Source of the DNA: Owenia fusiformis
Lineage: Eukaryota > Annelida > Polychaeta > Sabellida > Oweniidae
Assembly: GCA_903813345.2 (NCBI GenBank)
Contig: CAIIXF020000007.1
Span: forward strand, 1,495,730-1,559,729
Direction: 5' to 3'
Length of the DNA stretch: 64,000 nt
The translations under genes were made by a program, and so were the position numbers. Position 1 is the stretch's first letter; the number at the start of each line of letters is the position of its first letter. Below the pieces are notes generated by a model. That model was not told the origin of the DNA. It made no database searches and saw only the letters and a program-made list of their open reading frames with translations. Positions 1 to 64,000 of the stretch are shown in pieces.

Positions 1-5
1 CGAGG

Positions 6-942
6 TATATCCAGAATTATGGCAATGTCTATACTTTCTATACATTGTCTATACTTTCTATACTTTCGATCTCCTTTTTCATACTATCTGCCTTCGAAGT
101 TTCTATACTTTCTATACTTTCGAACTGCTTTTTCATACCAACTGCCTTTGACAAATCAGATGTCTATAGTTTCTATACTTTCGAAATGCCCTTTCATACT
201 AACTGCCTTTGACAAAGCATATGTCTATAGTTTCTATAGTTTCTATACTTTCGATCTGCTTTTTCCTATAACTGTCTTAGACAAATCAGATGTCTATAGT
301 TTCTATACTTTCTATACTTTCGATCTGCTTTTTCCTATAACTGTCTTATACAAATCAGATGTCTATAGTTTCTATACTTTCTATACTTTCGATCTGCTTT
401 TCCCCATAACTGTCTTCGACAAATCAAATGTCTTTAGTTTCTATACTTTCTATACTTTCGATCTGCTTTTCCCCATAACTGTCTTCGACAAATCAGATGT
501 CTATAGTTTCTATACTTTCTATACTTTCGATCTGCTTTTCCCCATAACTGTCTTTGACAAATCAGATGTCTATAGTTTCTATACTTTCTATACTTTCGAT
601 CTGCTTTTCCCCATAACTGTCTTCGACAAATCAGATTGAGGCAATTCACCAAAATCGAAAGTGACCAAGAAACTTATGACGTCACATATTGTTTTACAAT
701 GTATAGAAAGTATCGAAAGTATAGAAAGTATAGACATAGGGATTTCACCAAAATGTAAAGTATAGAAAGTATCGAAAGTATAGACATAGGGAATTCACCA
801 AAATCAAAAGTATAGACAGTATAGAAAGTATAAACATGTATAGACTTTAGAGAGTCCAATCGTCTAAGACTGAAAAAGTATCATTTAAAAAAAGCAGTTC
901 GAAAGTATAGAAAGTATAGAATATGCCATAATTTTGGATATA
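6..942. mobile_element. Foldback element built of minisatellite arms
   Basis: The left end (TATATCCAGAATTATGGCA) and the right end read in reverse (TATATCCAAAATTATGGCAT) form an inverted pair. Both arms then consist of repeats of CTATACTTTC-type units in opposite orientations, long on the left (to about 640) and short on the right (about 690-915). No coding capacity. Confidence 0.6.
252..640. repeat. 69-bp tandem repeat
   Basis: The word CGATCTGC recurs at 252, 321, 390, 459, 528 and 597, giving a regular 69-bp period. As 69 is a multiple of three, a reading frame of 206 codons stays open across the array with a 23-residue repeating pattern; this is an artefact of the period, not a gene. Confidence 0.9.
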
Positions 943-1371
943 CATGGTCCCATCCAAAGTTAAATCAATGGAGGTCCCGCCATGTTGTATTGGTGTATGT
1001 TAGGCTTTAGCGAAGTAACTTCCTTTGTTTACATTCATCAAATCGTTAAAAAGAAAAAGTTGTCAAAACTTTGTAAGAGCGTGATTATATGGACCCATTT
1101 CATCCTCGAGGATGAGCCATTCCATGGTTACTTTGCCTTGGATTGAACGTCTTTAACTGGTGAATAGGTTTATTATGAAGGGGGTACCATGATAACATAT
1201 GGTCTTGGAAAAGCAAAAAGTCAAAAGTCAATCAGAGTGACAAAACATAAGTAATGCTTAATAACTGAGCGTGGATTTGTTGATCCCAAGATATTATCAG
1301 TCAGTAGCTTATTACTTACTAAAACAGTTACCAGGGAACAAAAACTGGAACTAACTGTTACGCGGTAAACA

Positions 1372-1925
1372 TGATACATGATTTCATATTCTGCAATGAA
1401 TATGGCATATTCACCATGCGGTGTATGACAGATTCACCTATGGTATATGGCATACACAATAACCAATGAGAACGTGATACGGAAGTAAGTAATTGTCAAT
1501 TGCATTGATTGAACGAACAAGTAAAACGTTATGAATTATTATAATGATTACTGTATCAACAGTACTGTGTATCGAATATATTAACTTAACAGAAGTATCA
1601 GTCACCAATCTTGCGTAATAAACTTACTCAATCAATCAATGTGATATATTAGTACGCGACGCACTAAGTGTATTAGTAATCCAGCATAGTTTTACATTTA
1701 GAGTCGATTCTCGCAACCAATCAAATCAAGGCTTTCTGTATCACGTTTTCACATGTGGTATATGTCATATTCACCTGTGGTATATGGCATATTCTGCAAG
1801 TGAGTATGACATATTCCGCAGGTGAGTATGGGGTATTCACTGATATCAATGTATTGCATATTCACGCATACTCACCTGCGGAATATGCCATATACCACAG
1901 GTGAGTATGGCATATTCACCCGTAA
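1372..1925. repeat. Cluster of short inverted repeats (GGCATATTCACC type)
   Basis: Variants of TATGGCATATTCACC occur in both orientations, most densely at 1740-1925, where TACTCACCTGCGGAATATGC and its reverse complement lie about 40 bp apart. A related inverted pair, AACGTGATAC, occurs at about 1472 and 1738. Strong hairpin potential; no known element recognised. Confidence 0.5.
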
Positions 1926-2397
1926 TACATAATCAAGGTGGTAGGAGCAAATGAAAACCCATTTAGATTGAAAATTCTGATAATTAGCCATCTTGATTCT
2001 CAAGGTTTCAATTGCTCCAACTGTATAACGACATGGAAGATGATAATAAGCTCTATTAAATACTATCTATGGAGGTGATGACTTATGACATCAGAAAGAG
2101 CTTATCATAAATATATGAAACTGGACAGAAACTTAATGAATAGTTAAAGAATACTTGACTGGTTGAAGGAGATGGTAAAAGGTAAAGGTAAAGTGAAATT
2201 GATTCCAATAATCAAGATTTTAAAAATTTTACTTGTATGTTTTTGGGCATAAGGAGGTTACTTTGCTGGCGCTTCTTAACTCTTCTATCTACAGGGATAC
2301 AATTGTTTCCTGTACAAAGTACAATCAATTCCCTTGATACTATGTGAAGTATCAGGTGCTAGACTAGCAGTGAAACATTATCTCCAATTCCGCAGGG

Positions 2398-2676
2398 ACA
2401 ATAGGGGCGTAGCCAGCTTTCGTTCAGTGGGGGTTCGATCACCAAAAAAATTTCGGTTTTCAGTCAGGGGGATGCGATTGTGGCATAAAAAAGCTAAAAA
2501 TTAAGATCTATCTTGAATTTTACAAATCTTGATTCAACTTCCTTCAAAATAGGGCTAGAAGCTTAAAATAAAAAAGCATTTTAAAACTCTTTTCTTTTAT
2601 CTCATGGTCATATTTTTATTGGTTATGGGAGGGAGGGGGGTGGGATGCCATTGCACCCCCTGGCTATGTCTATGGA
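2398..2676. mobile_element. Possible small inverted-repeat element
   Basis: Starts with GGGGCGTAGCCAGC and ends, read in reverse, with GACATAGCCAGGGGGTGC. The short imperfect inverted ends and G/C-rich borders in AT-rich DNA suggest a small non-autonomous DNA transposon. Weak evidence. Confidence 0.35.
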
Positions 2677-4714
2677 CTCTATACCATAAAGCATGTACAC
2701 CCCCTCCATAAGTTTAGCAACTGGAAGTTATTATATGATAGCATATCAAAGTCTGTCAATGTTTAAACCTTGATTATGTTCCTTATTACCATATTTCAGA
2801 TACTTCGATTCTATATGCCAAAAATAAACAGGCTTTAATAAGTGATTCAAAGGGGTTCGAGTTGCCAAACTTATGATGGGAAGTGCTATCATTCATAAAC
2901 ATAAACCATAACTACATGAACAACATTAGGAAAGAAAGGCACCTGAAATACAATTTTGAAAAATGTTATTAGTACACATACATGTATTACACATACATGT
3001 GTTTCCGATTGCTGACCACACATACCCTAAATTGTTTTATGGTGTATGGCAATGATAAGCTGTAAAAATAAAAAATGGAAGATAATGAATATGTTTAGCA
3101 TATTATGATGTCACATACAGTGTTAAGATTTATTTAGAATAACACTTTTTGCTATAATGATACACATTTTCTATTTGACCCTAGCAACAAGTTCAACAAC
3201 TGAAGTGTAAGGTGCCACGCCCCCTTTCTTGAATTTTTAGGGGAAGGTAAAGAGAAAAATCAGAAAAATAGATACTTGTACTTTTTATTGAAACTTGTGC
3301 AAGAAATATTTGCTAACATCATCAGTGAAGTTTTTAATCAGGTTTTATACACCATAGGCCCTAACTGTTTTTTTAACGACTGATTAACTATCGACTGATT
3401 GAGAAATTTTGAAGAGAAATTATGTTCTTTTAGGGACAAATTATCCCATATCTCTACCAAATTTTGTTGGATAAGACCCAAATTTTCAGGAATTCTTCAT
3501 ACATGCCTTATTAATATATTCACAATGTTTCATTATACTTGCATCATCCTCAAATGAGATATTAAATAGTTTCAAGCAAATGGTCAAACTCTGACTCGAA
3601 AATGATAAAATTTGATGACTCAGCACTTTTGAGCCTGCTTTGCAAGGGTTCACAAACTTTTTTTCACATGCCTTGGGGTCCCCTACAAGAATCTAAAGTC
3701 AAATTGAATCTAGGTGTTATGGACACAAATGGCCTTGGCCGTAGCACTATAAGCAATTATACTTGTTGGCATCCATGAATACATGAAATACATGTCTCAA
3801 CTAAAATCTAGGTAATGCATGTATGAGCAGATTAGCTGTCCTCAAGGAATAAGCTTAAAATGTACTTTGTCTAGATTTATTATAAGGAATTTCCAGCATC
3901 GGAAAAGTCACCATATTGAATGATCACAATATAGCACCCAAAGGGCAGTATAAAAACAGAACATCCCTCAGGAAAATTAATCAATAGGTTTACTGTGTAA
4001 CCAAATACTTTGATCCCTTCACCTTCACTTCCACTAAAAACATTGAATATATGGATGGGAATCCATACACAAGGACCTAATATCTTCACTTCGAACAATC
4101 ATTCTCAGAATTTTTCTGATCAACTACATTTCAGAAGACAGCAAGATTAGCAGCATCTACTAGCTGTGCAAATAGATACTACATGTATGTGATGCTCACT
4201 AGAGTGTAAAAGTCAAGGTCCTGAAATTACTACTTTAAGCAAGCAGAAAAATAAACATCTAAATGTCATATATAGGATGAACAGAATGTCATTCCTCAAA
4301 TGCATAAAATATCAAATTTCCAATAGCATGTCTTTCTATAAATATGGCATTAATAATATTCCAGGAGAACCGATTTCCGAGAGTTCTAATATGTACAGTA
4401 TATAAAACAATATTTAATACAAGCTTCAGGAATATAAAACTTTGTGAGAAATGATAATTGAGAATTATTCTAAAATTAGAAGGTAGTATTTTTGGGTTCA
4501 ACATGTACAAGGTGTATATATAGAACAACAGATGACACACTAATTTGTCTTTCAGTGTATACAAATCCTTCCTGAAATGTGATTGATTTAATACAATAGA
4601 TTTAGCCTTGCATATACTGGTAGAACTCGACCCCAGGAGACTATATAATGAAGTCTAGCAAGCCATGCTACTACAAAATTCTACAATAAAGCATGCTGAT
4701 GAAATATATTTTAC

Positions 4715-4768
4715 CAGTTTCTTCAACAATTCCCCACTATCAATATCAGCTATCGTCTCCTTAAAGTG
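4715..4768 (-). CDS. Exon 60 (last exon seen, CC2)
   Basis: 18 codons, HFKETIADIDSGELLKKL, between ATTGCAG and CTG|GTAAAA. Short but in frame and phase, and continues the coiled coil. The protein clearly goes on (AAA5, AAA6 and C-terminus are missing), in sequence below position 1. Confidence 0.8.
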
Positions 4769-7700
4769 CTGCAATATAACATTATATATATGTATAAACC
4801 AATATAAGCAATTCAAAGGGTGCATATGTGTATGAATTTGATAAACTTGAACAGTGCTAGTGCATTCAGCCTGTTAATAATGGAGTTATACATAATACAT
4901 ACAATGATAATGATTAAGGCATTAAGGCATGAAACACTTGTTTAAATTCCCTTTCTCACCTGTATCTGGCGTTCAATTGTCTTGGAGTGGCGGACTGCCT
5001 CTTTATGGGCCTTAATTCTTGACTCTAGTTCTTCACGGATTTTGTTTGCCTCTACTCTCTTTTTGCCTAATTCACTCTCAAGCTGCAAGGGAATACTTGT
5101 ATTGTAACAGTATTTAGAAAAATAAACAAGGCATTAACATGCAAAATTTTACCATCTGCCATTTGTTGCAGATGCTGAACAATGACCTCCGAACATCGAC
5201 CACCAAATACTGATGCAGACTATAACAATATGTCAACACTTGTGGCGGTGACATAAAAATCCGAGAAAATACGATATGATCTCCATTTAAGAACTTTACA
5301 TTTATGCATTTTAATACTGATTGCCTCATTTGCTAATTCCATTACTTCAAATGCAATTTTGTTTTAAGACTAACAAACAAAATACATGAATTCAAAGAAG
5401 GCATTTTCATTTTAACACTTATAATATTCAACTTACATGTGTCAGCTGGCTTTCACTCTCAAGTAACATTTTAAGCCTTGGTTTCATCTTGCGATGTATC
5501 TCTCCATATTTGTATATGGCATGAATCCAGAGGCAAATAGAAGCTGCTGCTTGGCTGATCAGACTGAGCACCTCGGGGTGGAAATTCTCATTGTAAACAA
5601 AGTGACGAAGTTTGAAGAAAATATCATCAGGAATATTATCCTTATCGTAGAATTCTAGATCCCGGAAAAAGTTTTCTCGAATCAGTAACAATTTTCCATT
5701 CTCCCAACTGAAAGATGATAGCATATATGATTAACACTTAAAAACTCATTTAAGTTTAATTTTACTTTTTTGAAAGATGATTTCTACAATTATTGAATGA
5801 AGCTCCTTAAAGTAATAACACTACTCATATTTACACTAAATATACTGATATGCTAATTAACTAACAGTGCCATACTTACTCTTGGGGCTGCCTGAACATA
5901 AGACAGAGAGCATTAGTAACACTTATGACATCTTCTGGTGGTGCCCTGTAGCTCTTTATCTCTTGTAAGTCCCCCTGTTGCAGGGCTTGAACAGCTTCAA
6001 TTGCGGCATTGTATGTTGGTTTCACTTTATCAAACTCAGCGTTTGCCTCTTGGCGCAGTCGATCTAGTTCAGGCATCATCTTTTCAAGTTGTCCTTCAAC
6101 ATCTTTACATTTCTCTAGTGACTGGAAGTAAAGTTAAGGTTTCTTCATAATATTTCGAAGTTATGTACTGAAATAAACATACACAGAGAATTTCAGAAGA
6201 ATGATTTGATAAAAAAAGACGCAGCCAATAACTAGCTCAATATAGCAAATCTTTCTGTGGCTTACCTTCACATAGTAATTGCTCTGTAACTCCACAGTTT
6301 ATAGAAGATCCTTATGTAACATACTTCAATATAACAATCTTTCTTCATATAGCTTACCTTCATATAGCGTTCTTTCTGTAACTCCACAGCCTGAAGTAGA
6401 TCCTTGATTTGCTCTCTGGCTGCATGTAGCTTTGGTTCTAGGTTAGCCACCTCACTTTTGTACTTGTTAATTTGAGTGTAGGCTTCCTGCATCTTACTTA
6501 GGCCTGCCTCATGTTTCTCAATCTTGGCCTGCAATTTATTAACACAGCACCATTAGCATTACCCCTTAGCCCAAAAGTGAGTGTAATATTAACACAGCAC
6601 CATTAGCATTACCCCTTAGCCCAACAATGAGTGCAATATTAACACAGCACCATTAGCATTACTCCTTAGCCCAACAGTGAGTGCAATATTAACACAGCAC
6701 CATTAGCATAACCCCTTAGCCCAACAGTGAGTGCAATATTAACACAGCACCATTAGCATTACCCCTTAGCCCAACACTGAGTGCAATATTAACACAGCGC
6801 CATTAGCATTACCCCTTAGCCCAACAGTGAGTGCAATATTAACACAGCACCATTAACATTACCCCTTAGCCCAAAAGTGAGTGTAATATTAACACAGCAC
6901 CATTAGCATTACCCCTTAGCCCAACAGTGAGTGCATTATTAACACAGCACCATTAGCATTACCCCTTAGCCCAACAGTGAGTGCAATATTAACACAGCAC
7001 CATTAGCATTACCCCTTAGCCCAACAGTGAGTGCAATATTAACACAGCACCATTAGCATAACCCCTTAGCCCAACAGTGAGTGCAATATTAACACAGCAG
7101 CATTAGCATTACCCCTTAGCCCAAAAGTGAGTGTAATATTAACACAGCGCCATTAGCATTACCCCTTAGCCCAACAGTGAGTGCAATATTAACACAGCAC
7201 CATTAACATTACCCCTTAGCCCAACAGTGAGTGTAATATTAACACAGCAGCATTAGCATTACCCCTTAGCCCAACAGTGAGTGCAATATTCTCTGACTCA
7301 AATGTATCATTAACTTACAGATCTATGCAAGTCCATGATATCCTGGTTTATTAAGTACTCAGAATGCATCACAGAGTCAAGTTTATATTTGTTGGTGAGC
7401 AATGACTGCATGGCTCTACGTAATCAGAAGTTAAATAGTAATTTCACAATGTAAAACAAATCCATTCAATCCTACAAAGGGTACTGGTCTACTGGATATG
7501 ACAATGACTATTCTCACTATTTCAACATACCTTTTCACATTTGACAATATATGCGGCCACCACTTTGAATATATGAACAAATTCCATGTATGTGAGAGGA
7601 GAAAAGAATTTGTAGACAAGTTTCTGATGAGAGAACAGCTGCTCAACAGCTATTCTGGAGGAGAGATGGACGTACGCCATAGCCGTTGCAATGGCCTGTA

Positions 7701-10700
7701 TATGCTCTACTATGTTCTCATGCCACTGGACAGGGATCTGGAACATGAAGGTGTACATCTTGATTCATATAAATTAAACTGATAACTAAATCATAAAATA
7801 ATGGTACTCCCAGATCAACAAGTAATTAGAAGAACTGGACCTGAACATTTTACTTCTCTTGAGAAGCTGTCGTGCAAAACTTTTCAAATGACCCTTGTAG
7901 GTTACTATATTCATCTTATACACACACAGATTCAAATATTGTGACCAATGCTTTGTTCTTTTCATTCAAAATTACAAAAAATCTTAAATCCTTAAAGGTA
8001 AGAAAATCTCTATGAATTCTTAAAAGGTAATGAAACTCCACAAATCCACAAAAATAAGAAAAGGGGAGGTTTAGAATGACAGGGTAGGTTCTGTTAAACA
8101 AACCATTAATTTGCAATGGGCTTACCCTGCATGATTGATCCCTGAGCCATTGAGTGGCCACATTGACAAAGGCATCGTGTGTCCAGGGCCTGTAGACATC
8201 AACACTGCTTGAGTAGTGGAATAGACCTGGATACCTCATCACCTTTTGCTGAATGCTTTCACAGCCATCTGGACCACCTGATGCTGCACACAGAGATGCA
8301 AGCATTCAAAACATCAATTTTTGAAATTCTAATACTCATAAATGTTGTGTTTATTAAAATAAAATAAGTTCAAGGCCACCAAATTAGAGAACTGTCAAAT
8401 ATCAGGAAATTTGCCAAATACATGTTGAAGTGAATTAAACTAAGTTGTAGTATGTTAAATTGGAAATTTTTATACCTTTGTAAGTTAAACACACAACAAC
8501 ATGCAGATTCTGTAGGACTCTCTGTGTAAACTTCTCAAAATGTGCCTGCAGTTTATCCACCTTCTTAGTGGTCACTTGTCCAGGGGTCATCTGGGCAGCT
8601 ATCATCTGAATCTCTTCTTCAGAGTAGAGATTTGGACAGGATCCCTCAACCATGAATGAGCAGACATCTTGCAATGCATCCTGGCCTAAATCCTCCTTTA
8701 CAAGTAGGACGACGTTCTTCCCATGTATGGCTGCAGATTTGCTGAGTCGCTTCATATGTTCATGAAGGACTTTCCTGTTGCTTTGAGGGTCTTGTTGGGG
8801 CTTTGGTTCATAGAGTTTGCAGTGGGCAATGTGGGCAGCTAGCCGTGTAAGGGTTGATCTTCCTGTACAGTAAGTGAGGCTAAGAAGGAGGGCATGGCCA
8901 CCTTGTAATGCCTAGAAGACAATATATGAATATGTATACAGTTTGCAGTGGGCAATGTGGGCAGCTAGCCGTGTGAGGGTTGATCTTCCTGTACAGTAAG
9001 TGAGGCTAAGTAGGAGGGCATGGCCACCTTGTAATGCCTAGAAGACAATATATGAATATGTATACAGTTTGCAGTGGGCAATGTGGGCAGCTAGCCGTGT
9101 GAGGGTTGATCTTCCTGTACAGTAAGTGAGGCTAAGTAGGAGGGCATGGCCACCTTGTAATGCCTAGAAGACAATATATAAACATGTATACAGTTTGCAG
9201 TGGGCAATGTGGGCAGCTAGCCGTGTGAGGGTTGATCTTCCTGTACAGTAAGTGAGGCTAAGTAGGAGGGCATGGCCACCTTGTAATGCCTAGAAGACAA
9301 TATATGAATATGTATAGTCATAACCATTATGGAAATATACAAGCCATTATATTTTGTTTAAATTCATATATTTTTCATGAAACAAACTTCATTAAAGTAT
9401 GTGATATTATGAAGGCCAAGTATTTATGGTATTATCACCTATACTCAAGAGAATAGAATTCAAACTCCTAAAACCAATACTTTTTTCTAATATCTGAAAA
9501 GTGATTTAATCTATATGTGTTTCCAAAAGCTGCCATTCATATTTATATTCCTAGAAATATAAGAAAATAACTCAACAAAGCACGGCTAAATGATACCACA
9601 TAATTAGTTTCTATTCTGAAGTTAATTACAAGAAATACTTCACAATTACATGTACTCACCAAAACACGACTGAGATGTGCCACATGATGGATGGCCTCTC
9701 GGAAGAAGACTAGATCGTACTTCTGACTGGTGGCCATGTTGTATGACATCAGACAAGTCTGTAGACACTCGGACAGTACATACTCGCTACACTCTACATA
9801 GCCTATAGACAAAATACCGAACGTGTATTTAATTCTTTGTATTGCCATATTGTTTATCCAATCAGCTTCGTTTTGTTCAAAATACTTCATGTAAGATGTT
9901 GTGCCTGAGTTACATGTATTTATTAAATTTAATCTTTCTGGATGTGCTAGAAGGGTTATTAATACCTCACCCAACAATTTGAAATTTTGCTTTCATGCAC
10001 CAATGTACCAATATACTATTACAGTCTCTTTTAAAATATTCCTGAGTAAAAATACTGCCTTAACTTATCTAAAACCTTGTTTTGAATATTTCTGAGCAAA
10101 AATACTATTCCTAACTTACAAAATCTTTTTGAATTGGCTGATAAGATACGTTGATGAGAAAGTTACACTAATATGTAAGAGATTATCTTAGATGTAACAA
10201 GATGAAACACTAACCTTTCTCTGGGTCCTCCCCAAAGGCCTCTTTATGCATTGCCATGATGAACTTGGTGAAGATGATGTTGGTCAACTCTTCATCTGGC
10301 TTCTTAATCTGTTGGAAAGAACAAATTACAAACTTTTACTCATATCCTACTTCTTTAATACAAGAATTACCAATATGATTTCCAGTTCCATACATGAATC
10401 TGTCAAAGATTATATATCTTTATTAGAAAAATTTGTTATGTACATTTAAAGTCACAGGTTTGTATTCTGAATCTATGATTCAATGCAAATGAAATATTAA
10501 TGCAAATGAAATATTTCTTTTAATCAATAAATAACATGTGATGGCAACCAATGATGGACTACACAACTACTACACAATAATGTTTAACACTCTCAAACAC
10601 CAATTTTCAATTTAGAATTGACAAAAGTAAACAACCTACCTGATCCATGGATAGAAGAGGCCCACTGTAATGCTCCTGTTCCCGGTCTTGAATAAGACCA

Positions 10701-13700
10701 GCTTTAAAGGTGACTCCCCTCTTGCCTTTTTGCGAGCCTTCTCTCTTACCTATCACCCCCTTTAGACTAGAGCCTGTCTTACCTAAAACACCACACATTT
10801 TATGTACCCCAGATACTTGAGAATCATGTCATATCTATGGCTATCATTTTTTCAAATTTAACAATCTATGGCTCATTTAGAAGCTTGGTAATAGCATAGT
10901 ATTATTCTATATTTATTTTCAGAACAAAACTGAAATTTGCACTTTTTATGATTTAATTTAATCAAAATTGTTTTAGACTTTCTAAATGCTGTTTCCACAA
11001 ATGCACATAGTTAATCAATATTTCAATGAATAGTAATAATTCAAACATTACATAAATTTTCTTTGCTTTAAATGCAATAGTAGAACAGTTTGAATAAAGT
11101 GCAATAAAGTTTAAATGATTCGTACTCAAAATAGAATACAACACATTAATAAAAACCTCGCTCAAAAATCAAACTCAAAACATCACATAATTAAATAAGC
11201 ACATGTACAGGGGGTCAGATAAAATATTGCACACTGCTACTGCAATTATAATTCGGCTATTCAAGGGACACCCTGTAAGCCTGCAAGATAAGACGGTCTC
11301 TAAATGAAAAAAGAAATTAACATGCGAACATATGAAAGGTATACACTAATAGTTAAGCTATAAACATGCTATAGAGTTGATGGAAAAATAAAAATTGACT
11401 TATCTAATTATTTTTATGTGTAAAGATAGCTGTAAAGTAATCAAGCATTCCTATCTTTAAAGCATTGTTAAACCTGTATAAATTGTTCATGGAACACCCT
11501 TCATACTGGCCCAAATTGTTCCTCGTAGACAAGTATTCCTACACGTAAGTCAATGGGACTTGGTTCCTTTAAAAACTGTTCTATGATGAGTGTTCCCATC
11601 CTCCTATGCAGGTGTCCAGAATCCGTACCTCCTTCTTCCCTCTGCTATAACCAATTTGGAAGCGCCCGATTAAACTGAATCACATGATCTTATTATGCGC
11701 AATGACTTATACATGATTTCTGTTGCAGTGTTGCGACAGCCAATCAGATTGCAAATTCTTAATTGGCGAAATGCTAACTGCTTATCGCAGGGGGTAAAAA
11801 GAAAGAATATATTCTGGATTTTGAAGCCCTGTGATCGGAGGTTGGAGTGTTCCTTACAAAGAGGTGTTCCATTGGGTAGGTGTTACTTATATTGAAAAAT
11901 TCTGGCTATTTTCTATATTTTTACTATCACCATCCCACAACGCTGTACCACCACCAAATAATTCAAATAAGAATTAACTAGACAGTAATTGTTACCCTTC
12001 TCTTGCTCCGGGAGGGGAAAAAGAGATGGCTACACAGGGTAGCAACTGGTACAACATACTAGTCGCTAAGCAACAACTAAAAGCGCATTTGTTACGGGGT
12101 AATTATCACTAGACCCATATTAAGGGTCAAAGGTATACTAGAATAGTCTAAAAGAGTTGTAAAGCAATTCGGATGAGATAGCATAGGTATACCCTATGCA
12201 ACCGTTGAAAAGGATGTTACTAGGAAGCAGTTGCTAGGCAGCAGTTACTATGCAATGGTGCTGAAGCGTTATCACCTTGACATCATGTTACCTTCAAAAT
12301 ATGACTCTCTCTCAATCATATCATATGTGTCTGGACTGTAGTTATGACTCATGCTCAACTCAGAAGATGTAAATGTCCTTTTTGAGTCATGACTTATTCG
12401 TCGTAACTGTGGTTGAGTTCCGGGCTTTAAATGAGATGAACTATAGGTGCTGGTTTGAATATCAGGTGGTTTCTGAGGAGATGTTACTGAGAGACTTGTT
12501 GTAGATTCTATTGTAGATTCTCTACTAGCTTTCTCAGAGTCAGAAAATGTGGTTGTCTGACTTGTAACTGTGGTGTGGCCACCACTAGATGTTGCATGAC
12601 TTGCAACTGTGGTGTGGCTGCCACTGGCGGCTGATTCTGTATATAAGAAACACATGCAATCACACTAGTTAGAAAACTCATAAGGGATTGTCTCACAAGT
12701 TTCTCACTCTAAATTCTAGATGTATTCCATTTAGTTAACCATTAAACCATACGCCCATTTTAATGTAGCTTTTGTAATTTTGAAAGCATCAAATTTCATA
12801 AACAATCAAAGGGGTTTCTTCAATGAGATTTTAAAGGATGTATTTAAATCTGATCTCGGACCAACAAATGTTGAAAACGATGCTTTGAGGAAATGAAAGC
12901 AAAATTGGGTACTTATTCAAAAACAGAACGTACTGTGAGAGGGAATAAATAGAAATATTGGAAATCATGTCCTACTTTATATGCAATTTTTAAACTGATT
13001 ATATGAAGAATTTAAAAGTGTGAAATGTGAGACAACTGATTCTGTCTCATTAATCACTATCAAACATGTACAGTATACTTAATTATGAACATAATTGAAA
13101 TACAAACACACTCCTGAGAATATATGCAACCTTATGTTAAATATTGACAAAGAACATTTTGTAAACTGGAAAAAAATCCAAAAATGTTATTTTAAGACAC
13201 ATGGATTATTAACAGAGTTCACAAGAAAATGTTTTTGTACAACATTACAACATAAAACAATAAGAATGCTACAATAAGTGCATTAATACATATTAATCAA
13301 AAATAAAAACTGAAAGATCTACATTTAGAAGAAATAAAACTAAACATAAACATGCAAAACTAAACAACAAGCGCTAATAGACAAACACCCCCCCCCCCCA
13401 TTCTATGTCTATACCCAGACTCACAGTCAACGCCATCTATCAAACTTTGTAACAGTAATACTTCTCTATTATTTTTTTTAGTTACAGAGGTCTATGAGGG
13501 TCAATCAAAATGTGTATAGAATGAAGTAATCTGTCAATGTCTCAAGTACAGAACAAATTTTGGACGAGATTTGCCATTTTTTACAGACAAATCATATCTT
13601 AATCTGGCATTCGTGTCACTTTTTTGATCGTTTAAATATCTAAGGAACAAAATTAGTGGTTAATGTGACATATTGAAGGGTAACATAGAACACTTCTTGG

Positions 13701-16700
13701 AGGACTTTGCTTTGTTTTTATAAGTAAATGATAGATGGTGCTGACTGTGCTACAAGCTACAGATATTACACCGGACTGCACATATTACACTGAACTATAT
13801 ATATTACACTTTACTACACATACTACACTGAACTACAGATATTGACAGATACACATGAACAATCAATCCAACTTACGATCCAATATTATCTCTAAAAGCA
13901 ATATGTAAAAATATTAGGCTCATTCAATAATTAATCATGCAGAAAAACAAAATTCAATAATCAATCATGCAGAAAGACTAACACTAAAGCTGTGCAATTG
14001 AACACTTTAAATCACTGAGAGAAAATAACGAAATGTGCAAAGCATAAATCAATTAAAAGCTGTGTGTCATAGATATCCAAAAAATACTGTATGGTTGGTT
14101 AAACATAACCCTTAGACAACAAATGTGCAGATAATACTTGCACCTATGAATGTGCAGGGATGCAAACATGCTCATAATTTTGAATGTGTAGTGATAAAAA
14201 CATGAAAATATCAAAAACAAAAAGAATCTGCGTACCAATCGTTGATTTCTGTTTAAGTAAGGGTTTAGGTTTACGTTCACCACTCTCACTTGTGGCCTCG
14301 TCATGGGTTGCAGTTCCACTTTGTTGTTCACCTATTGCAGACATTGGAAATCTTCTATTGACTTTTAAGCATAGAATAACTAATAACAAAATCTAGTATA
14401 AAAATCTGCTATCTGATTGATTTAAAACCTACTGATTATTTTACATTGTTGTAAATTAAGGATAGCTATAAGTTTTTCATCATCAATTTATGTTGAAGGG
14501 AAACCCTAATTTTGCAAAATAAAAATCAAGCAATAATTTTAATCATATCTAGAATGCCTATTCTACATTGTTTTATGAAGCATAGGAATCAGTAAGCATA
14601 TGTTATTAAATACTTCAATTTATAAACAGGCAAAAAAATGTCACAAAGTAATATCTATAAAATGCAAAAGCTCAATAATAATCATATGATTGAATTCTAA
14701 ATCACTATAAACTAATCATTCTTACTTTACTTGACCGACTTATTATTATATTATAACAGTAAGATATGTCTAAGTGGAACACCTTTGGTACCACTAATAA
14801 CTGTCCCAGTTGGGAGATGTTCCACTAATGCCTTGGTCACATTTGCTCCGATTTTCACTACGACGCCCGGTCGATTGAGTATTGCCGGCCGATGAATCGC
14901 AGCAAATGTGACCCAGGCATTATAGAGGTTCATTTAATATAGTGACTCTGTAGTATTCAACTAACAGAGGGGTTCCACTTTTAGAGGTGTTCCACTTTAC
15001 AGGTTTCACTGTATATATAAATTCAATCTCCCTTGTTCATAACCAAATTAAACTTACAGAATATTATATTTAACTAGATTGGTGAAATTGAACAAGTTCA
15101 ATTCAATTCAAGACTCCAGATTCCAGATTTTTATTTAAAAAATGATTTTGACATCTGATATTGATGAGAAAATGAGTAAGAAAATGTATATGTTCTATTC
15201 TTAGCAAGTTTAAAAGCAAAATATTGAACTTTTAGTGTGATAAAAGTGAAAATGAGAAAAATGACTGAGATTTTGATCTTGACCTTAGACACTAAAAATT
15301 TTTCCCATAAAAATGACACTAATCTTGATGGATTGGAGAACTTTTTTGTTGACCTATATTTGGGACACTTTATCTCAAAAGAGATCAAAAAATAAATGAC
15401 ACACTCTCGAAAGCATTCTTTCTGAGCTACACAATGAAAAAAACTCGAGAAAAAATAATAAACCATACAAAGATAATTGACGAATTGTAATTTTGACCTA
15501 GATTTTGACCTTTGACCTTAGATAAGAATTCGACCTAATTTCCGAGAAACTAGGTTACATACCCTAATGATCCATGCAGGGCACGCCTTAAGCGTCGGAC
15601 TGTCGGACTTGTCCGGTAGAATATTGATGGGACCGGTTAAAAATTAAAAACTGTCGGACATACTGACCGATACATACTCGTCAACTGGAAATACGGCCTG
15701 GATATTTTGTCCGATACCTTGACACGACCCCTAAACTTAGCTGGGAGTGTGGCTGTTCATTCATCTTTACACGCCCCTTATATTTAATTTAATATTAATT
15801 AATGGAGCCTACGTTTGTTAATTGTTCGACGATGATCCACGGGGGTCAGTGTCATTAATAGATCAGCCCTTACGTCACTGCATACATAATTAATCAACTC
15901 TTACGTCAGTGCATGCATAATTAATCAGTATCACGTGAATATACGAATATATCCAAATATAGGTAACGGAAAGTAGCGAATGCTAATTTTACCCAGAAAC
16001 TATTTCTATTTCCGGTCAAGTTCGATGCATTTGCAAAATCTGCAGGTTGAATCATTCCGGCCAAACTTGGCGCCAAGCGGGGTTCTGAAGGTATGCAGAA
16101 TAGCTAGAAAGATTACTCAGTAATCCTAGATCATCTAGAACTATAATTTATGTCCCTTTTAAGCCATAAATTGCCGCAAAATGATAATTTCCAGTTCAAT
16201 TTTTAAAAATGGCGGTTGAAAAAGTTTCGTAATGAGTGCTTAGGTTATAAGTTCATCACTCATTATATATCCATGCGCCATGATGACTATGAATGAGTTT
16301 TACTACGATCAAATAATTTTTACTACGATGTGATGTTTTTGTTTTTTCTGATTTATTTACATTGACCAGCTAAATCTCTCAATGACCAGCAGGTTTTGGA
16401 GTGGTGCTGGTCATTGTGACCAGCTGATTCTACAGTTGACCACCTCGAATTTTAATACTGCTGGTCATGCTGACCAGCAGGGAAAGGAGGAGGGAAGTTA
16501 GCGCAACAGATTTTGGACAGTCATATGTTTGATTATGGCCATTTCCTGGGGATTTAAACAGGTGCATATGTTAGGCGAATGCGTTACCTCCAGGAAAATC
16601 ACTTTTAGAGATGATAAAATAATTTCGACTTTGAGACAGGGTAGATGCAAACAACCCACCCACATATTTTTCTGAAATGTTTTCCTGATTTTCAACCCCT

Positions 16701-19700
16701 TCCATCCCTGCTTTTTTAATTTTTCTTGCATCAATATGTTGCGTTTTGACACACAGTTCATCCCTTAAAAGGAATAAATGATTCCTTTTAGATAAAGTGG
16801 AAAACAATATTTCCCATGTTATTTTCCCATAGGAAATATCATTGCTTTCAGCTAAGTTTGGTCACCCATAATGAGTATCTTTAAAACCCCTGAAGGAATC
16901 GCTTATTCCTTTAAAGTGGTTAACTATGTGTCAAAATGCAACATATTGATGCAAGAAAAATTAAAAAAGCAGGGATGGAAGGGGTCGAAAATTAGGAAAA
17001 CATTTCAGAAAAAACATGTGGGTGGGTTGTTTGCATCTACCCTGTCTCAAAGTCGAAATCATTTTATCATCTCTAGAAGTGATTTTCCTGGAGATAATGC
17101 ATTTGCCTAACATATGCAATTGTTTAAATCCTCAGATAATGGCCAAAATCCAACATATGACTGTCCCAAATCTGTTGCGCTAATTTCCCTCCTCCTTTGG
17201 CTTAAGGCGTGCCCTGGATCCATGTAAATAGATTTACCCTAAGTCTTCTAGTTACTAAGAAAAATAAGAAGAATACAGGCAAACCAATAGTTTAATAATA
17301 TATATACAATGCAACTGTGTTACATTCCAGCTCACCTATACCGTTAGTTGGTCTAGCAGAGTTCCTTGACTCTTCATCACTTGAGTCCGACTCAGAGCTG
17401 CCACTACTTGATGTTGTGTCGGAGTCTGTCTCCGTAGTTTCTGTCTCTGTGCCTGAAGTGGTGGTGTAAGGGGTGGTACTCTCACCATCATAATCTGTAG
17501 TGGCACCTAGGCATATCAGTATTCTTTATTAATATGCAAATGAGGTACTAGCACATACAGATATAGATACATACTGGACAGTTTTATACATTTTTTCAAA
17601 AAATATTGTAAAATGTAATTAGTTGCATGAAAATACTTTGAGTAAGCTCAATTAAATGAAAACAGAGAATGATATTCTGTGCTAAGGGTTGTTCGGAGAT
17701 TGACCCCATGACCCCTTGCTATATGACCTTATTCTGAAAACTCCATACAAATCATGCAAACTCCATACTAATCATACAAAGATTCCATACAGTTTATAAA
17801 GCAAATGTACATTAACTGATACAGACTGCTCTATTTCACATACCTTCAGTGGTGGTACCTTGCGTGTCAGAACCATTGGTTGATATGAGGTCATTGAAAC
17901 TGGCTTGGGAGTCAAGCCCTCTGAGATCATCTATTTCCATCTCAGAGAATGGGGTAACTACATCTGTAGTGGCGGCCTCTGTCATAAGATCACCTGAAAC
18001 AAATGTGTTAAATATCTGAACAAATGTGTTTATACTGATGATACATGTCAATATGGGAAAACACATGTAAATACGGAAACAATACAAGCAATATATTTTG
18101 ATACCCGAAAATTGTACAATATATTGATCATCCTATTGTACAATATAGAGATCATCCTATTTTAATCAAAAAATTGCTCAGATTGATATTCCCAAGATGA
18201 ACAGTTTACCATCTGTTAGTGGAGTTATAGCCTCTAAGCCTTCAGTCATCTCTGTGAATGGTGTTGTGATATCGGTGAGCTCATCCATGCTAGGGGTGTC
18301 AGTATCAGGTAACTGTAACCCTGTCTCCCCTCCTAGACCCAAGTTACTTAGCCCAGTCGCAGATGACATATCCTCAGTATCAAGTTGGAGGCCACCACGT
18401 AAAGGTGGCGTTGTTATCCTCTTTGGTGGGTGAGGTGTATGTTTACCAGCCTGAATAATAAGAAATCATTGACAATCTCTATTATCCAGTATCCAGTAAA
18501 ATATTGGAAGAAAATGATTCAATAATGACAATAAAATGAAATAGAGAATAAAAAAACAAAAATCATGAGTCATTAGCTTTATGAGTCATAAAAGTCCTAA
18601 ATGACAGTTTTGCAGTATAATGTTAAAATCAAATTAATCTAAATTGAATTGAGTGTTTCAACTGACCTGAGATAGAGTCTCCTCATGAATAGCTGACATT
18701 GTGTCATTTCTCCAGTCATCTTCCCCTGTGCAGAAATGTTTGTCTACCAAATCATACAGAGTCTTCCTGAACCATGATTGGTCTGCAATAACAACAACAT
18801 TAATTTTAAGTTGTTCTGAAAAGACTGTTCTATAAAACTTTAAAAATGCTGTAGAACTAAGATAATAGGTCAAAGAGGATATGTTGTCAGGAGTATGCTT
18901 CATTCCATATTTGCTAAAGCTTATTAGACATTGAGTAGTATTGTAGTCTTTAGCATCTGACACCAGGTATTCAAATTTCACATTTTTTAGTTACATGAAA
19001 CTGCTTTTGACTGATATATCATTTAGCAGAATAATGTTTGCATAAACATCACATCAATATTTGACACAGCCCCTAAATATCAAAGAAAAATATCCATACC
19101 TTCAAGAGCTACGAGACGATCCCCAAAAGTTCTAGTACACTCATGACACCAGAGTCGGGCTATTACTCTCATCATAGGTGGCGCTCCATCAATGGGATCT
19201 TTCATACTGGCATAATTAGACTTACTCTTCGTCTTCCCACTTCCTTGTTTTATGAGAGTGGTGGAACTTACAATTGCATCTTTCTCTGCAATAGTAACAC
19301 ACTCTTTTCATGAATAAAGTGTTCTCCAAAGAATTTTTTCCTTTTCTCAAGAAGGTGCAATCTAAATTTTCATTTTCGCAGTTCTAACTAAAATTCCTCC
19401 AAAATATGGTATTGTTTTCTCTTTTCAAATAAGTGGAAAATTTCCAAGTGGGTTCAATCAATTACAATGATGAACTAAATTTAAGTTGGATTGATTTTCA
19501 TAACAATTAAATAAGAATGCTTTGTGGTGACATAATACAATACAAGATCCCTCTTTACATATCAAACAGTTTACTTACTTTTCTTTTTCCTTGGTTTAGC
19601 CAGAGATCTCTGTCTCGGAGAGAGAAGGAGGATTCCTTCTATGATGCGTGCTATATCGTGCATCGTGAATATGTAATGAGCATTTAGGGGAGTTGGCTTG

Positions 19701-22700
19701 AGACGATCCTTCACAAGACGATAGAGATCAAGTATACCTTGAGTTAGAGCCTGGAGCAAAGATAGTCCATCAAAAATGTTTTATAACCAGAGATTTAAAA
19801 CATGTATAATATTAATCTCCTAATCCAAAAGACAATCAATAAACATTTGGAACAAAGCTGCATATTTAACAATATCTAAGTTTAAATCGAAGTTTAAAAA
19901 ATTGCTCATAATTGCGAAACAGAAGCACAGCTATTTTCAATGAATAATTTGGCACCCAGGCCTTGAGTTTAAACTTGATTAACTTTAATGTCACATGATT
20001 TCTTTTAAAATGAACACTTGCCTCAATTGCAATGTGATAACAAAGCACTGAGGGCAACATCAGAAAATACACAACACAAATTACCCAATATCTCTAGTGT
20101 CTTCAATGTTCATACAATGTACAAACAGTGTCATGGATACAATTAAAAATAAATAATAAAAAACTTACATTTGCGAATTCGAAGTGGTGCTCTACTGAAT
20201 ATGTAGGGAATTCCTCAAGCCAAGACTGAATGGTTTTACCATACATGTTCTGGAGACCTTCCTCGCTGGGGCAGAAGAAAGTAAGGACAGTGAAGAGACG
20301 TGTCAGTCTGGATGAGAGGATGTGGGTCGTTGTACCAAACCCTGTGCCTGAAATAACAATGACCAATCACATCCCTATATTTGTTTAACCTCTTCAATCC
20401 CAGGCTCTAAAATCAGTGTAAAACCAAAGAATTTTTCATTTTTGCCAGGTTTTGACATTTTACTTCATGCATACATATACAATGGGTAATTCTCAATTTA
20501 ATGGAATTAGTCGACAGAGATCATTTCTTCACATTTTAAAAGTTATTTTTTTGTAAATTAGATGAAATTTGTTCAAATTAGAGCAATTTTAGTGAAAAAT
20601 TTCGTGACAGAAACTTTATCACTCTGGGTAGTGAAGAGTTGGAGTGGTACATGTACATGTATGTGTATAGGCCATAAGGTACAACTGTAAAAATGTAGAT
20701 ATTTCATCTTTCTTGAAATATATAATCTCTAATTAATCATAAAATAGAATTGATTTAAATAAAATATAGAATGTACATTGAGTTGAATGGAATGTCATTA
20801 GTTATGACATCATTTTGATTCCATTAATTAGACTGTCTATTTCTTCTTAGTTTTGTTCTTACCTGAACGCGTTTTCTTAGTAACTAGAAAAATTTGGGTA
20901 AATCTGATTATAACATCAGTTAGGGTTTGTGTCTGACCTACTCGCAAATTATGTCAAATTTTTATCTCGGTCAAAGGTCAAAAAGTAGTATGTTATTACA
21001 ATATTTTCTTCTCTTCAATATTTTGCTTTTAAACTTGGTAAGAATATGTTTACCATGTAACTGTATTATAATTGTTTTTTGCAATTGCTTTAACATGCTT
21101 ATTCTTTGAAATAAAAAAAAAATTTAAAAAAAAGAAAGAATAGAACATATACATTTTCTTTCTCATTTCATCAATATGAGATGTCAAAATTGTTTTTAAG
21201 TAGAAAATCTGTGATCTGGACTATATAGGCCAATATTGAATTTTTTTTTGATTTTCTAATTAAAATATACCACTACTCATACTTAGAGATGCTCTTAAAT
21301 TGATATGTAAACATCCACTGAAACTGATACTGCAGGAAGGCATATAAAGACTAAGTAATCTTATTATCGAAAATTGACAATAAAAGTCCAAGCAGCAATG
21401 TTATCATCACTATAGCAACAATGGTTGTATTCTCTTCATACATCAATATGAACATTTGCATCTTCCGCTAACACCAGGAAAATCGATACAGAATAAACTA
21501 GAGTAGCCTGCTATCCCTTGCAATATGTGATAAGATCATGACTTCTCATTATAACAAAAACAAGCATAGGATTTTGTTTACCGATCTGGCAATTGGCCAT
21601 CTAATCTCAAAGAGTGTGATAAATTATAAAAATCAGAAAAACTCCAGAATTTTGTAATACTGTATATGAAATGATACCATAATCAATATGAATGAAAGGT
21701 TTTATATTGACTACTGATATACCAATATACATGAGACTAACTCTGAATATTGTGGAGTATAAGCAGAGTTATTGATCTAAACCTCTACACTCTACAAGGC
21801 TGCAGAAACCTCAGCTTAGGCACTTGGCCAATAATTTAGTGAGCTATTTCCATATCAGTGAATGTTCTACAGTCTGTATATGCTAGCAAACTACAAGCAG
21901 CTGTCAGTACATTGCATTTGCAAACTAAACTAGTAATCCAGATATATCTGGATTACAACAAGGATGTAAAAAACAAGTTAGCCGACTGCTACGGTTTAAT
22001 CAGAACGGATGAAATATTTTCAATATTATACTAGGAATGTGATCAACAGATACACCATTATACAAGGAGTATTAGACTTATCGCAACTGTTTTATTGGAT
22101 ACTCAAAATGCTAGCTGGTACTTTTCCTGACTTGCAGTTCAATCATGTAATTTAAAGCCAGGTGGATTAACCTTGTAAACCATCAGTTAGTCTTCAGCTA
22201 GATATCTACACTCAATATGAACACCAACGGGATGAACTCTGATGTACCAAGTAGGGGTGGTAATAATAATGAGGGTCTAAATGATAACAATGGGGCTCTA
22301 AATGATAACAATGGGGCTCTAAATGATAACAATGAGGCCCTAAATGATAACAATGAGGCTTTAAATGATAACAATGAGGCTCCTTTACATAACAACGTCG
22401 CTGCTTATAACAACGAGGCTCCACCCTCATACGAAGAAGCAACATGTGGAATATATCCCCAGAATGGTATAGCTCTCCCCCAGGATCCACCCCCAAGTTA
22501 TGGCCTCCCACCCATGCCAGATGGGAGACCTCCACGATATCTCGCACCCTTGGAAAATTTCTCAAAGGTTTACAACAGTTCGAATTCAGCAACACCATAT
22601 AATGACCATTCGAGGTCAGTAATGGCACCACTACCTCCAATAAATGTAAGAGTTAGAGACACTGATAATGATGGTGAATATGTCCCAATGGATGATACAA

Positions 22701-25700
22701 CTTCTGATAGTAATGAAACCAATGATCCTGATAGAGGTGACTCGACAACTGCTGAGTTTAACATGGCAGTCGATGCACCTAACAAACCTCTTACATTCAC
22801 TGGGGAACATTGGATCGCACTTATTAATTCCTCAAAATTATTAGGTTGGTTTGCTATATATCTACCAATGATTAGCATTGTGAATCTTATCAAAAAGACC
22901 TCAATGTGGCAGTTATTCAATGGCATGTGGGGTGGAATGATTCTGCTCGGAGTCTCATTAGTGGCACATCATCTCCACAAACTACCAACAGATCAGCCGA
23001 AAATGAAACTGTACAAATTGCTGACATCATTGTTATATTTGAGCGTGATTGCTTGTCCAGCAATGATGGCGATATCAGCCTATGGGATGTACCTCGATAG
23101 AGAAGTGCACATCTATGGAGACACATGTGGGAGTTTAGAAGAGGGCTGGACCTGTGAAGATAATGTTACGTTATATGATGACACCAACCAGACAACCTCA
23201 CATGCTTATATCATAGGATTTAACATGAGGCAGAAGCTTGGCTGTGCTAATCTTGTGTTGGCTTATGTACTGTTTGTGTTAACTCTGATGGCACTCAATG
23301 TTAAGTACAACCACGCGAATAACAAACCATCAACATATTATGTCGATGAACTTGAGAGAGGATTCGTAGGAAAGACTATATCCTTGAAATATTTTCCGAT
23401 CAGTTTCCCATTTGGGAGCCTCATTGCGGCATTGTTCAAGACTACTTTATGGCAGTGTTTTCACGGAGTTTGGGGATCCGTTATAATAATATCTACTGGC
23501 TACCTAGCTAATAAAACCCATGATTTACCGCAAGGTGATAATAAAAACAAACATTATAAACTATTGAGACTTTCTCTTTATCTCTGCCTCTTGGTTTGTT
23601 TAGCGATTATCAGTCTCTCGACATACGGAATTTCACATGATGAAGAGCTCCACCTATATGGTGTGTCTTGCAATGAAACGTATGTCAAATACCATCATTA
23701 CATTTGTGAGGATAACTATACTATAAATTCAGTGACAAATGAGACAACGACACATGCCTATATTAAAGGATATCTGAATTACCAACAAGGTATCAACCTT
23801 GGCATGTTGGTATTATCAATCTTTCACATCTTTGTTATTGTACCTGCTTTGGACAATGGCAAGAAGTTCTTGTTGAAATATGACATAGTGTAGATCAAGG
23901 TATGACATATGAGCATCAACCCAGGACCAGAGTACATTACATAAAATCTGGGCTAGCTTCCTTTTTCAGCATGTATGGGAAAATACAGTAAAATGGAACA
24001 CCTCTGTAAGTGGGACAGCTCTTTTAGTGAACCTGTTACCATTTACTTATATTGTTCCCATAACTTAATATAATGTGAACCTCTGTAGGATAACCACCCC
24101 TAATGTGGAACACTATTTTGAGGTTGCAAAGGTGTTCCACTTACACAGGTTGTACTGTATCATAGAACTGGTCTAAACTCAAATTGGACAAGTGGGTCAG
24201 AAATCCTTATCCTTATGACATATAGAGATAATTGTCATTTGGTACTGACTAGTCTGGTAGCAAATTTTGGTGTCGAAAGATTTTGGTGCCTGAACGGTGT
24301 CGAAACGGTGCCGAATTTTTTCGATGCCGAAACGGCGTCGAATTATATTGGCTGTGTATGTGGAGTAGTATAAGAAATGAACTCATTCTAATTACATATA
24401 GGTGATATATAATGACATTAGGCGCAATAAGCATACTTACCTACAGCTCCTGGTGAGGTACAAGAGGCTAAGAAAGTTGCCTCAACCAATTCCTCAAAGA
24501 CATGACGTTTCCTGTTGTATGCTCCACCATGTGACATAACCTGGCGTAACACTTCACATGGGGACTGCACACCTACAATGACAATGACATGTTTACCAAT
24601 AGAGAAACAGGATAGATTTTCAGGTTTTATCTATAGGGTTGTTAAGCTATGAATCAGGTGTGATTTAGGTGTAATTCAGGTTCATTTCGGCTGTAATCAA
24701 TTTCTGCATGAATTACCATTGTAAATATTTTGTAAAAAGGTCTCTTTCAAGTTTTACATGTACACAGTTGACATAATTATTGAAGTCAATTAATTAAGAA
24801 GTTTCTTTACACTTGTATATACATCCACTGTAGCTTGCCCTTAAGTATGACTGTATATTTTCATTGATATTAATTAAAATAAAGTTGTTGATATTAATTT
24901 CAAGAAATAGTAGCTTGTTTAAATATCTTAATATAATGCAAAAATGTTATGTAACAATATGATGAGCAAGAAAAGCCATTAATCTCTAAATAACTTCGCT
25001 AAAGTAGTTCATTACCAAGTGTACATAGAAACCTGACAGTACATGAGAAATATGTTTGATCTTTAAGTTTAAGTGATGCTTTTATACTTTTTTTGCTAAT
25101 CAACCTAACGTCAATATTTCTATTAAAGTCTACAAACAAAATTTAAATAACATTTGGGGAGGGGTTTAAAAATCCATTTTGTTTGAACAGACTTCTTAAA
25201 AAAAATCTCAAAAAAATATTTTCGTTACCTCCATCTTTGACAGGAGCAGTGTTGAGATCATCAATGAAGAAAAGCTGTCTTGATGTAGTTTTAGAACCTG
25301 CTGTGGGACCTCCAAGTCCTGCTGAACTCTGCTTCAGATTCAACACATGGGCTGTGATCACCTCTTGTACTATGTCTGCTGTCAATTTGGGACCCATATG
25401 TATAGGCGTGAATGGATGCTTCGGGTGTATCATGTTCTATAATAAATACATATATACCTCTAACCTTTATATAAAATAATTTTCTAGGAATAAATGCATG
25501 TACAGAAGGTTATATGTATTTTGGACTAAATGTGGGATTCATTCCATCAAACAATGATATTTATCTAAACTTAAATGTCAATTTGATATATTTTAAAGAC
25601 CAAAATGTTGCAAAACAAATGACAAATGAGATAGGATGTACAAATAATTTCTATATATTGTCAAATGATGCTGTGTGTCTACCTCAATGAGTGAAGTTTT

Positions 25701-28700
25701 GCCAACACCAGGTGCTCCACACAGCAGAACAGGGTGATGTGATGTCACCAGGAGATCTACCAGATAGTTGTATCTGTCAACCTGTAATACAAAACAATGT
25801 TGCTAGGAAACATATAAATGACATCACAATGATTTTATGATTCACATTGGACAAGTTTAACAAAGCTTATATAAAGAGACATGTAAATAAAAGTTGATAA
25901 AAATCCAGCCAAAATCTACCTTAGACTAAAACATAGTAAATTCTGTACATTTAAATTCAGCTGGTATTATAATTGACTCACCTCTGGTATGAGGACGTAA
26001 TGTTTATTGAGATTTCGTGATCTCTCTGGTTGTTTGTCACCCCACCTGATTAGATCTCCATGCTTTGTCTCAACACAGTAGTCAAACACAAAGCCATAGT
26101 CAGGGATATTGATAGAATGGACTGCACGATGGAGGATCTCCCGAGCGAAATTATCAAACCTTGCTATGTACCTGAAGGGACAGATTGATTCATAATAGAG
26201 GGATGAGAGTGTTGATTCATTGATAAATATATTGTTCGAGAATTCAATTTCCTTTAATTAAATTTTTCCTCAAAGAGCATTTGATAGATATCGGTCATTT
26301 GAATTAACCAATAAGAAGAAACAAACAATATCGTGCGCTACCTTTCATGTAAGTGTCCACCAAAAGCCCAGATATAGGCAAATGCAAACATGCTTTTCAT
26401 GACCCCCATGTAGTTTGCCATTTTGTCCTCCAGACGTGAACTGTTGGTTGTGTTGCGACTATGACGCTGGGGACTTGGCGAGTTCTCCCCAGTGGGTGCG
26501 CCTATAAGATATGAAGCATTAATCTTTTGATTAAACACTATAATGCAAAATATAGATTGGGCTTCAGGTTAATCAATCAGAGATTTGCTGTTAATATTGT
26601 ACTTTACTAGAACAAAGTAATACATGTACAATTATTTCATCTCTTCAGTACTTAAAAAGTAAAGTTTGATTTTATGCTAGGTGGTGATGTTTTTGATTTT
26701 CTTGTAGATATTGAAATATTTTTAACATTCATTTCTAAACACCGTTATCAACAAACTTGTATGCATGAAAAATGCCTGTAGATGAAGCTAAGTATAGCTA
26801 GGGGGTTGCTGTTTAAAAAGCATACGTCCTATTTTTTTTAAATTAACTAACAGAGAAACTTTGCAAATTGAAAAATAAGAATAAACCCAAAATGAATAAT
26901 ATCTGATTCTAACATATGATGCAAATGAGAAAAATACATTTTAACTGAAATGAGGAAAATATTCAAATGATGAATTCATTAAAATAACATCAGGTTGAGC
27001 AAACGTTGAACATACTTTCAGGCTTCTCTCTCTTGCCTCCTGCCTCTGCTGTCTGGCCACGTTCATATTCATCTCTGGAGAAATGGCGATCAAGAAGTGC
27101 AGAAAATATACGGAGAAAAGATGAGACTTCTTGGATTCCAGGAGTTGCCTGATTGGATAATACATGGTGCTCGCTGACATCAGTTAGCAAGGAAGGCTTG
27201 CATTCGGTTGATAGGAAGTTCAATGTCTGGCTAAATGTGCAGTTGATCAGTTCATCTAATACACGCAAACTGAAATGTGAAAAATATTTAGAAGAGAGAT
27301 CTTTTTATGTTTAAGAAATTTTAACAACATGGCGTCAAAAGGACACACAAGTGCAACAATAATGTTCTCAGTTTGGAGTGTTTACTGTATAGAGCTGTTC
27401 TTCGAGAGCAAAATAAACGGAACACATTATTCCAGGCAGGCATTGCTATGATTGCAAAATTGTTATCTCAATAAAGGTTGCATGGTAATTCAAAGATCAT
27501 GTAGTCCCAGGCCAAATTACATAATTAACAATGAAATACTATGTGACATCAAAATATTATTTTATACCCTATAATAACATTCACGCACCTTGAGGCATTT
27601 ACCATCCAAATGGTTTTAGAATGTGTAACCCAACTATCAACCAATGATTTCCATGGCAAAATATCCTTCCCAAGATGCACCACTGTGGAGTGCGTGATAG
27701 CCACGGGAGATGCGTTACTCAAGTCAGACATCTCAAACAACAGTGATGTTACATCTAAAGACAAAGGAGAACATTTTAGTGTATGCATATGGATTTATTT
27801 GACAAGCCTCATGGGCATAATGTAATACCTATTCACAATGAATAAATCTAAAATAAAAAATAGATCTCCAATAGTATATTTCAATCCAGTTTATTTACCA
27901 AACATTTACTGAATGTTTGGGTAGCAAGCTAACTTAGAATAAGCAAAATTAACATGTACTTCAGATATTATATCAGTTATGAACATATGTCAACGATTTT
28001 AAATATTTTGGTAATAAACTTAAATCAAGTGAAAATTCAATACTATGGCCTTGCTTGAATGTTACAAAAATAGATTCCACCAACATATCTACCTTGAAGG
28101 GCCACTTGTTCACCATTAGCAACAGATAACTTTCTCTCCTCATTCACTAGAGAGCTCATACTTTCCACCCAATCAGGAGTTACATCCCCATCAAGGACTG
28201 TCCACTTTGATATGACAGACGGTGGCTCTATCTGTGCTTTATTCTTCTTCTCATCGAATGTTTCCATGAATGACTTGGCAGCATTGACTTGAAAGTAGGA
28301 GTTGTTCAACAGACTGGGAATAAACCCTTTTTGCCATATTCCATCTTTGAAACAACCAAATAGCTGAAATAGAATAATTTCTTTATTAAATGTACATCCA
28401 ACCATTGGGAATTAGACATAAAATGTATCAGAAGTATATAAAACATATCATTTTTATAAACATATCTGGATATTTATCAATTGTTTCAAACGCTTGCTTC
28501 AGACTTACTTCAGACAAAAAGCAAGAAAGTTTTAGTTCCAAGGTAAATAAAAAAAGGCACATTGTGGGGGACCAGAGGTGCAAATCAGTGACCCAATATA
28601 GAAATATAGAAATCTCACCTCTTGTGGGTCACATGTGTTTGGGCAGAATACATTGAGATCAACCTTTGGATAGTAGATTTTCTGGTTAATGAGAGCGCTT

Positions 28701-31700
28701 TGGCTCCTGAACATCCTCGTACTTGAGCTACTGTTTAACACCTGCTTGTTTACTCTCTTCCAAGTGCTCAATGCATTTGATTCCTCACGTTCCGTTGACT
28801 TCAAAATCTGAAAATTTAAAAGTGATTAATATACACACTTTGCAATTCAATGACTGTTTCAAATATATTGCTTTATATTGTTGTAAACGTCCATATTTCA
28901 TTTGAAATGAAACTTGTATATAAGTGATTACATTGGAACGATCATATCTCACACCTACATTGTAATACTCAATCAAGATTATCTATACATTTCCACATCA
29001 ATAAAACATCTGATATATATACAATATACACTCTGCAATATATATACTCTGCGATCACATTGTTATTATAAGTTTGTAAATATTTTAAATGGAACAATAA
29101 ACTCAACTTACATATTAACAAAAGAAAGCAAATCGAGGCTGTCTAATATAATAAAAATACAATAGGAACAACACCTAGATTTCACAACCTGAAATGTATG
29201 GTCTATCAGTGTGTGAAACACTATATCTTTTAGTATACTATGACTAATACAACAGTGAAACTAAAATTAGTAATGCGAACTAATTGACAAAATGTAATGT
29301 CAGCTGCAAGGGGAACATAATTATATTGCTGAGAATAAATAAATGAAATAAAGGGTGGTGCCTGTGTATGGTTCCCTGTGTATGGTGCCCTGTGTTTGGT
29401 GCCTGTAACCTATTCATTTATTTCCCAATTCATAATAACGCAGATGCGAGTAGGTAGTTACCAGTTTCACCACCAGGTGGCTCGTTCGGGTCAGATAGCA
29501 TGGCGGGTATAGTAGAAAGTTCCCTTTAACTTCAATTACATCTGTTTTAGTGGTTCAATTTTCATATAACCCTTATGTTTCTAATAGTTTTGCAAAACAA
29601 AATACGTCCAGTAAATGAAAATGTTATCTGACCGATACAAGAAAAGATATTTCACTTTTTGTGATTTTGTAACGTGGGCTCTATGGAGAATCAACCCGAA
29701 CTAGAAGTCACACTTTCAAAAATAATTAGATTTTCAAACTTGATAAACAATTTTCGAAACCATATTTCCTGATGTACTTTTACATGTAGATCTCAAATAT
29801 AACATCGCTTTGACTGAATTTTGAATATTTAATGGTGTAAATCAAGATTTTTTCTACTCGCATCTAGTCTATTAATGCCATTTGGAAAACTCTCCCCTTT
29901 CATTGTATGGAATACTTATATTATGTTCACCTCACACAGAATATAATGGAGGAAATGCTCGAGATATTTGTTATCTGCTTAGAAATTAATTATTGTCCTT
30001 TCTGATAAACCCATATTCAACTACATCCAGTGAAATAAGATGTACATATGATATACTTAGGAAATATGGCCAAGGTTATAGAATGGAAAACTAAACAGCA
30101 CTCAAGCTACCTGGAAAGGAGAGTTGGTGGCAAATTTCCCAGCCTACACTAACACCATTTGGATACTTTTCAAAAACCTAATATTTGAAAAATATTCAAA
30201 GTTCAAAGCTGATTTGAATATTTTTCAAATTATAAAACAAAATACTATAATACCACACTTATCATGTGGCCATGTATTGGTATATTTCAAAAAGGAATTT
30301 TTGAAACAATACATGCAACCAATATGACAAAAATTTAGTTTTTATGCTATGCTCTATGTGAAACTGTAACAGTCAAGCACTAACCAAAGCAACTATATAC
30401 CATATGCCAAGCACTAGAGGAAATCTGGTATTAAGTCAGCCCAACGATGGGTCAGGACCAGAATCTATGGGTTCAATCAGATTGCAGGGATTTCATAAAT
30501 AGCAGACAATAGGCAACAGGGAGTTTTCTCAGTTTTTACAAAAATCGCATATTATTTTGAGGAATTTCTCAACTGATAAAATTCTGATTTCCAATGATGT
30601 TGCCTGTTATCCTTAGTTTTGCATGTTGCCAGATATTCTTATGAAACCCCAGAATTGGGCTAATGTTAAGTCAAGAATTTAACTGCCCAGAGTAGTCTTT
30701 ACCATAATTGAACCCATTGACCCATAACTGACTTGGTTTTCTGGAGTCACCCGACCCAACGCCACTAAGCACCAGCATAAATCAGCACTTTACATAACTA
30801 TAGCCTCTACATACAACTCAACTATTAATACCTCAAAACAGTCAAGTTTATATTGTTTCATATTAATGCCATCAAAACTATTAACGCTGTATAAACTCTC
30901 AGAGTCATCTGAGCCATCATCTGAATTGTCTCCATCAATTGCAGCAGCTTGTTTAGTTTGTTCAGGAAGTGTAGGTTCTTCATCCTCCTGTATAGCAAGT
31001 GGGAGTTAACTTGAATATGAAGTGAGAGAAACCATGCCCCCCTCCCCCCCCAGGGATCATGGTCCCTTTTCAAAGAGAGACTGAGGTTCTCAAGGGATTT
31101 ATGTATAATCCATTGAGACACTAAGGTCCCAAGGGATCATGGTCCCTTTCCAGTTTGACCCAATGAGAGGCAAATGTCCTCCAGGGGTCAATGTCCCTTT
31201 CTGTATGCCCAATGATAAAATCCCAGGTAATCAAGGTCCTCTTTCTGTATAAGCAAGTGTAACCCCAATAGTGAATACATTTATTAAGAGATAATCTGCT
31301 GAATGTTACAAAATTGAGAGACAAATAATGTTATGTTCAAACGACAATTGTGCTAGCACAGTAACAAAAAATATCAAGTATTATTGTTAATATTACAATA
31401 AATAACATACATGGTGTTAAATAAAAAAAAATAAAATGACATCATTAAGCCGATTGAACAACAAAATCACATTGCACTGATTTATCACAAAAATCACAAT
31501 AATATCACAAAGTTATCACAATATTATAATAACAAAATTATGGCTGAAATTGTTCAACAATTACCATCATTAAACTTTATTACCAAAAGGTACATGTAGT
31601 AGCTTGGACAGAAGTAGCATCAGTTTCAATAATTTATAACCTTTTTTGAAAAAATAGATAATACATCTTTCATGGACCAATATTATGAAATTAAAGTGAG

Positions 31701-34700
31701 AACATTTTCTGTGAATACTGTTGAAGGATTCCACTGCTGAACTGTTCCACTTCCACAGGTGGTAAAATGGATTAGTGTTTATCAGCATCCTAAATTTCGA
31801 TATATCTATACTTCAGTCTAGGCTACTATATGAATGAAATCGAAGTAAAGGAATAAGTGAGATTTCTGTTTACCTTAAGCTGTTTGGAACTCTTTGCAAC
31901 AAGAGAACTATCTGTAGTTGGTAAATCATCATTTTTCTCTTCCTTTCTCTCATGTAGGACATTCCAGGCCCCCGAGAGAATCTTGTAGCATGTTGTCTTG
32001 CCACAGCCTGCAGGGCCCAGTAGAATAACTGGTCTTCTCTTGTATTTAATAGCAGCATTCAGTTGCAGCATCTGAGAATGAATGTGCATGTACAATGGAT
32101 GATATTATTTAAATCATTGTATGTCTACTATCATGACTTATAGCCAGCTGAGGCCACATGTCGATACAAGTAAAAACCTTGATTAAATGATGCAAGTAAT
32201 CCCAGAAACTCTTTTAGACCTCATATGAGTCAAACTACACACCTTGTTAACGTGAGGCTGGTAGACCTGTAGATTATCCCGAGTCATCTGTTCTTGTATG
32301 GCAGTGATAAGGTCAGGGTCATAAGTGACAGCGTTCTTCATCCAGCGTGCACTATGAGGAAACATATCCTGTAATACACTCTTAAACTGCCCCTGATCAT
32401 CAGCGTCCTCTATACGTGGCTCTAGGTAACTTACTAAGCCATTCACTATTGTGTATTCCTCCTTCAAGATATCATCAGGGGGGAAGCTAAATGGAGCTTG
32501 GCCAGTTTCTGGAACCAAAGGCATATCTTTTTGATTTATTCAAGCATGAGCTAAGCATCTATTATCATAGATTTCTATCTTCATTTAAAAACAATCTTGT
32601 TTTGCAAATATGTCTTATACAATACACTTTATTTTTAATTTCATGAAAAATGGCCAGTGAAGCATGTACATTAAGGTAAAACTAGCATCTAAATCACTGA
32701 ATATACTTTTTGAAGACCTTAATAATTGTAATTTACGATGAGAATAAATAAAAATCTCACCATCTCTTGAGTCAATTTCCATTTCATGCATACACCATGG
32801 TGAGTTCAGTTTCTTGCTAGACAGTTTTATTACACATTTTATGGTAGAAAGGCCAAAGTCATAGCTAGGTTTAGCTGGAAGCTGTGTCTTGAGCAGAGAG
32901 AAAAACAGCAACAGTTTCTTCCTGATATCAGTGTGTTTAATGAAACCATGGCAGAACAATGACATGTCCACAATTAATTCTGTGTTGGGTACTATCATTG
33001 CACAAGGTCGCATTAACAGCTGAAAACAAAAAAGTATGTTTTAACACTACTCAAGGGGCGAGGAGGAAAATTCTCAATAAATGGTGTATAGTTGGTTTGG
33101 CAGCATTTTCAGTTAGGGGAGAGTCTTGGATGAAACTTCCACTTAGGTGATAGCTTCACAGAGTGGTAGGAAGTTCTTTTATTTGAGGAGTTAGCCCCCC
33201 ACCCCCCAAAAACACCCCACCCTGGGGAAAAAATTGTTCACACTAAATAACCTTAGATATTTTGATGTTTGTAAGTGACATACATAGATGTTATATATAT
33301 GAATCACTTGCAGTATAATTGATGCTGATAACTCCTAAAGAATTTGAAAATTTGTACAAAGTATGTACCCCAGGGGGCAAATTCGTGACTCATTTTCTTA
33401 CTATTTTGATTCTAACTTTTCAATTAGACACTGTAAGAGGTCGGAAAAATTCATGTGAAGTGCCCAATAGCAGGGTTAGTAACCCTGAAAGATGCAAAGC
33501 CATGGAAGAGGTAGGAGCTGAGAAAAAAATTGTTGATTTTTCGAAAAATTTGACATTTTTGACAGCTGGATTTTGTGTATGACTATAGCTGACCCTTATA
33601 ATTTCTAGATCCATCCCTCTATGGTGATATTTATGGTTTTATAGTGTGAAACTAAGATGTAAAACATAATTTAGATGGTTTTTAAGGAAGTTTAAGGTTT
33701 TAAACAAGTCTAAAATTTGAAAAATTGTAAATATAATGTTTCAAATTTATGAATTCCAGGTATAGCCATGGCTGACCCCTATAGTTTCTAGATCCATCCC
33801 TCTATGATGATATTTTTGGTTTTATAGTGTGGAACTAAGATGTAAAACATAATTTAGATGGGTTTTAAGGAAGTTAAAGGTTTTAAACAAGTCTAAAATT
33901 TGAAAAATTGTAAATATAAGCTTTCAAATTTACGAATTCCAGGTATAGCCATGGCTGACCCCTATAGGCTCTAGATCCATACCTCTATGATGATATTTAT
34001 GGTTTCATAGTATGGAACTAAGATGTTAAACATAGTTTAGATGGGTTTTAAGGAAGTTAAAGGTTTTAAACAAGTCCAAAATTGGAAAAATTGTAAATAT
34101 AACGTTTCAAATTTACGAATTCCAGGTATAGCCATGGCCGACCTCTATAGTTTCTCAATCCACCCCTCTTTGGTGATATTTATGGTTTTGTAGTATGGAA
34201 CTAAAGATGTAGAACATAATTTAGATGGGTTTTAAGGAAGTTAAAGATTTTAAACAAGTCCAAAATTTGAAAAATTGTAAATATAAGGTTTCAAATTTAC
34301 GAATGTTAGGTATAGCCATGGATGACCCTTATGGCTTTTTCATCCATACCTCTATGATGAAACATATATTTTTAGAGTGTGAAACTAAGAAGTAAAAAAT
34401 ACCGAAGATGAATGTTAAGGAAGTTTAAGAATTTTAACAAGTGCTATGTTTGAAAAATTGAGAAATATCAGGTCTCAAAGGAGCATGGAAAGTATTGCAA
34501 CATATTTCAGACAGTCATATGTTAGATTTTGTCTGTTTCCTGAGGATTTAAGCAGGTATATATGATAGGCCATTGCATTACCTACAGGAAAATAACTCTT
34601 AGAGATGATAAAATAGTTTGGACTTTGAGACAGCGAAGGTGCAAACAATCCACCCACATGTTTTTTCAGAAATGTTGTCCTGATTTTCAAGCCCTTTCAC

Positions 34701-37700
34701 CCCTGCTTTTTCAATTTTTGTTGCATCAAAATGTTGCGTTTTGAGACATAGTTAACCCATAAAAAGGAATAATAAATTTCTTTTAGATAAAGCAGAATAC
34801 AATATTTTCCTGTTATTTTCCCATTTGGAAAACTCGTGTGCTCCATTACTTTCAGCTTAATTTTGGTCACCCATATTTTAATATCTTTTAAACCCCTGAT
34901 GGAATGCATTATTTCTTTAAAGGGGTTAACTGTGTGTCAAAACACAACATATTGATGCATGTGGGTGGGTTGTTTGCACCCTGTCTCAAATAGAAATTAT
35001 TTTATCATCTCTATGAGTGCTTTTCCTGGAGGAAATGCATTGGCCTAACATATGCACCTCCTCAAATCCTCAGAAAATAGCAAAAATCCGACATGTGACT
35101 GTCCTAAATCTGTTGCGATACTTTCAGTCCTCCTTTACGATTTCAGGTATTGCCTTGGATGTCTCTCATTTTGAATGTACATGTATGACTTTTTAGCTTA
35201 GAAATTAGATGTTGAAAATATTGTGGTTAGGTTTGATCCATGTTACAAGTATTGTTAAAAGAAAAATCATTAGAGTTGAGGACCTTACCCTAGAGTTCCT
35301 AAGGGGGTGAGAGGTTAATAAATCCCCCCCCCCTATAGTGTAACTGCTCTTAGGGATTCGTATACAGTGTAGTAATTGATTGATTAAATGGATTATAACT
35401 AATTAATTATTACTTGATATTCATAATGTGATATAGCATTTTTACTTTTTCACATCAACATGTTCGATGTGATGTTCTACATTGTCAAAATACATAAAGA
35501 CATGGTTAATTAAAAGAAACATGATTTCTCTATATTTTGTTATGCCCATACTGTAATTAAGCAATGATCATCTCCTAATACAAAATATTATTATAAATTA
35601 TCAAATTATAATAACTACACTCCCAATAAAATAATTTGTCATCAGGCAACAGTAATTATTTGGTAAAATAAGGATTATAAGGATCATACCCCGCTGGGCC
35701 TAGAAACTCTCGTTAGTGCAATGAATTTAGGAACTCCAGGGTAAAAGGGTCTGGTCACACTAAAATCTTCATGTAGATCAAAAAAGTATATATGGTGATA
35801 TATATGATCAATATGTTTCAAACAAACAGACATTGTAGAAATTTTTTACATACTGACTTTGCAGATGACATTTTCTAGCAGTTGAAGAATTTTTTACATT
35901 TATTGAAATGACAGTCATAAAATTAGAATATCAGTGTCATTTGATGCAAATTACTGCAGTCCCACATATTCTCCTGCTGAATGTAAAACAGAGTGAATAA
36001 GTTTAAAATCAGTCTCTTCAAGAGTGGAATTTAACAGGGGATTTCAGTTATCGTTTTCACAGATATTTAAGTTCTCTCCAAAAGTTCCACTTAAAAACAA
36101 TCTTGACATTTGGCACACTTTTAGAATGCTGCTTTATTAAATTTCTTTGTAATCTTTGAAAATTTGTATTATATGACTTGGCCAAAAGGTATTCATATTT
36201 TTAGGTAATGGTGTAATTTCTTCTTTGGATTAAAGTTCAGAGTCTCGGAGTCTAATATGAAATCTATTCTTTGGGCTCCTTTACTAGATTTGATGAACTA
36301 GTCAAATATAGCTTTCCAAAACTCTCCAAATTTCAACATATAAGTTTGTCATAGCCATTGCATCGATCACGAAAGTTTTATCAATTTGTGGTATGGTTTC
36401 ATCGATCTCCATTTCAAACCCCTTTTTAAGTTCTGATTTTACAGATAAGATAGATGATCATTGTCAAATGAACTGTTTGTATCCATATAAGATCATAGTT
36501 TACTCACCCATAGCTAGGCAACGTGTGTCGAATTCCAGCCAATTCAATACTTCATATAACTGCATTCCAAATTACTACTCTCATAAACCCAAGGTCAATT
36601 TTAGATTCTAGAGAAAGTAATGAAACCAATAAGCTGATCAATAACATTGACTAAAAATCTATAAATAGCATCATGGGGAATAGCATGCCAAGTGCTTGAA
36701 TTTATGTGGATTACTCATTTGGTAGACACCTTTATCAAATGTTAAAGTGTTGTTGATTTTTAAGTTGTACAAGCAAAGTGTCATTGGTGCTTTCTTTTCC
36801 TGACATAGTATTAACATTGTGGTAAAAACTATCAAATGTACCTAGTACAGTAGTTCTAGTTCATCATCTTGTATAAATGATATATCATCAGTGAGACCTG
36901 TATATCCCAACATCTGACTATTGTGAATACCTACCAATCATCCCAAAACCTGACTAATCTGAACACCAACCAATCTGAACACTTTTCCCAGTCCAATTTT
37001 TCCTCCAATTGACTCCTATGTTTAAAAAATTGAAATCTGAACACAGTGAACACTCATATTTGAAAAAGTAACCTGTCTAACTTGAACTCTTTTTTACCAA
37101 ATATCACATATTTCTTACAAAATTGCTCAAATATTGTCAGTTTAACACTGAATTGTTATGATATCAAAACTTTTGAATTGGATTTTGGAATGCTATTAAG
37201 CTTTTTATGTGGTCAGTATAAATATTATTAATATTTTTCATTGAGAATGCATTCATATTTCTTCAAAATCCAGAACTTGTATTGTAGATGTAAAAACCTC
37301 AAAATTCAAACACTCCTAATTAGAATGCTTTTAGCTGGTCCAAATACCAGTAGCATTCAGATAAGAGAGATTTTACTGTAGTTCACGACTTTTCACTCCA
37401 TCTATATGCAGCAGACTAACTGCTGCAACAGGTATATATTCTACACTTGGTCCCAGCTATGATATCATAGTTGATACTATTATGCTCATAACCTTCAATT
37501 ATCAGGGCTCATTCAAGGCTGTACCTGAATAATGTGAATTTGAGACCAATTTTGAGATCAATTTTTCAAATTTTGCACTTGTTTAAAACCTTGAACTTCC
37601 TTCAAACTCATCTTAGGTGTCTTTTACATTTTAGTTAAATACTCTCTACTATATATTTCATCCCTGAGGTATAGATGTAAACACCATAAGGGTCATCTTT

Positions 37701-40700
37701 GGCTATACCTGAAATTCATAAATTTGAAATCTAACATTTATAGTTCTTCAAATTTTGGACTTGTTTAAAACCTTAAACTTCCTTAAAATTCATTCTGGAT
37801 ATGTTAAATCTTAGTCCCACACTCTAAAACTGTATATTTAATCATAGAGGTATGGATGTAAAAACCATAAGGGTCAGCCGTGGCTATACCTGGAATTCGT
37901 AAATTTTAAACCTTATATTTACAATTTTTCAAATTCTGGACTGGTTTAAAACCTTTAACTTCCTTAAAACCCATCTAAATTATGTTTTACATAATAGTTC
38001 CATATGGCAAAACCATAAATATCATCATAGAGGAATGGATCTAGAAACTATAGGGGTCAGCCATGGCTATACCTGGAATTCGTAAATTTTAAACCTTATA
38101 TTTACAATTTTTCAAATTCTGGACTGGTTTAAAACCTTTAACTTCCTTAAAACCCATCTAAATTATGTTTTACATCTTAGTTCCACACTATAAAACCATA
38201 AATATCATCATAGAGGGATGGATCTAGAAACTATAGGGGTCAGCCATGGCTATACCTGGAATTCGTAAATTTGAAACCTTATATTTACAATTTTTCAAAT
38301 TTTGGACTTATTTAAAACCTTTAACTTCCTTAAAACCCATCTAAATTATGTTTTACATCTTAGTTCCACACTATAAAACCATAAATATCATCATAGAGGG
38401 ATGGATCTAGAAACTATAGGGGTCAGCCATGGCTATACCTGGAATTCGTAAATTTGAAACCTTATATTTACAATTTTTCAAATTTTAGACTTGTTTAAAA
38501 CCTTAAACTTCCTTAAAAACCATCTAAATTATGTTTTACATCTTAGTTTCACACTATAAAACCATAAATATCATCATAGAGGGATGGATCTAGAAATTAT
38601 AAGGGTCAGCTATAGTCATACACAAAATCCAGCTGTCAAAAATGTCAAATTTTTCGAAAAATCAACAATTTTTTTCTCAGCTCCTACCTCTTCCATGGCT
38701 TTGCATCTTTCAGGGTTACTAACCCTGCTATTGGGCACTTCACATGAATTTTTCCAACCTCTTATAGTGTCTAATTGAAAAGTTAGAATCAAAATAGTAA
38801 GAAAATGAGTCACGAATTTGCCCCCTGGGGTACATACTTTGTACAAATTTTCAAATTCTTAAGGAGTTATCAGCATCAATTATACTGCAAGTGATTCATA
38901 TATATAATATCTATGTATGTCACTTACAAACATCAAAATATCTAAGGTTATTTAGTGTGAACAATTTTTTCCCCAAGGTGGGGTGTTTTTGGGGGGTGGG
39001 GGGCTAACTCCTCAAATAAAAGAACTTCCTACCACTCTGTGAAGCTATCACCTAAGTGGAAATTTCATCCAAGACTCTCCCCTAACTGAAAATGCTGCCA
39101 AACCAACTATACACCATTTATTGAGAATTTTCCTCCTCGCCCCTTGAGTACACTGATATCTTGGTTGTTGAAATGACTGGAGATCTCAACAAGACATAGA
39201 CATGCAATGAATGATATAACAACTGTTATAACTTAAGGTTTCTAAGAGCAATATTGTTATCTCAGCTATTAGATCTATTACATATGTCATCATTATGATG
39301 AAAATGATCAAATGGATAAATACATCCATCTAACAAACAACAACCCAATTCCCGGCAAATGATCCCAATTGCATATTTTATAGAATTTTCTCACCCTTAG
39401 AGAATCTGGGATGTGATGAAAAGTCTGTCGTTCAGGATCCAATGTCATAAAACATCCGTATCCACCAGCTGCTCTGATCAGGTGACCATTTAATAGGACG
39501 TTCCCAAGGTAACGAGGCTCATACATTGTATGAGGTAATAGTTCTTTGTAGTCTTGATGTTTCTTCCTCCTCAATCCCTTTTCTTTGTTTTGTATCTTAT
39601 ACAACACATGCTCTGCAAAGTATTGAATATAAATGATGATCTATATAAACGGAAGCTAGAATATTGTTTTTATCCAAAAGTAGTTAAGAATACAATATTG
39701 AAAGAACTAAAGAAATAAATTCAAAGAGTTTAAAAGCAGGACAATGCTAACAGGCAGTTAAAGCTAGGAGAGCCATTTGCTATCAGAAATGAGACGGGCT
39801 GTTTTTAAATTAGACAAAAATTACCATAAAACAGAGGTGGCGGTCTGTTTGATTTGTATATCTCTGTTTCTTTGATATCTATTTCTTTCTCTATAGAATG
39901 TCTACGTCTCAGCTGTCTGTCCTGAATGAATGTGTCCTCAAAATACGTATTCATGTCATCATCCTGGAAAAGACACATGAATCAATGAACAGTCAAGATT
40001 AGAGTGCAGTCAGTACTGGCCAAGAGCTGGTTACTTTCAGTCTTGACCATTTCATCTTTTCAGCATGTACGGGGGAAATAACTGCATTTTCCTTGTCTAA
40101 CATTGTTTCCTCAAATCATCTAGCATCTATGGGGGTACAGTAAAGTAATAGGGGGTAAAAATAAAGATACCAAGGGTATTTATGAATAAATGCTTGTCCT
40201 CTAGCACCAAAGTATGAGAAATTCTGAATGTACTTTATTGACATCTTACATCTTTGCTCATCATTTTGGGAGACCTTAAATACCTCAAGACTGCATTCCT
40301 TATCTCGAAACAAACCCTCATTATACAACTCCTTATGTTACTCACAGGTTTTCTAATTCATGAAATATTATTAATCTGATTTCTACCTTGAAGCCATGAG
40401 GCACTGTTGCCTGTCTTTCTAGGAGGTTTTCCCTGGGTGGCATAGAGTGGAGAGTTGTCAGTGAGTTCCGCCTTATAATCTTAACATCTCCTGGTTTCTA
40501 AAAAGAGATAATAATAGAATAATTAAAAAATTGGAAAAGTTTATGCTACTGTTCATTCTATGCAGTTAATTTAAGATGATTTAAGATGAGCAAAACTTGA
40601 AATTATGGTAACATTGTAATCATCAAAATACTTTGTCCATCAAACTGTAAATCAACAATGAAAAATGCAGATTAACATATGCGCCAGTAAAAATGCGTCA

Positions 40701-43700
40701 TCTTGACTATGGGATGAGAAAAATAGAATCCTATCAAGTATTTGTATATATAAGATTTAATTATACTGTATACTCTATGCAAGCAAAGATATGGTATTTG
40801 TAGGACTAGGATTGGTAGAAAAGGGAATTAGTACCAGTTTTTAGCTGTTAGTGCTATATCTATTATCTATCTTATTTTGTAATAATCATAGTGTCGTAGA
40901 TACTTTAATGTTCAGCAGATAGGTAAAAGCGTTTCTATGGTAAATTCAATGTTTTCTATATAATTTATTTTATATTAAACATGGTAATGGTCAATAATGT
41001 CAATGTTCATCAAGTCGTGAAATGTTAATTTTGAAAAAATTCTATATAAGTTTGACCTTGACCCTTCCAAACTCTAAGCTCTTTTTAGTAAATGTGACAT
41101 TTTATATGGGCATTGACATATTGACCTAACCATAAAGCAAATCTACTTGTAAGACCCTGTATACACAATGAAATGCACCTCCATTATTTCCATTATTCCA
41201 ACACTAGCATCATCATGATTCCAACCAGTTTAATCAATACATACATTTTCAATCATTTTGCTCATTAATGACAATGACCAAAAGTTGGTACTTTTGCGAA
41301 TTTCATTTGAATCTGGCAGTCATGGATTAAATGACCAAAAAAAATTGCAAGAAGGAATGCAAGTTTGCATTGTTCCATGGTTTCACTTGAGATAACAAGA
41401 TAACAGATTGTTACTTGAGGCTATTACACCATTTTAAGCAATTTGTCTAAAACATTTTTGTTTCCAGTTTCAAGCAATTTAGAACAATTCAACCATTTCA
41501 CTTGTACTTCAAACATTTCGGCTATTTCAATTGTATTTCAAGCAATTTGGATATTTCACTCGTACTTCAAGCATTTCAGCTATTTCAATTGTATTTCAAG
41601 CAATTTGGCTATTTCACTCGTACTTCAAGCATTTCCGCTATTTCAATTGTATTTCAAGCAATTTGGCCATCTCATTTGTATTTCAAGAAATATGGCCATT
41701 ACACTTGTATTTCGAGCAATTTGGCTATATCATTTGTATCTCAAGAAATTTGGACATTTCACTTATATTTCAAGCAATGTGGCAATTTTGTACTTCAAGC
41801 ATTTTGCCAGCCAGTGTATACAGGGTTTCAATATTACAATGAAGAGGTAATAAGGGTCTACACAATCCACCACTTCTTATATCTATGAATAATAAATATG
41901 AACAATACAAATACCTTCAGATTTCTTTCAAAGAAGTGCTTCAAGCCAAACTTAGCACAAAATTAGCAAAATATTATTTTTCAATTATATAATAAAATCA
42001 TTAATATTCATTTATTTAAATTATTATTTTTTAGTAAAATATTATAATAAAAATATGTGCAGTAGTGCTTTCAATAACATTGTGTGCATCATGTGTAATT
42101 TGATGAAAATAAAAAAAGAGGAATGATAAAAACAAATCATACAGATGAATTTACATATAATTGGCAAATTGGATAATTACTATTTACATACTCAAAATAC
42201 GATTACAATCAATCTTAAATCACATAACAAAAAGCATATCAGTGACAACATTATAAAAATCATTGCAGAGCAAATATTTAAGGTAGTCAAAATGCATCTT
42301 ACTAGGCTTACCTTACCATTCAGTGTTAAAGAACGTACCTTATCAAACCTTATCTGACCATTTTTGCCATACTGGTAGTCCTGAGAGGCCTCTAGGATCC
42401 TCAATGCCCCACTAAGGTAGTCCATGTGCTGAGCAAACACTGACATAACACCTGTAATAGAACTTGGCATTTAGTCTAAAGTCATTTAATTACTGTATAT
42501 AACATTTATTGACATATTGTGTCATAACATGATTACATTTAAGTCATAACTTTGGTAAAATGCATTAATAATTACTTTGTTCAACATTTTCCTTATATCT
42601 TCAAAATTGGGTCAATAATGTACATGTACAGTGAAAAATTCTGTCAAATTGATCAAATATGTTAGAATTACATGAGCAGTCATGATTCAAAAGCAACAGA
42701 ACCCCATGACGTGTAGCATGTACCTATGGTTAGCCTATCTGTTTGGTCAAAGAGTCCCCAACAGCCAGACTGTACCATCCCACTGAGATACTGATTCATC
42801 ATTGGTAGAGTCAGGTCCTCGCTACATGTGATAGTAACACAGTGACGCCCCATCATCTAGAGGATACAATAAAAAAACAATTAAGATATAATACAAACAA
42901 TAAAAATAAACAATACAAACCATAAAAATACAATAACACAAAATAGAATACAATCAATTAAAATAATCATATATAGTAGTATCCAATAGTGGTGCAAGCT
43001 GTTGAGAAAATTGGACTAATACGAGATTATTTGCTGTTTATGTACAGTAATTTAGTAAAAATAAAAAAATGACACCATTCAAACCAACATGAGAGACATT
43101 TTAGTACATGAATAAATGATTCAAATCAAAACTACTGCGTTTACCCTCGCAAGCTCTTGTATGGTTTGTGATTTTCCCGTTCCACTTGGTCCAATAAGAG
43201 AGCCAGCCTGGAAAGACTTCATTGCCATGGTCAAGGTCAGATATGCCCTCTCTGTGAGTGGTGTCAAAATGAGGCTGGTATTTGGGCCGATGTACTCGTA
43301 ATCGTAGTTGAATGTAGATGCCATCTGTTGAAGCTTACAAGGACCAAACTGGTAATCTTGTGACACTTGTGTCTTTGAACGAAATTGTTTAATTGGTGGG
43401 GTCTTCTCGGCTGAAACAGAATTAAATAATGTGTTAGATAATGCTGTTCATCATCATGAATATACTAGTTAAAACCTTATAACCTTAATTTTCTACAAAA
43501 CAATTTTCTCCCTCTTATATTCTTTATAAAAAACAAACTTTGGAATGACACTTTTGACAGTGGTTACAGTACATATACAGTCTTTCAAAAATGTGATCAA
43601 TACATGCCACTCAAAAATTACATCAAATAGTAATCCAATCCAAAAACATAACTCACGTGTTTTGGGCATTTGTGTGCGGGACCGTTTAATTGCAAGACTC

Positions 43701-46700
43701 GACTGCGACTTTGCCATGCTTAACATCTGTTCCAATTCCTTCTTCTTCGATTTCTCATAGTCAGCTTTCTTCTCCTCAGGAGTCATGGGGATGAGCTGCG
43801 TTTTTGCACGAAGGACCACATTGATGTCCATTTGGTACTTGAGCAATTTTAACCAATCGTAACTTGTCTGGTCAAGGTCATCTGAGTTCGACAGCAGCAC
43901 TGGAATAATGAACATATGTTGTAATAGTGCATCTCCTTGGTTATATTTATTTGTTCTCTGTATGATTTAAAGTTTAAAATTCAAGCTATACGTCTGCTTC
44001 ACCTGGAGGAGTTTCGTGTAAGTATACTTTCATGATAGGCATGAAGGTATTAGAGCTTTTGGGATGTGTGTGATGTCAGTATGTATGAAACAAGGTATTA
44101 ACATGCAAAATGTCACCACCTGCCATTTGTTACACACACCAAATGTTGAACTTCGACTGCCAGACACCACCACAAAAAAGTTGGAGACTTTAACAATATA
44201 TCACCACTTGTGGTGGCAACATAACAAATAATGCATATCAATTCATATACAAAGGCAGAAGTAAGAAAGGAAGATGACATACCATCCATGATGTCTCTAT
44301 AGTGCATACACTGCAGCACTAATGCACTAAGCAGGGTGTGAAGACGTTGCCTAGTGTCTGAGAGAGCATAATGGTTAGCTGAGGACCCATAACCCTGCAA
44401 GTTCTCCTGCATTACCTGAGTGTAACTAGCAACTGAAGAGTTAAGCTCCTTCCTGAAGTGAAATATAAAACTTGAATTAATTTACAAAATAACAATCAAT
44501 TGTAATATATATGTTCAGTCAAATCAGCATTATTTTCTTGTTTTATTTAATGTTCCAAATTATATTATTTAATATTGTTATACATCTTTCAAATCTCAAA
44601 TTTGGGAATTGCTTGTGATATATTCAAGGTCCCTCTGAATTACATTTGCAGCTATATAAAGTCCACCCAGAAGATTAAAGAAAGTGACATAAAATAAAAA
44701 ACCTCAAATATCAACAAATATATATTCGCTAGCATTTAAGGCAAGCATACATTACCTTATATCCTGTAATTTATCTATATCTGCTAACTGCAATGCTTTG
44801 AAAACATCCCTCTCCCACAAAATAGCCTCTGTTGTAAGGACAGATTGAACAGGGAACCTCAATAGCCAATGACGGAACTTGTGACGTGCCTCAATCTGTT
44901 CTTGAGGCTTGGTTTCTTTCAAGTTGTCCTCAAATGTTTCAACTTCTTTAAGAACGAGCACTGGTTTCATATTCCCTGGAATATGAATATTAATGCTATG
45001 CACATATAAGTGTTAAAAATGAATCATACCTTAAATGCAAGAATAATGCCCAATGTATAAACATGGAATATTTGAGGCATGGATAGAGCAAGTTGAAAAC
45101 AATGTCATAAACAATTTAAAAATACAAGACATAGAAATGTTCATATAAATAAAAAGAATTTACCTTCAAATGTCATAAACAATTTATAAATACAAGACAT
45201 AGAAATGTTCATATAAATAAAAAGAATTTACCTTCAAATGTCATAAACAATTTATAAATACAAGACATAGAAATGTTCATATAAATAAAAAGAATTTACC
45301 TTCAAATGTCATAAACAATTTATAAATACAAGTCATAGAAATGTTCATATAAATAAAAAGAATTTACCTTCAAATGTCATAAACAATTTATAAATACAAG
45401 ACATAGAAATGTTCATATAAATAAAAAGAATTTACCTTCTTCGAGCCTAGCTTTGGCACATCCCTGAAGGACAAGTGTCATGGTTGTCTTTATGATGTTC
45501 TCTATATTAGCTAGCCACTTGGTTGGCTGGGGGAAGGCCTCAACTTTAGTGTACAGTGGTATACTCTCACATAGTTCACCATGCATGTCTGTCACTTGCA
45601 GCTTACTGGCTATAAACAAAATTCAATTGGTACTTTTCAATTTGTCTCTAAAAGATAGTGTGTGCAATCATACATATCATGGCATGGGCTCAAAAATATG
45701 TGTTTACCAAATATGGAGTGTTATTTGTACAATGAACCAGTTGTAGGGACCTGCCATAATAGCGTTATATAATGGATAACATCACTGAAGATTTCTGCAT
45801 AGAGCTTGATCTGGGTTGTTTGACAATATTGTGAGAAGGTTTCAGTTATATTATCTTATGAAAGAGGCATAATCAAATGTGGAAAAGGAGATCCTTAGGT
45901 ATTTTAAAACAGGCAACTGCTATAGTTCCACTTACCATTTAATGCAAAATCCAGAGCTCGATTCATAGTTGCAACACCAGAGGGCAGGGCAAATGTCAAG
46001 TCTTTGATTCCAGGGAAACATTTCTTGATGAATGGCAATATGGCTTGTGGGTTACGTGAGATTCCTAACAGTTCTGTCAATTCCTGGTTGCTCAGGAAAT
46101 AAAGTCTTGGGAATTCTAAACGTGCCTTCTCAAACAGATTTTCAATGTCTTTCAGTATTTCTTCCTGTGATGACAAGAACAAGCAATAGACTTTTAATTT
46201 TTCAGCACATGTGCATAAAGTATGAATACATGAAGTGATACCCTGTTTAGCATATTGTATTGTATGAACAAAATATTATGGTCTCATATAAAAATGAGGT
46301 GATTTCCAGCTTAAAAACAAATGGGGTATTGTTTCAATTTCAGCAAGAAATCAATAAAATCATTTCATTATTTAAGAAATATAGACCGAAGAGCAGGGCT
46401 ACTATTTTCAAATACACCCCGCAGGGCTTGGCACAAGCGTTTTCTGTACTCCGAACGACCAAAGGGAGTAAGGGGTTCGAAAGTTTTTGTGCCTAGCCCT
46501 AAGGGGTGTATTCGACGATATTACACCTGCTCTGAGGTTTATATTACGATTTGAACATGAAAAGTCACAAGAATATTGCAAAATCATCAATTTCGATGCT
46601 CATTTCCACTTTTTTCATTTCTACTTCCGGTTGAGCTTTTGCACTGAACGAAACACTTAGTACAGAGCCAGGGCATTGATCTCGAATATGCCCCGGGTGA

Positions 46701-49700
46701 AGCATTGACTTTGTCCACATTTATAGAAGGCGTGAATACAGTCATGTTCGAATATATATTAGGAAGATTTTTGTTACCTGTGATGTTATAAGTTGCACAA
46801 ATATATTTCTCAGGTTGTCTCCCTGGAGCAGTCTATATCCCTTTTCCCCTCTGCGATGGTTGATCAGAGACATCACTTTGGGGTCGAACACCACAGTTTT
46901 CATGAACTCCTGTAGAAATAAAAAGATGTCAATAGATGGCGAGTGTGTGCACTTTTTGTATTCACGCACATGTCCATGTATAAGGGAACAGATCTGTTTT
47001 AAAATAAAATAATTATATTTAAGATGGGCTCCTCCCTCCTATGTATTGTTTAGTTTAGCATTGAACTAATGTTTTACTTTCTGGTGAATGGAATTTATCT
47101 ACTTTATACATAAATATTTAATATTTATATGAGCCATTAACACCTTAAATGCCCACAGTAAGTGATAAATATTTTTCGAACATGTAGATGTACTATAATT
47201 GTCAGGAAAATCATTCCAAAGAAGTAGTTTGCATTAAGACCTTTTATTTAGCAAAAGTATCTTACCTTAAACTGCTTATGGACAGTTTCAAACTTGTGTC
47301 CTTGGTCTAACATGCTGTGGAAAAGTTCTGCCTGTTCAAATATCTTCAGCAGGTATAGCCACTATAATAAAACAATAATAATACATAGTCGAAACTTTAT
47401 TATACATTCTATGATTGCAGATTGGATAAAATATTTTTCTTATCTAAAGAACTTAATAATTATTCTCATATTTCTACTTTTTACAATTCAAATCAATTTC
47501 CTAAATAGGTACATATACAGGGCGTTCAATAAGTATTGCTAATTTTGCTATAACTTTTGTTCTGTTTGCTTTTTCTTCATGACTTTCACAACATAAGGTG
47601 CATATACCTGACTTTATTCTAGGTAAGTTTCAAGACAATCGAATCAGTATAAACAAAGTTATGGTTACTAAGGTAACCGGTTTCATGGATATGCGGGGCA
47701 AATTTATGACGTCACTTTGGACGACATTTTGAGTGTTAAAAGCAGTATCATTTAATGCCGTTTAACTCTTGGGATATGCAGTGCAGTTATAAATAATCCA
47801 TTCCAGAGTCTAGTCACTTCATGATCCATATTAACTTCATGAGGTGCTCAAAATAGGCAGCCACCCTTAGCGTCAATGCACAGTTGCTGTCTGGCGACCC
47901 ACTCATGGTACACATTTTTGAAGCCATCCTTAAAGTGTGTGGCTTTAGGGAGGTATTCACTGCAGACATCAGCTGATTGAGATTCTGGTGTGATATTCCT
48001 TTCAGATCCCTTTTCACTGGGGCGAATACAACAAAATCAAGTGGGGCCTTATCTGGGAAATATGCTGCGTACCGCGTGGGGCAATGCTTCCATGCCAAGC
48101 TCTGTTATTGTATTTAAGGAGAATAGAGGATCTGTGAGCAGGGGCGTTATCCTGGTGGACCATATAGGTCGATATTGCTCTTTGAGGACGTTGAAGTGTG
48201 TGGCTAGGGATGTGCAGTGTTCACTGCAGACATCCCCTGAATGAGATTCTAGTGCAATATTCCTCTCAGATCTCTTTTCACCGCTATTAGATAATACATA
48301 TAATTCAAACTGACAACATCAAGATCTGACCATATCAACAGTTTTTATTCATCAACGTGTTTATTTGATGTATAACAATAATTCATCGTGTAAACCCTTA
48401 AGGTTGCCCCGCAAATACGGACAATGGTTACCCTAGTTACCATAACTTTGTCAATACTAAGTCGGTTGTCCAGGAATTTTGAAATTATAAGGTCAGATAT
48501 ATGTTGCTTATGTTGTAAAAGTTTCATGAAGAAATATGTAAGATAACAAAAGTTATAACAAAATTAGCAATACTTATTGAACGCCCTGTACATGTATGTG
48601 CAAATGCCATTGTTAACTTTGGTTCGGTAAGCATTGGTAGTAATTCACTAACATAATAAAATATCAAATACAGTAATATATATTACAAATACAAAATGAA
48701 CTATATTTTTTTATTTTTAATGATACATGTTCACCCTTCTCTTTTTGTTTCTCTCTTTCCTGAAGGCTCAAAATTGATGTACCTTATTCTGGCATATATG
48801 CCAGAGATCCAGTAGTTCCTCCACCTGAGTGACAACATCCATCCAGTACTCCGCCTTGGGACGTTGTTCTGCCAAATATGGTGAATTTAACATAGACAGT
48901 ATCGTTACTTTGCTATCCTGAAATAAAAATACAATATTATTAAGAAACAAGTCAAATTCTTTACTTCAGAGAATATTTTTAATTTATTGAGACTTTCGAC
49001 TAATATCCCTTAGTCTTTTTCAAAATATAACAGCATGTATACATTTATGTGACGTCATAAACAGACAATGGAAAATTTAATTATGTAACAAATGACCTAG
49101 TAACCTAAAAAATAACAACAACAAAAAACATAGATACGAAAAAACGAATGACCTAATAATAACCTTAAGATAAATATATCATCGTTATGGTAACAATTAA
49201 ACTCAAATATTACTATTGCATACTTTGCTATACCATTCTTAATTTACAATATTTTATGATACAAATTGTCCAACTGATACCCATTATCTCTGTTCATTTT
49301 AGGTTGCATTGTTTTAATATGAATTGCTTCCTTAATCCTACGTTTAAGATCATGACTCTCATTATCAATGATTTTTACATTGTTCCAGTTTATATTATGA
49401 TCATATTCCATGGAATGTTCAATAACCGCAGAAGCAAGACCTCCAGTCGACAGTAATGTGGGTCTACGATGTTCTCTGATTCTAGTAACTAGTTCCCGCT
49501 TTGTTTCACCTACATAAGTGGCAATACAGTCTTTACAATCAATTTTGTAAATTACACCGGACTTCTTTTGATCATGTAAAAATCATGAAAAATCATGTAA
49601 AAATCATTGATAATGAGAGTCATGATATTTTCAATCTTAGGGTAGTAGTAAGGCTCATATTTTTGCTGATGAACAATTTGAATATTGAGATTGGTTGACC

Positions 49701-52700
49701 TTAGGTCATAAGGTAATTTATTCGAAAGAGTTAGTGCTCTCAAGATAGTTGAGCTTATAAAAAATAGTTATACCGTATAATGAGAGAAGATATGGCACAG
49801 TCCATTTGTACCTAAAAACTATTATGAATATTTTGAAATCATTTCACTTTACATTGAATATTTCAAGGTGCGACTAAGGATAACTTACCTCAAGGAGGTA
49901 CTTGAGTTCTTCAATCTCAATTAGAACATAGAAGTCTTCATCAATGACCTTGATGCCCCTGGGTACATTAGCCACAGCCTTGTCGTAGCGGTACTTCTCA
50001 ACCCGCTTCCTATTCTTTCCAGAGGGCGCTCTACCCGCTGGAATATTTTCTACAACAACAACAACATATGGATGCTGATTAACTTTTTTATCATTTTACT
50101 AACAATGAGCTTTGGACTCTACCAGGGACTTACAAGTCATTGACTCAAGTAAGCTTGAATCCTCATTTTAAAAAGGGATTCTTACCTTTTGATTGGTAAA
50201 TACTATCAGGAATGTGTTTTGCGAGCTTGAATTGTCTTTCCTTCCAGAGTTTTTCCAGTTTCAGCAGTCTTTGTTCCAGTTCAAACTCAGCCACAGCGCC
50301 ATCATATACCTAATTAATTATATTAAGAAAAGTACAAAATACAAATATTTACAGGAACATAATTTTGATTGTTCATAAAGCAATTAATGATTTAATTTCA
50401 AATGTTTCTATGAGAGTCTACTTCGGGATGTCCATATCAATACAGCACTTGGAAACAAATTCCTTTTGTATTATAGAGGCTGGGAAGCAACTGTTGTTCA
50501 TAAAACATAACGTAATTGAAGTCAATACCTACCAAATGATTGGGTGATAGGTTAATCAATAAAATGAACCTAATTCCATTATTACCTGGTTTATAACTGC
50601 AGAATGCTGGCCCAGGTTGAAAGAGAGAAGTTCATCAACTGTAAACTCCCAGCTAGGGTCGTATTCCTCTCCCATCTGGACAAATATGGCCTTCCAATGT
50701 CTTGGCTGGAAATACACAGAAAATAAAGTTTTTTTGTCATTTATTTTTCAAAATTAAAATTCTACAAAAATTTTACAAAATTAAAATTAAAATAAAAATG
50801 AACAGAAATGAATTTTTCAAATATTTTTTGATAAATAACTAAAAGTGAAATGGCCAGTTCTCTACCAACTAGATCAGAACTCGATTAGAAAATGTAATAT
50901 ATAAGGGATGTTAGTCCTGTTTCACAGTTAAAAGTTTTGTTTAAAAATTCCACTTAAATTTGGGGGAACTGGGTAAAATATATTTGTTCAATGCAGCACT
51001 GGCTAAACATAAACAGCTAACTCCACTAAAAATAAAACCAGGTTAAATCGTTACCTTTAGGGCATCACTGGCTAGTTTATGAAGAAGAGGTAGGTCTTGC
51101 TTAAATTCTCTCAGCATTCTGTACCAGTGAGAAAGCACATTGTCCTCCAGGGGGAGATGTTGCTTCAACTGTCCTGCTGCAACCTGCCATTCGGTGATCT
51201 TGTCCAATGCCTTTTTTACATTCATCTGCAAACAGAGAATATTACATTAATATGGGCCCATGACGAAATCAAGCATTCATGTTGATCTATGATCTTAGAT
51301 GATATAAAATCATACATGATATGGATTCACACACATTTAAAGATTCTAATCTAAATCACTTTCAGGCAAAGAACACACAAGGCATTCACATGTGAAATGT
51401 TATCACCTGCCATTTGTTACATATACCAAATGCCAAACACCAATTGCCAAACACAAACCACCAAACTTCAAATTGAAATGCTTGAAATGATGCAAGTATT
51501 GAAAAAGAGGAAGTGATGTATGCATTGAAATGACTAAAATGATTGAAACAATTGAAACGCAATTTACAGTGTATGGGCTTTATTGATTCAGCGAAATTGA
51601 CTACTTCATTGATTCTTCACTATGTCAAGGATGCAACAAGCAGTGGAATAAGATTTTTGACCAATTTATCATTTTCTTTCTAAAAAAAGAATATCTAGGC
51701 ACATACAGCAACCAACAAACAAATGATTGAAACCAGTACTTAAATCCTTAATCTTAGATAAAATGGAATCAATATATAGCTCAATTCATTAATGTTGATT
51801 TAACATAAAATTAAACAAGGCATTAACATGCAAATGTCACTAACTGGCATTTGTTTCAGATGGGAATGCTGACCACAGAATGCCAAAAACTGTCCACAAA
51901 AAGTTTGAGATTATTTAATATGTCACCACATAAAAACCATGACAATCAATGCATATAATTAAATTTGATATATTATCACTCATCTAATATATAGGACCTT
52001 GTACTTATATCCTTCACCCACAGCAGATCCATATATGTATTAACATAGAACCTAGTATTCTTGTGTTCAATAACAAGAAATAAATCAATGTAAACATGAA
52101 CATATTTCATGACATTATCAAGTCAATTGCTGCTACCAAGGGAATTGAATATGGTTGATTTATGAGGTACAAGATTGAGTAATAAAAAGAAACTTGGGGT
52201 GAAACCAAGTCAAATACACCATACAATATAATTACTCTTAAGTTTCTAGCAAGCTGTAATGATGAAATTAAAAAATTCTGCAAAGTGCAATTCTACATTA
52301 AGGCCAAAATATAAAAATATATATTTTGGCCTTTAATATTTAAAGGCTTAATTCCACAAGAAATAGATCTACTGAAACCCTAAAATTATTGAAAAAAACA
52401 AAAATTCTGTCACTAATTATGGCTTTTATCCCCTCCCCTAACTTAATTAGTTTCATCCGAAAGTGACACATTGATATCTGAACGAACCCGTGAATATCAT
52501 AAGGTGACAGTGTGACTATAGCAGCACGTGAAACTTGACCTTATGACTGCAGTTAAATTGAGATAGAATCTAATAAATGATTTATTTACGAATGGGGCAA
52601 AAATGAACATAGATAAATTAGCAGATTATTTTGGAGTAACAAATACATAAGGGTTATGAACTGGGAGGTTTTGGATTTGGGGATTGTCCAGAGGGAGATG

Positions 52701-55700
52701 TTGCATATCTACCTGAGGGACCGACGGTAGATATGCATGTCTCATGAGGGATAAACCCCATATCAAAACCGACCATACATAACTGCATTATCCTATACCC
52801 AGTAGTTGTCTAATTTTTTTTCAAATTTTATTTTATTTTTGTCAATTTTATTTTCAACATCTTTTTTCACATTTTAAAAAAAAAATTTCAAATGATTTTT
52901 CAAATTTTTTTCAAAGCGGGAAGATATGCCCTGGAGCAGGAGATATGGAGGTTCTTGATATGAAAACCTCAAAATCAGGATACGGGATATATCTTGTTAA
53001 CTTATCTACCTAAAACTCTACTGGGCATTGGATAAAGCTTATATTGGAGTAGCATACATGTAAACAACCTATTTCATGCTTGATTATAACATCAGGGGTC
53101 ATTTGTGCTTCAATACACACTTGTCCTTTTATCTATAAGGCAACAAAAATGTCTTGATCTATTCCAAATTACAGGATACATTAATTGTCTGAAAAATATT
53201 CCAAAGCATTTATCATTTCTGCGTATATCCTGATAAATGTAGCATATGATAAAGAAAGTGATTAAGGTTTGATGAATTACAAGATCAATGCTATTCTGGC
53301 TATTAAGCTTGTCGGGTTAAATGTTAAGACTTAGGCAATAAATCTTCCCCATACATGGAACCAAAATACTTATGAATCTTCCCAGTATGATCTTCTCAAG
53401 AATTAGGTGAAATTGAGATAAAGCAACACCACTTATTTGAAGGGGAGGGGGTGAGCTTCAGATTTTGGAATTAGTTAAATCTCATATTCCATGAAAATGA
53501 TTTATCATATAATTTTCATTAAATTTAGTCATTAATACCAACTCTTTAAAATTTCGTATTTTTTAAAATAAAGTTATAAATATCAGGCACCAATCACTGT
53601 TTTGCCGCACTTGTAGGTTGGCCTTATATGATATTCAATACATTCAGAATTAATTAATTTCAATTATCAAATTGAGATAAGATACAAGTTAAAGAGTTCC
53701 AGAAAGTATTTACTGCTCCCCTTTGTCAAACAAAACCTTCACTCCTGAGACAACAAATCAATATAAACCTCAAGTAGAATGTGACAATTTCTAATCTATT
53801 ATCTTCCGTCAATTAATATTTAACAATCCTTAATCATGTTCAATAAATGGTATCGATCATTGTCCACTTCTATCCACAATTTCTTCTTTAATCCAGCATT
53901 TTCAGTACCTAGTTCAAAAAAATTTCACAACCAACTTCCATAAATCAGAATTCATCTAATAAATCATGATAACTAAATATATAATTTCAGCAATAAATGT
54001 CCCCATATGATCCTGAATTTAAATACAATTACTTGTTGAGGCAACTGATGTATATCATGTCAGTTTGAGATGACCCCTGGATGGATGTATCAATATTCAT
54101 AAATTACTCGAGACAAACAGTCCCTAGAAGAGAACACTGAGCCAAGTATGGCAATATATCTTCAATTGAATAGAACATCTTACCGCATATTTGCTTTCGT
54201 ACTTCAAAAGGCATTAATCTCAGACATTCTCTTTAGGCGTGAATTCTAGCAGAATTGCAAAGCACAATAGATACAATTAAGGAACACAGAGATTTGTGGT
54301 TTAAAATATTATTCAATTATATCAATAAGAATTTTTACTATCAAAATGGTTGTTAACATCCGTGGAGTGAGACCAACTTTGATTTTCAATGGACTAAACA
54401 GACGACGTTGGTGGATAGGAGGTTTAATGAACATGACGACAAAATATCGAAAATTCATCTACTTAGCGATTGGAGTACTCCTTATGTCATCTTTCCATTT
54501 GTACATCCAGATCACCCTCATAGACTCAATGGAAACAACTCTCATTGACAGGCGTAATATGACATCAAATTTTGGATGTGAAGAGAGAAAATCTAAAAAC
54601 TTTATCGTGCTAACCAGCGATTATAGCAATGTTGACGCATTGGCGGAACTTATTAACATTCATCCAAATTTAAAACTGGATACTAAATTATTTGATAGGA
54701 TCGTGAAAATTGACGCTAAAGGTGCTCAATGGAGCTATACGAAACTATTAGCTTATATAAAGATGTACCTGGTAGGGGGTCACAAGCATTGTGGGTACAG
54801 CACAGGGTTTGTGATAACCCCCAGACAATTGGATAAACACCGGCTTAAAATAACAGATTTTGCCAAAGTGTTACCTCATTTCAAACTTGTAGTTCTATAC
54901 AGAAAGAATATATTAGAACAATTCCTGGAAAAGTTAATCTTGGAAAGCACAAATGCAAGGAGTCTGAATTCAAACTCGGCTAAAGTAAAGGTGACAATTA
55001 CCTGGCTAAAGTTTGTGCAATTTATGGCAGATGAGAGGAAATATTGGCATGAACATTTAAAAGACATTCACCAACATAGAGATAAAGTTTTCATCACTTC
55101 AGAGGCCTTGGGGAAAGATTCATCAACACCATTGCAGAGCGTAACAAGATATCTTGGCTTTAACTCACCTCAGAGAATTTATACACCAATGGACAATGTC
55201 CCTGTGAAACTGAGCGCCCAAAAGAACATAGAGAATTACAAATATATGCGGGAACTGATAACTAATACTGCTGCATTGATTAAGCTTGATATACCAGCTC
55301 TGATTCAGAAACTACATCCAGGCATGACAACAGATAATATTCAAACAATTGATGCAGTTCCAACAACTAAAACAGTTCAATCAACTGACAATATTCAATC
55401 AACTGAGACAGTTCAAACAACTAGGAAAGTTCAATCAACCACCGTACTTCGATCAACTACACGATTAGCACAGACAACATTGAAATCAACAAAACTGCCA
55501 GCTACTGCATCAAAAACAATTCATGTTACTAAACCAACATTAAGAACTACAATAAACCCAGTAAAAACAACTAAATCACCTGTTAAAAGTACTGTCAAGC
55601 CAACATCAAAAAGTAACTTGATAATATCAACTGAAGCTATAGCAGTTAGGAAAGCGCGGGCTCTGCAATCAATAACTCAAAAGACGCCATCTATATTATT

Positions 55701-58700
55701 AACTAAACTTCTATCACGTCAAGAGATCAAACCGACCCAAGAATACAAACCAACAGAAAGCACAATACAAGACAAACAAAAGGACGAAAAGGTTAGTCTG
55801 AAATCGTCAACAACTTCAGCGACAAAACCTATGTCTAGTCAAGAAATGAAATCAACTCCTGAATATAGAACTTTGACTCATAGCAATGTAGAACAGAATG
55901 TTAAAGACCCAAAGAGTGTTGATATTGAGGTTTTTTCAACAATTGAAGAAGAAATAGAAGTCTGGCCAAGTCAGGAAGACCTCATTGTTGTGACAACAAA
56001 ACCAAAGAAACTGAAGAAAGTAACAACGAAAAAACCATCATAGCAAAATGTGTAAGATTTTCTTGTAGTTCTTTTGGACCACAATATCTAAATGCTTTCT
56101 TAATATTGTCCCATTTCTTAAGTCAAAACTCAATCAAACCTCTTTAAAAATATATGAAATATCAAGGTACCTATGCATATAACAAACACTAAACTTCTAA
56201 AAAGAGAGTAAAAATCTCTTTAACTTGAAGAAAATGATATAGTTGAAAGATAATTGAAAAATTAACATTTTATAACATTAATTTCAACTGAAATAACATT
56301 TGCCTTCTTTTCTTGAACATTAGAAGTATGCTGAACAAAAAAACCTACAGAATGATATTCAAGGATGAGAAGGTGAATACGATTTCAATATGGAGACAAC
56401 CATGTAGAAATGAAGTATCATGGTATAATATATATAATCAACATTCCTTCCAATTACACTTTTCATTATTGATCGATCCACAAAAGGCTAATAGAATGTT
56501 CTAGTTTGTTCCCAGAAGATATTAATTAGTCTCACTTTGAAGTAATTGCTTCAGCTCAAGCTGTGGCCTCCATGAGGTGAATGGCTTATATGATAAGTGC
56601 ACAAAAGCATTGATTACCACTATCTGGTCTTGTCATACACGTGTCTTTCATAATCAAGTTACTTTAACACCACTTCATATGAAAGCATGATATTCATTCA
56701 TGATTCTGAGAAATAAGTAAATGTCCCCATCGAGAGTTTTTTTCAGTGAATCAAAAATGTATTTATATTTTCAACTCAAAGCTTGCTGGATCAAGCTAAA
56801 ATAAAAAGTATTTAGATTTTATTTTTCTGTTGAAAATTGTCGAAATGAAATCTAAAGACAAAAATGTTTCAGTAAGAATGGAAAAACAGGGTTGATCCGG
56901 TCCCCATACTCTTTACATAGGCGTACACGTGCACTTTAGAACACGTTTCTATTCGTAGAAGGTTTCGATATTTCATAGAAATTCAAGCATCAAATCAAAT
57001 TCTGAATTCTCAAGTTGGAATTTAAGGAATGTCAAGGACTCTTCATGTCATCAGCATGTCCCCACTATTACTCCTATCTGGTTAGGTCATGTCCAGATAA
57101 GCTTCCAGATTATTACTGGCCAAGGTGTGAAAAACTAATGTACTACGACAAAAATCTTGCTTTACGATAATGAAAAAATGACCTTGTATTGAATATAACA
57201 TGTTTTTTTTTGTTATAGTGCATGTTGTTTTTTAAATTTGAAGAATAATTGTTTGTATCATATTGAATTTTCTGTAAGACAGAAAGCTGATAAGTCTGAG
57301 ACTATCCCTCAAAGGGTAGCTTATGTCAATAAGAATAATCAATGTAATAAGATTAGGGAAACCTTTGATGAAATGGTCAAGGTGGTCGCTTCTATTTCAT
57401 ACATTTTCTCTCTAAAATATGAATGAACGTTACAATTTTTAGAAATATTTGTACACTTTGGGGTATTTTCTAAATGACTGCTTATTTTATTCCTTGCCGA
57501 TTTCACACTTTTCATTCTATTTTTCAGAGGAATCCTTCGATTCAAATTTTATTACTTTGATATTGTTTGATTTCATTATCATGTGTCGTGACTTCTTAAA
57601 TGGGATGCTCTCAAAATGCTAAATGAAATGTATGTATGTAAAAATGTATCCTACTTTGCAGGTCAAAGAGGATTGTGTGTATTATATGTTAATATTTTAT
57701 TTGAATAAAAATTAATAAAAATATAAAATTATTGTAATATTGATCTTTGCACTGATAATTAAAAATAACAATAGACAGATGTTGAAGAAAATGAATGGTT
57801 GTGGTATAAAAAATAAAAAGTATGTAAAAAGATAATCAAAAAAATGAAGAAATGATGTACAATCAAAGCACTAAAATGATTAAAAGAAGTGGTGCACTAG
57901 TTATTAATGTAAAAAACACTTACCTTCCTAAACAATAGCTGTCTCCAGTCCTTTATAGCATGAGTTGACACCTCTACATACTTCCAGAGTTCCTGTCTCA
58001 GATCCATATCTGTCATCCATTTTTGAGTATACTTAATGTCATAACATTCTCCCATGATAGACTCACGCCATTTACTTGCTTGTTGCAGTTTCACAAACTT
58101 GTCAAAGAATCTCTCACGAAGCTGAAACATGATACACAATAATTTTATATCAAGTATTTTAAGATTATGTAAACCTAAATTGAAATTTTAATGTTTCTAA
58201 ATTTTGCCTGTCGAAGCAAAGTCAAAATAAGCTTATTCAACATTATTGTTTTAATAACAATTATTAATAATAATCATTAAAAAGAAATTAAAAACAAGGC
58301 ACACAGTAAATAATATCGTACCACCTAGAAATCAAATGGATTTTCATAAACAAAAACCCATAAAGAGGTTCCAATTTGTCACATGATTTCTCTGGAGATA
58401 CCCAGACAAGAAAAGTGAGATGACACCACCCACCTACCAAACTGACCATATTATCATCCCATTTTTGGTATAAGTAATTTGGCAGGCAAATATAATGTAT
58501 CTGGACAATCATTATACATCAGTTACTTAAAAAAACATGGAAATAATTCCTGAATAAAGGAATTTGATGATGAAGTAATTCTTTCCTTTATCAGATTTGA
58601 ACCTACAACCTTACAGTTTTATTCAAACTTTCCATTATAGCAGAATTCTTACCTTTCTCATGTCAAACAATATGGTAGTTGGGCGCTGATCTGGGTCAAG

Positions 58701-61700
58701 ATATTTACCAGTAGTGGCCTCCTGGTAGATCTCACCAGCCTCTTTTTCTAGTTTCTGAAAATATTTAACAAGTATAAGAAATATAACTCACTACATGTAC
58801 AGTAAAACGTGTCTATTAAGTGAAACACCATTGGTACCTCTGAAAAGGGAGATGTTTACTTATAGAGGTTCATTTAACATAGTCAGTTGTTCTTGGGACT
58901 CTAAAAAGTGTTTCACTAACAGAGGTGTTCCACTTTACAGGTTTTACTGTATATAGTTACTTGGGTTAATATGGTGAAATGTAACATATAGCAATGTGCA
59001 ATATTTGTGTGTTTTAAACACAAATATTGTTAATAACTAAATGAACTTACATAGAACAACATATAGGGACATTTCAACAATTCTTGTATTCGGTTATATT
59101 CAAAGGATTGGTATCGATATGGTGAACTGAATTCAACAATGTTTTCCTCTTAAACCAATTATTGAAAACATTCTGTAAAAAACATGGTCCTTTATGTAAT
59201 GTTGAATGATTGACAACAATTTTATGCGAAAATTATTTATATATATTTCATATAACTGTTTTGTTAACATTTTTTTAGTGCAATTGTTTTTTGTTCCTTT
59301 CTACCAATTCTTGAGAATGAAATAAAATATCTTTCCGAACCTTGTTGGAACAAAATACCATATACAACATTTTCTTAGACCTCTCAATATTTAATTATAC
59401 AAAGGAAATTTTGGTTGATTAAAGAGAAAGTATTCAAAAAATTAAAACAAAAACCCCCCAAAATAGATAAAAATTAAGATAAAACAAGAACAAAAGAAGT
59501 GCCTGATGTGTTCTAAAACAATACAGAGAAAAAATATATACATTTTTCAAATTATATTGTTACAATTCAAAAGATGACCATTAAATTAAAGATGTGTAAA
59601 ACTTTCAGAATTTTTTGATGACAGCTTTAAGAGAAACAAGTGTTCAAAAAGTTCACCATATCGATACCAATCCTTTATGGTAGGCAGATTTGAATATATA
59701 ATCTGAAGGCTATTTCTCAAAAAAAATTGAAATATGGATCCAAGTCTTTTACAATTTCCCCATTAACTAACCATTCAGGCAATTGGGATCTTAAGTCATC
59801 TGTGGTATTCTTGAGAAATGGCCTTTAGTGGCAAGGAGCTGACAGGTACACTGAGATTATTTGCAGGTTTGAAAATCATCAAACAAGATCTACCTAAATG
59901 TGTCCCTTTAATTTATTTTGACAAATAAATCAGAATTTCTATCTCACAGTAAAGAATGGGAGAAAAATGTGAGGAACTTTCAGAACAAACAAAGTTATAA
60001 TATTTGTAGCTAATACGTAAAAATATGTTCAGGTTACAATGAAAACATCTATGATGACATCTAATGGAATGCAATATGTAAATCATGCACATATACCATG
60101 CAATTGATGGCGAAAGGTACAGACCAATATATCCTGGAGAGGTAAAAATTTGAAAAAAAAAAATATTTTGAGCTGATAAACAGTTAGTTTGGTATATAAA
60201 AAAGGTTGGTGAAAATAGAAGCCCAAATATTCGGGAATTCAGTTGAATTCCAGTAAAATATCTAGGTAAGGAGTAAATGGTTAAGCGCCCCCAAGATCTA
60301 TCGGTCTGTTCCCTATAAAGAGACATACACACATGGCATGATGTGCACAGATGTCTCTGTTTTGAAATATAAAGTTGCATACAAAAATGTGCAAAAACAG
60401 TCAACAAAATAAAATGTCCAATGAAATCCCATTTTCTGAACTTGAAATATGTCATTTGGTTCAATTAGGCAGCTGAGTCAAAATTTAATTTAACAATATT
60501 AGTGAAAATGACATTTAATTGTGGTGCAATATGACTCATTTACATGCTATATGAGCCAGTCTCTTCTTGAGTTTTTACTCTTCTCTTACATCAAGCCCTT
60601 GTAACCCCCAGGGGACTCCCGCCCCCTCTAAGTTAAGAGTGAAGTAGATTCAGGAGGGGTTCAGGGACTTGATGCAAGACTATGTTGTTTTGAGTATTCA
60701 AATAAATCTGCAATGTATTGTTGCAATTGTGTATGTGCAACATGCCTAAGATGTTAATCACTGTTACCATATATATGTACATTACAGCTGGACCTGAAAA
60801 CCAGTTAGTTATTATGAAGAAAAATAACAATAAATTAAAGAATGGTTCACAGTTAGGATTTGATGATGTACTAAACTAAAAATCTCATGCAGATTGACAG
60901 GAGGATATTGCTAGCTAAAATGAGGGTTAAATGGAACAGTTTTATATTAGTGATTAAATGAGTAGATTAAAACTTAATTACATACATGTACTGTTTATTG
61001 TAGTACATTTCGTGTGCATTACAGTCCATGACACAGTCAACCTACAGTACAGTACAATACAGTACAGTACAGTACAGTACAGTACAGTACAGTACAGTAC
61101 AGTACAGTACAGTACAGTACAGTACAGTACAGTACAGAGTACAGGTCCATATGAAAAATACAGTACAATGTGCCCCATAGTCCTCGTGCACATTACAGCA
61201 TAACAATAAATATATAATATGTACACTGGAGCATTATACATACAAGACATTCTAAGTATACATACCAGATATGTCTCCTCTAGGTTCTGTGTAACCAATG
61301 GGGCCTGTGTGTTGACAAACTCTAAAGCATCCTGCATCTGGAAGAGGAACGCCTCCCAGGCCTGCCATATACTTTCTTCTAGCTTTTCTTCTTCAGCTGT
61401 TAACTGTCTGTAACTCATTCTGATCACCTATAATGAAATAAAGATACAGGATTAAGACAAATATTCTAGGAGTGACTCAGCAATTGTGATCCCTGCCAAT
61501 GAACAGATCTTGGGCAATAGACAAATCTTTGGAATTAGACAGATCTTTGACGACAGACAGATCTTTGGACAATATTTGGTGATTGACAGATCTTTGGCAA
61601 TAGATATATATTTGGCAAAAGCAGATCTTTTGTGAAGGACAGATCTTTGGCAATAGACATATCTTTAGCAATGGGCAGAATAAAACCCATAGCCAGCAAT

Positions 61701-64000: not shown

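Follow-up and report, generated by a model that had tools for sequence, protein, structure and literature searches.

Tandem copies of an exon-intron boundary were given the name "mirages" in the Adh3 gene of amphioxus (PMC3087553). In the available excerpt of that paper, mirages of the amphioxus globin genes are described with units of 150-160 bp, on the acceptor side and on the donor side, under concerted evolution, with 6 copies in one haplotype and 3 in the other, and RT-PCR is taken to suggest that splicing was undisturbed. The accessible part of a paper on PGBD5 gives mirages of 60 and 108 bp and cites a case in troponin C (PMC3902484). Outside lancelets, no mirages by that name were found in the text accessible to a literature search which covered few subscription papers.

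The array described here lies in the genome of the annelid Owenia fusiformis, in a stretch of 64,000 nucleotides (contig CAIIXF020000007.1, positions 1,495,730 to 1,559,729), hereafter the window. The genome gave three matches to Eryth_link_C, the linker domain of erythrocruorin, which is specific to annelids (best E 5e-7). Mirages are apparently new to annelids, a known kind in a new phylum. As judged from the sequence, the anatomy of the array at 8810-9316 fits the definition of a mirage. The copies stand head to tail and repeat a segment which holds the real splice site, the extra copies would be intronic with the authentic exon left intact, and the cluster is homogenised within, with deviation in the copies at its edges.

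Anatomy of the array

Tandem Repeats Finder reported the array with a period of 126, 4.0 copies, 98% matches and a score of 979, in agreement with the sequence-only reading, in which the start of the AAA4 exon and its acceptor were repeated four times in a 126-bp unit. Copies followed one another at a constant spacing of 126. Read on the minus strand, a unit comprised 29 nt of intron, closing with TTGTCTTCTAG, followed by 97 nt of exon, and the first exon bases of the four copies were 8911, 9037, 9163 and 9289 (Table 1). The sharing of an exon piece had been read correctly, while its length, given as 33 codons, had to be changed to 32 1/3 codons (97 nt). The outer three exon pieces were identical to each other, and the real piece differed from them at +26 and +62, both silent, exactly the two silent differences that had been noticed before. 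Two further substitutions (-20 and -17) were present in the 29-nt intronic part of the 9163 copy, and the outermost copy deviated at -29/-28, which is the start of the original flank. CTAT marked each end of the original segment, and where copies meet, one C had later changed to G. When 641 bp over the array region were used as a query against the assembly (498 Mb, 525 contigs; very common words and withheld stretches skipped), the single match was the region itself.

Table 1. Coordinates of the array, of its exon and intron, and of a second array in the window (a slash marks the exon boundary)
Feature	Position in window	Strand	Remark
126-bp x 4 head-to-tail array	8810..9316	-	runs from the end of the intron into the exon
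Real AAA4 exon, 436 nt	8476..8911	-	Pfam AAA_8, splice-site scores, gapless join to upstream exon
Real AAA4 exon borders	innermost acceptor AG 8912-8913; donor AAAG/GTATAA after 8476	-	
Decoy exon copy 1, 97 nt, with acceptor	8941..9037	-	read-through reaches TAG at 8912-8914
Decoy exon copy 2	9067..9163	-	intronic part of its acceptor carries two substitutions
Decoy exon copy 3, outermost	9193..9289	-	original intron flank starts beyond 9316
Intron	8912..9659	-	748 nt now; 370 nt minus 378 nt of extra copies
Second array, same dynein gene, 68-bp x 5, donor GAAG/GTAAATTC	45101..45439	-	donor-side mirage

In the second array of the same gene, the first copy in the direction of the gene was the real exon end. 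In the window, a 50-bp x 15 array (6537-7290) in an intron of the same gene stopped about 12 nt before the acceptor, which was not included, and arrays in one SNF2-type region (L028, 2479-2874) and one dynein region (L011, 8472-8889, gene strand) likewise stopped near acceptors, while an array in another SNF2-type region (L029, 4487-4626) began 14 nt past a donor. Two 183-bp arrays in opposite orientation (33588-34479 and 37559-38610) were probably pieces of a repeat family.

The host gene and its acceptors

The array is located in a dynein heavy chain gene. Its exon matched Pfam AAA_8 (the D4/AAA4 motor region, E 5e-24), the dynein stalk was matched by two exons further along, and the closest solved chains to the exon were DNAH6 and DNAH12. 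The exon had been called a P-loop exon, which was right in position; the Walker A itself is non-canonical, with SLTYCTGRST against GVGGTGKQS in DNAH6. At 8852-8881 of the minus strand CTGRST took the place of GTGKQS and was preceded by an additional residue. This AAA4 loop probably does not bind nucleotide in the normal way, and since its Walker A is degenerate, the gene probably encodes a divergent dynein heavy chain.

The upstream exon ended at 9660 with the donor TTG/GTGAGT, and its join to the acceptor at 8911 reads ...HHVAHLSRVL/ALQGGHALLL.... Against DNAH6 the joined exons aligned with no gap at the junction and with E 4e-22, compared with E 1e-12 for the exon alone. Only the innermost acceptor (8911) yielded a continuous dynein. 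From each outer acceptor the frame ran for 41 codons and then reached the TAG of the next acceptor, just the truncation that had been foreseen for them. Use of the innermost site could thus be inferred for this array.

Position-weight scores were derived from exons that 5 or more paralogous loci supported, which gave 142 donors and 166 acceptors; the edges were set by a simple rule, so that some of them are wrong. On this scale all four acceptors of the array stood between the 63rd and the 66th percentile of the 166 acceptors. Because these scores are alike, strength could not pick among the four. Since the acceptors are nearly identical, the chooser would probably be position relative to the exon body, that is, exon definition. 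Two acceptor-like sites in the same intron, 9493 (83rd percentile) and 9550 (73rd percentile), scored higher, and the intact protein speaks against their use.

Exon-edge arrays in other genes

A search of the genome with the AAA_8 profile gave 76 matches, including repeated partial matches in another dynein. The region of that gene and 16 more AAA4 regions formed the dynein set (L001-L017), 16 regions picked from SNF2-domain matches formed the SNF2-type set (L018-L033), and the controls (L034-L045) were 12 stretches, each 5 kb long, placed at the 20.0 Mb position of contigs 1-12. Arrays were detected by Tandem Repeats Finder, an offset self-match detector and printed arrays; one array of L028 (L028a) and a 56-bp array of L017 were given by the offset detector and were absent from the lists of Tandem Repeats Finder. 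The arrays of L001 and L025 were known from the profile searches before the regions were analysed and are hence not blind.

In the regions examined, a total of 19 exon-edge arrays was obtained, 11 on the acceptor side and 8 on the donor side; this tally covers the dynein, SNF2-type and control regions together with the two arrays of the window and one in a kinesin gene. Such arrays were present in 6/17 dynein regions (L001, L005, L008, L011, L013 and L014), in 5/16 SNF2-type regions (L018, L023, L024, L025 and L028) and in two of the 12 systematically placed control stretches (L036 and L045). Copy number ranged from 2 to about 20, with 18 donors in L001 and 20 acceptors in L011 as examples. 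Both arrays of L008 and the second one of L018 (L018b) were older, with 79-93% matches. In L013 the AAA4 P-loop exon of another dynein was duplicated at its donor end (100 bp x 2, gene strand 3399-3591). In the control stretches, one array ended an exon of a malate dehydrogenase-like gene (Ldh_1_N, E 3e-13) and the other an exon of a C2H2 zinc-finger gene. Scaled up from two edge arrays in 60 kb of control sequence, the whole genome would hold thousands, though two counts leave a very broad Poisson range.

In a CHD1-like gene (L018 and L047, contig G000:C10) one intron was flanked by arrays on both sides. The join of its innermost sites aligned with CHD1 (chain 5afw_A) at E 2.5e-26, with one repeat copy and a single gap of one residue. 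The donor-side unit of this gene formed an in-frame repeat of 25 residues across most copies. In the kinesin gene (L049, G000:C2:23266359-23269174) a piece of a motor exon and its acceptor occurred in at least 18 copies with a spacing of 159 bp, in a region which stops short of the far end expected to hold the real exon.

Among five protein families searched genome-wide, regularly spaced partial exon matches were observed for AAA_8, SNF2 and kinesin. The Cpn60 search of the genome gave no tandem exon piece, and the myosin search gave only an unevenly spaced cluster, in which positions 18-84 of the myosin-head profile recurred 12 times over 8 kb (G000:C9:37986009-37994334), resembling mutually exclusive exons. 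In L002 (G000:C9:30940615-30941394) the whole AAA_8 was matched in a single open stretch, while the other dynein regions matched it piecewise.

No common unit sequence was found when 17 arrays were compared with the other loci analysed; only shared coding sequence or 22-bp matches (E about 0.005-0.008) appeared. A mobile element or dispersed repeat was therefore rejected, since the array at 8810-9316 had a single match in the genome and the units of the loci analysed shared nothing beyond conserved coding sequence and short chance matches.

Origin and fate of the copies

We consider it highly probable that the array at 8810-9316 is a mirage, in which a tandem duplication spanning the exon edge grew to four homogenised copies, and the decoys are lost together with the intron. 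A short tandem duplication would arise between small repeats (CTAT at this locus) over an acceptor and would then grow by unequal exchange or slippage, an expansion which would account for the three identical outer exon copies. When a tandem copy falls over an edge, one copy always stays attached to the remainder of the exon and the extras come to lie on the intron side. The gene stays intact if splicing takes the site closest to the exon body and removes the decoys with the intron, and the duplication would survive since splicing at the innermost site cancels its effect. As for any preference of edges over introns, duplications might favour exons, with survival limited to those that span an edge.

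The decoys at 8810-9316 are most likely neutral and spliced out. Repetition of the exon as coding sequence for the protein was rejected, with the in-frame TAG at this locus and with unit periods divisible by three in only 3/15 arrays (5 expected), namely this one and two in L005 and L018. Read-through of some arrays could lengthen the protein: that of the dynein region L005 was open across 46 extra codons, and that of the SNF2-type region L018 was in frame through most copies, with TAG in two. In the kinesin array an in-frame TAA ended each of the four copies read. Across 10 arrays with 79 interior units in all, 0.80% of splice-core positions were off consensus, compared with 1.38% of positions in the rest of the unit (rotation test, P 0.25), so no selection on the decoy splice sites was seen in this weak test with 7 core mismatches. 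A changed splice dinucleotide was present in 2/79 interior units. Since the decoy sites are almost all intact, their occasional use could be possible. Selection to keep or to translate the copies left no visible mark, the tests being weak.

Probable excess at exon edges and alternative explanations

The main set for enrichment was L002-L033 without L025 (208.9 kb), with arrays from the offset detector and units of at least 50 bp. L001 and L025 (arrays known beforehand), the 12 control stretches (exons not annotatable) and the window were left out, the window because cross-locus similarity annotated few exons there (32, of which only 9 with at least 2 supports). The cut of 50 bp removed three non-edge arrays of 48-49 bp (L009, L021 and L028b) and one of 38 bp, and arrays abutting an edge and not containing it (L011b and L029) were scored as non-edge.

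The arrays might have nothing to do with edges, being random duplications of which a few fall on an edge, a reading that we hold to be rather unlikely, with figures on both sides of it. When arrays were placed at random against the exons annotated by cross-locus similarity, 3.5 edge arrays were expected and 8/14 observed (P 0.007), edge and non-edge being judged by eye and unblinded from the printed arrays; among arrays of at least 95% identity, a cut for "young" arrays picked after they had been seen, the count was 8/10 against 2.7 (P 4e-4). The list from Tandem Repeats Finder alone, at any identity, gave 9/18 against 4.3 (P 0.01). With the 48-49-bp units admitted, the excess fell to 8/17 (P 0.018), which speaks for random placement, and stood at 8/13 against 3.1 (P 0.002) for identities of at least 95%, which speaks against it. 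Under an assumed density of one edge per 250 bp, chance would suffice for 8/14 (P 0.13) and hardly for 8/10 (P 0.003). Three of the eight blind edge arrays (L018a, L024 and L028a) at first had no cross-locus support and stood on judgement by eye. Counting them as non-edge favours chance (5/14, P 0.24; 5/10, P 0.09), and removing them gave 5/11 (P 0.14) and 5/7 (P 0.03). These three later gained outside support, strong for L018a (CHD1) and weak for L024 (SRCAP, E 0.017) and L028a (TPR_1, E 0.003, below the curated cut-off), and this, like the edge arrays in two control stretches, argues against random placement. An excess at edges among the blind genic arrays is therefore likely but not proven, since the cuts were post hoc and the edge calls unblinded, and its strength varied with the thresholds.

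As a second branch, the sequence-only reading had offered control by a poison exon. The outer acceptors would be used in particular tissues or stages, and the in-frame TAG would send the transcript to decay and tune the output of dynein. The outer acceptors are all intact and as strong as the real one, and each leads to an early stop, as such control would need. It found no support beyond this and is improbable in our estimation: donor-like sites within the unit reached merely the 12th-28th percentile, conservation of the decoy cores did not significantly exceed that of the remaining unit, like arrays occurred in many unrelated genes, and in the available excerpt on the amphioxus mirages RT-PCR suggested normal splicing (PMC3087553). 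The other branch, in which a recent duplication is tolerated since the last acceptor prevails, was better supported, by the gapless join with DNAH6, by the like arrays in unrelated genes and by the normal splicing that RT-PCR suggested for amphioxus mirages. That the animal carries one copy and the assembly made four of it is the least credible of these alternatives, and very improbable, because the copies bear private substitutions and edge arrays occur at independent, unrelated loci, with up to about 20 copies and internal variation.

Implications

On a wider scale, it is conceivable, and proposed here only tentatively, that exon edges act as hot spots for short tandem duplications in the Owenia fusiformis genome, with perhaps thousands of mirages. 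Survivors would accumulate at edges because an event spanning an edge is cancelled by splicing at the innermost site, while one that falls within an exon usually disrupts the protein. The arrays would then be natural competitions among identical splice sites throughout the genome, and a nursery for new introns. Mirages on both boundary types in many genes of this annelid genome would make them general in some animal genomes. Each array sets two to about 20 near-identical splice sites in competition, and because these differ in little but position, ordinary RNA-seq could reveal if the one closest to the exon body is preferred. The arrays could also show how duplicated splice sites become new introns.

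Comparison with known systems

Three described systems come close to the Owenia arrays, each in the available text of its sources. In human segmental duplications, internal tandem repeats are likewise found at exon-intron boundaries and can be spliced out (PMC2812944); there they give novel introns or alternative isoforms in recent paralogues, whereas in Owenia an old intron merely became longer. The Rogers model of intron gain, with AG/GT proto-splice sites and cases in Drosophila, likewise starts from a short tandem duplication which brings splice signals in each copy (PMC2891723). In that model the duplication begins within an exon and makes a new intron, while the Owenia duplication spans an existing edge and no new intron was seen.

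The amphioxus mirages of Adh3, of the globins BflGb6 and BflGb9, of PGBD5 and of troponin C are like the Owenia array in being minisatellite-like copies of an intron/exon boundary. As in the Owenia arrays, they affect the acceptor or the donor side, and the extra copies stand beside the authentic boundary; the excerpts give units of 10-160 bp, with AG/GT kept in many copies (PMC3087553, PMC3902484). Unlike them, the Owenia array belongs to another gene and to a non-chordate genome, and it is known from the sequence of one assembly alone.
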